A DNA stretch of 55,299 nt from Bacteroidota bacterium (GCA_947459245.1 CANHCV010000010.1:1-55299); one strand, 5' to 3'. Shown: positions 1-55,299, counted from the first letter of the stretch. The notes: a model not told the origin generated them from the letters alone. Numbers and translations: made by a program.

Positions 1-392
1 AGCGGCTGAATGTCTTTGGAGGTTAAATTAGTAACCGCAACAGGAGTGTTTTTTCTCACGTTGGTACCCGCTGTGATGAGGACTTCCTCGGTTTCAAGGG
101 GTTGATACGCTAATCCTACTGAAATGTTTCCACTCTCTCTGATTTCAAGCAGATAGGTTTGAAACCCAATTCTTGAAAACTTCAGTTTTGCAGGAAGCGA
201 TGACAGATTGATCTGAAAATATCCATTTTCGTTGGTTTTTACGGTATTTGAAAGGTTACCGTTTTCTTGAACAAGAACATTTTCGATACTCCGGCTTTCT
301 TCTTCCAATGTTCCAACATTGCCGGTAATTTTGAATTGGCTGAAAGCCAAGGCTGGGAAAAGCATGGTGATCCCGAACCACAAATTTTTCAT
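1..392 (-). CDS. TonB-dependent receptor, N-terminal part (signal peptide, CarboxypepD_reg-like domain, start of plug); runs off the left edge
   Basis: Minus-strand reading from ATG at 392: MKNLWFGITMLFPALAFSQFKITGNV...NENGYFQINLSSLPAKLKFSRIGFQTYLLEI...EEVLITAGTNVRKNTPVAVTNLTSKDIQP; the plug-like 'TPVAVTNLTSKDIQ' motif is characteristic. Confidence 0.88.
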   Translation of the reverse strand, partial: MKNLWFGITMLFPALAFSQFKITGNVGTLEEESRSIENVLVQENGNLSNTVKTNENGYFQINLSSLPAKLKFSRIGFQTYLLEIRESGNISVGLAYQPLETEEVLITAGTNVRKNTPVAVTNLTSKDIQP

Positions 393-449
393 TTTTTTTT
401 GTTTAAGTTAGAAACTGTAGCGGTACGATGGGGTATCCTACCACCGATT

Positions 450-585
450 AGTTCCCTCAGTCCCTCCGCCGGCATTACCCGGATCAGGTACCGAAGCCTC
501 ACTTAAAAGAGACTTCTTGGGTTTGTTCTCAGCAACATTTTCCATTTTGGCGCCTTGATGGAAAATGAAGCACCCCAGAGTGGTG
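450..585 (-). promoter_or_regulatory. TPP (thi-box) riboswitch upstream of the TonB-dependent receptor
   Basis: Reverse complement carries CTCTGGGGTGCTTC...GCTGAGA...ACCTGATCCGGGTAATGCCGGCGGAGGGA, matching the conserved TPP-aptamer segments, with an elongated 10-bp helix (CATTTTCCAT/ATGGAAAATG) between them. Confidence 0.93.
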
Positions 586-634
586 CAAATGTATAACCAA
601 ATGCTTTTTCTAAACTCCCATTTTAAAAAAAAGT

Positions 635-1288
635 TTACCCTTCAAACAAAATACTTCCCAAGCGAACCATGGTCGACCCTTCTTCAACGGCCAAATGGTA
701 ATCGCCCGACATTCCCATGGAAACGGTATCAAAATGCTCTGAAAACTGAGGTTTCAACGCATCAAAAAACAACTTGATTTGTTGAAACTCCTCCCGAATT
801 TGGTTGGTATCGTTTACCATGGAGGCCATTCCCATGATTCCGCGAATTCGAACATGGGGATATTGGGCAAAGTCGATATCGCGGATCTGTTGCAAAAAAG
901 TGGAAGCTGGAAAACCAAATTTCGACTCCTCTTGGGCTACGTGAACCTGCAACAAGCCATCGATCACCCGATTATTCCGCTCGGCTTGCTTGTTGATCTC
1001 TTGCAACAAATCTTCCGAGTCGATGGAATGAATGACCGAAATGAATGGAGCGATGTACTTTACTTTGTTGCGTTGAAGGTGCCCTATCAAATGCCAATGA
1101 ACCCCAGGAAAGTGTTCCACCTTTTCCATCAGCTCCTGCACCCGGTTCTCTCCAAAATTACGAATTCCTAAATCGTACAACGGCTGAATTTCCTTCACCG
1201 TATGAAGTTTGGTTACGGCGATGAGGGTTACCTGTTTCTCCTCCAAACTTTCAAGGATGCTCCTTACCTTTGTTGAATTCATGGACAT
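635..1288 (-). CDS. yggS: YggS-family PLP-binding protein (PLP homeostasis)
   Basis: VTLIAVTKLHTVKEIQPLYDLGIRNFGENRVQELMEKVEHFPGVHWHLIGHLQRNKVKYI...MGMSGDYHLAVEEGSTMVRLGSILFEG; start trimmed from 1465 to the ATG at 1288. Confidence 0.93.
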   Translation of the reverse strand: MSMNSTKVRSILESLEEKQVTLIAVTKLHTVKEIQPLYDLGIRNFGENRVQELMEKVEHFPGVHWHLIGHLQRNKVKYIAPFISVIHSIDSEDLLQEINKQAERNNRVIDGLLQVHVAQEESKFGFPASTFLQQIRDIDFAQYPHVRIRGIMGMASMVNDTNQIREEFQQIKLFFDALKPQFSEHFDTVSMGMSGDYHLAVEEGSTMVRLGSILFEG

Positions 1289-1294
1289 TTTTTG

Positions 1295-1720
1295 ATGCAA
1301 AAATACACGAAAATTGCGCTGATCCTTTTTTTGTTCGGTTGTGAATCGACTCCCTATTCCGATTTGAAACCCGAACTCAGCCAAGAAAAATTCACGGCTA
1401 CCTTGCTGGATCTCCACTTGGCTGAATCGGTAAAAAATGCCGATGTGGTGTACCAATTTCATCAATTCAATCCACAGGAAAAAAAAGAGATCTTTTTATC
1501 GGTTTTTAAAAAACACCAAACCGATTCGGCTTCCTTTTTCAAAACCATGGAATACTACCAAAAAGCCAATCCGAAAGCGTTTGAACAAATTCTTCAAGCA
1601 GTTGTTCAACAATTGGATTCGATGATCAACCTGAAAAAATCACAGATTCCAACCCCCAAAACTCCCCTTACCGACTCGACCAAACTCCGTGAAACTATAT
1701 CCCGAATACTTAATCGATAA
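1295..1720 (+). CDS. DUF4296 domain-containing lipoprotein
   Basis: Lipobox LFLFGCES followed by the 'LLDLHLAES' motif typical of Bacteroidota DUF4296 proteins. Confidence 0.8.
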   Translation: MQKYTKIALILFLFGCESTPYSDLKPELSQEKFTATLLDLHLAESVKNADVVYQFHQFNPQEKKEIFLSVFKKHQTDSASFFKTMEYYQKANPKAFEQILQAVVQQLDSMINLKKSQIPTPKTPLTDSTKLRETISRILNR

Positions 1721-4058
1721 ACTCGATTTCTCCGCATTAAAATCGCACATTTCCCATTACGGTCGTGGAGTGGCTTCCCGAGAATTTGCAATTCATCTTC
1801 CCCTATTGGAATCTGAGGATGACGCACTTCACCAAATGCATTGCATTGAAGAACTCCGGATCCTTCTCGCTTCGGGCGGCGATGTTTTTTTTGAAGAAAC
1901 ACCCGATCTCAATCCCATTTTAAAAGAAGCGGCCATTGAAGGGTTTCTGCTTGGAGAGTACGACATTTTTCTGATCGCAAAATCGGCCAGAAATCTGGTT
2001 AAATTCAAGAAATTCTTAGATAAACAAGAAGAAGGATTTGGACATTTGAATCGGTTTTTATCCTCCTTTCATTTCGATTTGATTTGGTTGAAGGAGATTG
2101 ACCGATGCATCTCGAAAGAGGGAAAAATCAAACCCGACGCATCTACCGAATTGAAGAAGGCGCATCATCGTTTTTTGGTTAAGGAAGATGAAACCCGAAG
2201 CCGACTCAATCAACTGTTTAAAACTGCCAAAGAAAACAATTACACTTCGGAGCCGTCCATAACGATCCGAAATGGAAGAATGGTCATGCCCTTGTTGGTG
2301 GAACACAAGCGTAAATTTCCAGGGGTTATTCACGATGAATCGGCAACTGGAAAAACCATTTATCTCGAACCCAATGAAGTTTTTGAGTTGAACAACGAAC
2401 TTAAAAACATCGAGTACGAAATGGAAAGGGAAAAGCGAATCATTTTAGCCAAATTGAGCCAAGAGATTCGATCAAAAATTCAACTGTTTCAACAATCATT
2501 CAAGCTTTTCACGCTTTTGGATTTTTTTCGCTCGGTTACTGCCGCCTTGGGCGATTTAGAAACCATCATTCCTGAATTTTCCAAGGAGGGTTTTGAATTG
2601 ATAGAAGCAACGAATCCCGTTCTTTTTATTCAAAACCAAAAGCGTAACCGCCCAACCATTCCTTTGTCCTTAAAAACCAACCGCGAAAAATCGTTGATTT
2701 TGGTTTCGGGTCCGAACGCTGGCGGTAAATCGGTTGCCTTAAAAACGGTCGGATTGATTCAACTCATGGCTCAATCGGGACTGCCCATTCCGGCGAAAGT
2801 TGGAACTCATTTAAAGTGGTTCGAACAGTTTTTTGTTGATTTGGGCGACAATCAGTCGGTTTCGAATGAACTTTCAACGTATTCGGCCCACCTCGCAACC
2901 ATGCGAAAATTCATGGCTGAAGGCAACGATAAAACCCTCATTCTCATCGACGAATTTGGAATGGGAACCGATCCTACTTTTGGCGGAGCCATTGCCGAAG
3001 CCATTTTAGAGGAATTGATAGCACAGCATTGTTGGGGAATGATCAACACCCACTTTTCGAACTTAAAAACCTTTGCGGCCGAACATCCAGGCATTGAAAA
3101 TGCTTCCATGAGTTTCAATCTTAAAACTTTGGAACCACGCTTTCAATTTGAGCAGGGAATACCAGGAAGCTCCTACGCACTCGAAATTGCTCAAAAAATG
3201 GGTATCCCCGCTTCTGTCATCCAAAAAGCAGAACAAAAAGCCGGAAGAAAACAAAAAGACGTTGACTCTTTGATGATCGACCTACAAAGAAGGGAGCAAG
3301 AATTGAAGCGATTGATTGAAGGCAATGCGGTAAAGGATGATTTGTTGGAAGAATTGATTCAAATCAACAAAAATGCAGAAGTTGTTCAAAAGCAAACCGA
3401 AAAAGAAATCATTCGGAAGGCCAAAGAAGAAGCGGCAAAAATTCTTCAAGATGCTCAACGGGTCGTAGAGAAAACGGTTCAAGACATTTTGTCGACGGGT
3501 GCTGAAAAGGAAAAAATAAAAGTTATTCGTCAATCCTTCGAAGTTCAAAAAAGCAAAATCAAAGACGATCTTCAAAAACTTCCACCTCCTCCCCCATCCA
3601 AAGTTTCTCCCGATTCCTTAATGGTTGGAGGATGGGTAAAATACCAACCCACGGGTGGAAAAGGAAGAATCATAGAACTGAAAAACAAACGTGCCTTTGT
3701 TGAATTCGACGACATTCGAATGATGGTGGATCCTCAACTATTGATCCCCATTAAAAATCATAAAAGTGCATCCACCCAAAAGGTGACCATTTCCATCACC
3801 AACCCCATGGAGAACTTAAGTTCACATTTGGATTTAAGAGGATTTCGAGGGCCTGAGGCGATAGCTGCGATGGATGCTTGGTTGGATCGATGTGTTTTAA
3901 CCGGGGCCGGAAATTTGAGCATTTTGCACGGCCGAGGCGATGGAATACTAAGAAAATTGATTCGAGAACAATTGAGGCGTCATCCGAATGTAGAAAGTTA
4001 CGAAAGCGAGCACGCCGACCGTGGTGGCGATGGAATTACCTTGGTGCGGTTGAAATAA
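1689..4058 (+). CDS. mutS2: Endonuclease MutS2 (MutS ATPase core plus C-terminal Smr domain)
   Basis: P-loop GPNAGGKSVALKTVGL, LIDEFGMGTDP, and C-terminal Smr LDLRGFRGPEA...LSILHGRGDGILRKLIREQL; GTG start overlapping the DUF4296 gene. Confidence 0.95.
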   Translation: MKLYPEYLIDKLDFSALKSHISHYGRGVASREFAIHLPLLESEDDALHQMHCIEELRILLASGGDVFFEETPDLNPILKEAAIEGFLLGEYDIFLIAKSARNLVKFKKFLDKQEEGFGHLNRFLSSFHFDLIWLKEIDRCISKEGKIKPDASTELKKAHHRFLVKEDETRSRLNQLFKTAKENNYTSEPSITIRNGRMVMPLLVEHKRKFPGVIHDESATGKTIYLEPNEVFELNNELKNIEYEMEREKRIILAKLSQEIRSKIQLFQQSFKLFTLLDFFRSVTAALGDLETIIPEFSKEGFELIEATNPVLFIQNQKRNRPTIPLSLKTNREKSLILVSGPNAGGKSVALKTVGLIQLMAQSGLPIPAKVGTHLKWFEQFFVDLGDNQSVSNELSTYSAHLATMRKFMAEGNDKTLILIDEFGMGTDPTFGGAIAEAILEELIAQHCWGMINTHFSNLKTFAAEHPGIENASMSFNLKTLEPRFQFEQGIPGSSYALEIAQKMGIPASVIQKAEQKAGRKQKDVDSLMIDLQRREQELKRLIEGNAVKDDLLEELIQINKNAEVVQKQTEKEIIRKAKEEAAKILQDAQRVVEKTVQDILSTGAEKEKIKVIRQSFEVQKSKIKDDLQKLPPPPPSKVSPDSLMVGGWVKYQPTGGKGRIIELKNKRAFVEFDDIRMMVDPQLLIPIKNHKSASTQKVTISITNPMENLSSHLDLRGFRGPEAIAAMDAWLDRCVLTGAGNLSILHGRGDGILRKLIREQLRRHPNVESYESEHADRGGDGITLVRLK

Positions 4059-4061
4059 TTC

Positions 4062-4093
4062 TTGCACGAATCCTTCATTTTAAATTACCTTTG
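4062..4093 (+). promoter_or_regulatory. Putative Bacteroidota sigma-A promoter (TTG-N21-TACCTTTG) of the cobalamin riboswitch-btuB operon
   Basis: TTG at 4062-4064, TACCTTTG at 4086-4093, just upstream of the riboswitch. Confidence 0.5.
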
Positions 4094-4097
4094 TCTC

Positions 4098-4262
4098 AGT
4101 TTTCGGTTCCATGGAAGCATGGATGAAAAGGGAATCAGGTGAAAATCCTGAACAGTCCCGCTGCCGTAAACCTCAATAGGATTTATTCAAACCACTGTTC
4201 TTCTGGAATGGGAAGGGAATAAATACTGAGGAAAGTCGGAAGACCTGCCGAAAGCGATGTGA
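4098..4262 (+). promoter_or_regulatory. Cobalamin (AdoCbl) riboswitch
   Basis: AAAAGGGAATCAGGTGAAAATCCTGAACAGTCCCGCTGCCGTAA...GAGGAAAGTCGGAAGACCTGCCG match the conserved B12-box core. Confidence 0.95.
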
Positions 4263-4285
4263 GGCCTGCATCTTCGTGGATTGAG

Positions 4286-6091
4286 ATGCCCAAACGAAAA
4301 AACATGACGATAAAACTCCTGCTCGTGGCGATTTTCGCTTCGGGATTCTTCTCGGTTTTCGCTCAAAAAATCGACACCCTTGCCCCTGCCGAAATCATTA
4401 CTCGGCGGAAACCTAAAAGTTGTCCAACCGCAGCTCCCTCCTTTTCTTTGGATCGATCCAATTCCATGAGCATGGATGCCCTTTCAACCGCTGCCCTATT
4501 GGAACAAAACTCCATGGCCACCCTTCGAGGATATGGACCCATGGCCCTCCAAACAGCATCTTTCCGCGGATTACCTGGAGTTGGAACCCAAATTCTTTTG
4601 GGCAATCAGCCCATCAATAGCCCCATCAATGGAGTATTCGACTTGAACCTAATTCCAGCTTTCTTCTTAGGTACCATACACCTTCAACCGGGCGGCTCTG
4701 GCGGTAGCTTTGGGGGCGGAGCCGTAGGAGGAAACATTCAACTCCTGCCCGATCGATCAAAACGAAATTCTATCCTCTTGCAAGGTGGAAGTTTTGGATC
4801 ATTCGCCATTGGCGCAAAAGGTTCATTAGGTAACCTTTTAAACATTGCCTTCTTCAAGGAAGAAAATAAACTGAATTATCCCCTACCAAAATCCCTTCAT
4901 GGCTTTACGCCCAACAACCGATTGGAAAACTCTCAAATGAAGCGAACGGCATTTCAATTGAGTTGGGGAAAACAAGGTTGGTTGCATGCATCCAATGCCA
5001 TTCGACATTTGCCCATTTCAGTGGTAAGTGGAACTGGCACTGCGGTGCAAACCGATAAAATGATTCGATTCCAAGATGGGAAAATCTGGAGAAATAACAA
5101 CCATCAATGGGAATTGGATGCATTTGGGAGTTATGAATGGAACCAATACGAAGATTCGAAAATTTCTCTCAACGATACCAACCACTGCGGTTGGCTGGGG
5201 AGCCAACAACGTTGGAAAATTCATAAGGGAAGTCATTTATTCATTTTTGAAAACGGTTGGCAAGGGTATTGGGCTCGCTCCCCCTATTTCAATCAAGATT
5301 TTCGAGGTCACCGATGGAATGCTTCTGGCAAATGGAATTTTGAAGGGGGCGACTCCACCCTTCAAGGTCACCTTTTAATACGAAAAGAACAATTCAATCA
5401 AACTTTTTCCCCTTGGATCTTGGATGGATTTATCCAAAAATCAATTTCCAAGGTGGTTTCAAAGGTGCATGTTGGTCAGGTTTTCCGATTTCCAACCCTC
5501 AATGATTGGTTTTGGAGACCCGGTGGGGATCCCACCTTGCAACCAGAAAAAGGTTGGAATACCGAGTGGGGATTGATCTACAAGAATATGGAAGCCACCG
5601 GTTTTGCCACATTTCTCTCCGATCAAATTTTATGGGTTCCAACATCATCAGGATTTTGGAAAGCAGAAAATGCCGGACAAACCCGTACATGGGGAGTTGA
5701 GTGGAAGGTTAAACACCTGAAAATGGGACCATTTCATGGAGAGTTCAATGGAACGTACCAACAACCTCGACAATTGAAATCCACTTGGATTCCATTGTTG
5801 TACCAACCCGATTGGAAAATTCAAACAAAATGGGCTACGAATTGGAAAGGGTTGAAAAGTGAAATCAGCATGGTAGCCCAAGGAAAACGAAATGTTACGA
5901 CCGACGGCTCGGTTCAATTGCCCAACCAAGGGCAGGTAAATCTTTGGGTTGATTTCAGTGAGAAATTGCCCAAGGGATTGAGCGGTAAGTTGGGTATTCA
6001 GAATGTCTTGGGGAATAATTGGTGGTATTTACCGTATTTACCCGGACCTAAATTTCAAACACAAATTCAAATTCAATATCAGTTTTTATGA
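4286..6091 (+). CDS. btuB: TonB-dependent vitamin B12 receptor, BtuB-like
   Basis: Signal peptide, plug (LLEQNSMATLRGYGPMALQTASFRGLPGVGTQILLGNQPINSPINGVFDLNLIP), C-terminal beta-strand ending ...QIQYQFL; directly downstream of a cobalamin riboswitch. Alternative ATG at 4304. Confidence 0.88.
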   Translation: MPKRKNMTIKLLLVAIFASGFFSVFAQKIDTLAPAEIITRRKPKSCPTAAPSFSLDRSNSMSMDALSTAALLEQNSMATLRGYGPMALQTASFRGLPGVGTQILLGNQPINSPINGVFDLNLIPAFFLGTIHLQPGGSGGSFGGGAVGGNIQLLPDRSKRNSILLQGGSFGSFAIGAKGSLGNLLNIAFFKEENKLNYPLPKSLHGFTPNNRLENSQMKRTAFQLSWGKQGWLHASNAIRHLPISVVSGTGTAVQTDKMIRFQDGKIWRNNNHQWELDAFGSYEWNQYEDSKISLNDTNHCGWLGSQQRWKIHKGSHLFIFENGWQGYWARSPYFNQDFRGHRWNASGKWNFEGGDSTLQGHLLIRKEQFNQTFSPWILDGFIQKSISKVVSKVHVGQVFRFPTLNDWFWRPGGDPTLQPEKGWNTEWGLIYKNMEATGFATFLSDQILWVPTSSGFWKAENAGQTRTWGVEWKVKHLKMGPFHGEFNGTYQQPRQLKSTWIPLLYQPDWKIQTKWATNWKGLKSEISMVAQGKRNVTTDGSVQLPNQGQVNLWVDFSEKLPKGLSGKLGIQNVLGNNWWYLPYLPGPKFQTQIQIQYQFL

Positions 6092-7131
6092 AAAAAATGC
6101 TGCTCGGCCTTTTGGTAGGCCTTTCCTTAATGGGTTGTCGCGATCGCGGACACCAAGGTCATGATAAAGATTATTCTCAAGGGGTGATCATTGTAAATGA
6201 AGGTCTATTTTCGGGTGGAACTGGAAACATCCAATTTTACAACTCAAGTACCAAAGAACTTTGGGATCAGGTTTTCGATTCGGTTAACAATCGCCCCATT
6301 GGAAGCATCGCTCAAAGTGTAACTTTCAGTACCGACCAAGTATTTATTGTAGTGAACAATAGCAATAAAATTGAAATTGTGAACCGGAACACTTTTAAAT
6401 CGGAAGGCACTCAATTTGGTTTGAATTTACCCGACGAAATTATTTATTTAGACGGGAAATTGTACGTTACCGAGTGGGTGAATTTTAATGGAGATCCCGG
6501 AAATGTAGTGGTCATTGACCCTCACGCCGGAACCATATTGAAGCGAATTGCTGTAGGAGTAACTCCAAGTAAAATGGCATTGGTAAATGGTACTCACCTG
6601 GCCGTGGTTAACAGCGGAGATAGCACCGTTTCTTACGTGAATATTTCGAGTCAATCGGTTGAAAAGACTTTAGAAGTTAATCAAAACCCCAACAGCGTGG
6701 TAGCTTTAGGCGGTAGCAAATTCGCAGTATTATGCGGTGGGAATCCGAGTTGGAAGGGAAAAGAAACGGCTGGATCCATTCACTTTTTTGAATTTGGTAG
6801 CGAAACCAGCCGATCGGTCTTCTCTCAGATGACCTACCACCCTGCCCTTTTATGCAAGAATAGCAATAATCAATTGGTTTATGCCTTGGACGGGAAGTTG
6901 ATGATGATGGCACCGGGTAGTACCCAAGTGTCGGAAACACCCTGGTTTTCCCACAACGGAATCGGCAGCATTTATGGATTGGGTTATTACGAAAACGAGC
7001 AACAATGGTGGATATCCGATGCGAAAGACTTCGCTTCTCGCGGAATCGTTTATCGGGTGAACAACAATGCCGGTTTGATCGATAGCATGACGGCAGGTAT
7101 TGTGCCGAGAAACTTCGGGTTTCTGAAGTAA
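6088..7131 (+). CDS. YncE/DUF5074-type beta-propeller lipoprotein, BtuG-like cobalamin-binding candidate
   Basis: Lipobox LVGLSLMGCRD; repeated propeller blades (GVIIVNEGLFSGGTGNIQFYNSS..., IIYLDGKLYVTEWVN...GNVVVIDP...ILKRIAVGVTPSKMALVNG); start overlaps the btuB stop (ATGA). Confidence 0.75.
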   Translation: MKKMLLGLLVGLSLMGCRDRGHQGHDKDYSQGVIIVNEGLFSGGTGNIQFYNSSTKELWDQVFDSVNNRPIGSIAQSVTFSTDQVFIVVNNSNKIEIVNRNTFKSEGTQFGLNLPDEIIYLDGKLYVTEWVNFNGDPGNVVVIDPHAGTILKRIAVGVTPSKMALVNGTHLAVVNSGDSTVSYVNISSQSVEKTLEVNQNPNSVVALGGSKFAVLCGGNPSWKGKETAGSIHFFEFGSETSRSVFSQMTYHPALLCKNSNNQLVYALDGKLMMMAPGSTQVSETPWFSHNGIGSIYGLGYYENEQQWWISDAKDFASRGIVYRVNNNAGLIDSMTAGIVPRNFGFLK

Positions 7132-7470
7132 TTAAATCTTCTGGAATGTTTTGACGGCAACAATGTTGTTGTCGTCAAAATATTTCACGATGTACAACCC
7201 TTTTGGAAAATCTTCCACAGGTACAATCAATGTTTCAATGGAAGTATCAATTCTCTTTTTGTAAACTTGCCGACCTAAAAGATTGAAAATCTCAACGGAG
7301 CCGCTGGATCTGCCTTCTTTAGAAATTTGAAGATTGATGCTATTATCTGAAACAGGATTCGGAAAGCATTTGATAACAACCCGGGTTTGTGCAACGGAAA
7401 ATTGGAAGGAAGCCAACAAAAGTGACATCCAAAAAAACTTCCAAAATCGATTACAATTTTCCTTCATCAA
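7132..7470 (-). CDS. Short T9SS type A sorting-domain protein (signal peptide + CTD only)
   Basis: Signal peptide (FFWMSLLLASFQFSVAQ) followed at once by CFPNPVSDNSINLQI...SVEIFNLLGRQVYKK...PKGLYIVKYFDDNNIVAVKTFQKI. Confidence 0.8.
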   Translation of the reverse strand: MMKENCNRFWKFFWMSLLLASFQFSVAQTRVVIKCFPNPVSDNSINLQISKEGRSSGSVEIFNLLGRQVYKKRIDTSIETLIVPVEDFPKGLYIVKYFDDNNIVAVKTFQKI

Positions 7471-8140
7471 CGAAACTATAGTACCTGTGATTTGCGAAGA
7501 TAATATGATCGATCAAAGTTATATCAAAAAGTTCTGCACCTTTTTTCAATTTTGCAGTCAATTCTGCGTCTGCTGAGCTTGGAAGGATATTTCCGCTGGG
7601 ATGATTATGCATCAAAAAAAATCCCAATGCTTTACGCATAATTGCTTTCCGAATGATTAATCGAACATCAACAATGGTACTGGTTATTCCTCCAATGGAA
7701 ATTCGTTCAAAGTGAATCAATTCATTCCGATTGTTAACAAAGGCAACCATGAATTCTTCGTGATCCAAATCGAGAAATTGCCATTTGAAGTATTGATACA
7801 CTTTATCACTGTGGTTGAGAATAACCACATCTGGCGGCGGTTCCTGCAAGCGCCTCCGAGCGAGTTCTAAGCCCGCCGCAAGGGCAAGAGAACCGTTCAA
7901 ATTAATTCCCTCCACGGCCTGAAAATCCAGATAATCCAACTTTGCTAATTGACTCAAGTTTCCATCGGCCATGGCCATGAGCGATTTTGCACTTTCGTAC
8001 GATTGGCCTTTTGGGGTAGATGGAGAAAGGATCAATTCCAACAACTCCTCATCCGACAGGTACTGACTTCCGTACGTTTGAAATTTTTGTTTTGCATGCA
8101 AGCCCAGCCTCTTTGCGGGGGGCATTTCATTCTTTTTCAT
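7451..8140 (-). CDS. radC: RadC family protein (JAB/MPN domain)
   Basis: YLSDEELLELILSPSTPKGQS...FLMHNHPSGNILPSSADAELTAKLKKGAELFDITLIDHIIFANHRYYSFVDEG; JAMM motif HNHPSG. Start trimmed to MKKNEMPP at 8140. Confidence 0.95.
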   Translation of the reverse strand: MKKNEMPPAKRLGLHAKQKFQTYGSQYLSDEELLELILSPSTPKGQSYESAKSLMAMADGNLSQLAKLDYLDFQAVEGINLNGSLALAAGLELARRRLQEPPPDVVILNHSDKVYQYFKWQFLDLDHEEFMVAFVNNRNELIHFERISIGGITSTIVDVRLIIRKAIMRKALGFFLMHNHPSGNILPSSADAELTAKLKKGAELFDITLIDHIIFANHRYYSFVDEGKL

Positions 8141-8155
8141 GCCACAAAAATAAAA

Positions 8156-8178
8156 ATGGCCTGCCGAAGGCAAGCCAT
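8156..8178 (-). terminator. Rho-independent terminator of rpsT
   Basis: ATGGC-C-TGCC-GAA-GGCA-A-GCCAT hairpin; on the minus strand followed by TTTTATTTTT. Confidence 0.7.
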
Positions 8179-8205
8179 TTTAAACGTTTATAAACGTTTC
8201 CCGTT

Positions 8206-8460
8206 TTATCCCAAACGGTTAATGTGTTTTGCTAACCTGGATTTCAAGTTAGAAGCTTTGTTTTTGTGGATAATGTTACGCTTCGCCAAACGGTCGATGT
8301 GCGAAACTACAGTTGGCAACAATTCTACCGCTGCTCCTTTTTCTTTCATCAAACGCAAGCGCTTGATCAAGGTGCGGGTTGTTTTGTGCTGATAGCGGTT
8401 ACGCAGACGACGTACCGCATTTTGACGAATTCTCTTAAGTGCTGATTTATGATTAGCCAT
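8206..8460 (-). CDS. rpsT: 30S ribosomal protein S20
   Basis: MANHKSALKRIRQNAVRRLRNRYQHKTTRTLIKRL...NIIHKNKASNLKSRLAKHINRLG. Confidence 0.97.
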   Translation of the reverse strand: MANHKSALKRIRQNAVRRLRNRYQHKTTRTLIKRLRLMKEKGAAVELLPTVVSHIDRLAKRNIIHKNKASNLKSRLAKHINRLG

Positions 8461-8481
8461 AGTTGCTTTTCAATTGGAACG

Positions 8482-8512
8482 CAAAGATAACTGCAAAACA
8501 ATCATCTTTCAA
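8482..8512 (-). promoter_or_regulatory. Putative rpsT promoter TTG-N20-TATCTTTG
   Basis: Minus-strand TTG (complement of 8510-8512) and TATCTTTG (complement of 8482-8489). Confidence 0.55.
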
Positions 8513-8587
8513 AGCGTTTCCCAATTCTTTTTTCAAATTTCTTCAATTTGTTCCTTGAACGCCTAAAAATACCGCTATTTTCGCATC

Positions 8588-9613
8588 ATGCAAATTGATT
8601 TTAGAAGCGATACCGTTACGCAGCCAACTTCCAACATGAAAGAATTCATGTTCCAAGCGCCGTTGGGCGATGACGTTTTCGGGGAAGATCCCTCGATCGT
8701 TGAACTGGAGAAAGCAACGGCTCAACGTTTCAACCACGAAGCTGGGCTTTTTTGTCCTTCCGGAACCATGACCAATCAGATTGCCTTGGCGGTTCACACG
8801 CGGCCACGAGAAGAAGTCATCTGCCATAAAAATTCCCACATTTATTTGTACGAAGGCGGTGGCCCTGCCTTTCTCTCATCGGTTTCCCTCCGGTTGTTGG
8901 AAGGCGATTACGGCCGAATTACAGTAGATTCCATTGAAGAAAACATCAATCCAGAAAACGTACATTTCCCCAGAACTCGTTTGGTTTCTTTGGAAAATAC
9001 CATGAACAAAGGAGGTGGAAGTTGTTACGATTTGGAAGAAATCAGACAAATCAGGAAATTGTGTCAAAAACATGGCCTTTCCCTGCATTTGGATGGCGCC
9101 AGGGTTTTCAATGCCTGCATCGCAAAAGGATATTCACCTCAAGAACTTGGACAAGAATTCGACAGCATTTCCATTTGTTTCTCGAAAGGATTGGGCGCTC
9201 CGGTTGGTTCGGTTTTGGTTGGGAGCGAAGCCTTCATCCACGAAGCACGGCGCGTTCGAAAAGTTTTAGGTGGTGGAATGAGGCAAGCGGGGATTTTGGC
9301 TTCGGCGGCCTACTATGCCTTGAATCACCACGTAGATCGATTAGCAGAAGACCATCGAAGAAGCAAAGAAATGGGGGAAGTACTCAAGCAATGCAATTGG
9401 ATTCAGTTCCTTTACCCCATTGAAACAAACATCATCATTTTTGAGGTCATCTCTCCGTATTCAGGCGCTCAGATCATCGAACAGCTTTCAGCATTGGGCA
9501 TTCGTTGCGCCGGGTTCGGGAAATCCCATGTTCGATTGGTTTACCATTTGGATATTTCCGAAGAACAGCACCAAAAAGCCATGAATTTGTTTCAAACATT
9601 TGTTCCTCGATGA
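8588..9613 (+). CDS. ltaE: Low-specificity L-threonine aldolase
   Basis: MQIDFRSDTVTQPT...GDDVFGEDPSIVELE...FCPSGTMTNQIAL...LHLDGARVFNA...SICFSKGLGAPVGSVLVG (PLP lysine). Confidence 0.95.
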   Translation: MQIDFRSDTVTQPTSNMKEFMFQAPLGDDVFGEDPSIVELEKATAQRFNHEAGLFCPSGTMTNQIALAVHTRPREEVICHKNSHIYLYEGGGPAFLSSVSLRLLEGDYGRITVDSIEENINPENVHFPRTRLVSLENTMNKGGGSCYDLEEIRQIRKLCQKHGLSLHLDGARVFNACIAKGYSPQELGQEFDSISICFSKGLGAPVGSVLVGSEAFIHEARRVRKVLGGGMRQAGILASAAYYALNHHVDRLAEDHRRSKEMGEVLKQCNWIQFLYPIETNIIIFEVISPYSGAQIIEQLSALGIRCAGFGKSHVRLVYHLDISEEQHQKAMNLFQTFVPR

Positions 9614-10545
9614 AGTGGAAATTCCACTTTTCAAGATCAACGAGTCCATTTGAAAATCTGGCCCTTGAAAATCTTTGGCTTGAAGAAGCCTTGGAAGATC
9701 CTGTTTTTTTGGGCTATTTCAATGCTCCCTGTGCCGTGATCGGGAAAAACCAAAACTTATTTCAGGAATTAAATCTGCCCTATTTCTACGAAAATCATTT
9801 GCCCATCGTTCGCAGAACTTCGGGCGGTGGAACGGTTTATCATGATTTGGGCTGTTTAAACCTTTCATTCATTACTCCTCACCGCACCGATTGGGTTGGC
9901 AAATGGGATTTTTTCTTCGAACCCATGATTTCGTTTCTTCAATCCAAAGGATTTAACGCATTCACCAACCCCAGGAATTCCTTGATGGTGAACGAGAAGA
10001 AAGTTGGTGGTTCGGCCCAGAAGGTGAGCAGAGGAAGAATGATCAGCCATTGCTCCTTGCTTTTTCACACCAATTTATTCGCGTTGGAAAATGCTTTGGC
10101 CGTTTCCGATCACATTGAAAGCAACGCATCACTTTCGGTTCGAGCAAATGTGATGAATTTAGAATCTACAAAACTCTTCCCGGAGCATTCCGAAGAAATT
10201 TTCCATCAAATCAAATCCATTTATGAAGAGCATTGGGGGAATTTCGAAGAAGTTCCGCAGCTTCCCGAATCGGAAAAATGGAGGTGCAAGATCAAAGAAT
10301 TGGAGGGGGCCGAATGGAGGTTCGGGAGAAATCCTGCATTCACGTTGGTGTTGGAAAACCGACTTAAAATTCATTCCAAAGGGAACGGGATCATCCATGC
10401 TTTGATTTACGAGGACCAACAGTGGGATGTTCATTTATCACCATTTCAAGAGAACAACTTTGCTGGCATTCCAAACGAATTTCATCATGTACTCAAAGAA
10501 GTGCTGCAGAAGTGGAGAATTCATTTGGATTTGGAAAAATCTTGA
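9610..10545 (+). CDS. lplA: Lipoate--protein ligase family protein
   Basis: ENLWLEEAL...VIGKNQNLFQELN...IVRRTSGGGTVYHDLGCLNLSFI...VNEKKVGGSAQKVSRGRMISHCSLLF; start trimmed to the ATG at 9610 overlapping the ltaE stop. Confidence 0.92.
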   Translation: MKWKFHFSRSTSPFENLALENLWLEEALEDPVFLGYFNAPCAVIGKNQNLFQELNLPYFYENHLPIVRRTSGGGTVYHDLGCLNLSFITPHRTDWVGKWDFFFEPMISFLQSKGFNAFTNPRNSLMVNEKKVGGSAQKVSRGRMISHCSLLFHTNLFALENALAVSDHIESNASLSVRANVMNLESTKLFPEHSEEIFHQIKSIYEEHWGNFEEVPQLPESEKWRCKIKELEGAEWRFGRNPAFTLVLENRLKIHSKGNGIIHALIYEDQQWDVHLSPFQENNFAGIPNEFHHVLKEVLQKWRIHLDLEKS

Positions 10546-10563
10546 TGAAAATTTGCAATCCCA

Positions 10564-10779
10564 ATGAAAACCATTACTGTAAAAATTCCTTTGTCATTCG
10601 ACTCCGATTTGATGAGTGTCAATGAAATCGATTTCGAACAAATCCAATCAAAACTTCCCGAAGGACAAACCATCCACAAGGATCCCTTGTTGTTCAAACA
10701 AGATGGAGACCAGATCATGGTCACTTTTTTGGTTGTTGAAAAAGCTGGAAAAGCCGGATTCTTAGCTTCAAAAAGATGA
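10564..10779 (+). CDS. Small conserved-hypothetical protein (71 aa) preceding ccmB
   Basis: Complete ORF in frame with the operon, ATGA overlap with the next gene; no family recognised. Confidence 0.55.
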   Translation: MKTITVKIPLSFDSDLMSVNEIDFEQIQSKLPEGQTIHKDPLLFKQDGDQIMVTFLVVEKAGKAGFLASKR

Positions 10780-11432
10780 TAATTCAAGAAGTAAAACAAT
10801 TGTTACGCAAAGAATGGACCGTGGAATGGCGTCAGAAATATGCCATTCAAGGTGTTTTCTGGTACAGTTTAACCGTTGTTTTCTTGTGTTATCTTGCCTT
10901 TGGAAGTTTAAAACCATTTGTTTGGCTTTCTTTATTTTGGATCCTTAGTTTATTTACTGCTGTGAATGCCATTACCAAAAGTTTTGTTGGAGAAAGCAAA
11001 GGGGGAATGGCTTATTTCTACACGTTGTTCAGTAGCAAAAGTGTTTTGGCGGCCAAAATCATTTACCATTGGATGCTTTCTTTATTTCTGTCGTTGGTTC
11101 TTTTAGGGTTTTACAGTTTGCTTTTGGGATCTCCGGTTCAGAAATATGACTTATTTTTTACCGGGATATTTTTAGGGAATACTGGGCTAGCGGTGGCGCT
11201 TACTTTTTTAAGTGCAATTAGCCATAAAGCACGTTCTGGAGCATCTGTAATGGCTGTTTTGAGTTTTCCGGTTTTAATTCCCACCATCCTTTTGGGGATA
11301 AAAATTTCAAAAATGGGAATGGATGGCTTACCATGGAGCACAGCTACGCATGAAATGGGTCAACTTTCGGGCATTATTTTATTAACGGGGGCACTTTCTT
11401 TTTTGCTGTTTCCTTACCTTTGGCGCGATTAA
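10776..11432 (+). CDS. ccmB: Heme exporter protein CcmB
   Basis: Multi-TM protein: LRKEWTVEWRQKYAIQGVFWYSLTVVFLCYLAF...KSFVGESKGGMAYFYTLFSSKSVLAAKIIYHW...LSFPVLIPTILLGI. Confidence 0.88.
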   Translation: MIIQEVKQLLRKEWTVEWRQKYAIQGVFWYSLTVVFLCYLAFGSLKPFVWLSLFWILSLFTAVNAITKSFVGESKGGMAYFYTLFSSKSVLAAKIIYHWMLSLFLSLVLLGFYSLLLGSPVQKYDLFFTGIFLGNTGLAVALTFLSAISHKARSGASVMAVLSFPVLIPTILLGIKISKMGMDGLPWSTATHEMGQLSGIILLTGALSFLLFPYLWRD

Positions 11433-11433
11433 C

Positions 11434-12162
11434 TTGGATATGGGTTCAAAAACGTTTGTTCAGAAAGTAGTTGGGGCTAAAAAAATGCACCTGGTTTATC
11501 GGATCATTGCCGTGGTCTTTTTGGTTTACGCTTTTACATGGGGCTTGATTGGCCCAGTTCCCGCGAAACCAAATTTGGAAGAAACCATTCGCAATTTGTA
11601 TTACCATGTACCCATGTGGTTCGGTTTGGTTTTATTGGCATTTTGCTCCTTTCTTTTTTCGGTTTTTTACTTGTTAAAAGGAGAATCAGAAGCCGATCAA
11701 TTGGCCGAATCATTTGCTCTTACATCAACCGTTTTTGGTGTTTTGGGATTTGCAACCGGAATGTTGTGGGCGCAATACACCTGGGGAAATTGGTGGGCAG
11801 GTGATGTGAAACAAATCTGCGCTTTAGCCTCCATTCTGGTTTATGGTGCCTATTTTGTATTGAGAAATGCCATTGCCGAACAACAACAACGAGCTCGAGT
11901 GGCTGCCGTTTATAACATTTTGGCTTTTTTCTCCCTCATCCCACTCCTATTCATCATCCCTCGAAACGCCGAGTTTTCCTTGCACCCAGGTGGTCAGGGT
12001 TCAGGTGCGGTTGGAAATCCAGCTTTTAACAAATACGACCTCGACAACCGCATGAGGCTGGTTTTTTGGCCAGCTATTTTCGGCTGGTTCTCATTAGGAC
12101 TGTGGATGACCCATCAATATTTCCGAATCAAGGTTTTGGAAATTAAAAAAATGCTTTCATGA
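11434..12162 (+). CDS. ccmC: Cytochrome c biogenesis protein CcmC/CcsA family
   Basis: IRNLYYHVPMWFG...MLWAQYTWGNWWAGDVKQICAL, six-TM CcsA-like architecture. Confidence 0.9.
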   Translation: MDMGSKTFVQKVVGAKKMHLVYRIIAVVFLVYAFTWGLIGPVPAKPNLEETIRNLYYHVPMWFGLVLLAFCSFLFSVFYLLKGESEADQLAESFALTSTVFGVLGFATGMLWAQYTWGNWWAGDVKQICALASILVYGAYFVLRNAIAEQQQRARVAAVYNILAFFSLIPLLFIIPRNAEFSLHPGGQGSGAVGNPAFNKYDLDNRMRLVFWPAIFGWFSLGLWMTHQYFRIKVLEIKKMLS

Positions 12163-12374
12163 CAAACAAAATGACCAAAAAACTCTTTCTATCCTTGATA
12201 TTCTCCATTTTCGCATGGATGACTTCAAGTGCTCAAGAACCTCAAATGGCCGATCAATTTAGAAAAGAAGGGAAAATATATGTTGTTATCGGAGTGATTC
12301 TCATTATTTTTGCCGGCCTAGTAGCCTTTTTGGTGTACTTAGACAGAAAATTAACCAAACTCGAAAAGAAATAA
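12159..12374 (+). CDS. CcmD family protein
   Basis: 71 aa; N-terminal hydrophobic segment then KIYVVIGVILIIFAGLVAFLVYLDRKLTKLEKK, the usual CcmD ending; follows ccmC. Confidence 0.8.
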   Translation: MTNKMTKKLFLSLIFSIFAWMTSSAQEPQMADQFRKEGKIYVVIGVILIIFAGLVAFLVYLDRKLTKLEKK

Positions 12375-12384
12375 TTCATCTATT

Positions 12385-13794
12385 ATGGCACACAGCTTTT
12401 ACCAAGATGTGATGAGAAACTTTGAAAAAGCAACCAAGTTTCTCCCCTATTCTGAAGGCCTTATGGCTACCATCAAAGAATGCAATAGCGTTTACAAAAT
12501 GTCATTCCCCGTTAAAGACGACGAAGGAAAGATTCAGTTAATCGAAGCTTACCGAGTAGAACACTCTCACCATAAACTACCTACTAAAGGTGGTATCCGT
12601 TACGCAGATAACGTAGATCAAGATGAGGTAATGGCTCTTGCAGCTTTGATGACGTTCAAATGTGCTGTTGTTGATGTTCCTTTCGGAGGTGCAAAAGGAG
12701 CCGTTAAAATCAATTCCCGCACCACTTCAGTTCCAATGCTCGAGCGAGTAACTCGCCGTTACGCCATGGAATTGATCAAAAAGAATTTCATCGGTCCTGG
12801 GATCGACGTACCTGCTCCCGATTATGGAACAGGACCTCGCGAAATGAGTTGGATTGTTGACACGTATTCTTCCATTAAAGATGGAGAATTGGATGCTCTT
12901 GGCTGTGTTACAGGAAAACCTGTTGGACAAGGAGGAATCCAAGGACGCACCGAAGCAACCGGATTGGGTGTTTTCTACGGAATGCGTGAAGTATGTAATT
13001 TCGAAGAAGACATGACCGCTCTTGGCCTTACCAAAGGAATTGAAGGAAAAACAACCGTTATTCAAGGCTTGGGCAATGTTGGATACCATACTGCGAAATT
13101 TTTCGCTGAAGGTGGAGCAAAAATTGTAGCCATTGCCGAATATGAAGGTGCTATTTACAACGAAAATGGATTGGATTACGAAGCCGTTTTCCAACATAGA
13201 AAAGCAACCGGAAGTTTATTGAACTTCCCCGGTGCTACCAACTTAGAAAATTCAAATGCCGCTTTGGAATTGGAATGCGATATTCTTATCCCCGCTGCAT
13301 TGGAAAACCAAATTACCGCTGAAAACGCTTCCCGAATCAAAGCAAAAATGATCGGTGAGGCAGCAAATGGTCCTGTTTCTGCAGATGCTGAACCCATTTT
13401 GGCCCAAAAAGGAATCATTGTTGTTCCCGACATGTATTTGAACGCCGGCGGTGTTACCGTATCGTATTTCGAGTGGTTGAAAAACCTCAGTCACGTACGT
13501 TTCGGACGATTAACCAAACGCTTCGAAGAAAACAGTGCGAACGATATCCTTAAAATGGTTGAAGAAATGACCGGTAAAAAAGCTACTGACGTTCAAAGAA
13601 AAACCATCATTCAAGGGGCAGGAGAAAAAGATTTGGTTTATTCCGGTTTGGAAGAAACCATGATCAATGCCTACCACGAAATTCGCCATACCTACAAATC
13701 TACCCAAGGATGTCCTGATTTAAGAACAGCTGCTTTCATGGTAGCCGTGAAAAAAATTGCGACTTCCTATGAATTGCTGGGCATTTTCCCTTGA
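12385..13794 (+). CDS. gdhA: Glu/Leu/Phe/Val dehydrogenase (glutamate dehydrogenase)
   Basis: LPTKGGIRYADNVDQDEVMALAALMTFKCAVVDVPFGGAKGAVKI...DVPAPDYGTGPREMSWI...TTVIQGLGNVGYHTAKFFAEGG. Confidence 0.96.
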   Translation: MAHSFYQDVMRNFEKATKFLPYSEGLMATIKECNSVYKMSFPVKDDEGKIQLIEAYRVEHSHHKLPTKGGIRYADNVDQDEVMALAALMTFKCAVVDVPFGGAKGAVKINSRTTSVPMLERVTRRYAMELIKKNFIGPGIDVPAPDYGTGPREMSWIVDTYSSIKDGELDALGCVTGKPVGQGGIQGRTEATGLGVFYGMREVCNFEEDMTALGLTKGIEGKTTVIQGLGNVGYHTAKFFAEGGAKIVAIAEYEGAIYNENGLDYEAVFQHRKATGSLLNFPGATNLENSNAALELECDILIPAALENQITAENASRIKAKMIGEAANGPVSADAEPILAQKGIIVVPDMYLNAGGVTVSYFEWLKNLSHVRFGRLTKRFEENSANDILKMVEEMTGKKATDVQRKTIIQGAGEKDLVYSGLEETMINAYHEIRHTYKSTQGCPDLRTAAFMVAVKKIATSYELLGIFP

Positions 13795-13802
13795 TGATCA
13801 AG

Positions 13803-13849
13803 AAATAAACACACAAAGCCTCAAGAAATTGGGGCTTTTTTTATTTCTA
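13803..13849. terminator. Terminator after gdhA
   Basis: AAAGCCTC-AAGAAATT-GGGGCTTT followed by T-run, inside a longer AGAAATAAA...TTTATTTCT complementarity. Confidence 0.75.
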
Positions 13850-13856
13850 AAAGGGT

Positions 13857-13890
13857 TGGACTTATGTGGATAAGTTCCTATCTTTGCGAC
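13857..13890 (+). promoter_or_regulatory. Putative rpsA promoter TTG-N20-TATCTTTG
   Basis: TTGGACTTATGTGGATAAGTTCCTATCTTTGCG, same architecture as the rpsT promoter. Confidence 0.6.
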
Positions 13891-13925
13891 CGCTTCTAAT
13901 GAGGCAAGAAAGGAATTTTTAATGA

Positions 13926-15884
13926 ATGTCAGTAGAAAATCAAAATGACAAGGAATTGGAACAGGTTGTTTCCAATGCCACTGAAGCCACAGCTTCAACT
14001 GCTCCCACCCATTCTGAGGTAAAGGAACCCCTCAAAATGGAATCTCCCAAGTTCCAAGCTCCTACACAAGGTGATTTCGATTGGGATTCCGACTATCGTG
14101 GTCAGAATCACTATTCCATCAACGATCGCGAGAAGTTCGAAAAAATGTACGAAGGTTCGGTATCTTCACTTAACACAGGTGAAATTGTACCAGGAACCAT
14201 CGTATCAGTTGGCGAACGCGACGTGGTTGTTAACGTAGGATTCAAGTCAGACGGTCTTATTCCTTTGAATGAGTTCCGCGACATGGAAGAAATCAAAATC
14301 GGCGAAGTTGTCGATGTTTTGATTATCTCTCCAGAAAACAAAGACGGTCATTTGGTACTTTCTCGCCGCAATGCCCGCTTGTTGAAATCTTGGGAGCGCA
14401 TCAAACACGCCCATGCGAACGACGAGATCATCACTGGTCGTGTTCGTACTCGTACCAAAGGCGGTTTGGTGGTGGAAGTGGAAGGCATCGAAACCTTCTT
14501 ACCCGGTTCACAAATCGATATCAAACCCATTCGCGATTACGACCAATACGTGGGCAAAACCATGGAGTTCAAGGTTGTAAAAGTGAACGAAGTATTGCGC
14601 AATGCCGTAGTTTCTCACAAAGTATTGATCGAGAACGACTTGGAAGCTCAGAAAATGGAGATCATTTCTCGATTGGAAAAAGGCCAAGTTCTCGAAGGTG
14701 TTGTGAAAAACATGACCGATTTCGGTGTATTCATCGATCTTGGTGGCGTAGACGGTTTGTTGCACATCACCGATATGTCTTGGGGACGTATCAACCACCC
14801 ATCCGATATGGTTTCTTTGGATGAGACCATCCAGGTGGTTGTTCTCGACTTCGACGACGATAAAAAACGCATTTCACTTGGTATGAAGCAATTGCAACCA
14901 CATCCATGGAATTCTCTTCCAGAAGATGTTGTTTCAGGTAGCATCGTAAAAGGTAAAATCGTTACCGTAGCTGATTACGGTTCCTTCTTGGAAATCATGC
15001 CAGGAATCGAAGGTTTGATCCACGTTTCAGAAATGAGCTGGAGCCAACACCTCCGCAATCCTCAAGATTTCCACCAAGTTAACGACGAAGTAGAAGCAGT
15101 AGTTCTTTCCATCGATCGCGAAGAGCGTAAGATGTCTTTGGGCATCAAACAACTTTCCGCAGATCCTTGGATCAACATTGCTGATCGTTTCCCAGTAAAT
15201 TCTAAACACAAAGGAATCGTTCGCAACCTAACCAATTTCGGCTTATTCGTTGAGCTTGGAGAAGGTGTTGACGGATTGGTTCACGTTTCTGATTTGTCTT
15301 GGACCAAGAAAATCAACCACCCATCTGAATTCACCAAAAAAGGTGCTGAATTGGAAGTTGTTGTTCTTGAAATCGATACCGAAAATCGTCGCTTGAGCCT
15401 AGGTCACAAACAATTGGAAGAAAATCCTTGGGATACCTATGAGTCCATCTTCTACGAAGGAAGCACTCACGATGGTAAAGTATTAAGCGTTGAAGATAAA
15501 GGAGCCATTGTTGCTTTGTCTCATGGCCTTGAAGCTTTCTGTCCTAAGAAACACTTGCGTCAGGAAGATGGCAACACCCTTGAAAATGGTGCAACCGTTA
15601 CCTTCAAAGTGATTGAATTCAACAAAGATTCTCGTAAAATCATGGTTTCTCACTCCCGTACTTGGGAAGAAACCAAGGCAGATTCTCACTCTGATGCCTC
15701 TGAAGCTAAAAATGAATTGAAGAAAAAGAAAAAGGTAACAACGGTTGCCGATTCAGGACCTTCAACCATGGGCGAATTGGATGCGCTTTCCGCTTTGAAA
15801 GCACAATTCGATGAAGAAGCAAAAGCAGCTCCAAAAAAAGCTACGAAGAAGAAGGCTGATGCCGAAGATTCTGAAGAAGCTTAA
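13926..15884 (+). CDS. rpsA: 30S ribosomal protein S1
   Basis: Multiple S1 motifs (GQVLEGVVKNMTDFGVFIDLGGVDGLLHITDMSWGRINHPSD etc.), acidic N-terminus and Lys-rich C-terminus. Confidence 0.96.
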   Translation: MSVENQNDKELEQVVSNATEATASTAPTHSEVKEPLKMESPKFQAPTQGDFDWDSDYRGQNHYSINDREKFEKMYEGSVSSLNTGEIVPGTIVSVGERDVVVNVGFKSDGLIPLNEFRDMEEIKIGEVVDVLIISPENKDGHLVLSRRNARLLKSWERIKHAHANDEIITGRVRTRTKGGLVVEVEGIETFLPGSQIDIKPIRDYDQYVGKTMEFKVVKVNEVLRNAVVSHKVLIENDLEAQKMEIISRLEKGQVLEGVVKNMTDFGVFIDLGGVDGLLHITDMSWGRINHPSDMVSLDETIQVVVLDFDDDKKRISLGMKQLQPHPWNSLPEDVVSGSIVKGKIVTVADYGSFLEIMPGIEGLIHVSEMSWSQHLRNPQDFHQVNDEVEAVVLSIDREERKMSLGIKQLSADPWINIADRFPVNSKHKGIVRNLTNFGLFVELGEGVDGLVHVSDLSWTKKINHPSEFTKKGAELEVVVLEIDTENRRLSLGHKQLEENPWDTYESIFYEGSTHDGKVLSVEDKGAIVALSHGLEAFCPKKHLRQEDGNTLENGATVTFKVIEFNKDSRKIMVSHSRTWEETKADSHSDASEAKNELKKKKKVTTVADSGPSTMGELDALSALKAQFDEEAKAAPKKATKKKADAEDSEEA

Positions 15885-15887
15885 TTC

Positions 15888-15920
15888 TAAAAACCTCTCG
15901 AAAATCGAGAGGTTTTTTTT
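15888..15920 (+). terminator. Rho-independent terminator of rpsA
   Basis: AAAAACCTCTCG-AAAAT-CGAGAGGTTTTTTTTT. Confidence 0.9.
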
Positions 15921-15938
15921 TATGTTTGCATTTGATTC

Positions 15939-16478
15939 ATGAATCCAAAAATCATTCTAAACCCTACCCAAATCAGCCTGATTATTCAGCGATTGATTGC
16001 TCAAATTCTGGAACGACACCCCGATTACCAGAATGTTGTTCTTGTTGGTCTCCAACCTCGAGGCAGTATTTTCGCGCGGCAATTGCATTTTGCCTTGCAA
16101 GAAAAAGTTGGTTTCTCATTTCCCTATGGCGAACTGGATGTAACGTTTCACCGGGATGATTTCAGGCAACACTCAGGAGGTTTGATTCCTTCGAAAACGG
16201 ATATTCCATTTTTGATGGAGGGGAAAAAAGTCATTCTAATCGATGATGTTCTCTTTACCGGTCGAACCATCCGTTCTGGATTGGATGCCCTTATCGATTT
16301 TGGACGCCCTGAATCCGTTGAATTATTGGTCTTGATCGACCGCAATAAATCGCGACAATTTCCCATTGAGGCCGACTATTGCGGACTAAAAGTTGATACC
16401 GTACGTTCCCAAAAAGTTAAAGTAGTTTGGCATCCCCAATCCGAAGTTCATATTTTTAATCCCGAATTAGATGCTTAG
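15939..16478 (+). CDS. pyrR: Bifunctional pyr operon regulator/uracil phosphoribosyltransferase PyrR
   Basis: VVLVGLQPRGSIFARQL...GELDVTFHRDDF...KKVILIDDVLFTGRTIRSGLDALIDFGRP (PRPP loop). Confidence 0.94.
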   Translation: MNPKIILNPTQISLIIQRLIAQILERHPDYQNVVLVGLQPRGSIFARQLHFALQEKVGFSFPYGELDVTFHRDDFRQHSGGLIPSKTDIPFLMEGKKVILIDDVLFTGRTIRSGLDALIDFGRPESVELLVLIDRNKSRQFPIEADYCGLKVDTVRSQKVKVVWHPQSEVHIFNPELDA

Positions 16479-17394
16479 TACCGATCATTTAATTTCCATA
16501 AAAGAGCTTCAAAAAAGTGATTTGGAGCTTATTTTCAATACAGCCGACGAATTTAAAGCGGTGATCAACCGCCCCATCAAAAAAGTACCTTCCTTGCGCG
16601 ACATTACGGTTGCCAATTTGTTTTTTGAAAACAGTACCAGAACCAAACTGAGTTTCGAATTAGCCGAAAAACGATTGAGTGCCGATATCATTAATTTTGC
16701 TTCCTCCAGCTCTTCTGTAAAAAAAGGAGAGTCGTTGGTAGATACGGTCAACAACATCCTCGCCATGAAAGTGGATGTGGTGGTCATTCGACATTCCTAT
16801 CCGGGAGCTGCACAATTTCTTGCTAACGAAGTTCAAGCTCGCATCATCAATGCAGGTGATGGTGCTCACGAGCATCCAACACAAGCCATTTTAGATGCGT
16901 ATTCCATTCGGGAAAAGTTTGGAACGCTCGAAGGGGTTAAAGTAGCCATCATTGGCGATATTGTACACAGTCGGGTAGCTTTATCAAACATATTTTGCCT
17001 TCAAAAGTTAGGTGCTAAAGTGGTTGTATGTGGCCCCAAAACACTTATTCCAAAACACATCCAAAGTTTGGGTGTAGAAGTGAGCTATAACGTTGATGAA
17101 ACGTTAGCCTGGTGTGATGTAGCCATGGTATTGCGCATTCAGCTTGAACGGCAAGAAGCTTCTTATTTCCCTTCATTACGGGAATACCGCACCTATTTTG
17201 GAATTGATCGACAACGATTAGAAAAAGTTGGAAAAGATTTGGTCATCATGCACCCTGGCCCCATCAATCGAGGCGTTGAAATTAGCTCGGATGTTGCAGA
17301 TGGGCCTTTCAGCATCATTTTAGATCAGGTTGAAAACGGAGTGGCGACTCGAATGGCAGGTCTCTTCCACGTTTCCGAAAAGATTAGAAAATAA
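16471..17394 (+). CDS. pyrB: Aspartate carbamoyltransferase catalytic subunit
   Basis: LFFENSTRTKLSFELAEKRL...INAGDGAHEHPTQAILDAYSI...MHPGPINRGVEISSDVADGP. Confidence 0.97.
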   Translation: MLSTDHLISIKELQKSDLELIFNTADEFKAVINRPIKKVPSLRDITVANLFFENSTRTKLSFELAEKRLSADIINFASSSSSVKKGESLVDTVNNILAMKVDVVVIRHSYPGAAQFLANEVQARIINAGDGAHEHPTQAILDAYSIREKFGTLEGVKVAIIGDIVHSRVALSNIFCLQKLGAKVVVCGPKTLIPKHIQSLGVEVSYNVDETLAWCDVAMVLRIQLERQEASYFPSLREYRTYFGIDRQRLEKVGKDLVIMHPGPINRGVEISSDVADGPFSIILDQVENGVATRMAGLFHVSEKIRK

Positions 17395-17523
17395 TCGTTT
17401 CTTAAAAACCGCCTTTCACCCGTTTCTTAATTGCAAATCAACTCTCTTTTGAATAGCCTCAAGATTGCTGTTCTAGCTTAACTATTTATGGTTATTTCCA
17501 TAAGGAAAAAGGGATGAACAACC

Positions 17524-17769
17524 TTATTCATAGCTATCGATCATATCCAATGCAGCGGCGAGTTCTCGATCTTTTTGGGTAATGGTATTTCCAGCATCAT
17601 GCGTTGTTAAACGTACATGAACCTTGTTGTATTCGTTGGTCCATATTGCATGATGGTTCTGTTTCTCCATTTCATTACTCGCTTTCACCATCCAATGAAT
17701 CGCTTCTAGAAAGGATTTGAAAACAAAGGTTTTCGTAAGTTCATTATTGGATTCGTTCCAGTTGTTCAT
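17524..17769 (-). CDS. Pterin-4-alpha-carbinolamine dehydratase
   Basis: FKSFLEAIHWMVKASNEMEKQNHHAIWTNEYNKVHVRLTTHDAGNTITQKDRELAAALD: PCD signature H-H...W...V.V.L.THD.G.IT..D..LA. Confidence 0.92.
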   Translation of the reverse strand: MNNWNESNNELTKTFVFKSFLEAIHWMVKASNEMEKQNHHAIWTNEYNKVHVRLTTHDAGNTITQKDRELAAALDMIDSYE

Positions 17770-17909
17770 AGGAAAATATGAATGACAAACCTACTTCTGC
17801 GATTGAAAAGCAGAAGCCAAGAGTTCAACAACAATAGGGTATTAAAGGAATGAAAACCCTATGAAATCAAACGATAAAACCTACGTCGAGGTATCACCCC
17901 CGATTGAAA

Positions 17910-19748
17910 TTACTCTACGGTAACCGATTTTGCAAGGTTTCTCGGCTGATCCACATTGCACCCCCTCATTACAGCAATGTGATACGACAGTAACTGCAAG
18001 GGAACTACGGTTAACAAAGGCAACAAAGGATCTGGAGCATCAGGGATTTCAATGATGTAATCGGCCAACGCTTTAACCTCGGTATCACCCTCGGTAACAA
18101 TGGCAATTACATTTCCTTTTCGTGCTTTTACTTCCTGAATATTGCTTACTAACTTATCGTATTGAGCGCCTTTCGGAGCAACAACAATGACAGGCATTGC
18201 TTCATCAATTAAAGCAATGGGTCCGTGTTTCATTTCGGCTGCGGGATATCCTTCGGCATGGATGTATGAAATCTCCTTCAATTTCAGCGCACCTTCCAAT
18301 GCAACGGGGAACAAATAGCCTCTTCCCAAATAGAGAGCATTGGTAGAATCTTTGATCTTTGCTGAAATCTCTTCAACAAGTGCATTGACTTTCAAGCATT
18401 CTTCAATTTTTGAAGGAATTTGCTCCAATTCCGTCATCAAAGAAAGCGTTTCCGTTTGCGACAAATTTCCTTTTTCTTTTCCGAGCCAAATGGAAATCAT
18501 GGTTAACAAAGAAACTTGAGCGGTGAAAGCCTTTGTTGAAGCAACACCAATTTCTGGTCCGGCGTGGGTATATGCCCCCGCATGAGTTGCACGAGGAATG
18601 GAAGCACCAATAACGTTACAAATACCAAAAATGGTAGCTCCACGTTGTTTGGCCAAGTCAATAGCAGCGAGCGTATCGGCCGTCTCCCCCGATTGAGAAA
18701 TAGCGATTACAACATCGTTTTGATTGATTACCGGATCGCGGTAACGGAACTCGGATGCGTATTCAACTTCAACGGGTATGCGGGCAAACTCTTCAATAAG
18801 GTATTCCCCAACCAAACCTGCGTGCCAAGAAGTTCCGCAAGCAATGATGATAATTCGGTTGGCATTAAGAAATTTAGCACGGTACTCTTCCAATCCAGCC
18901 ATTTTAATGGTCCCTCCATGCAAATCCAAACGACCACGTAGAGAATCGGTAATGGCTCTGGGTTGCTCAAAAATTTCTTTGAGCATAAAGGAATCGTATC
19001 CACCTTTTTCAATGGCTTCCAATTCCATTTCAATTTCTTGAATTTTTGCTGTTTTTACCTCATTTTGAATGGTTTTTACGATGAAATGATGATCATCGCA
19101 AACCACCATTTCAGAATCGTTAAGGTAAACCACTTTCTTGGTGTATTCAATAATGGGAGAAGCATCGGAAGCGAAGAAAAATTCTCCAATTCCAACTCCT
19201 AAAACCAGCGGACTGCCTTTTCGAGCAGCCACCAATTTGCGTGGTTCTTGGGTATCCATCACCACAATGGCATAGGCTCCATGTACCTCGTTCAAGGCTA
19301 CCCGAACTGCTTCATCAAAAGGCAAATTCTCCTCCAACATGATGTCCTCGATAAAATTAACGAGAACTTCGGTGTCCGTATCACTTACAAAATCAACGCC
19401 TTTGGATTGCAAACGTACTTTCAAGGCGCTAAAATTTTCGATAATGCCGTTGTGTACAATGACTAATCTTTTATGAAAAGAAACGTGAGGGTGTGCATTT
19501 CGATCGTTGGGTTCACCGTGAGTAGCCCAACGCGTATGACCAATTCCGATCGTTCCTTCATGGATTCCAGCATCAACCAGCTTTTGAAGATCGGAAACCT
19601 TTCCGGCTGTTTTATGAACTACAAACGATTCATTCTGATTCAAACAAATTCCAGCACTATCATAACCTCGATACTCAAGTCGTTGAAGTCCTTTCAATAA
19701 GATGGGAGAGGCTTGTTGTTTCCCCACATAGGCTACTATTCCGCACAT
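17910..19748 (-). CDS. glmS: Glutamine--fructose-6-phosphate aminotransferase (isomerizing)
   Basis: MCGIVAYVGKQQASPILLKGLQRLEYRGYDSAG; two SIS domains; C-terminal RNLAKSVTVE. Confidence 0.97.
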   Translation of the reverse strand: MCGIVAYVGKQQASPILLKGLQRLEYRGYDSAGICLNQNESFVVHKTAGKVSDLQKLVDAGIHEGTIGIGHTRWATHGEPNDRNAHPHVSFHKRLVIVHNGIIENFSALKVRLQSKGVDFVSDTDTEVLVNFIEDIMLEENLPFDEAVRVALNEVHGAYAIVVMDTQEPRKLVAARKGSPLVLGVGIGEFFFASDASPIIEYTKKVVYLNDSEMVVCDDHHFIVKTIQNEVKTAKIQEIEMELEAIEKGGYDSFMLKEIFEQPRAITDSLRGRLDLHGGTIKMAGLEEYRAKFLNANRIIIIACGTSWHAGLVGEYLIEEFARIPVEVEYASEFRYRDPVINQNDVVIAISQSGETADTLAAIDLAKQRGATIFGICNVIGASIPRATHAGAYTHAGPEIGVASTKAFTAQVSLLTMISIWLGKEKGNLSQTETLSLMTELEQIPSKIEECLKVNALVEEISAKIKDSTNALYLGRGYLFPVALEGALKLKEISYIHAEGYPAAEMKHGPIALIDEAMPVIVVAPKGAQYDKLVSNIQEVKARKGNVIAIVTEGDTEVKALADYIIEIPDAPDPLLPLLTVVPLQLLSYHIAVMRGCNVDQPRNLAKSVTVE

Positions 19749-19751
19749 ACG

Positions 19752-21077
19752 TTATGGTATTTTGGTGTAAATGATGGTTAGTTTAGGCGGTTTGATGGAT
19801 TTGTTTGAATTTAAAACAACCCTTGTTCCGTCCTGGATTCCATTCGAAGATAAAATATAAAATCCGTAATCGTTCGACTGGTAAATAAGTTTTTGAAAAT
19901 ACTGGGTAAGATTTAATTCGTAAACGTTTTTGGTTGAATTGAACTGTCCTCCAAAATAGTCAAAAAACTGATCGGGAATTGGGTTTGATTTTCCATTGGA
20001 ATCAATGGCTACAATTCCAATCCTTGGAGTAATTTGATTGGATGTTTTTATTTGGGAAGGATGAACAGGAAACTCAAAAGTGGCCTTTTGAATCACAATA
20101 TCTTTATTGGTAAGAATGCTTCTTAAATTGGAAACGGTCATTTTTGTTTTAAATCCGGCCATTCCCTCAACGAATAATTTATCTTGGTTAACTTGGCCGG
20201 AATTTTTAGCCAGTTGAGCTTCCGAGTTGAAAAATTGGTAATCAAAGGTATTCTTCCAAGCGCAAGAAGAATTTACATTGAAATCATACCGTTTGAATAG
20301 GCCACCATCGTGGTAATAAATGTTCAACCCCGAGAGCGAAAGCGCTGGAGCCAAATAAACCACTAACCCATTTCCAGAGATCAATTTAGCTTCTACGGAA
20401 AAACCATTGAAGTAATTCAGAAAATCGGCCGAAGAACTGGTCTTATTGGAAAGCATTAAAGTTCTCGCCAAACCGGTATCAATGGGAATGCGCAACATGG
20501 CATTTCTCGTTACCAAAGTATCTCCACCTGATCCCGTTGGCTCACGGTACTGCTTCGCTACGGAAGGTTGAATGGCCCGAAAGGTAGCACCTCCTACCCG
20601 ATTAAGTTGGGTAGTAAAATCTGAAAACTGAGAATAAACAGAATCCGAATAAATTCGCTTGCCTAAAACCTTAACGGTAACTTGAAGCACGGAAGTTGTA
20701 TCTCCAAAATACCCAAGGTAAGGGAACGATAGAAATGCAGAATCGAGTTTAAGGTTAGTAAAATTTGGAGTTAACGCAGTAGAAGGAATAATTTGGGTGC
20801 AAAATTGAGCAGAAGTCCTTCCAAATTGAGGATCATTAAGAACTCCAAGCAAATGACGACCCGTGTTTCTTATTTGCAGTGTATCTTCCCTTTGAATGGA
20901 AAACTGAAGGGGGAACGTATCAACCAATTGCGTGGTTAAATCATCCCCAATCAATGATAAGCCAACATCACCATCTTTTCGACAAGAAAAAAACAGCATA
21001 ACCCCAATGATGGGGAAGAGCAATTTACTTAAATTCAACTTATTCGAAAAGCGATTGGTAAAAGGACTTGAATTCAT
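19752..21077 (-). CDS. DUF4270 family lipoprotein
   Basis: Lipobox GVMLFFSCRKDGDVGLSLIGDD; DUF4270-like 'LGVLNDPQFGRTSAQF...LDSAFLSFPYLGYFGD'; overlaps the glycogen synthase-like gene, as is usual in Bacteroidota. Confidence 0.85.
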   Translation of the reverse strand: MNSSPFTNRFSNKLNLSKLLFPIIGVMLFFSCRKDGDVGLSLIGDDLTTQLVDTFPLQFSIQREDTLQIRNTGRHLLGVLNDPQFGRTSAQFCTQIIPSTALTPNFTNLKLDSAFLSFPYLGYFGDTTSVLQVTVKVLGKRIYSDSVYSQFSDFTTQLNRVGGATFRAIQPSVAKQYREPTGSGGDTLVTRNAMLRIPIDTGLARTLMLSNKTSSSADFLNYFNGFSVEAKLISGNGLVVYLAPALSLSGLNIYYHDGGLFKRYDFNVNSSCAWKNTFDYQFFNSEAQLAKNSGQVNQDKLFVEGMAGFKTKMTVSNLRSILTNKDIVIQKATFEFPVHPSQIKTSNQITPRIGIVAIDSNGKSNPIPDQFFDYFGGQFNSTKNVYELNLTQYFQKLIYQSNDYGFYILSSNGIQDGTRVVLNSNKSIKPPKLTIIYTKIP

Positions 21078-21849
21078 CGAAATTTTCAGTGGGTTCGGTA
21101 GAAGTAAAAATAGGTTTGGAAGTTGACTGAGCAAAAGAGATCACTTCAGAATCTACTTCGGAAGAATGAACCGTTATTGCATCGGAATATTTAACTGCAA
21201 TTTTGTACAAACTGTTGCAAGAACCATCAAAGTCCGACAAATCGGTGGTGGTATCGGTTTCGGTACCCAGTTTATTGATCATTCCTGCATTCATTTTTTC
21301 GTTAAATTGACTTTCGTACAAGGATGTCACGATTTTCGAATCTTGAAAAACTGGATTTTCTGCGTATTGTGTTTTTAGATAATAGGGAATTAAAGAAGTT
21401 AACCAACCATTCAATTGAACAATATCTGGATTCCATCCCAATTTGATAACGGTTTCGATCAAACCTTTGCAGAAAAACACCATTCGTTCGTCGTTATCGG
21501 CACAGAAGTCTCCATCCTTATCACGCAAATCGTCTTTGCGGGAGAAGTATTCGTCGTTATCCAAAAAGTAAACTTGCATTTTCGCTGGGGTAAGGGAAGC
21601 TACTTTTACGATCAATGGGTTATCGTTATCTTCAATGATGATGTTGATTCCCGATAAACGAACCACTTCATGGAGGCGGTGACGTCTTTCGTTGATCACA
21701 CCGAATCGTGGCATTAACACTCGAATTTCAAATCCACGGTCCTGCATCGCAGGTGGCAATGAACGAGCAAATTCTGCCACTTGGGTTAACTCCAAATAGG
21801 GTTTCATTTCGTGGGCAACAAATAAAATTCGAAGACGTTCCTTACTCAT
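21040..21849 (-). CDS. Glycogen/starch synthase N-terminal (GT5) domain-only protein
   Basis: MSKERLRILFVAHEMKPYLELTQVAEFARSLPPAMQDRGFEIRVLMPRFGVINERRHRL...NPDIVQLNGWLTSLIPYYLK; ends at about 269 aa with no C-terminal GT domain. Confidence 0.88.
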   Translation of the reverse strand: MSKERLRILFVAHEMKPYLELTQVAEFARSLPPAMQDRGFEIRVLMPRFGVINERRHRLHEVVRLSGINIIIEDNDNPLIVKVASLTPAKMQVYFLDNDEYFSRKDDLRDKDGDFCADNDERMVFFCKGLIETVIKLGWNPDIVQLNGWLTSLIPYYLKTQYAENPVFQDSKIVTSLYESQFNEKMNAGMINKLGTETDTTTDLSDFDGSCNSLYKIAVKYSDAITVHSSEVDSEVISFAQSTSKPIFTSTEPTENFDEFKSFYQSLFE

Positions 21850-21950
21850 ACAATTCACTTTGGTAAATAAGATGCAAAAATACGAAAAAGAAAGCAAAAA
21901 GAACCGCTTCGTTTGTAGTTTCGCAATTCCAATTCGATAACCTTTTTTCA

Positions 21951-22796
21951 TTGAAGACCATTACGACCATTTCCGAACTTCAAACCACGATTTCGGAAAT
22001 TAAAAAGCTTAAAAAAACCATCGCCTTTGTCCCCACCATGGGAGCCCTGCATGAAGGCCATTTATCCCTATTTCAGCATCCCAAAAATGCAAACGCGGAT
22101 GTCGTTTTTGCTTCCATTTTTGTCAATCCAAAGCAATTTAATCAGATTGAAGATTTAGAGAAATATCCTCGAAATTTATCGGCGGATGAGGAATTATTAA
22201 GCGGCATTGGTGTTGATTATTTATTTGCGCCTACCGTGGAAGAAATGTATCCTCCCGATTACCAAGAACCTGGGTTTTCTTTCGGTTATTTGGAAGAAAT
22301 TTTGGAAGGCGCGTTTCGTCCTGGGCACTTCAAAGGTGTAGGGGAAGTCGTTTCACGTTTATTGGATCTCATTCAACCGGATTTTCTTTGCATGGGAGAA
22401 AAAGATCTTCAACAATGCAAAGTGGTAGCATCTCTTCTTCAACAAATGGAGGTTCCTTCCGAAATATTGGTGGTTTTGCCCACCGTTAGGGAAGAAAATG
22501 GCTTAGCGATGAGCAGCCGAAACATGCGCTTATCCGAATCGGGAAAAGAAAAAGCTTCAGAAATCTACAAAACCATGGTTTGGGTGAAAGAAAATTTTTC
22601 CACCACCGATTGGGAAACATTAGCTATTCAAGGAAAAGAACGGTTGGAGTTGGAAGGATTTCAAGTTGAATACTTCGAAATTCGCCATTGGAACAGTTTG
22701 CTTCCGCTTCAAAATAACAGCCAAAAAGGGGTATTGTTGGTTGCAGCATATTTAGAAGGAATTCGCCTTATCGACAATTTGGCACTTTCTAATTAA
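21951..22796 (+). CDS. panC: Pantothenate synthetase
   Basis: [18 protein letters not shown]...[16 protein letters not shown]...[11 protein letters not shown]...[11 protein letters not shown] start. Confidence 0.96.
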
Positions 22797-22815
22797 CTTT
22801 GTTAAAATTTTCTGC

Positions 22816-23160
22816 ATGCTCATTCAAGCTTTAAAAGGAAAAATACATCGTGCCAGGGTTACCGAGGCAAATCTCAATTACGTTGGGTCCATTACCATCG
22901 ATGAAGATTTGATGGATGCCGCTGGGCTAATTGAAAATGAAAAAGTTCACATTGTTAACATCAATAATGGCGAACGATTCGAAACGTATGTTATTAAAGG
23001 TGCTCGAAACAGCGGCATTATTTGTTTGAATGGCCCTGCTGCTCGAAAAGTACAAGTTGGCGATTTAATCATTGTCATTGCATACGGAATCTTCACCCCA
23101 GAAGAAGCAAAAAATTATTCTCCTCAATTGGTTTATCCCGTTGAGAATAAATTACCATGA
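22816..23160 (+). CDS. panD: Aspartate 1-decarboxylase
   Basis: [23 protein letters not shown] (pyruvoyl cleavage G-S), [19 protein letters not shown]-like region. Confidence 0.97.
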
Positions 23161-24146
23161 AAAAGGGAATTTTCAACTTTCTGAAAATTGCGATCCCTTT
23201 GGCCATTGGGATTTTTGCTATTCAATACGAGCTCAATCAATTGTCAGAGGATGAAAAAACTCAACTTTTCAACTCCATCAAATCAGCAAATCCCCTCTAT
23301 CTCATTTTATCTGGTATCATTGGTTTTATTTCCCATATTTCTAGGTCGATTCGATGGAAATATACCCTGGAGCCCTTGGGCTACCATCCCAAATTAAAAA
23401 ATAGCTTCAACTCAATCATGTTGAGTTATTTCGTGAATATTTTCATCCCTCGAGGAGGAGAAATTACTCGGAGTGCTGTTTTATTCAAAACTGAAAAAGT
23501 GCCACCATCCAAAAGTTTTGGCACCGTGGTCACCGAAAGAATCGCCGATTTATTTTGCCTTTCGATCATCGTTGGAGTTGTTCTACTTCTGGAAGGCAAA
23601 ATTTTATCTTCCATTTTATCTGAAAAATTAGGGGCTTCAAAACCCGGCATTCGGTTATTGCTAGGATTCCTCCTTTTCATTGCACTTGCTTTTTTCGGAA
23701 ATTACCTTTTAAACCGATGGAAAGAAAAAAGATTTTTTAATAAAATCCATCAAATCAAAGATGGCTTATTGCATGGAGCCCTCTCCATCTTCAAAATGAA
23801 AAATGCATGGGCTTACATTTTGCATTCTTTGTTCATTTGGTCCTGTTACGCTTTCATGCACTATTTGTGTTTTTTAAGCATTCCAGAATTGGCTTCTGCT
23901 GGCATTGGTCCTGTTTTGGCCTCGTTTGTTGTTGGAGGAATTACCTTAATCATTTTATCGGGTGGATTGGGTGTTTATCCAACAGCCATTAAAGACACCT
24001 TGGTAACATTCGGATTCCTTGCGATTCCGTCGTACGCTCTCGGTTGGGTCATTTGGATAACCCAAACCTTAATGATCATTTTAGGAGGAATTTATTCGGG
24101 TATTTCTTTTCTATATTTCAGCTCAAAAACCGATGAGAAGCTCTGA
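23157..24146 (+). CDS. Lysylphosphatidylglycerol synthase TM-region family protein (UPF0104)
   Basis: Multi-[85 protein letters not shown]. Confidence 0.9.
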
Positions 24147-24603
24147 TTCTAAAGTTTTCTCCCTCCATGAATTAAAAGAAGTTCTTTCCCAAAAGAAGAA
24201 CGAACACGTGGTTTTTACAAATGGCTGTTTTGATATCTTGCATCGCGGACACGTTTCCTACCTTCAAAACGCTAGAAATTTAGGAGATTTTCTGATCGTT
24301 GGAGTGAATTCTGACCATTCGGTTTCAAGATTAAAAGGGCCAACACGTCCTATTCAAAATGAAGAAGATCGAGCCTTTATTTTGGCTGGGTTGGAATGTG
24401 TAGATGCGGTAGTACTTTTCGAGGAAGACACCCCCATTCGATTGATTGAGCAGCTTTTACCGAATGTTTTGGTGAAGGGCGGCGATTACGTAATTGAGGA
24501 AATTGTTGGGTATGATGTGGTAACAAAAAATGGAGGGCTGGTAACCACACTTCCCTTTGTTGATGGAAAATCTACCTCAAATATTGTGAAGAAAATGCAA
24601 TAA
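24133..24603 (+). CDS. rfaE2: D-glycero-beta-D-manno-heptose 1-phosphate adenylyltransferase (RfaE2/HldE C-domain-like)
   Basis: VVFTNGCFDILHRGHVSYLQNARNLGDFLIVGVNSDHSVSRLKGPTRPIQNEEDRAFILAGLECVDAVVLFEEDTP...LVKGGDY. Confidence 0.94.
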   Translation: MRSSDSKVFSLHELKEVLSQKKNEHVVFTNGCFDILHRGHVSYLQNARNLGDFLIVGVNSDHSVSRLKGPTRPIQNEEDRAFILAGLECVDAVVLFEEDTPIRLIEQLLPNVLVKGGDYVIEEIVGYDVVTKNGGLVTTLPFVDGKSTSNIVKKMQ

Positions 24604-24668
24604 CATTGCTTTTGTTTTGGCGTTTTGTTTCCTTTTTATTTTCTTTAGGCTTCAAAATTGACATCAAC

Positions 24669-27050
24669 ATGCTTCGCATTCATTTCATTTTATCACTTTC
24701 ATTCCTGGCTTTATTTTCAACTGCTCAAAATAAATCTTTTCATCAATGGGTGATTGCCCAAGACAATGAGGTGAGTTTCAATACTCCAACCCCGGTAAAC
24801 ACCCGCATTAATGGGTTTTCTGGAGATGAAGGTGGTTGCGCTACCATTTCGGATTCCGTTACCGGAAATCGTTTGTTTTTTAGTTTTGGAGGATCCATTT
24901 ACAATCGTAATAACTCCATCATGCCGAATGGCAACAGCATTAATGGAGGAGAAAGTGGATCACAACCGGTGGTTATTGTACCCAGTCCTCAAAGAAATGG
25001 CAAATACTATGTTTTCACGACAAAAAGTTATGCCTTCAACAACGGTCTATACTACTCGGTTGTGGATATGGCTTTGGACAATGGAAATGGAGATGTAGCT
25101 TCCGGTCAGAAAAACATTCCAGCTATTTCCACCCCCGTGGTCGAGAAGTTAACGGCTGTAATGATGTGCAACAATCGTGATTTTTACATCATCTCACACG
25201 AATTAGGAAGCAACCGCTTCATTTTTATTCCTGTTACTTCGACTGGTGTTGGAAGCCCCATCTACCTTTCTGCAGGATCAATTATCCCCAATACCGCCAA
25301 TGCTTCTCGAGGAGTGCTTAAAGTTTCTCCCGATAAACAGCGTTTGGTTTGTGTACAAAGTAACCCTACCAACAACGTAGTAGAGGTTTTCAACATCAAC
25401 CACGGTTCTACCCCTACCCTTTCCAACCCAATTTCCCTGTTTACTTTTGGTGGTGAATTTGGTGCATCGTTTTCTACCGACAACTCTAAATTGTACACCA
25501 GCACCTCCAAAGACACGACCATTGGTGGAAATAGCGCGGTTAAAAATCAAGTTATTCAATACGATCTAACATCCGGAAATTTCAGAACAGGTCAGGTTTT
25601 ATTTTCAAAAATCGACAATTTGCCGTTTTCGGTTCCTGGGTACTTTTGGTTTGGCGACATGAATATTGCTCCAAACGGGAAAATTTACATGACTTTTGGT
25701 CACAACGCTTACCTCATTGGCTTATCCAACATCAATGCACAAGTGAGTCAGGTAACCATTGATTCAAATTTAAGGGTTGGTAGTACCGTTCGAGCTGGAG
25801 TTCCAAATGTGCTTACCCACCTTTACAACCAGCCTCTTCAAGCAAAATTCACTTCCAACATCGTTTGTTTTAATTTCCCATTATCGTTCACCAATACTTC
25901 CTATACCAATTATACGAGCAGCTTATGGAATTTCGGCGATCCTGCTTCTGGAGCCAACAATATTTCCAATGCTCAAAATCCGTCTCACACCTACGTTACC
26001 CCAGGAAAATACAGGGTAACCTTAACCGTTTCTAACTCGTGTTCCGAATCGGCCACTTTCTCTGATAGTGTTGAGATTTTCAGGGCTCTTCCATTAGAAC
26101 TGGGGAACGACACCAGCATTTGCACTGGAAATTCGGTTACCTTCGACACTAAAATTGCAGGTGCTACTTATCAGTGGTACTTGTTACCCGATTTAACCAA
26201 TGCGATTGGGTCTTCGCAAACCATTTCAGCAAATCGCTCAGGCACCTATTTGGTTAACGTAAACACCTCTTCTTGCAACGGAACCGATAGCGTTAAATTG
26301 CAGGTAGATGTTTTAAAGCCCATCGTCTCTTTTCCCGATACCTCTTACTTCTGCGCAGATTCAACCTTATTCTTGGATGCTACGAACAAGGGCGCCAACG
26401 TTAATGCACAATATTCTTGGTCGAATGGCGCCACAACCGGAAAACTAGCTCCAACCGCCGCTCAGAAATACGTTGTAAAAGTAAATATTGGTGCTTGCGT
26501 AGCTACCGATTCAACCGTGGTTTTCCAAGATTCCCTGGCTAAAATCAGCGTTGCCGACCAATCGGCATGTCCAGGAGACCAAGTTCCGTTTCGAATTGAT
26601 CCAAACCCAGGAATTAGTGGGATTTTATGGAGTAATGGTGTAACCGGATATGCTGCCGTTTATTCAGACTCAGGAAACCACAGCGTTATCATTGCCTCTA
26701 AAACAGGATGCGTTCAACGCGATTCGTTCTATTTGCGTGGGAAATGTAAGCCATTCTTCAAAATGCCAACGGCATTTACTCCGAACGATGACGGATTCAA
26801 CGACACCATGAAAATTGTTTCTTCAGGAATTTCTGAACTTCAGTTTGAAGTTTACACCCGCCAAAATCAAATCGTTTTCTCAACGACTGATCCAAACATG
26901 GGTTGGGATGGGAATTACAAAGGAAAAACGTGCATGAGCGGTCGTTATTTTTGGAGAGCCTACTACAAAATCGATGTTTCTGATCCGAAAAGCATCATCG
27001 ATCGTCCTCAATTCCAAACACAAACTGGGATCATTACTTTGCTTCGTTAA
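24669..27050 (+). CDS. PKD-domain protein with gliding-motility-associated (T9SS type B) C-terminal domain
   Basis: Signal peptide; PKD (NPSHTYVTPGKYRVTLTVSNSCSESATF); CHU_C domain FKMPTAFTPNDDGFNDTMKIVSSGISELQFEVYTRQNQIVF. Confidence 0.88.
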   Translation: MLRIHFILSLSFLALFSTAQNKSFHQWVIAQDNEVSFNTPTPVNTRINGFSGDEGGCATISDSVTGNRLFFSFGGSIYNRNNSIMPNGNSINGGESGSQPVVIVPSPQRNGKYYVFTTKSYAFNNGLYYSVVDMALDNGNGDVASGQKNIPAISTPVVEKLTAVMMCNNRDFYIISHELGSNRFIFIPVTSTGVGSPIYLSAGSIIPNTANASRGVLKVSPDKQRLVCVQSNPTNNVVEVFNINHGSTPTLSNPISLFTFGGEFGASFSTDNSKLYTSTSKDTTIGGNSAVKNQVIQYDLTSGNFRTGQVLFSKIDNLPFSVPGYFWFGDMNIAPNGKIYMTFGHNAYLIGLSNINAQVSQVTIDSNLRVGSTVRAGVPNVLTHLYNQPLQAKFTSNIVCFNFPLSFTNTSYTNYTSSLWNFGDPASGANNISNAQNPSHTYVTPGKYRVTLTVSNSCSESATFSDSVEIFRALPLELGNDTSICTGNSVTFDTKIAGATYQWYLLPDLTNAIGSSQTISANRSGTYLVNVNTSSCNGTDSVKLQVDVLKPIVSFPDTSYFCADSTLFLDATNKGANVNAQYSWSNGATTGKLAPTAAQKYVVKVNIGACVATDSTVVFQDSLAKISVADQSACPGDQVPFRIDPNPGISGILWSNGVTGYAAVYSDSGNHSVIIASKTGCVQRDSFYLRGKCKPFFKMPTAFTPNDDGFNDTMKIVSSGISELQFEVYTRQNQIVFSTTDPNMGWDGNYKGKTCMSGRYFWRAYYKIDVSDPKSIIDRPQFQTQTGIITLLR

Positions 27051-29342
27051 GTGAAAAAAATAGTTTTCTTCATTTCTGCAGCTGCCATTTGGTGGCTGCT
27101 TTTTTTTAGACTCGGCGAATCGCCTCGGTTGTTCAAGCTATTCATGTGGGCCGAGTCACCGCTTATCATCAAAATAACTTCTCCCGAAAAGCTTAACATT
27201 ATTAGCGAAACCAGCGGTAAAATTGAATTGAACGAGTTCGGAGTTCCACGAATTCAAGCTCAAAATGAAAATGACGCTGCGTATCTTTTGGGTTGGATGC
27301 ACGGATATGAACGCCGCTTTCAAATGGAAATGATCCGCAGAACCGTTCAGGGTACACTTTGCGAAGTTGTAGGAGAAAAAGCCCTTTCTTCAGATCTTTT
27401 TTGGAGAAGATTCCAATTTTCAAAAAAATGGAGAGCATGGTATGCTCAACAACCGAAGGCATTGAAATCTTATTTTCAAGCGTACGCCAAAGGAATCAAC
27501 GATCAATGGCAACAACAAAAAAACAGCGATAAACCCATTGAGTTTTTCATTTTAGATTTCGAACCGAACGAATTCCAAGAACAAGATTTGTTCTATTTGC
27601 TTCGGTACATGGATTATTCGTTGAATTACGATGAAGGAACTTTGGCCCTACAAGAAACTAAAAATCTGCTTCCCAAAGAAGTATTCGACTTGTTTTATCC
27701 CAAATCTCAACCCATTCAACATCCCGTTTTATCCAACCCTGTTTCCATCGAACATTTACATTCAAAGCAGGAGATGAATCAAACCATGGGATATTTCGCT
27801 CCGACCTCTGGGATAGATTGGATGGAACCATCGGGGAAAACGGAATCGGGATCCAACAATTGGGCCGTAGGGAAATGGAAAATGACCGAAGGCAATGCGG
27901 CCCTATCCAATGATCCCCATCTAAAATTGCAATTGCCCAACACCTGGTACGAAGCCATTGTGGAAACTCCATTGGGCAAAAAAGCTGGATTCACCCTTCC
28001 CGGCTCCCCCTTCATCATTAGCGGTAACAACGATTCCATTGCATGGGGAATTACCAATGCCACTTGGTCGTTAACCCACTTTTTTCCCGTTTCCCAAATT
28101 TCAAAAAATCGCGTTGCCATCAACCAAAAGGTTATCCCAACGCGATCTGAAAAAGAAATCATTGAAATTCGAGGGAATTCACCATTAGAAATTTCAGTTC
28201 AGCAGTGTAAATTTGGAATTATAGACACCCTTCGAGGCCAAAAATACCTCATTCAATGGATCGGAAATGCACCGGTAAAAGAAAGCAATGAAGCCCTCAC
28301 ATTTTGGGGATTGGAACACAGCAATTCGATTGAAGATGCAGAGAAAGCGCTTCAACACTATGGGCATCCGCCTCAAAATTTTGTTATCGCCGATCATTCT
28401 GGAAATGTGTTCCAAGCCACTTGCGGCTTCTTCGGTTCAACCTTTCCAACATTCCCCACGCCATGGATTAAAGCCCAAACGGTACTTAAGGAGAAAAACC
28501 CGACACGAGGATTTGTTTTTTCGGCTAATCAAGCACAATCCAGCCATTCCAGCATCCACGGAATATCGAACAGTTTTGCCCCGGAAGCCCGCGCGAAAGG
28601 AATCGAAAACGGATTGGGGAAACCTTCTTTAAGTCCACAAAATCTCATCGCTTTGCAAACCAAAACAGTGGATGAAGAATGGAGCGATTTTAAAGCTAGA
28701 TTCCTCTCTAAAATTCCTAGGAGCTATCCTGATTTGAAAAAAGAAATGACGAATTGGGATGGAGAAATGAGTGAATCATCGGTTCCAGCAGCCTTTTTTT
28801 CGGTTGTTCGAACTTTTTTGCACCGAGAATTGATTGCCACTTGTTTGGGAGATGTTCCATTCGCACCTCATTCGGATCATTTGAATGCGTTGCTTTTGCA
28901 ACATGAATGGGTCAAGGGGAAAAAACAACAAGAATCCGTTTCGAAAATTTGGGAGAAAAGCATGATTTTGGGGATTGATTCGTTGATTCGATTGAATGGG
29001 AAAAATTGGAGGAATTGGACGTACGGAAAAATCCACCAAGCTGACGTACAACACATCACCAAAATACCGGCGCTTGGTGCCGGAAAATGGGCCTTCAATG
29101 GTTCACCGAGAAGCGTAAATGTTTTGAGAATTGGAAAGGGAATTCACGGAGCATCCATGAGGAATACCGTAATTTTTAATCCATCAGGATTCATTCGATA
29201 CTCCATCAACTTTGGCGGCCAGAGTGGTAGATGCTTTTCTCCCCATTATATCGATCAAATTCAACCGTGGAGGGATGGATTGTACCGCAAACAAATCAGC
29301 TCAACCTTTAAATCAAGAATGGTTTATGAATTTCATCCTTAA
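27051..29342 (+). CDS. Penicillin acylase family protein (Ntn hydrolase)
   Basis: GVPRIQAQNENDAAYLLGWMHGYERRFQMEMIRRTVQGTLCEVVGEKAL...ESGSNNWAVGKWKMTEGNAALSNDPHLKLQLPNTWYEA (catalytic Ser); FNPSGFIRYSINFGGQSG; GTG start. Confidence 0.93.
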   Translation: MKKIVFFISAAAIWWLLFFRLGESPRLFKLFMWAESPLIIKITSPEKLNIISETSGKIELNEFGVPRIQAQNENDAAYLLGWMHGYERRFQMEMIRRTVQGTLCEVVGEKALSSDLFWRRFQFSKKWRAWYAQQPKALKSYFQAYAKGINDQWQQQKNSDKPIEFFILDFEPNEFQEQDLFYLLRYMDYSLNYDEGTLALQETKNLLPKEVFDLFYPKSQPIQHPVLSNPVSIEHLHSKQEMNQTMGYFAPTSGIDWMEPSGKTESGSNNWAVGKWKMTEGNAALSNDPHLKLQLPNTWYEAIVETPLGKKAGFTLPGSPFIISGNNDSIAWGITNATWSLTHFFPVSQISKNRVAINQKVIPTRSEKEIIEIRGNSPLEISVQQCKFGIIDTLRGQKYLIQWIGNAPVKESNEALTFWGLEHSNSIEDAEKALQHYGHPPQNFVIADHSGNVFQATCGFFGSTFPTFPTPWIKAQTVLKEKNPTRGFVFSANQAQSSHSSIHGISNSFAPEARAKGIENGLGKPSLSPQNLIALQTKTVDEEWSDFKARFLSKIPRSYPDLKKEMTNWDGEMSESSVPAAFFSVVRTFLHRELIATCLGDVPFAPHSDHLNALLLQHEWVKGKKQQESVSKIWEKSMILGIDSLIRLNGKNWRNWTYGKIHQADVQHITKIPALGAGKWAFNGSPRSVNVLRIGKGIHGASMRNTVIFNPSGFIRYSINFGGQSGRCFSPHYIDQIQPWRDGLYRKQISSTFKSRMVYEFHP

Positions 29343-29688
29343 ACACCGGGTTTTTATGTTTTGGCTGATCCAAATTCTAATTTTTGCTTCGGTTTATCAA
29401 TTCTTTCCTTCTTGGATAACCACGCTCGTTGCTGCAATTCTTGCAGGAGTTCTTCGTACCAATCCGTGGAGTTGGTGGAAAACCCCACTGGCTCATGTTT
29501 TGGGTTTAGTTCTCGGGGCTACCCATGATCATTTATGGAACGTTGCCGAAGTGGTTGCCTCCATTGTTGGGATGCCCTACCCTTCCCTTTACATTGCTAC
29601 GGTTGTTGTGATAACCACGTTGGTTGTTTCGTTAACCTCGCATGCCGTTTGGCTTTGGATGCCTCATCGAAAGGAGAAAGAATCGTGA
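29326..29688 (+). CDS. Small integral membrane protein (about 3 TM)
   Basis: Hydrophobic segments FMFWLIQILIFASVYQFF, TTLVAAILAGVL, PLAHVLGLVLGA, LYIATVVVITTLVVSL; start ATG at 29326. Confidence 0.65.
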   Translation: MNFILKHRVFMFWLIQILIFASVYQFFPSWITTLVAAILAGVLRTNPWSWWKTPLAHVLGLVLGATHDHLWNVAEVVASIVGMPYPSLYIATVVVITTLVVSLTSHAVWLWMPHRKEKES

Positions 29689-29825
29689 GAAAGCTATTGA
29701 TTTTCATCTTGATGGCTGGAATGTTGGCAGGATGTGCCAGTACCCACAAAGGAAAAAGCGCCAAAAAGAAGAACGATTGTGGGTGCCCAACGTTCTCCGG
29801 TCAACCTCAAAAAAAGCGCCGCTAG
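29685..29825 (+). CDS. 46-aa lipoprotein with a CGCP motif
   Basis: (GTG)RKLLIFILMAGMLAGCASTHKGKSAKKKNDCGCPTFSGQPQKKRR; lipobox LAGC; start overlaps the preceding stop (GTGA). Confidence 0.65.
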   Translation: MRKLLIFILMAGMLAGCASTHKGKSAKKKNDCGCPTFSGQPQKKRR

Positions 29826-29830
29826 GGAAA

Positions 29831-29857
29831 AATTATTTAGAAAGTTTCCAAATAATT
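29831..29857. promoter_or_regulatory. 27-bp near-perfect palindrome upstream of feoA (operator candidate)
   Basis: AATTATTTAGAAA-G-TTTCCAAATAATT: 12 of 13 arm positions pair. Confidence 0.6.
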
Positions 29858-29871
29858 CCGACTTTTGCAAC

Positions 29872-30102
29872 ATGAAATTAACCGATTTAAAAATGGGTCA
29901 AAAGGCAACCATTGTGAGCATTGATGACGCTATTTTTTCAAATCGTTTATTGGAGATGGGGTGCCTTCCCGGAGAAGAATTGGAGGTGATCCATTGTGCT
30001 CCTTATGGTGATCCCATTGCCATTAAAATTCTCGGTTATTCCTTGGCTCTTCGCAAGTCGGAAGCAGAAACGATTGAAGTATTACCAACCGAATTGGCAT
30101 GA
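29872..30102 (+). CDS. feoA: Ferrous iron transport protein A (SH3-like)
   Basis: MKLTDLKMGQKATIVSIDDAIFSNRLLEMGCLPGEELEVIHCAPYGDPIAIKILGYSLALRKSEAETIEV. Confidence 0.93.
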   Translation: MKLTDLKMGQKATIVSIDDAIFSNRLLEMGCLPGEELEVIHCAPYGDPIAIKILGYSLALRKSEAETIEVLPTELA

Positions 30103-32057
30103 AAAAGATTGCTTTGGTTGGAAATCCCAATTGCGGAAAAACTTCCATTTTCAACATATTAACCGGATTAAAACAAAAGGTTGGCAATTATCCAGGTGTA
30201 ACGGTTGAAAAGAAAACCGGAACGTTTTCCGCCCAAGGAGAATCGTACACCTTGGAAGATTTACCTGGTTTATACAGCTTGCATCCATCCTCTCCCGACG
30301 AGGAAATCACCACCCGCAGTTTACTGGAGGAAACTCCCCATGTGGTTATGATTGTGGGTGATGCCACCACCATGAAGCGAAATCTTCTTCTCATAACCCA
30401 GGCCATCGATTTAGGCATTCCTTCCATGTTGGTGCTCACCATGGCCGACGTTGCCGAAAAAGAGGGAATTGTGATCGATACCGATCGAATGGAGGAACTC
30501 CTTGGTATTCCAGTGGTGCTCATGAATGCACGTCAATCGGATTCGCTTTTGTGGTTAAAAAACACCATCAAACAAGCTAAAATTGGGAAAATTCGCATAT
30601 CCTCCTGCGGAGATCAGACCACTTACCGCGATTTTCTTAAAAGTTCTTTGGAAGATAACGGAGAAGAAACCCGCAAAGCCAAATCGCTTGAAGTTCTCGA
30701 TCGGTATAAAATCATTGCTGGATTAATCAAAAAAATTGAAAAACACCAAGAAGTAACAAGAAGAATTAAGTCATCCACCTTAGACCGATGGATCCTTCAT
30801 CCTTTCTGGGGGTATGTAATTTTTATTTTGATTTTCTTCCTTCAATTTCAATTGATCTTCTCGGTTTCGAGTTACCCAATGGACTGGATTGAAACAGGGT
30901 TTTCGTTGGTTTCGGATAAAATCAGTGATTTATTACCCAATACTTGGTGGAGTGATTTAATCACGAACGGATTGTTAAGCGGAATTGGGGGCATCGTTGT
31001 CTTTGTTCCTCAAATTGCCTTGCTGTTTTTCTTTCTGAGCATCTTGGAAGAAAGCGGTTACATGGCTCGAGTAAGTTTTCTTTTGGATCGCACCCTTCGT
31101 CGTTTCGGGTTAAATGGAAAATCCATTGTTCCGCTTTCAAGTGGGATGGCATGTGCGGTTCCGGCCATCATGAGTACGAGAAATATCGGGAGTTGGAAAG
31201 AGCGGATCATTACCATTTTGGTTACCCCTCTGATGAGTTGTTCAGCTCGTTTGCCGGTTTACACCGTTTTGATTGGACTTTTTTCCCAAACGGAAGAACA
31301 ATCATGGTGGATTTTCGACTATCGTGGCATGATGCTTACGCTTTTTTATTTGTTGGGAATTGTTGCCTCATTATTGATGGCTTGGGTATTTCATTTTTTT
31401 ATTAAGGACCGAAGCATATCGTTTTTTATTTTAGAATTGCCCATTTTTCAAAAACCGAGGTGGAAAAACGTATTTCAAAATGTTTTCGACAAATCGATGA
31501 GTTTTGTTGGTGGAGCAGGAAAAGTGATTTTATTGATTTCGTTAATTCTGTGGGTTTTGCAAAGTTTTGGGCCGAGCGACCGCTTCCAAGAACTGAAAAA
31601 CACAACGGCCAAAAATGAACAACAGGCCCTGCAAATTGCCAAAGAAAAATTAGAACTCTCGTACGCAGGGCAATTGGGGAAATCCATCGAACCCATCATT
31701 CAACCGCTCGGTTTTGATTGGAAAATTGGGATCAGCCTCATCACCTCTTTTGCGGCTCGTGAAGTGTTTGTTGGAACCATGAGTACCATTTATGCATTGG
31801 AAGAAACCGATCATGCCGAGAAATCACTCACCGAGCAACTTCGAAATGAAATCAATCCCGTAACCGGGAAACGGGTGTATTCGGAAGCAACCGTGTGGTC
31901 TTTGCTCATTTTCTACGCTTTCGCTATGCAATGCATGAGCACCCTAGCGGTTACGAAAAAAGAAACCAATTCTTGGAAATGGCCCCTCATTCAACTCGGG
32001 TATTTAACGGCTTTGGCGTACCTTAGTTCTTTATTGGTTTACCAATGGCTAGCATAA
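30099..32057 (+). CDS. feoB: Ferrous iron transport protein B
   Basis: GNPNCGKTSIFNILTGLKQKVGNYPGVTVEKKTG...DLPGLYSLHPSSPDEEITTRSLL; TM region with SGMACAVPAIMSTRNI and SCSARLPVYTVLIG. Confidence 0.96.
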   Translation: MKKIALVGNPNCGKTSIFNILTGLKQKVGNYPGVTVEKKTGTFSAQGESYTLEDLPGLYSLHPSSPDEEITTRSLLEETPHVVMIVGDATTMKRNLLLITQAIDLGIPSMLVLTMADVAEKEGIVIDTDRMEELLGIPVVLMNARQSDSLLWLKNTIKQAKIGKIRISSCGDQTTYRDFLKSSLEDNGEETRKAKSLEVLDRYKIIAGLIKKIEKHQEVTRRIKSSTLDRWILHPFWGYVIFILIFFLQFQLIFSVSSYPMDWIETGFSLVSDKISDLLPNTWWSDLITNGLLSGIGGIVVFVPQIALLFFFLSILEESGYMARVSFLLDRTLRRFGLNGKSIVPLSSGMACAVPAIMSTRNIGSWKERIITILVTPLMSCSARLPVYTVLIGLFSQTEEQSWWIFDYRGMMLTLFYLLGIVASLLMAWVFHFFIKDRSISFFILELPIFQKPRWKNVFQNVFDKSMSFVGGAGKVILLISLILWVLQSFGPSDRFQELKNTTAKNEQQALQIAKEKLELSYAGQLGKSIEPIIQPLGFDWKIGISLITSFAAREVFVGTMSTIYALEETDHAEKSLTEQLRNEINPVTGKRVYSEATVWSLLIFYAFAMQCMSTLAVTKKETNSWKWPLIQLGYLTALAYLSSLLVYQWLA

Positions 32058-32680
32058 GCATCGAAAAACTGCGAAAAGGATTATCGCCCTATCTTCCTCC
32101 CATAACCATTGAACCCCTCGTAAAACTCATTTACGACCACCAAATTTCCATTCGAATTACCAAGGAACGAAGCACCAAATTGGGCGATTATCGACCGCCA
32201 TTCAACGGAAAGGGCCATCAAATTTCCATCAATGGAACTTTAAATTCTTACCAATTCTTGGTCACTCTTCTGCACGAAATTGCACACTGTTTCACTTTCA
32301 TTCAGTTTAAGAATTCGGTTCCACCCCACGGGCAAGAATGGAAAAACCAATTCAAAATCATGTTGGAGCCCTTCATCAAACACCACATTTTTCCCCACGA
32401 CATTGAATTGGCTTTGCAGAAACATTTGAAAAGCGTCAAAGCATCCAGCTGTTCCGATCCACACCTTTTAATGGTCTTAAAATCTTACGACGAACGAAAA
32501 GAAGATCATCCATTTGTTCATTTGGAATCGCTCCCAATTCATTCCAAATTTGAATTCCGAGATAAAATTTACGAAAAAGGAGAAAAAAGACGCACCAGAA
32601 TCGTTTGTACCGAACAATCATCAGGCAAACAGTTTCTTTTCCATCCAATAGCCGAGGTAATCCCTATTTTTGCACCATGA
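32045..32680 (+). CDS. SprT-like zinc metallopeptidase-domain protein
   Basis: FLVTLLHEIAHCFTFIQFKNSVPPHGQEWKNQFKIML: HExxH plus downstream H, SprT pattern. Confidence 0.85.
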   Translation: MASISIEKLRKGLSPYLPPITIEPLVKLIYDHQISIRITKERSTKLGDYRPPFNGKGHQISINGTLNSYQFLVTLLHEIAHCFTFIQFKNSVPPHGQEWKNQFKIMLEPFIKHHIFPHDIELALQKHLKSVKASSCSDPHLLMVLKSYDERKEDHPFVHLESLPIHSKFEFRDKIYEKGEKRRTRIVCTEQSSGKQFLFHPIAEVIPIFAP

Positions 32681-33801
32681 AAATTCTGATTCTTTCTTCC
32701 GAATTTCCACCCAACGTTGGCGGAATTGGGAATCACGGTTATAACGTAGCCTTGAATTTGTCGAAAAACGGACATGAGATTCTGGTTATTGCAGATTCGT
32801 TGACGCAGACGAAAGAAAATCTAAGGGAATTTGAGCAGCTACAACCATTTCAAATTCAGTGGATCCCCAGGAGTCCCTTCGTTATTTTAACCTATCTCCA
32901 TCGAATTTTCAAAGCAATTCAGCACCAAAAAAATTACGATGTTATTCTTTGCAGTGGCAAATTTTCACTTTGGACGGGCGCACTTCTTCACCTAATAAAA
33001 GGACGAAAGGCCCTTTTTGCGGTGGTGCATGGAAGCGAATTGGATTTGAAAAACAAGTGGCTAAAGAAATTAACCACCTGGAGTTTGTCAAAAATGGCAG
33101 AAATCATTTCGGTTTCTCGGTATACAGCTCAATTCATCCCTCAAAACATTCAAAATCAGAAACCCATCACCATCGTTCCCAATGGCATTACTTCGGATGA
33201 ATTTCAATTTGAGCTTCAACAGCCGCAGAAGAAACTCATGGGAAATCCTTCCATCATTACCCTCGGAAATGTTAGTCAGCGAAAGGGACAGATGAATGTC
33301 ATTCAGGCACTTCCGATGCTATTGCAACGCTTTCCGTCCATTCATTACCACATTGTAGGCAAACCATCGGAACGCAGTAGCATGGAGAAAAAGGCTCAGG
33401 AATTGGGAGTTGCCTCTCATCTTACATTTCATGGCATGGTGTCGAGAGAAGAGCTCATGGAAAAATTACACGGAAGCGATATCAAAGCCATGCTCAGCGA
33501 TCATACCCCAAGCGGAAGTTTCGAAGGTTTCGGAATTGCAGTATTGGAAGCGAATATTTTTGGAGTACCTGCCATAGGAAGCAGCAATTCAGGCATCGCA
33601 GATGCCATCGATCAAGGGAAAACCGGATTTTTAATCGATCAAAAAAACAGTTCTGAATTGGCTGAAGCCATCGAGGAAATCATGACTCATTATTCCGATT
33701 TTTCAACTTCTGCCCGCGATTGGGCAAAAAAGCACGATTGGTCGACCCTGATTCAATCGTATGAAGCCATTGCGTTGAGAACTGCCTCCAGGGACAAATA
33801 G
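32677..33801 (+). CDS. Glycosyltransferase family 4 protein
   Basis: MKILILSSEFPPNVGGIGNHGYNVALNLSKNGHEI...FEGFGIAVLEANIFGVPAIGSSNSGIADAI. Confidence 0.92.
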   Translation: MKILILSSEFPPNVGGIGNHGYNVALNLSKNGHEILVIADSLTQTKENLREFEQLQPFQIQWIPRSPFVILTYLHRIFKAIQHQKNYDVILCSGKFSLWTGALLHLIKGRKALFAVVHGSELDLKNKWLKKLTTWSLSKMAEIISVSRYTAQFIPQNIQNQKPITIVPNGITSDEFQFELQQPQKKLMGNPSIITLGNVSQRKGQMNVIQALPMLLQRFPSIHYHIVGKPSERSSMEKKAQELGVASHLTFHGMVSREELMEKLHGSDIKAMLSDHTPSGSFEGFGIAVLEANIFGVPAIGSSNSGIADAIDQGKTGFLIDQKNSSELAEAIEEIMTHYSDFSTSARDWAKKHDWSTLIQSYEAIALRTASRDK

Positions 33802-34820
33802 TTCATGCAGGTACAGGGGCGATCCCGCTTCCCTAAACACTTCGTGCACGATTTCGAAGGGTATAAAATGATTTGATTTGGGTTTTCTGGATGTGCCCAT
33901 TTCCCTCGATAATCGCTATTCCCAAACAAAACGATGTTATCCTTTTTCAATAAATTCGCCAAATGAACCACTCCAGAATCGGCGCCAATCACCATTTTTG
34001 ATTGACTCACAAGCGAATGCAAAGCAGGGATAGAAACGTGCTCAAACCTCCCCCAGCCCCATTTTTGAATCCACTCTTCCGCTTTAATCCGATCGCCTTT
34101 CCCTCCAACAATCACGATGGGCATGGATTGTTTTTTCTGGATTTCTATACCAAGTCGAATCCAATTTTCATCGGGCCAAGCATTGGCCACCCCTTTGGTA
34201 AACGGTGCGAAAACAAGGTATTCTCCAACGGGGTGCTTCAATTCAACGGGATCTGATGAAATAGGCAAAACGTCCAAATTTTCAATTTTGGCTAAATTCA
34301 AATCGGTTAATAACCGATCTAAACGATTCAATTCCGATGGAAATGAAGATCTTGATAAACATCGCTTCGCCAAAAAAGTGGTTTCTTTTCTCCATCCTCC
34401 GGCACGTTTTATTCCTGCCATTTTCATCAACACCATGGAAACGATATTCCATTTGAGGGATGCGCTGTAGGGCATCAAGTCGATCAGGTGGTGGATGCGG
34501 TTTTCTTTTATTTTTTGAATGAGTTGGCTCAACGTCCAATTCGAGCGATCCCAAATTTCATCAGCAACGCCATCTTGGAGGTAATCTTTAAAATGAATTC
34601 CGGGAATTCCATCGTTGTGCGAAACGAGAATGATGGTAGCGTTGGGGAAATTTTGACGAATTCGAACCAAGGATGCCAGGGAAAGAAGGCCATCTCCCAA
34701 ATGAGCATCGCGCCAAACGAGAAGGGGTATGGGCTGTTCTGTTGGCGCGATTGGACGAAAGAAGATCTTTTGAAACGTGTTTAAAACCAGTCGGTACCAC
34801 CACAACAAAAACACCTTCAT
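33753..34820 (-). CDS. Glycosyltransferase family 9 (heptosyltransferase-like)
   Basis: VWRDAHLGDGLLSLASLVRIRQNFPNATIILV...VFAPFTKGVANAWPDENWIRL...MVIGADSGVVHLANLLKKDNIVLFG. Confidence 0.88.
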   Translation of the reverse strand: MKVFLLWWYRLVLNTFQKIFFRPIAPTEQPIPLLVWRDAHLGDGLLSLASLVRIRQNFPNATIILVSHNDGIPGIHFKDYLQDGVADEIWDRSNWTLSQLIQKIKENRIHHLIDLMPYSASLKWNIVSMVLMKMAGIKRAGGWRKETTFLAKRCLSRSSFPSELNRLDRLLTDLNLAKIENLDVLPISSDPVELKHPVGEYLVFAPFTKGVANAWPDENWIRLGIEIQKKQSMPIVIVGGKGDRIKAEEWIQKWGWGRFEHVSIPALHSLVSQSKMVIGADSGVVHLANLLKKDNIVLFGNSDYRGKWAHPENPNQIILYPSKSCTKCLGKRDRPCTCMNYLSLEAVLNAMASYD

Positions 34821-37800
34821 CGCATCAAATAAAGTTTACCCATCCCATTTTTAAAGAATCGATCCCCTGAGGTTTTGAACTCATTCATCTTTTCTCCTTT
34901 TTGTTTTACCAAAACGCGGTAAAAGTACACCCCATTTCCAAGTCGATCGCCAAACTGATCTGTACCATCCCAAGCAAAAGAGGAAACGTTATGACCAATT
35001 CGAAGCGGGCCAATTTCACGTTGGGTTATTTCTCGAACCAAACGGCCAGAAATGGCATAAATCTGAATGGAAATTTCATCTGGAATTTCTGAACCCGTTA
35101 GGGTAAAAACAAATCGCGTTTGAGTAGTAAATGGATTGGGATAAGGGAAAAAATTGGAAATACTTGACTGATTGATCACTTGGAAGGTCGATTGGTACGA
35201 TACTTTCCCAGATGGATTTTCGGAATAGTCGAAACCTTCAACCTTTAACTCAAACAAACCATCGACCAGGTTTTTGGGAGAAAATGTCGCTTCCCCAACA
35301 TTGGTTTTTCCGGTATTCTCCCACTTCAACAAACCGCTTGCAAAATAGATGGGTTCAAAATCAAAGGCACCGGGAACCTTCAAGAACACTTTTAAATGAG
35401 TGGTATCGTTTAAACTAAAGAACGGATTCTCATCGGTTATTCTGAATTGAAAAATTGGATTGGGAGAAACGATTTCTTGATTAATGAGTGGCCGTTGATC
35501 CAATTCAACTTCAAGAAGCGGTGCTTTTCGATCTTTAATCACCACAAATCGATCTTTTGCGTAATTGTTCGATAAAATACGTTCTCCTTGTGCCTGATTA
35601 GGCAATACGCTTAACTCGATGGAATTTGAACCAGCCAACCCTTCCGTTGGAAACTTCTGTTTCAACCGAACCAATTGATTGGGAAGCAGGCTATCTAATT
35701 TTGAACTAAATACCTCCGTTGTTACTCGATTCGCATTGGTTATTCGGTAACGAATTTGATAGTCGGAAAGCACTTCATTACCAATATTCTTGAAAGCGTA
35801 CTCCATTTGAATGGAATCTCCTTCCTGGATGGAATCGGAATAGAAACGATAATAATCACCGGCCAACATGGTTCCTTCCAATAATGGCTGAAAATTAACA
35901 CTCCAAATTTTCAATTGGGGGGCACTAAAATCGGTTGGATCAATTCCTTCAAAAACCAATTTAATCTTCGGATACGCTTGGGCCGAAATTGATTTCAAAT
36001 AAATCATCGAATCCGTAGTCGGACCCAATAAATGAACCTCTTGTCCGGTAGAATCTATCCCAACAATGGATACAGAAACCGTGTCAAAAGTACTTTTAAA
36101 GGGATCAACTTTGATAGAATCCAGGGTATTCCAATCCCAAGTAAACGAATCCCATTCTTTTACCGGACCGATAGGAATACTGGTAATTCTACCTTTTGAA
36201 AATGGAATTTTTACTACCCGAGTTAATCCAAAAGTATCTAAACCTGCATTTGCAATATTCGTATCCAGCAAGGAACCAAAACTTGCTGTTCCGTAATTCC
36301 ATCCTTTTCGCCCAATTATTCCGATGGACATAGAGTCATTGGTAACTCCTCGAACCAAATTGGTATCTACCCCAATGGATGCCAACGCTTGCATCACCGA
36401 ATCATTCCAATTGTAAACTTGGATGAAGGGGCGGCTGGTGGATCCTGGATAATACGAAGAAACACAAACGAAATTTCCTTTTGGAATTGTTCGATTGATA
36501 TGGTCCACAAATCGAGTTCGATCGGCCGATAGCGACATGTTGAAAGCTGCGTAGGATCGGTAATTGGTGGTCGAACCACAAGCCAAATAGTAACTTGGTT
36601 CCAAGGTTTTACCATTAAAATCGGCAACAATCAAGTTACGACCAGAACAAACGCCTGCTCCGTTCACTGATCCCGAACCGGGTGGCTGTTTGCCAGAAAT
36701 GTAAAATCCGCGACCCGAAGTGGCAAAACGTTCCATTAATACTTTTAACTCTACCGATAGCGAATCATAAGCAAACATCCTGTTTACTGGATTAAAAATC
36801 AAACTATCCAAAGTAGTCGTTTTCCAATGTTCGGGATGGCTTTGACTCCAACCGGTTTTTTGGCCGATTAATCGGGTAAAGGTTCGGTTAATCCAGTAAC
36901 CTCCCGCCGTGTCGGGCAAATCGAGTTTCGCACGCATAAAAAACACCAAACTGTCCTGTAATCCAGAAATTGGAACATTCACTTCAATTAAATTATTCGG
37001 CGAAGATGGGAACAGACGCTGCCTAAATCCAGAATTAAAGGTGGGCAAGGTATCGATCTCTAAAATAACAGGGGTTGAAATGTTTTTTAGATCGGAATAT
37101 TGCAGAAGTATTTTCAAAGTATTCGTTCCTACAATATCAAAATCGGCAGGAGCAATAACAGTTATTCCATTTCCTGGAAGGAAATACTTGTATTGAACCC
37201 GATTGTTGATCCAATTATCCAGTTCATCCACTTCATTGAGAGAATCGAGAATGACCGTAAACTGATTGCTTCCTTGGTATTTTTGACCAGGAGATCGAAA
37301 CGTGTAGGAATAGAGACCTTTGTTGTAAGGAGGCTTGATACGAATTGGAATCCCGAAGGTATCAATGCCATTTTCAACCTTTCTTCCTACGTGAATATTG
37401 ATGCTATCATCCGTAGATCTTCCGGCATTATTGATCAAAATTTTCAAAGAAATGGAATCCATTAAAGCATTAGCAGGATCGGGATCCAAATAAACATCGC
37501 TGGATGAAATGGAAAAGTCTGGCTTTGGCGGGGAAAACAACCTCATAGCGGGATCACCCTGAAAAATCGCCTGTTGGATATGAATTTTTGCGTACTCTCC
37601 TCCAATTCCTTGAAAGCTTCGCATGGCATTCTGAAGATGAACCCCAACCGGTTGACCATAATTTCGTTGAACACTTCCAAAAAAACGTTTCGACAATTCA
37701 CCCAAATACGGAACAAGTCCCAAATAACTGTGCGCCAACCATCCAGAGGCGCCGATTTGGTTTGCCAAGGTGAATTTTTCGCCTAGAGAATTATCTTCAA

Positions 37801-39835
37801 AAGCATTGCCAACATAACAACCATTGAACAGCATGAATGGATATTTCCCTTGATTTCCATACTCATTGGGCTGTCCAATATCAATGGCAAGGGTATTCGT
37901 TGATCCGTGTCCGAAATAGCTAAAAATGCCCAGTCCTTGGTTTACCTTATCAATGATTTCTCCCTTTAACTTGTTGGAAACAGGAAGAGTAGTATTTTTT
38001 TCCACTTTGTAGGTGAAAGCCCCAAAAGGAATTCCACGGATGGAATCGAAAAAAGCATTTTGATATTGGGCAATATCGTTCAATTCAAAGGCCGACTTTG
38101 CTCCCGTAATTAAAGCCATTTCCTTTTGCCAAACGGCTGGCGGTGCCGTTTCCGTGGATCGAATTTTACTCAAAAAGAATTCAGCTTCGGCATTTGTGCG
38201 TGCAGAAATTCGACCGGTGGGCAAGGCGGGCTCCAAACGTGAACCACCTAATCCAGAAGTTAGAAGGATATCTGAGGCCGGATTTCCCATGGTGGGAATC
38301 AAATTGTTGAGAACAGAAATATTTGCTCTTGGTTTTCGAACATAATCGGAAACATATCCTTTCCCTACCAACAATAAGAATTGGGGGGCTTGAGCTTGGG
38401 TGCCAATGAGGTATTGGATGTAGTTTCGTATGGCCAACGGGTGCTGAATTCCAAAAGAAAACTGGTCGTAAAGGTCCAAAATATTGACCAATGCCACCCG
38501 ATAACCGCCTCCTTGCACCGATGAACGGTAGGTGGCATGAGCAATCGTGGCGTTTTGCAAGGTCGGATGGAAAATCATGATGTACTGCGGATTCACCGGG
38601 GTTTGGTGATTGACCATTCTTACCGGCCACAAACTATCAATGAGTAATGGATGCGAAAAATAATCGAACAAAAAGTATTGATAAGCCGGCCCCGTTCCGG
38701 GCAACATGGTGTTGAAACTATTCCCCACAACGCTTCCTCGAATGGCATATCGCTGTTGAAGGTCGAACAACATGGGACTTGCCAATGCAGCATTTTTAAA
38801 CGGCGAAAATCGAAGGTAGGGAGAAGCCGATGTTCCTTCGAAAGCAAACCTTCGTTGAGTAGTATCGCTCATTTCAAAGGTTCGGGGGTACGTTAATTGG
38901 GCGTAACTGAACGCGATGGCATCAACGGCCAGATTTTGATCGTCAACAATGGTTAATGTAAATGTGGGGTTGTTCACCAAAGTAGGAAAAACAAATCTCT
39001 TTTTCACTCTGGTTAATCCATAAAAAAGGGTATCCAACAATACCGTTGTTCCTTGTTTCACTTGAATGTGATGGTTGTAACCGGATGGTATATTGGAAAC
39101 ATCGGCATTGGAAACTCCATAAAATTGAAGATCCAACGTACATGGAACTGCTTGGGTAGATTTAAAAGGAGTTAAAAAGGAAAAATTGAAATTCACATCT
39201 TGCCGAACCGGTGCAGCGGTGGGGTTATTAATCACTTGAACCCTCTGCCCCATCCAGCCCTCGCCTTCTCCCATCTCACTGAAATAATTGGAAAAGTAGG
39301 GAACTCCTAAATAATAGGAAGTGGTATCTACCCTAGTAACTGTGTGATAATAAAACAATTCCGGATTACCAACAGTATTAGACCCATCAAAATCTTGGAA
39401 ACGTACTCCGGGTTGATTTCCAACTGTTAGGAAATAAACCGACGTATCGCTGTATAATGAAACGAAGGATTGAGGCAGGGACGTTCGCGGAACATACAAA
39501 CTGCTATCCAACCAGCCGTCGTTCGGGGTTGCGTGAAAAAGAAAGAAATCCGATGGATCAAAAACTCCATCCGATTGTCCTTCAGCATACAACGGCACTT
39601 CTACTCCTTTGCAAAAAAGCTGAACGTTTCGCGGATCAATGGTGGAAGGAAAACCCCCATTCACCATTTTTTGAAAATCGATTTTGTAAACGCCTTCTTT
39701 TCCAATTTTAATTTTTCGATAGGCTTGATTAAGGTTTACCCATGAATTGGAAAAAGGTTGAGCAAAAACCTTCATTACAAACAATAAAGAGAAGGCAAGA
39801 AACGCCCATTTTTTACTTTTGCACCGTTTACTCAT
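34817..39835 (-). CDS. porU2: C25 (gingipain-type) peptidase, T9SS sortase PorU2-like, with C-terminal FlgD/CTD-like domain
   Basis: C25 region with catalytic-type His and Cys (GIFSYFGHGSTNTLAID...FMLFNGCYVGNAFED); C-terminal FPYPNPFTTQTRFVFTLTG...AWDGTDQFGDRLGNGVYFYRVLV; start trimmed to MSKRCKSKKWAFLAFSLL. Confidence 0.82.
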   Translation of the reverse strand: MSKRCKSKKWAFLAFSLLFVMKVFAQPFSNSWVNLNQAYRKIKIGKEGVYKIDFQKMVNGGFPSTIDPRNVQLFCKGVEVPLYAEGQSDGVFDPSDFFLFHATPNDGWLDSSLYVPRTSLPQSFVSLYSDTSVYFLTVGNQPGVRFQDFDGSNTVGNPELFYYHTVTRVDTTSYYLGVPYFSNYFSEMGEGEGWMGQRVQVINNPTAAPVRQDVNFNFSFLTPFKSTQAVPCTLDLQFYGVSNADVSNIPSGYNHHIQVKQGTTVLLDTLFYGLTRVKKRFVFPTLVNNPTFTLTIVDDQNLAVDAIAFSYAQLTYPRTFEMSDTTQRRFAFEGTSASPYLRFSPFKNAALASPMLFDLQQRYAIRGSVVGNSFNTMLPGTGPAYQYFLFDYFSHPLLIDSLWPVRMVNHQTPVNPQYIMIFHPTLQNATIAHATYRSSVQGGGYRVALVNILDLYDQFSFGIQHPLAIRNYIQYLIGTQAQAPQFLLLVGKGYVSDYVRKPRANISVLNNLIPTMGNPASDILLTSGLGGSRLEPALPTGRISARTNAEAEFFLSKIRSTETAPPAVWQKEMALITGAKSAFELNDIAQYQNAFFDSIRGIPFGAFTYKVEKNTTLPVSNKLKGEIIDKVNQGLGIFSYFGHGSTNTLAIDIGQPNEYGNQGKYPFMLFNGCYVGNAFEDNSLGEKFTLANQIGASGWLAHSYLGLVPYLGELSKRFFGSVQRNYGQPVGVHLQNAMRSFQGIGGEYAKIHIQQAIFQGDPAMRLFSPPKPDFSISSSDVYLDPDPANALMDSISLKILINNAGRSTDDSINIHVGRKVENGIDTFGIPIRIKPPYNKGLYSYTFRSPGQKYQGSNQFTVILDSLNEVDELDNWINNRVQYKYFLPGNGITVIAPADFDIVGTNTLKILLQYSDLKNISTPVILEIDTLPTFNSGFRQRLFPSSPNNLIEVNVPISGLQDSLVFFMRAKLDLPDTAGGYWINRTFTRLIGQKTGWSQSHPEHWKTTTLDSLIFNPVNRMFAYDSLSVELKVLMERFATSGRGFYISGKQPPGSGSVNGAGVCSGRNLIVADFNGKTLEPSYYLACGSTTNYRSYAAFNMSLSADRTRFVDHINRTIPKGNFVCVSSYYPGSTSRPFIQVYNWNDSVMQALASIGVDTNLVRGVTNDSMSIGIIGRKGWNYGTASFGSLLDTNIANAGLDTFGLTRVVKIPFSKGRITSIPIGPVKEWDSFTWDWNTLDSIKVDPFKSTFDTVSVSIVGIDSTGQEVHLLGPTTDSMIYLKSISAQAYPKIKLVFEGIDPTDFSAPQLKIWSVNFQPLLEGTMLAGDYYRFYSDSIQEGDSIQMEYAFKNIGNEVLSDYQIRYRITNANRVTTEVFSSKLDSLLPNQLVRLKQKFPTEGLAGSNSIELSVLPNQAQGERILSNNYAKDRFVVIKDRKAPLLEVELDQRPLINQEIVSPNPIFQFRITDENPFFSLNDTTHLKVFLKVPGAFDFEPIYFASGLLKWENTGKTNVGEATFSPKNLVDGLFELKVEGFDYSENPSGKVSYQSTFQVINQSSISNFFPYPNPFTTQTRFVFTLTGSEIPDEISIQIYAISGRLVREITQREIGPLRIGHNVSSFAWDGTDQFGDRLGNGVYFYRVLVKQKGEKMNEFKTSGDRFFKNGMGKLYLMR

Positions 39836-39866
39836 TGACACAAAAATACTGAGAGTGACGCTATTA

Positions 39867-40382
39867 TCACGATAATTTCTGAATAATATCCAACGATTGA
39901 TCGAATTCAAACGCCGCCAATGGAGTTTGCAATTCAAGAAGAACATTTTTTTGAATATCGGTCAAGTTCGAGGAGCTCAAAATTTCACGACAAATGTCTA
40001 CCGCTGCAGGATCATTTTCTTCAATGCATGATTTTAACTCCTCCATTTTCAATCGAATACCTTTTGAAGTAGAATCGGAATATGGGAATTTCTTTCCAGC
40101 GCTTCTTTTGAGTTCTTTTCTTGAAAACGTGAGTTTTGGGAAATTTATAACATCAAAAAAAACAGGACTTTTCAATTGCTCATCGCGTTGTTCATTTCGG
40201 GGGCTTACCGATTCTAACTCAGCCTCAAAAGAAATTTTAGTATCGGTAATGTCTTGTTTTGACGCTACTATTTTTCCAAAAAACTGATTGAACAATTCGG
40301 AAACATTGACAATCATCCTGTGGCGCACTTTGAATACGATTTCGGAGAGTGCAGAATCCTCAATCAAAGAAGCTTCATTCAT
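39867..40382 (-). CDS. YceI-like protein (N-terminal half of a YceI domain) with a helical C-terminal tail
   Basis: SLIEDSALSEIVFKVRHRMIVNVSELFNQFFGKIVASKQDITDTKISFEAELESVSPRNEQRDEQLKSPVFFDVINFPKLTF matches the YceI N-terminal pattern; no secretion signal. Confidence 0.7.
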   Translation of the reverse strand: MNEASLIEDSALSEIVFKVRHRMIVNVSELFNQFFGKIVASKQDITDTKISFEAELESVSPRNEQRDEQLKSPVFFDVINFPKLTFSRKELKRSAGKKFPYSDSTSKGIRLKMEELKSCIEENDPAAVDICREILSSSNLTDIQKNVLLELQTPLAAFEFDQSLDIIQKLS

Positions 40383-41155
40383 CATTTTATTTTCACTCCA
40401 AGTTGAACAGGACAATGATCTGAATGAACAATATCGTGAAGAATATCAGCCGAAATAAGTTGTTTTTCTAAATTTTTTGAGGCTAAAAGGTAATCAATCC
40501 TCCAACCTTTGTTGTTTGCCCTTGCTCCTGCACGGAAAGTCCACCAACTGTAGCGATGAACAGCATTCGGATGAAAAAATCGGAAGGTATCGATCCAACC
40601 CAAATCCAAAAACGATGCAAACCATTGTCGCTCTTCCGGTTTGAAACCGCTAACATCCTTGTTTCGAATGGGATCATGGATGTCAATGGCTTCACGGCAA
40701 ATATTGAAGTCGCCACCAAGGATCAAATTGGGAAATTCCTTTCGAGTGTTTTCGATCCAAGTTGTAAATTTATCAAGCGTTTCCATCTTGAAAGCTTGCC
40801 TTTCTTCGCCCGAAGTTCCACTGGGAAGATAGAGACTCAGTACCGAAAACTGTTCAAAATCAACCCGAATAAATCGGCCTTCGTTATCCAGCTCTTCCAT
40901 TCCTGAACCGATTTGGAATCCGATTGCTTTCTGCTTAAAAAGCACACCTACCCCACTGTATCCCTTCTTTTGAGCAGAATGCCAAATGGCTTGATAACCT
41001 AAAGGTTGGTACCATTCAACCGGAATCTGATCTTCTGTTGCTTTAATTTCTTGAAAAAGAACTACATCTGCATTCTCTTTTTGAAGAAAATCGAACAAGC
41101 CTTTTGAAGCCGCAGAACGAATTCCGTTTACGTTGTAAGAAAGGATTTTCATCAT
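40382..41155 (-). CDS. xth: Exodeoxyribonuclease III
   Basis: MKILSYNVNGIRSAASKGLFDFLQKENADVVLFQEIKATEDQIP...GGDFNICREAIDIHDP...WWTFRAGARANNKGWRIDYLLAS...SDHCPVQL. Confidence 0.96.
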   Translation of the reverse strand: MMKILSYNVNGIRSAASKGLFDFLQKENADVVLFQEIKATEDQIPVEWYQPLGYQAIWHSAQKKGYSGVGVLFKQKAIGFQIGSGMEELDNEGRFIRVDFEQFSVLSLYLPSGTSGEERQAFKMETLDKFTTWIENTRKEFPNLILGGDFNICREAIDIHDPIRNKDVSGFKPEERQWFASFLDLGWIDTFRFFHPNAVHRYSWWTFRAGARANNKGWRIDYLLASKNLEKQLISADILHDIVHSDHCPVQLGVKIK

Positions 41156-41916
41156 TTCACCACCACAGAAACCTTCATGACGATGTCTTTTTTAGGACGA
41201 TCACCGGGCATGGTAGGTTCAGCAGCAATTTTATCAATCACATCCAAGCCTTCAATCACTTCACCAAAAACGGTGTATTGCATATCTAAAAAGGGAGTTC
41301 CTCCAAGATTAGCATAGGCTTGCGTTTGTTCAGGCGTGTAACGAACACCTGTTTGCCCCCCCATTTGGGTAAGTTGTGCGGCTGGAATTTTTTGACCTTG
41401 AACAATGTAAAACTGGGAGCCGCTGGATGCTTTTTCTGGATTATTGGTACGAGCAGCGGCCAATGCGCCTTTCTTATGAATGTACTCTGCGCGAAACTCC
41501 GCTGGGATGGTGTAACTCGGACCACCCATTCCGTATTGAGCTCCTGGTTGAGGATTCTTTGAATCGGGATCTCCTCCTTGAATCATGAAGCTGCCAATAA
41601 CGCGATGAAAAATGGTTCCATCGAAATAACCTTCTTGGGCTAGTTTAATGAAATTAGCTCGGTGAAGGGGGGTATTTTCGTACAAACGAACAACCATATC
41701 ACCATGAATGGTTGAAATCTTTACCAAAGTATCAGGGGTGTTAGTCATTTTACTTGAATTTTGAGTTTTTGCAGTGAACGAAGTTTTGGGAGTGGTTTTC
41801 GGGGTTGTTTTGGAGGAAACAGCAGCTTTAGGTTTAGAAGATGAAACCGGCTTTTTCGGTTGACTGTAAACCGATAAAGAAAGAAGAGTTAATCCAAGGA
41901 AAAGCAATTTTTTCAT
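41152..41916 (-). CDS. Peptidyl-prolyl cis-trans isomerase, cyclophilin type, secreted
   Basis: Signal peptide, Ser/Thr/Lys-rich linker, then GDMVVRLYENTPLHRANFIKLAQEGYFDGTIFHRVIGSFMIQGGDP...GSQFYIVQG. Confidence 0.95.
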   Translation of the reverse strand: MKKLLFLGLTLLSLSVYSQPKKPVSSSKPKAAVSSKTTPKTTPKTSFTAKTQNSSKMTNTPDTLVKISTIHGDMVVRLYENTPLHRANFIKLAQEGYFDGTIFHRVIGSFMIQGGDPDSKNPQPGAQYGMGGPSYTIPAEFRAEYIHKKGALAAARTNNPEKASSGSQFYIVQGQKIPAAQLTQMGGQTGVRYTPEQTQAYANLGGTPFLDMQYTVFGEVIEGLDVIDKIAAEPTMPGDRPKKDIVMKVSVVVK

Positions 41917-41954
41917 GTTCTTATTTTTTTACAAAAGTACACAATTGCACATAA

Positions 41955-41982
41955 AAAAAGAGGTCAAAAAATGACCTCTTTT
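41955..41982 (-). terminator. Hairpin terminator downstream of tRNA-His
   Basis: AAAGAGGTCA-AAAAA-TGACCTCTTT; minus-strand read ends in a T-run. Confidence 0.75.
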
Positions 41983-41984
41983 CG

Positions 41985-42059
41985 GGTGACTAATGGGATT
42001 CGAACCCACGACCAACGGAACCACAACCCGCTACTCTAACCGACTGAGCTATAGCCACC
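41985..42059 (-). tRNA. tRNA-His (GTG anticodon)
   Basis: Minus strand GGTGGCTATAGCTCAGTCGGTTAGAGTAGCGGGTTGTGGTTCCGTTGGTCGTGGGTTCGAATCCCATTAGTCACC; anticodon loop TTGTGGT (GTG); G-1 and C73 as expected for tRNA-His; no encoded CCA. Confidence 0.95.
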
Positions 42060-42138
42060 AGATTTTGTGGGTGCAAAAATAACATTTTGAACCAATCAAC
42101 CAAAATTTTCTTCACTTTTTTTTCGTTATTTTCGCAGC

Positions 42139-43614
42139 ATGAAAAAAGGAATCTTCTGTTTACTTCTTTTGTTTTCGGTGAATTGCCTTTTTTCCCAATC
42201 CATCCCACTTGAGGTGGTTAACGTTGATCGTACTTCGGTCGACGAATCGTTGTACCCCGGTGCTCAAAAACTGCAAGGGAACATTCATTTTAAACAAGGA
42301 GATGCTCATTTGTACTGCGATTCGGGGTATTTTTATCCGTCTCAGAACCGATTGCTCGCAAAAGGCCAAGTTCGTCTCATTCAAGAAGCTTTTAAAGCCA
42401 CCTGTTTTGAATTGGATTATTCAGGAGAAACCCGTTTGGCACTGTTGCAAGGTGGTGTTCAGTTAACGGAAGAAAATCAACGATTGCGTACGCAGCGGGT
42501 GGAATACCGAACTGATACCCGGGTGGGAAGTTATCGAACCAAAGGACAAATTGATGCACCCGGGATTCGCGCAACTTCCGATTCCGGATATTTCTATCGG
42601 GATCAGTCGTTGGTACTGTTGATTGGAAATGCCCAAATAGAAGACAAAACCGTTTCCATTAAGGCAGATAGCATAGGATTTCGAAAAGATATCGAGCAGT
42701 TGCAGTTTTTTCAAAAAACCAAATTTTTGCTGGATGGCCAAAAAGGAATGTGCAATGGAGGGTTTTACTCAAAATTAAATCAACAAGCAACATTATTGAA
42801 CGGCGTTCGAATGACCGATAGCGCTGGGAATGAGTTGCTATGCGATACGTTTGTGTGGAACAAAAAGTTGAATTCCCAGGAAGTTCGTGGCCCTTTTTCC
42901 CTGAAAGATTCGTCAAACAGCCAATGCATTTGGGGGAATTACCTGAAACGTTGGGCAACCAACGACTCGATTTTCGTTTCGAAAAACGTTTTGGTTAGGT
43001 GGATCGATGAAAAAGATACAACCTATTTATTTACCGATACCTTAACTGGAAACCCTTTGGCGTATTTTTCTTTCCCAGAAAATCACTTGAAAAACGATTC
43101 CATGTTGGGCATTTGTGGTTTTTTGAAATACAACAAGGCAGATTCATCCATTTTTTTAGAAAAGAACCCCATGATTTGGAACGATGATTTTCAAGTTTCT
43201 GCCCAGCGAATGGTCCAAAAAAAGTCAGGAAAGAAGCAATGGGTAGAATGTTTTGATTCGTGTTATGTTTTGCAATGGGTAGATTGTTGCCATACCAATC
43301 AAATAAAGTCCGACTCACTTGTCCTTACCTTTTCAACCGATCAGTCCAAAGAAATGCTTGCCAATGGTCGTGTATCCACGATTTATTACGATGTAACGGG
43401 AAAGAAAATTGAACGAGAAACGGAGGTTCAAGCTGAAAAACTCACGGCGATTTGGGAAGCTGGAAAAATTAAATTCCTCTCGTACCAACAACATCCGAAA
43501 ATAAAACTTCAAAGGCCCGAGAAGAAAGGCAAGAAGTTGGATGGAATCAATCCGAAACGGGAAAAATACTTTGAAGAGTTGTTCTTTTGGACAAAAATTA
43601 ATCGCATTTACTAA
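42139..43614 (+). CDS. OstA-like (LptA/OstA) outer-membrane/LPS transport protein
   Basis: Signal peptide; GAQKLQGNIHFKQGDAHLYCDSGYFYPSQNRLLAKGQVRL..., repeated OstA-like beta-jellyroll pattern. Confidence 0.82.
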   Translation: MKKGIFCLLLLFSVNCLFSQSIPLEVVNVDRTSVDESLYPGAQKLQGNIHFKQGDAHLYCDSGYFYPSQNRLLAKGQVRLIQEAFKATCFELDYSGETRLALLQGGVQLTEENQRLRTQRVEYRTDTRVGSYRTKGQIDAPGIRATSDSGYFYRDQSLVLLIGNAQIEDKTVSIKADSIGFRKDIEQLQFFQKTKFLLDGQKGMCNGGFYSKLNQQATLLNGVRMTDSAGNELLCDTFVWNKKLNSQEVRGPFSLKDSSNSQCIWGNYLKRWATNDSIFVSKNVLVRWIDEKDTTYLFTDTLTGNPLAYFSFPENHLKNDSMLGICGFLKYNKADSSIFLEKNPMIWNDDFQVSAQRMVQKKSGKKQWVECFDSCYVLQWVDCCHTNQIKSDSLVLTFSTDQSKEMLANGRVSTIYYDVTGKKIERETEVQAEKLTAIWEAGKIKFLSYQQHPKIKLQRPEKKGKKLDGINPKREKYFEELFFWTKINRIY

Positions 43615-45736
43615 GCCATTGCTCGGCCTGAGGATACCCCATTCTTTTTGCTGTTTTGATGGCCTCGCATCCTTTAGAAAGTTGGGAGCCGTCTTTAATG
43701 TACGCTACTCCCAAATTGTAGTACACTTCCGCCGTTTTCTGATCTAGAAGCAATAACCGTTCTCCATCTTGAATGGCTTCTTGGTAATGCGAGTGGTTGA
43801 TGTTTAAAATCGTGCGATTCAATAGAAAATCAGGGTTATTGGGATCAAGTTCAATGGCTGTGGAATAATTTGCCAAGGCTTTATCATAGTTTCCTTTTCC
43901 GGCATACAAATTTCCACGGGTATAAAAAACCAATCCGTTTTTCGGGTCCAACTTCTCCCATTCCGCCAAATACGGCAATGCATCATTGAGGTCGCCCAAT
44001 TTGGCCGCTGCGAAGGCAAGGTTTGGATAAATATCTCCAGCTTTCTCAGGTAGGTTTTTCAAGGCGATTTCAAGGTCTTTTTTCCCTGTACCGTAATCTT
44101 GTAGCGCCAGGCTAACCACTCCTTTGAGCAGGTAAGCTTGGTAGTAATTGGGAGAAAGTTTGATGCATTGGATGAGCGCCACATTGGATGCAGGATAGTC
44201 GTTTAACTTGTAGCAAACGTTCGCAAGTTGATAAAACACCTTTCCATTATCGGGTTGAATTTGAGTGTTCTTAATTCTCAACGATTTGGCCTCCAGGAGT
44301 TGTTTTGTTTGTTCGTAACAATAGGCCAAATTGCTGATGACCATGGCATCATCACCATTTTTATCCAAATATTTTTCAAATCCAGCTATGGCTAAATCGT
44401 ATTTTTTCTCATTGAGATTGGCATAAGATTCGATCAGTTGAGCGTTTTTTGAATTCGGATTTTCACGTTGCGCTTTTTCTGCATAGAGATTAAATTTCTC
44501 TGAATCAAATATCTTTTGGCTGTAAATAAAAGCGAGCATCGCATACGTTTGTGCACCGGAATATCCAGGCAAAGTAGATTCCAAGATTTTCGCGGCCTCG
44601 ACGTAATTCCCTGACAAATAATAGGCCTTCCCTAACAAATAAGTTGCTTCTGGTTTACTAGCAAATGAACTTTTTAATTCAGTTGCTTTTTCAAGCAACT
44701 GAGGATCCTTCATTTCCATTAAACATTTCAACAATTGGGATTTCCCTTCGTAGTTGTTAGGATCAATTTCTACAACTTTTTGAGCGTCCTTTAATGCACT
44801 TTCAAAGTCCTTTTTTCGGTAATAAACAATCGATCGATTTAATAATGCAGAAGCATTCCGTTTATTATTTTCGATGGATTGATTCAAGAGCGTGAGTGCT
44901 TCATCTAAATTCCCTTCCTCAATATGGCTTTTTGCTAGATTTACTTCCAAAAAATCGGCCTTGTACCCTAACGAACTCAGCGTAGCAATCGTTTCTTTAA
45001 ATTTAACCTTCTGCCCTGTTTTCTGATAAATCATCGCCAATTGGGAATATGCAACCACTTGATTGGGTTGAATAGCAATCACCTTTTCCAATACCTTTTG
45101 AGCTTCTTGATCATTTCCCAATCGAGTCAATGCCTCAGATTTCCATAACAACGTTTCAATATGGTTGGGTGTAATGCTCAATCGTTTATCAAATTCATCA
45201 ACCGCCTTTTGATACGATTTTAAGGAATAGAAAACAAAACCTTTGTTAAACAGCAGATTTTTCTCATTTGGGAATTTCTCCAAACCTTTATTGCACCATT
45301 CCTCAGCAACAGGAAAATCTTGCATCCGAATAAAACTCAAAGAGATAAATCGGTATGCGTAGGAAATCAACTCATTTTGATTGGACTGACTAATTACTTT
45401 TTTGAAATCCTCAACGGCGCCAGAATAATTTTTAGTGTGATACTGAGCATAACCACGTCGATTATACGAATCATAGGTTTTGTAGTTCAAAGAAATGGAA
45501 CTATCGAAATCGTTGATTGCTTTGAAATAGTCTTCCTTCGCTAAACGGGTAACACCACGATTGTAATAGGCAATTCCACTCGGTTTTTGTTGAATTTCTT
45601 GATTCAAAAATTCTTCAGCCAAACTAAAATTCCCCTTTGAAAATGCTTCATTGGCGAGTTGAATGTTGCTTTGGGCATACCCTCTATTCCAACAAAGACT
45701 TGAGAATAAGATTAAGAGGAAAAACCGATTACTCAT
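43598..45736 (-). CDS. Secreted tetratricopeptide-repeat protein
   Basis: Signal peptide then many TPR units (AYYNRGVTRLAKEDYFKAINDFDSSISLN, GNYDKALANYSTAIELDPNNPDFLLNRTIL). Confidence 0.88.
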   Translation of the reverse strand: MSNRFFLLILFSSLCWNRGYAQSNIQLANEAFSKGNFSLAEEFLNQEIQQKPSGIAYYNRGVTRLAKEDYFKAINDFDSSISLNYKTYDSYNRRGYAQYHTKNYSGAVEDFKKVISQSNQNELISYAYRFISLSFIRMQDFPVAEEWCNKGLEKFPNEKNLLFNKGFVFYSLKSYQKAVDEFDKRLSITPNHIETLLWKSEALTRLGNDQEAQKVLEKVIAIQPNQVVAYSQLAMIYQKTGQKVKFKETIATLSSLGYKADFLEVNLAKSHIEEGNLDEALTLLNQSIENNKRNASALLNRSIVYYRKKDFESALKDAQKVVEIDPNNYEGKSQLLKCLMEMKDPQLLEKATELKSSFASKPEATYLLGKAYYLSGNYVEAAKILESTLPGYSGAQTYAMLAFIYSQKIFDSEKFNLYAEKAQRENPNSKNAQLIESYANLNEKKYDLAIAGFEKYLDKNGDDAMVISNLAYCYEQTKQLLEAKSLRIKNTQIQPDNGKVFYQLANVCYKLNDYPASNVALIQCIKLSPNYYQAYLLKGVVSLALQDYGTGKKDLEIALKNLPEKAGDIYPNLAFAAAKLGDLNDALPYLAEWEKLDPKNGLVFYTRGNLYAGKGNYDKALANYSTAIELDPNNPDFLLNRTILNINHSHYQEAIQDGERLLLLDQKTAEVYYNLGVAYIKDGSQLSKGCEAIKTAKRMGYPQAEQWLSKCD

Positions 45737-45745
45737 TCAACAAAT

Positions 45746-47545
45746 TTAATCTTTCAAAAACTTAAAATAAATCCTTTCTCCATGAACATTGATGTTCAAA
45801 AACATCAAACCGTGCATGGAAGGATTCAATTGAATTTGTCCATCAAAAATGAAGCCACTTTGCATTTTCTGTCCCATTGATGAATAAATTTCAAAACTTG
45901 GACTTTCTAAAGTGTTTAATCCTGAAATAAACAGTTGTTCTTGGGCCGGGTTGGGATAAACTGAAATGGATTCTCGTTGAAGATCCTGAGTCGGGATTTT
46001 CAAATTGGCTCTTTTCCCTAGAATTGGACGCATCATCCAAGCACCAGGAATTCCGGAAGATTGCCAGGTTCCCGCTACATTGTAAAACATGTTCGAATTA
46101 GCCGTATCATTTCGATCTAACCCCAAACTCAATACTTTATCGGTATTCTGCTGCCAACCGATGTAAAAGGTATCTGAAATTGCAATGGCCGAATCAAAAT
46201 CATAATTCACAAATCCATTGTAAAACCGCTGGTATTTAGGCTTTTGAAAGTTAGACTGATAGATGAGTTGTTCCCCTTTGCCGGTGCCTGGTTCGGGAAT
46301 GGATTTCCAAACCATCAAGGTAAACAATTCCCTGGAAACATCAGTTTTTATGGGAATAAATGACAATGAAACTCCTCTTAATGAATCTGCTCGGGTAGAA
46401 ATAAACCGATAAGCAATTCTTCCTCCATTGGTATTCAAGCCGTAACCGTATTCTGCGGTTCCGTCATCGTAAGCATATTGATTATAGAAAACATACCTTC
46501 TTTTGATCGTATCATTGGATTTAATGATGGAGCTGTTCGAACCAATGGAATAAACCGCATCCAATTCAAAAGAATCGGTCCCGATAAGCGGAATAGAAAA
46601 TGGAAAATACGTGCGGGTATTGCTGGTTGAATTCGCCACAAGTGACTGAGAATGTATTTGAAATCCACTTCGTGGTTCCACATAACTTGCTGCGGTAGCG
46701 ATGGTTTGAATTCCATACCCCAAAACATTGAAGGTCGTTTGATGGCCGTTGGATAAAAATCGGGATGAATCTGATTTAAAATGCAAATATGGAACCTGTG
46801 TAAATCCGTTTTTTAAAAGATTCCCTGGTGTTGTACTGTAAGCAAAATCGTAAACTACGGTATCATTGTACAACCGATTTGCGGCAAGGCGAACATAATC
46901 AACATGCCAGTGGTCCAAAAATCCAACCAAACTGCTATAGTTACGAATTCGGAAACGAAAACCCGAATGTAAAAAATTGGTATCGATAACTGGAATTAAA
47001 ACCTGTTTCCAAACACCCACCGAAGTTCCCGGAGTGCCCCAAACGGTATTCCAAAATCCATTTTTGTTGTAGAAATCCACGACCAAAGAATCGTTGATCT
47101 CCGGTGCCTCTCCTAACCCTTCGGCTTGGTAATAAAAACTCAAATAAATGGAATCTGAACCTCTGCGATTTTGTAATTGAAAGGCTTTTGAAGATAGTGT
47201 ATCGCTCGGACCCGACATTCCAACGGCTTGAATATCGTAAGGCAACCCTTGTTCATTCAATCCATCGAAAGTTGCAATGCCCAATGTAGGAGCATTTACA
47301 GACATGTGGTTATTAACGTAAACCTGATAATCCATCCAATTGGAAGAATTAGGAAAAATTTCGGTGGATGAAAAATCATCTTCAAAAGGTAGATTGAGCG
47401 TGTCTAAACGACCAAAAAAACGGGAAGAAACTCTTTTATCAAATTCATTTTTCACGCGAATATTTTGTGAAATAACAGCGGTTTTTTCCTGGGAAAACAG
47501 AAAAATGGGACAAAACAAAAGAAGAAATATGTTGAATTTAGTCAT
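45746..47545 (-). CDS. T9SS type A sorting-domain secreted protein
   Basis: Signal peptide; C-terminal ISVYPNPAQEQLFISGLNTLESPSFEIYSSMGQKMQSGFI...LMFLNINVHGERIYFKFLKD. Confidence 0.82.
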   Translation of the reverse strand: MTKFNIFLLLFCPIFLFSQEKTAVISQNIRVKNEFDKRVSSRFFGRLDTLNLPFEDDFSSTEIFPNSSNWMDYQVYVNNHMSVNAPTLGIATFDGLNEQGLPYDIQAVGMSGPSDTLSSKAFQLQNRRGSDSIYLSFYYQAEGLGEAPEINDSLVVDFYNKNGFWNTVWGTPGTSVGVWKQVLIPVIDTNFLHSGFRFRIRNYSSLVGFLDHWHVDYVRLAANRLYNDTVVYDFAYSTTPGNLLKNGFTQVPYLHFKSDSSRFLSNGHQTTFNVLGYGIQTIATAASYVEPRSGFQIHSQSLVANSTSNTRTYFPFSIPLIGTDSFELDAVYSIGSNSSIIKSNDTIKRRYVFYNQYAYDDGTAEYGYGLNTNGGRIAYRFISTRADSLRGVSLSFIPIKTDVSRELFTLMVWKSIPEPGTGKGEQLIYQSNFQKPKYQRFYNGFVNYDFDSAIAISDTFYIGWQQNTDKVLSLGLDRNDTANSNMFYNVAGTWQSSGIPGAWMMRPILGKRANLKIPTQDLQRESISVYPNPAQEQLFISGLNTLESPSFEIYSSMGQKMQSGFIFDGQIQLNPSMHGLMFLNINVHGERIYFKFLKD

Positions 47546-48332
47546 TCCCGCCTTCTTGGTTTACAGGTTTCTCCGAATTGGGTTTAATGGCCAATTCAAT
47601 GCGAGTTCCTATTCTAATTTGATCGATAAAATGTGCATCGGGTTTTTGTCTTTGCACCCAAAATTCGGAAGAATCACCATCAAGTTCGCCTCTTACAAAC
47701 ACTTCAATACCTTTTGAATTGGCCAATTGGATGGCTTCTTGCAGGGATAAACCGGTTAAAATTGGATTTTCAATAAGGGAATCGAGGGAAGCAACGGCCA
47801 TCACTAAATCGATGATGGTTCCTTTGGGTAATAGCTGCCCAAATTTTACTGTTTTTCCGTTTGTTTTTGATTCCAAAACATAGGTACCATTTTTCACCAT
47901 ATCGGTTGGGCGCTCTTCTGTTTCACCCAAGCGAAAGCCAGCGTTTTCGATGAGCGCTTTGGTCATTCTCATGGAATACCCTTCTTTAACCGGATAAGGG
48001 GTTTTGGGAACATCGAAAGCGGTAACCGAGACATAAATTTTTCGACCATTTTTAACAAATGAAGCCGGTTTTGGATCTTGTTCCATGATCATTCCTCCGG
48101 GTTTCCCTGGGAAATACGTTGAATCGGTAATCACATACTCAAAATCATTTGGATTGTCTTCTTCTTCAACGAGAGCGTACGATTTGCCGATAAGGTTAGG
48201 AACAGGAATTTTCTCACCATGCCGGGTGTACGATTTTGCCCACTGCAAAACCACAAAAATGATCACCAAAAAAATCAATAAGGCTAAACTGCCTTGAATC
48301 CACCATGGTTTTCTTTTAAGATTCTCCAACAT
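47538..48332 (-). CDS. PASTA domain-containing membrane-anchored protein
   Basis: N-terminal TM (LALLIFLVIIFVVLQW) and PASTA units (IPVPNLIGKSYALVEE..., YPVKEGYSMRMTKALIENAGFRLGE, ILTGLSLQEAIQLANSKGIEV). Confidence 0.88.
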   Translation of the reverse strand: MLENLKRKPWWIQGSLALLIFLVIIFVVLQWAKSYTRHGEKIPVPNLIGKSYALVEEEDNPNDFEYVITDSTYFPGKPGGMIMEQDPKPASFVKNGRKIYVSVTAFDVPKTPYPVKEGYSMRMTKALIENAGFRLGETEERPTDMVKNGTYVLESKTNGKTVKFGQLLPKGTIIDLVMAVASLDSLIENPILTGLSLQEAIQLANSKGIEVFVRGELDGDSSEFWVQRQKPDAHFIDQIRIGTRIELAIKPNSEKPVNQEGGND

Positions 48333-51003
48333 GAATTCGCTCCTTTCCAAAATTTAATATCTGCTCAATGAACTCCACCGGTTTGTATCCGCTCAATGCA
48401 CATTGATGAAAAATGCAAGTTGCGGGTGTCATTCCAGGCAAAGAATTCACCTCAATGATGATCGTATCAACGTTGTTTTCATCGAAAATCCTAACAAATG
48501 CGTCGATTCTGCAATAACCAGTAACACCGAGAATTTCGGCTGCTCTTTTCAAATCCGACTGCACTTTCAATGAAATTTTCTTCGCTTTGATGGGATCTAA
48601 ATCATAACGTGCCGGGGTGATGTTTAGTCCTTCTCCGGCTAAAAATTTCTCTTCTAAACTAAGAACTTCTGAAACGGCCACCGACTCGCTGGGTTCAAAC
48701 GTTTCGTAAACGAGTTGGCCGTTTTCGTATTTCGTAAGCATCCCACCGGTTACCTCCAAGAAATGTTTTGCGCCGTGAGAATCAATAAATTCTTCAAGTA
48801 GAAACACCGATTTCATTGGGAATTCTTCTTTCATTTGCAATCCTAAAACTCTGGCATCTTGCTCATTGAGCTCTTCGGAATCTCGGAAAATCAATCGGCA
48901 AAACGATTCCAATTCTTGGCGCGTTTTAATTTTTTTCACCGCACTGGAACATCCATCGTCAACGGGTTTTGCAATAAACGGAAACGGAAAATCAGAAACA
49001 ATCTCATCCATTAACTGCGATCCTTTTTGGATCCAATCGGTTTTATCAATCAATCGGTGTTGGGCAACAAGGAAACCGTGTTGTTTGAGAACTTCTTTGG
49101 TTTTATACTTATCGATGGTAAGTGCTGCTCCTGCCGGCATGGATCCATTGAAGGGAAGTCCCACTTGAATCAATCGTTGCTGTAGGGTTCCATCTTCTCC
49201 TGGGCGACCATGAAGAGCAATAAAAACCTCTTCCACCCTAGACTTTAACTCCTCAAAAGTAATTTCCTGTGGAGACAAAATGCTGTCTTGAGCAAAAAAA
49301 ATCGTTATTTCCGATGCTTCCTGCTGAATTTTTTGAAGAATGGGATGAACCGTATAGTGGTTTATTTTCTCTTTAATGTCATCGGCATTATCTTTCAAAT
49401 GCAAATTCATGGGAATGGCATGCAAATGAAAATGATCAGCATCTCCAGAAAGGAAAATGGAAATGGGCCTAAAAATTCCTGATGATGCCAATTTTTCAAA
49501 AACATTTCTTCCACTTTCCACACTGATGTGTCTTTCGCTACTATACCCCCCCATAATCACTGCGATGTTCCGAAGTGAATGACTTGGCGATTGAAAGGAT
49601 TGAACCAAATGGTCCAAACGAACCAACAAACTTTCCAGTTGTCGGGCATAAAACCCTTTTCTTTTTCGGGCAACCAAGGATGTTCGAATGATGTAGGTTA
49701 AAAACTGGGATGGATTTAAACCCATTTCTGCAGCTTGATGGAAAAAGAATGAACTGGGCATCATCCCTGACGTGGTGTTCGGATCGTTCAAGAAAATGCG
49801 CCCATCTTCACCAAAAAAACCATCAATTCGAGCGTAAACGTCAAAATGAAAGGTTTTAAAGAGGGAAACACAATGCTCTCGAATGGACTCAATGTGAGCC
49901 TCTTCCAATTCAATAGGAGTAACTTTTCTACTTAAACCGGGCAAGTATTTTGAACGGTAATCGAAAATTTCATTGCCTTTCACAATTCCTGTTGGAGGAA
50001 GTGCGAGGGGTTCACCGTTCATGTTTTCAACAACAATGCAGGAAAACTCCTGACCTGAAATGAAAGCTTCAACCAAAACCGTGCACTCACCGTCCAACGC
50101 TTCCAAAATCAATGATTCATCATTATCTGAAAAGTATTCTTCCAAGGTTTGGTACAAATCATCGGGGTGAAATATTTCTCTTTGGAGGGTTTCCGACCAA
50201 ACGGGCAACCCAATTCCACTGCGAATATCAATGAAATCTTTGATCCAATTGATTTTTTCAATGTTTGAACTCTTTTTCCAAAGGTCTGCTTGAATCTTTT
50301 CAATGAAAAGCGCTTTAGAAACTGCTTTTGAAAAAGATTCATAATCATCAACCTCTACTACAGAAATTCCGATGGAACTTCCTTGATTCGCAGCTTTGAT
50401 GACCATGGGCAAGCCAATATCGGAAAGTACTTGGTGGTAAAAATCTCGTTTATTGGCTTCATTTTGCCATTCATCTCGGGAGAAATGAATGTAGGATGGA
50501 ACATCGAAATCTCCCTCCATCATTTCTTTTTGAATGGCTTTGTTCATGCCAAACGCACTCGGAAGAATTCCAGAACCGGTATAAGGAATTCCAAACCATT
50601 CCAGCAGACCCTGCAATTTTCCATCTTCCCCATTCACTCCATGAAGCGCCAAAAAAGCAACATCAATCTTTTCTTTAAGTTCCTGAATGGAAAGAACATG
50701 GCCTAATCCTTCAAGCAACTGAAGCTCTTCTTGTTTGTTTGACGGATGAAGTGATTCAGCATAAAATTGAAATCCAAACTTGGATTTCATGTGCTTGGAA
50801 GAAGGATAAAAATCACGAATGCTTCCTTTGTATAAAAAGGACCAATGCAGCTCGATGAAATTTCCGAAACTATCTACAAAAATGGGGATAGGTTCAAAAA
50901 TTGCCTTGTTCAGGTTATCGAAAACCGTTCTTCCGCCAGCGAAAGAAATTTCTCTTTCCCTGGAATTTCCACCAAAAAATATTCCTACGCGAATCCGATC
51001 CAT
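48316..51003 (-). CDS. ddl: Double-length D-alanine--D-alanine ligase (two tandem Ddl/ATP-grasp modules, 895 aa)
   Basis: Module 1: FFGGNSREREIS, ALHGVNGEDGKLQGLLE, ANQGSSIGISVV, FDYRSKYLPG, FLNDPNTTSGMMPSS. Module 2: IMGGYSSERHIS, ALHGRPGEDGTLQQRLI, IAKPVDDGCSSAV, EKFLAGEGLNITPAR, IIEVNSLPGMTPAT. Confidence 0.88.
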   Translation of the reverse strand: MDRIRVGIFFGGNSREREISFAGGRTVFDNLNKAIFEPIPIFVDSFGNFIELHWSFLYKGSIRDFYPSSKHMKSKFGFQFYAESLHPSNKQEELQLLEGLGHVLSIQELKEKIDVAFLALHGVNGEDGKLQGLLEWFGIPYTGSGILPSAFGMNKAIQKEMMEGDFDVPSYIHFSRDEWQNEANKRDFYHQVLSDIGLPMVIKAANQGSSIGISVVEVDDYESFSKAVSKALFIEKIQADLWKKSSNIEKINWIKDFIDIRSGIGLPVWSETLQREIFHPDDLYQTLEEYFSDNDESLILEALDGECTVLVEAFISGQEFSCIVVENMNGEPLALPPTGIVKGNEIFDYRSKYLPGLSRKVTPIELEEAHIESIREHCVSLFKTFHFDVYARIDGFFGEDGRIFLNDPNTTSGMMPSSFFFHQAAEMGLNPSQFLTYIIRTSLVARKRKGFYARQLESLLVRLDHLVQSFQSPSHSLRNIAVIMGGYSSERHISVESGRNVFEKLASSGIFRPISIFLSGDADHFHLHAIPMNLHLKDNADDIKEKINHYTVHPILQKIQQEASEITIFFAQDSILSPQEITFEELKSRVEEVFIALHGRPGEDGTLQQRLIQVGLPFNGSMPAGAALTIDKYKTKEVLKQHGFLVAQHRLIDKTDWIQKGSQLMDEIVSDFPFPFIAKPVDDGCSSAVKKIKTRQELESFCRLIFRDSEELNEQDARVLGLQMKEEFPMKSVFLLEEFIDSHGAKHFLEVTGGMLTKYENGQLVYETFEPSESVAVSEVLSLEEKFLAGEGLNITPARYDLDPIKAKKISLKVQSDLKRAAEILGVTGYCRIDAFVRIFDENNVDTIIIEVNSLPGMTPATCIFHQCALSGYKPVEFIEQILNFGKERIHVGES

Positions 51004-51006
51004 GAA

Positions 51007-53922
51007 TTATCGAACAATCAATCGTTGTTGGAAAGGAAACCCATTGCTCATCCATTTCACCAAATAGAATCCGGGATCCAAATTGTGATTCCATGCTTGA
51101 TTTCCTAGAATTTGGGAATGAATCACTTTTTTACCTTCAACATTATAAATCTCTACCGATTGGTATCCTTCAAAAGGAAAAACCAAATGATCGTTGGAAG
51201 GATTGGGATAAATCAATGTTTGAGGTTCACCGATGCATTGGCAAGATGAATTGGGATCGTTTTCGGTGATGGTTAAAGTAAATACTGGGTTAATTCCTAG
51301 GGAAACTCCAGCAGTGTTATTCACGAGCTCGAATCGAATAACCCGATTGGAATTAAAGGTAGAATTGTCGATCACGGTTACGGGAATGGCAACTGTATTG
51401 GCGTTTTTATTCAAAGCAAGGGTGATGGTATCGGCAACAACTGCGGGATTCGTGGTGTAATTGGTTCCGTAAACGGCCCCGCCACTCACGTTCGAAACAG
51501 CAACTTTAACCACTTCATTGGAAAGCATGGTGGAATTTAAGGAAATGGGAAGATTGAAAACCCCTCCATTTTCTGCAATAGATCCTACCGATTGACCGAA
51601 GTTAATTTGAGGATTGGTTAATGGAATAATATCGGTCGTTCTTCGGGGTAAAATTTGATAACCGGAGGTGTAGGGAGCCGAATTATCAAATTGGGTTTGA
51701 ATTCCAATCACACTAAACAAGGAATTTGGAGCAGTGGAACCATCGATGTTGGTATCGCTATCAATTCGCATGGTTACCGTATCCGTTCCGTTGGTGATGG
51801 TAACATTGGCACTGCTGTTTGCTGCTGGCCACTGCGTTGGATTAACCAAACGGTATCCGTTCAATTGAATCAATTTAGATTCCTGAGATTCGATGAGGGA
51901 TGTAACCGTAGAGGGTGGATTGACCGTATTTCCTCTTGAAACAATCGCCATAGAGTCGATGGTTAATTGGGTTAATCCGTTGAATTGCGACACCTTTCCG
52001 ATAACTCGAAGTTCATCACCTTCGGTTACGGTATAGGGTGGTGCAACGTTGGAACTTTTGAAGGCCGTAATCGAACCCGAAGCATCGTAAAGAGCAAATT
52101 GCAACCCATTGGTGCTGTAGTTCACCGAGTTAACAATTCCTACAATTTTACAATTAACGTTCAAGGAATCCGAAACACCCGTGGTTGCATTGCTGGTGTT
52201 GATGGTACCAATGGAATACGTTGGAATGGAAGATGGGGCAACAGCCGAATCATCGTCTGTGATCGAAATCAACGTAACATTTTGAGTTCCAATGACCAAT
52301 CCGGAAGTCGCAGAAATCATTCTAAATCGAATGGAACGAGCTGGATCAATGATGGAATTATTGATGGGTGAAAAAGCAAACGATGCGTTGGAAGCACCGG
52401 AAGGAATGATTAAAGTTAAGGTGTCATTCACCGCTGCAGGATTCGTTAAATAATCCGTTCCATAGAGCGGTGTACCGGCAACTTGAATCAACCGCATTTT
52501 TATCGTGTCGATTCGAGAAGTAGGAAGTGTAAAGGTGAGAAAAACCGAATTCGAACCGGATGACTCTCCAAATGCTGCGCTTGAATTGGCAAAGTTGATG
52601 CGATTTACGGTTGGTTGAGCACCTCTGATAATATCGTTGGTATCTCTAGGGAAAATTTGATATCCGCTGGTGTAAGGACTAGAATTATCAAACTGACTTC
52701 CAATTCCAATGAGGTCGAAGGTACCTGAAGGCGCTGGAGATCCATCTATACTTCCATCTAAATCAATACGAATGGTGAACGTATCAACCCCGTTCGTGGC
52801 CTGAACATTGGCATTTGAACCCGCCGCTGGCCATTGGGTTGCATTCACCAAAGTAAGGCCATTAATCCTTACCAATTTTGATTCATTAATTTCGCCCAAT
52901 GACGTAACCACCGAAGGGGTGTATATGGGATTACCGGAAGAAATAATCGACATGGAATCCATGTTAATTTGGGTTAACCCACTGAATTGAGAAATTTTTC
53001 CATAAATAGAAACACGATCTCCCTGATTTACCGTGTAGGGGGGCGTTACATTGGTTGCTTTAAATACTCCAATTCCACCGGTTGAATCGAACAACGTAAA
53101 TTGCAATCCACTGGTGCTGAAGTTTATTCCAAGAACGGTCCCAGTCAATTGGCAATTCACATTGATAGAATCGGCAACACCCGTAGTTGGATTAATTCCC
53201 GTTACTCTTGAAATGGCATATTGGGGCAAACTTCCGGTTGGATTCCCACCACCACCGCCGCCGCCGGAGGTGTTGTTAAAAAACACCCAATTTGGCCAGG
53301 CGGAAACGCCTCCCAAATTAATGGAATCGGCTGTAATCCAGTTGGCTGTATCGTTAATCATGGTTAGAACAGCAGGAACGGTTCCGTTGGTGGTATCGAT
53401 TCGGTAGTAACCATTGGAACGCAATCTTACGAATTGGAAGGCGTTGGTTCCAAGTGTTAATGACGGTGGCAAATAACTCGTATTGGAAGTTGCAGCGCCA
53501 GCATTAATGAACGGTTGGGTTGCTATTCCAGCAATGAAAGAAGGATTTCTCATCGATCCTTGAATGGCAAATAGGTTTTCTCCAGTTTGAGATAATGCAG
53601 ATAAAGCACCAACACACGTTCCACCGGTATTTGCAACAGCTGGCGAAGCAGAGCAATTCATGATGGTCACTTGTCCTTTGGTTAACGCTGGAGTGGTCCA
53701 AACCATGGTATCTTCATTTGCTCGAAATGAGCTGGTTGAATCCCATGCACGATCGGTAAAAATAATCACGGTTCCAGCGGGAATATTTGTTGTGGCAACG
53801 AATGCAAAATAATCAGCGCTTCTGGTTTGAATTCCAATGAATTGAAGATCGCCCGGATTAAGATTTTGGGCTTTTAAATTGCCAAAAATGGCCAGCAACA
53901 ATAAGATCGTAATTTTTTTCAT
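51007..53922 (-). CDS. T9SS type A protein with an N-terminal lamin-tail/nuclease-associated-like domain and two tandem OB-like + Calx-beta-like units
   Basis: Signal peptide; GDLQFIGIQTRSADYFAFVATTNIPAGTVIIFTDRAWDS; duplicated 'VNCxxxGxVxxxNxSTxGLQFxLxDxxGxIxxFKxxNVxPPYTVxxGDxxxxxGKxSQFxGLTQ' units; CTD LIYPNPSNDHLVFPFEGYQSVEIYNVEGKKVIH. Confidence 0.78.
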   Translation of the reverse strand: MKKITILLLLAIFGNLKAQNLNPGDLQFIGIQTRSADYFAFVATTNIPAGTVIIFTDRAWDSTSSFRANEDTMVWTTPALTKGQVTIMNCSASPAVANTGGTCVGALSALSQTGENLFAIQGSMRNPSFIAGIATQPFINAGAATSNTSYLPPSLTLGTNAFQFVRLRSNGYYRIDTTNGTVPAVLTMINDTANWITADSINLGGVSAWPNWVFFNNTSGGGGGGGNPTGSLPQYAISRVTGINPTTGVADSINVNCQLTGTVLGINFSTSGLQFTLFDSTGGIGVFKATNVTPPYTVNQGDRVSIYGKISQFSGLTQINMDSMSIISSGNPIYTPSVVTSLGEINESKLVRINGLTLVNATQWPAAGSNANVQATNGVDTFTIRIDLDGSIDGSPAPSGTFDLIGIGSQFDNSSPYTSGYQIFPRDTNDIIRGAQPTVNRINFANSSAAFGESSGSNSVFLTFTLPTSRIDTIKMRLIQVAGTPLYGTDYLTNPAAVNDTLTLIIPSGASNASFAFSPINNSIIDPARSIRFRMISATSGLVIGTQNVTLISITDDDSAVAPSSIPTYSIGTINTSNATTGVSDSLNVNCKIVGIVNSVNYSTNGLQFALYDASGSITAFKSSNVAPPYTVTEGDELRVIGKVSQFNGLTQLTIDSMAIVSRGNTVNPPSTVTSLIESQESKLIQLNGYRLVNPTQWPAANSSANVTITNGTDTVTMRIDSDTNIDGSTAPNSLFSVIGIQTQFDNSAPYTSGYQILPRRTTDIIPLTNPQINFGQSVGSIAENGGVFNLPISLNSTMLSNEVVKVAVSNVSGGAVYGTNYTTNPAVVADTITLALNKNANTVAIPVTVIDNSTFNSNRVIRFELVNNTAGVSLGINPVFTLTITENDPNSSCQCIGEPQTLIYPNPSNDHLVFPFEGYQSVEIYNVEGKKVIHSQILGNQAWNHNLDPGFYLVKWMSNGFPFQQRLIVR
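51230..53237 (-). repeat. About 1-kb intragenic tandem duplication (OB-like + Calx-beta-like unit x2)
   Basis: Copy 1 about 53237-52231 (SLPQYAISRVTG...ITDDD), copy 2 about 52230-51230 (IPTYSIGTINTS...ITENDP), aligned along most of their length at protein level. Confidence 0.75.
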
Positions 53923-53978
53923 TTGAGGTGAATTGTTTCTACAAAATTAAGGAGTAAAAGCGTTTCAAACGTTTCCAT

Positions 53979-55299
53979 TTATTGAATCGCACCTTTTTCT
54001 TTCAAAAAGTTCAAAAAACTTTCATACTGATACTTTTTGAGGACTTTCGGAAATTTCACTTGGGCTCCTGATTTCCCTTGATCTGCCAACCAATCCACAA
54101 ACAATTGAGGATGAATCACATTGATTCTGAGATTCTTAATGGCATTCTTTCGTTCCACGCGATAATCGTCGTTGATGTGGCAAAGGACCTCATCAATTTT
54201 TTGCATGATCGAATTGGAATCGATGTTTTCTTCGCAAGCAACAAACCAATGGTGGGCAAACAAACTTCCATCCGGCACTCCAGCAACGGTAAACTCGGGC
54301 AAGGAAACATTGAAAAATTCACTGGTTTCACGAACAGCCCGAGCCATGTTTTCCATGCTTAAATGCTCTCCACAAATGGATAAATAGTGCTTCGTTCTTC
54401 CAACAATTTTAATATCAAATTTCGAATGGGAAACAAACTTCACAACGTCTCCAATCAAATACCTCCAAGCGCCTGAACAAGTGGAAATCACCATCGCATA
54501 TTCTACAAAGGGTTCAACCTCGTTCAAGGTTATGGCCTTCGCGTGAGGCAACAGCGCTCCATCTTCCGAAAAATTCTCCGAATCGAACGGAACAAACTCA
54601 AAAAAGATTTGATTACCGGTCATTAAACGCATTCCCGTACTCTTGGGCGTTGCTTGATACGCGAAAAATCCTTCCGAAGCCATGTACGTATCAAAATACA
54701 ACACCTCTCTCGAAAACATTTCCTCAAACTTCTTTTTAAACGGATCAATCATCACTCCTCCGTGAACCAAAACTTGGAAATTAGGCCAAATGTCGTGAAT
54801 GGTCTTCACTTGGTAATGCTCAATGATTCGCTCCATGATGATTTGAATCCACGAACATGTACCCGTAACAACACCCACGTTCCAGTCCTTAGCATTTCGT
54901 ACAATTTCATCAATTTTCTCTGGCCAATTTTTCTGAGCTCGGATTTCAGGAGGAGGAACCGACATGGGGCGGAACCAAAATGGAAGATTTCCCGTGGTAA
55001 TTCCACTTAAATCTCCCGAAAAATTTACGCCATTCCATTCTAAATCGGTGCTTCCGCCAATCATCAACGTTTGATGGGTTAATGCTTCGCGCCCTTGCGC
55101 TGTTTTCAGCAGAGCTAATGTTTGTTTAAGACCTCCGCGTTTAATGGCTTTCACCATTTCCTTGGTTACGGGAATAAATTTTGAAGCGTCTTCAGAAGTT
55201 CCCGAACTTAAGGCAAAAAAGGGAACAACCCCGGGCCAACAAACTTCTTTTTCTCCGTTAAAGGACTTTTGCCACCAAGGATACATTCCCGAATAATCC
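53979..55299 (-). CDS. GH3 auxin-responsive-promoter-like family protein (acyl-adenylate-forming), N-terminus beyond right edge
   Basis: FFALSSGTSEDASKFIPVTKEM; MIGGSTDLEWNGVNFSGDLSGI; FDTYMASEGFFAYQ; ISTCSGAWRYLIGDVVKFVSHSKFDIKIVGRTKHYLSICGEHLS: GH3 motifs. Confidence 0.92.
   Translation of the reverse strand, partial: DYSGMYPWWQKSFNGEKEVCWPGVVPFFALSSGTSEDASKFIPVTKEMVKAIKRGGLKQTLALLKTAQGREALTHQTLMIGGSTDLEWNGVNFSGDLSGITTGNLPFWFRPMSVPPPEIRAQKNWPEKIDEIVRNAKDWNVGVVTGTCSWIQIIMERIIEHYQVKTIHDIWPNFQVLVHGGVMIDPFKKKFEEMFSREVLYFDTYMASEGFFAYQATPKSTGMRLMTGNQIFFEFVPFDSENFSEDGALLPHAKAITLNEVEPFVEYAMVISTCSGAWRYLIGDVVKFVSHSKFDIKIVGRTKHYLSICGEHLSMENMARAVRETSEFFNVSLPEFTVAGVPDGSLFAHHWFVACEENIDSNSIMQKIDEVLCHINDDYRVERKNAIKNLRINVIHPQLFVDWLADQGKSGAQVKFPKVLKKYQYESFLNFLKEKGAIQ

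Follow-up and report, generated by a model that had tools for sequence, protein, structure and literature searches.

A two-module D-Ala-D-Ala ligase, probably the only Ddl of a Bacteroidota bacterium, with two differently conserved active sites

The only D-Ala-D-Ala ligase (Ddl) of many Bacteroidia appears to be a fused pair of modules with two different, strictly conserved active sites. Such a double is encoded in the window, i.e., the whole 55,299-nt stretch of Bacteroidota bacterium DNA that was analysed (GCA_947459245.1 CANHCV010000010.1:1-55299). According to the reading that we favour, with a probability of about one half, module 1 would make D-Ala-D-Ala, and module 2 would be a second working site with an altered acceptor pocket. 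Ddl is known as a textbook single-module essential enzyme and a target of D-cycloserine; its canonical form has one module of about 300-370 aa, which is able to pair non-covalently.

Results

Gene, protein and genomic neighbour

The fusion of two Ddl modules in one 895-aa ORF, as put forward in the original prediction, is confirmed by Pfam, in which Dala_Dala_lig_N and Dala_Dala_lig_C are each matched twice, far over the cut-off (whole-protein scores are 161.9 bits for PF01820 and 179.1 bits for PF07478), and by TIGR01205 (D-alanine–D-alanine ligase), with 354 bits versus a cut-off of 245.65. By profile the protein is thus a Ddl, and it does not reach the narrower equivalog models. All motifs quoted in the original prediction are present in the ORF (Table 1), and both modules have the complete Ddl domain order and the HGxxGED motif. 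The modules are approximately 22-24% identical to each other (BLASTP of the halves gives E = 6e-27 at 24% identity). The plus-strand translation of 48316-51003 is full of stops and the coding strand is the minus strand, which the original prediction had not stated.

The PASTA gene noted next to ddl in the original prediction is also confirmed: its ORF overlaps the ddl stop codon, with its ATG lying 17 nt inside ddl. A PASTA homologue is located immediately downstream in 45 of the 84 loci tested, and in one genome (G447) a 1200-aa ORF genuinely joins the double Ddl, TM and PASTA parts (Ddl–Ddl–TM–PASTA) in one frame.

Table 1. Positions of the double Ddl gene, its modules and motifs, and the adjoining gene in the window (residue equivalents according to E. 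coli DdlB)
Feature	Position	Strand	Remarks
Fused two-module D-Ala-D-Ala ligase, 895 aa	48316..51003	(-)	Single uninterrupted ATG ORF; stop codon 48318-48316
Module 1, residues 1-448	49660..51003	(-)	Conventional E15/S150/Y216-type Ddl active site
Module 1 GGNSREREIS	50944..50973	(-)	E16 = Glu15 equivalent, invariant 81/81
Module 1 QGSS loop	50374..50385	(-)	S209 = Ser150 equivalent, invariant 81/81
Module 1 DYRSKY	49945..49962	(-)	K352/Y353 = K215/Y216 equivalents, both invariant 81/81
Module 1 NDPNTTSGM	49762..49788	(-)	D407 (E270), N409 (N272), S412 (P275), invariant 81/81
Inter-module linker, residues 449-477	49573..49659	(-)	Weakly conserved, Ka/Ks 0.26
Module 2, residues 478-895	48319..49572	(-)	Ddl module; Cys150 and Phe216 equivalents invariant
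Module 2 GGYSSERHIS	49522..49551	(-)	E490 = Glu15, H492 = E17 position; invariant 81/81
Module 2 DDGCSSAV loop	48937..48960	(-)	Ser150 -> Cys685; Cys in 81/81 doubles
Module 2 LEEKF	48643..48657	(-)	K215 = K786, Tyr216 -> Phe787; Phe in 81/81 doubles
Module 2 IEVNSLPGMTPAT	48418..48456	(-)	E270, N272, P275, G276 kept; S281 -> T862; 80/80 complete sequences
PASTA-domain membrane protein	47538..48332 from its ATG	(-)	Next gene after ddl, same strand

Sole Ddl of the genome and distribution among relatives

In the 99.96%-complete genome PF01820 has two matches, both inside the 895-aa ORF. The remaining PF07478 matches belong to ORFs of 422-1062 aa, all without PF01820, which we assign by their size to the common ATP-grasp enzymes, biotin carboxylase and CarB for example. 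A separate canonical ddl elsewhere in the genome is rejected, as the 895-aa ORF is the sole PF01820 gene. For the same reason, the protein, originally suggested to be the main peptidoglycan D-Ala-D-Ala ligase of the cell, is probably the only one. Since murF and alanine racemase (alr) genes were found in the genome, the pathway around Ddl looks complete, and from this setting together with the sole-Ddl status we infer that the 895-aa protein carries out D-Ala-D-Ala ligation. A search of the genome for a VanX-family peptidase (PF01427) returned none, so that nothing points to a D-Lac system of the Van type.

Sixty relatives were compared, and most of their genomes encode one Ddl, as a full-length double or as a single-module protein. 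In the class sample (296 same-class genomes, each at least 90% complete) the double profile is matched in 130 genomes, namely by 128 full doubles (in some of them a contig end interrupts the gene) and by 2 truncated forms; the matches cover 73 of the 165 genera. In a phylum sample, which was drawn differently, only 8 of 393 genomes have the double profile, and the class figure therefore reflects spread over families rather than population frequency. Double genomes show two PF01820 matches, both in an approximately 900-aa frame where listed, and single-Ddl genomes usually show one. No additional Ddl beside the double was detected among the 128 full-double class genomes; a third PF01820 match, present in two genomes (G075 and G078), is in both cases a piece of the double gene. 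In three families (f46, f54, and f63) double-bearing and single-Ddl genomes occur side by side. A canonical single Ddl can therefore replace the double, and it is to such replacement that the mixed families point.

Several apparent variants of the architecture were discarded. Split genes (632 + 288 aa in G036, and others) are not fissions, but contig breaks, because both pieces end at contig ends. As for the long ORFs of G631 (1389 aa) and G186 (1007 aa), considered as possible new fusions, they owe their length mainly to read-through upstream of the gene in high-GC DNA; the latter also contains an insertion.

Active site of module 1

Residue numbers follow E. coli DdlB, to which the doubles were aligned through the module alignment, and all invariance counts refer to 81 distinct doubles, most divergent members included. 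According to these counts, E15, S150, K215, Y216, R255, D257, N272, G276, and S281 are invariant in module 1, so that the catalytic triad E15-S150-Y216 is complete in 81/81 doubles. Of the Mg/phosphate residues, R255, D257, and N272 are kept, and E270 is replaced by Asp; this change and P275 to Ser occur in all 81 doubles without exception. Position 282 is Phe in 73 and Leu in 8 doubles, and an insert of about 70 aa lies between the Ser loop and E180.

Active site of module 2

Module 2 keeps another set of residues: E15, K97, K144, S151, E180, K215, R255, D257, E270, N272, P275, and G276 are invariant (one of the 81 sequences ends before E270), which includes all Mg/ATP residues, among them R255, D257, E270, and N272. 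The fixed changes are S150 to Cys, Y216 to Phe, E17 to His, and S281 to Thr. The halves have thus diverged in different ways, as originally noted, with distinct substitutions fixed in each module in 81/81 doubles. Instead of E15-S150-Y216, module 2 has E-C-F in all 81, and because of this triad we refer to it as Ddl-like by profile and fold and do not call it a canonical Ddl site. Among 45 single-module Ddl proteins, Ser150 is present in 45 and Tyr216 in 44; the sole Phe216 belongs to the Ddl of Latilactobacillus curvatus and falls in the same alignment column as the Phe of module 2.

The change of Tyr216 to Phe (EEKF versus EAKY), missing from the original prediction, is the most diagnostic difference of module 2. 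Phe216 does not fix the product, since E. coli DdlB Y216F stays partly active on D-Ala. In lactic acid bacteria, the choice of Phe or Tyr at this site decides between depsipeptide and dipeptide activity, and L. curvatus is among the species with a Phe-type, vancomycin-resistant Ddl (PMC5996685, citing Park and Walsh for the former).

Compared with its 95%-identical counterpart in an independent assembly (L039), the double gene of the window gives Ka/Ks values of 0.045, 0.045, and 0.26 for module 1, module 2, and the linker, respectively. The two modules are thus under equal purifying selection, and module 2 shows no decay in the lineage of the window.

Truncated forms

Three genomes of one family (G228, G263, and G620) carry 561-590-aa forms consisting of the whole module 1 and a stub of module 2, and Bernardetia sp. 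Wsw4-3y2 has a 623-aa truncated form on a plasmid. The stub has about 100 residues matching the N-domain profile of module 2 (E from 3.7e-15 to 4.3e-6) and no match to the module 1 profile (best E 0.018); compared profile against profile, the values are 5.6e-15 for module 2 versus 0.27 for module 1. Since the stub matches module 2 and not module 1, the truncated forms are former doubles. In the three genomes of the family the truncated form is the only PF01820 gene; for Bernardetia the sequence covers the plasmid only.

Asp270 is common to module 1 of the doubles and of the truncated forms, and thus module 1 with Asp270 is sufficient for the essential reaction in these three genomes. For the same reason, namely that a decayed gene of module 1 plus stub remains the only Ddl, module 1 is very probably the D-Ala-D-Ala site. 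The NDPNTTSGM loop was also considered as the mark of a damaged half, which is rejected, as module 1 with Asp270 is the sole Ddl in the lineages that lost the catalytic part of module 2. The truncated forms carry Pro275 and Leu282, whereas the doubles carry Ser275 (81/81) and mostly Phe282, i.e., the acceptor loop of module 1 varies with the presence of a catalytic module 2. The idea that the stub is retained as a dimer surface is unsupported: it represents the first half of the N-domain, seemingly without the published interface helices.

Origin of the two modules

In the tree, module 1, module 2, truncated forms, and single-module proteins each lie on one side of a branch, and the singles are split from both module groups with support 97/90. 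In place of Pro284, present in 43 of 45 singles, the two modules and the truncated forms carry Phe (or Tyr), as part of a Phe(Tyr)-His/Gln-Gln stretch shared by both modules. The split and the shared stretch favour one tandem duplication as the source of both modules. By AU test, two other placements of module 2 stay unrejected: with a lactic-acid-bacterial ligase (p = 0.303; no clade in the best tree), and apart, with E. coli DdlB and the lactic-acid-bacterial ligase (p = 0.43). The tree of the halves that had originally been proposed for dating the duplication keeps the modules together and apart from the singles, but given the AU tests, module 2 may instead have been a foreign ligase that became fused to module 1.

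Predicted structure

The AlphaFold2 model of the double, built with seven sequences as input, has moderate confidence (pLDDT 74, pTM 0.76), with values below 50 for the catalytic loops. Foldseek pairs one module with DdlA-type Ddl structures; for the full chain there is a weak similarity to carbamoyl phosphate synthetase (TM 0.42 on the query). Structures of single Ddl enzymes have a recurrent dimer arrangement in common (PMC6899670); the covalent pseudo-dimer named in the original prediction would be a possible pairing of the two modules.

Discussion

Proposed function

Under the favoured reading, module 1, having a conventional Ddl site, would make D-Ala-D-Ala, which MurF would then attach to the peptidoglycan precursor. 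Module 2, linked to it in the same chain, would most likely be a second working ATP-grasp ligase site that still binds ATP/Mg and activates D-Ala. With Phe216 and Cys150 fixed in all doubles, its acceptor pocket would be altered, and it might accept another second substrate or a wider range of them, such as D-lactate, D-serine, or another D-amino acid; alternatively, its acceptor might be D-Ala used with different kinetics. Altered second-substrate specificity was already suggested in the original prediction; it appears plausible and becomes more specific given Y216F and S150C. That both sites work, the product of each, and any pairing of the modules are inferences, and the invariant residues of module 2 may instead be conserved for ATP binding alone.

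Alternative explanations

Both modules may make D-Ala-D-Ala, the double being an ordinary covalent pseudo-dimer or dosage fusion in which Cys and Phe are neutral or tune the kinetics. The dimer arrangement shared by single Ddl structures (PMC6899670) agrees with this, as does the fact that within a family one canonical Ddl can stand in for the double; moss, with a reported double DDL, also accumulates an Ala-Ala-ended pentapeptide precursor (PMC9434261, PMC9954125). However, the module-specific substitutions are fixed in 81/81 doubles and C150/F216 never revert, which neutral drift would not give, and we regard this explanation as possible, if rather improbable.

It is unlikely that module 2 is a catalytically silent half, binding ATP and D-Ala and controlling module 1 as a regulatory or scaffolding partner. 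Such a role would fit the change of two of the three triad residues, the non-catalytic piece of module 2 that truncated forms keep on module 1, suggesting a structural role, and the occurrence of P275S (and mostly Phe282) in module 1 only where a catalytic module 2 is present. Against this, not one of the ATP/Mg residues of module 2 varies, K215 and the two ATP lysines included, a degree of conservation uncommon in so old a pseudoenzyme.

A bolder version of the favoured reading, in which module 2 is a dedicated D-Ala-X ligase (making a depsipeptide or mixed dipeptide) and the family is the bacterial source of the plant plastid double DDL, seems to us quite doubtful. If true, a large part of the Gram-negative Bacteroidia would make peptidoglycan precursors that end in either of two ways, by means of one two-headed enzyme.

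The inverse assignment, with module 2 as the real ligase and module 1 as an altered partner, might be suggested by the textbook E-x-N-x-x-P-G loop of module 2 and by E270D and P275S in module 1, but lineages in which only module 1 is catalytic, with Asp270 too, have no other Ddl, and the E-S-Y triad of module 1 is complete, which makes this assignment highly improbable. Finally, an artefact of assembly or annotation joining two genes, named in the original prediction as a possible refutation, is ruled out by the full-length L039 gene from an independent assembly and the same architecture in 128 class genomes.

Implications

The double could reveal the workings of the second unit and the source of the plant fused enzyme. 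Both the role of a Phe/Cys-type second site in a Gram-negative cell wall pathway and the derivation of the plant fused DDL, from a bacterial double gene or otherwise, are directly testable. The double also matters for annotation, because an automatic label would read simply D-alanine–D-alanine ligase, as it does for the truncated form of the Bernardetia relative.

Comparison with known systems

Regarding canonical Ddl (TIGR01205, PF01820 + PF07478), the double has the same catalytic Lys/Arg/Asp/Glu-or-Asp/Asn set and the same pathway position, but comprises two diverged modules per chain, each with fixed non-canonical residues. The D-Ala-D-Lac ligases of lactic acid bacteria (e.g., LmDdl2, PDB 1ehi) resemble module 2 in having Phe at 216 (F787 of module 2), but are single-module; in addition, the L. 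curvatus enzyme keeps Ser150, whereas module 2 has Cys150 in 81/81 doubles. The large subunit of carbamoyl phosphate synthetase (CarB) likewise consists of two fused ATP-grasp halves with different jobs, but uses different substrates and has no close sequence kinship beyond ATP-grasp. The MurC-Ddl fusion (NCBIfam NF011171) also contains a Ddl module within a longer fused protein, its partner, however, being MurC and not a second Ddl; the 895-aa protein scores 161 bits against this model, with a cut-off of 1015.

No description of a double Ddl in bacteria was found in the literature searched (open-licence papers). The nearest likeness is the plant DDL, which also has two Ddl modules in one polypeptide: according to one paper (PMC9954125), the DDL of Arabidopsis, in common with that of moss, joins two putative DDL enzymes and occurs throughout the plant lineage. 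Another (PMC9434261) reports that the nearest homologues of P. patens Ddl by identity are those of the Fibrobacteres–Chlorobi–Bacteroidetes group and that moss accumulates a UDP-MurNAc-pentapeptide precursor ending in Ala-Ala. In contrast to the bacterial double, the plant gene is nuclear and plastid-related; a putative bacterial origin of the plant double DDL is an attractive idea. The two-module Ddl architecture is already known in plants, and the bacterial version is a new variant.

Neighboring genes and related architectures

Two genes lie upstream of the double-module ddl gene on the same strand. The first stops 4 nt ahead of the ddl start codon; its 971-aa product carries a type IX secretion sorting tail and matches an OB-fold weakly. 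The second, a GH3-family gene, is located near the end of the window.

Features in the window and in related genomes
Feature	Location	Strand
971-aa protein	window 51007-53922	-
GH3-family (auxin-amide-synthetase-like) protein	window 53979-55286	-
623-aa truncated Ddl	NZ_CP147018.1 (locus L080, 5998-7869)	
827-aa ORF	genome G000, contig C35, ~18475-20832	

In genome G447 (loci L084 and L161), a single 1200-aa reading frame joins the double Ddl in frame to the membrane-anchored PASTA protein, with the domain order Ddl-Ddl-TM-PASTA, an arrangement that would hold the ligase at the membrane. As for family f45 (L142-L148), whose genomes are small (1.8-2.3 Mb), module 1 carries Thr in place of Ser151 and Leu in place of Phe282 (E. 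coli DdlB numbering), with the remaining catalytic positions fixed. The truncated form of Bernardetia sp. Wsw4-3y2, which consists of module 1 and a module-2 stub, is carried by a 602-kb plasmid; it is annotated simply as D-alanine-D-alanine ligase, and no PASTA gene is annotated adjoining it.

The 827-aa ORF of G000 matches both MurF and alanine racemase, i.e., it is a predicted MurF-Alr fusion, and a separate MurF is encoded on contig C37 of the same genome. MurF-Alr would be a second fused enzyme in the pathway shared with Ddl.
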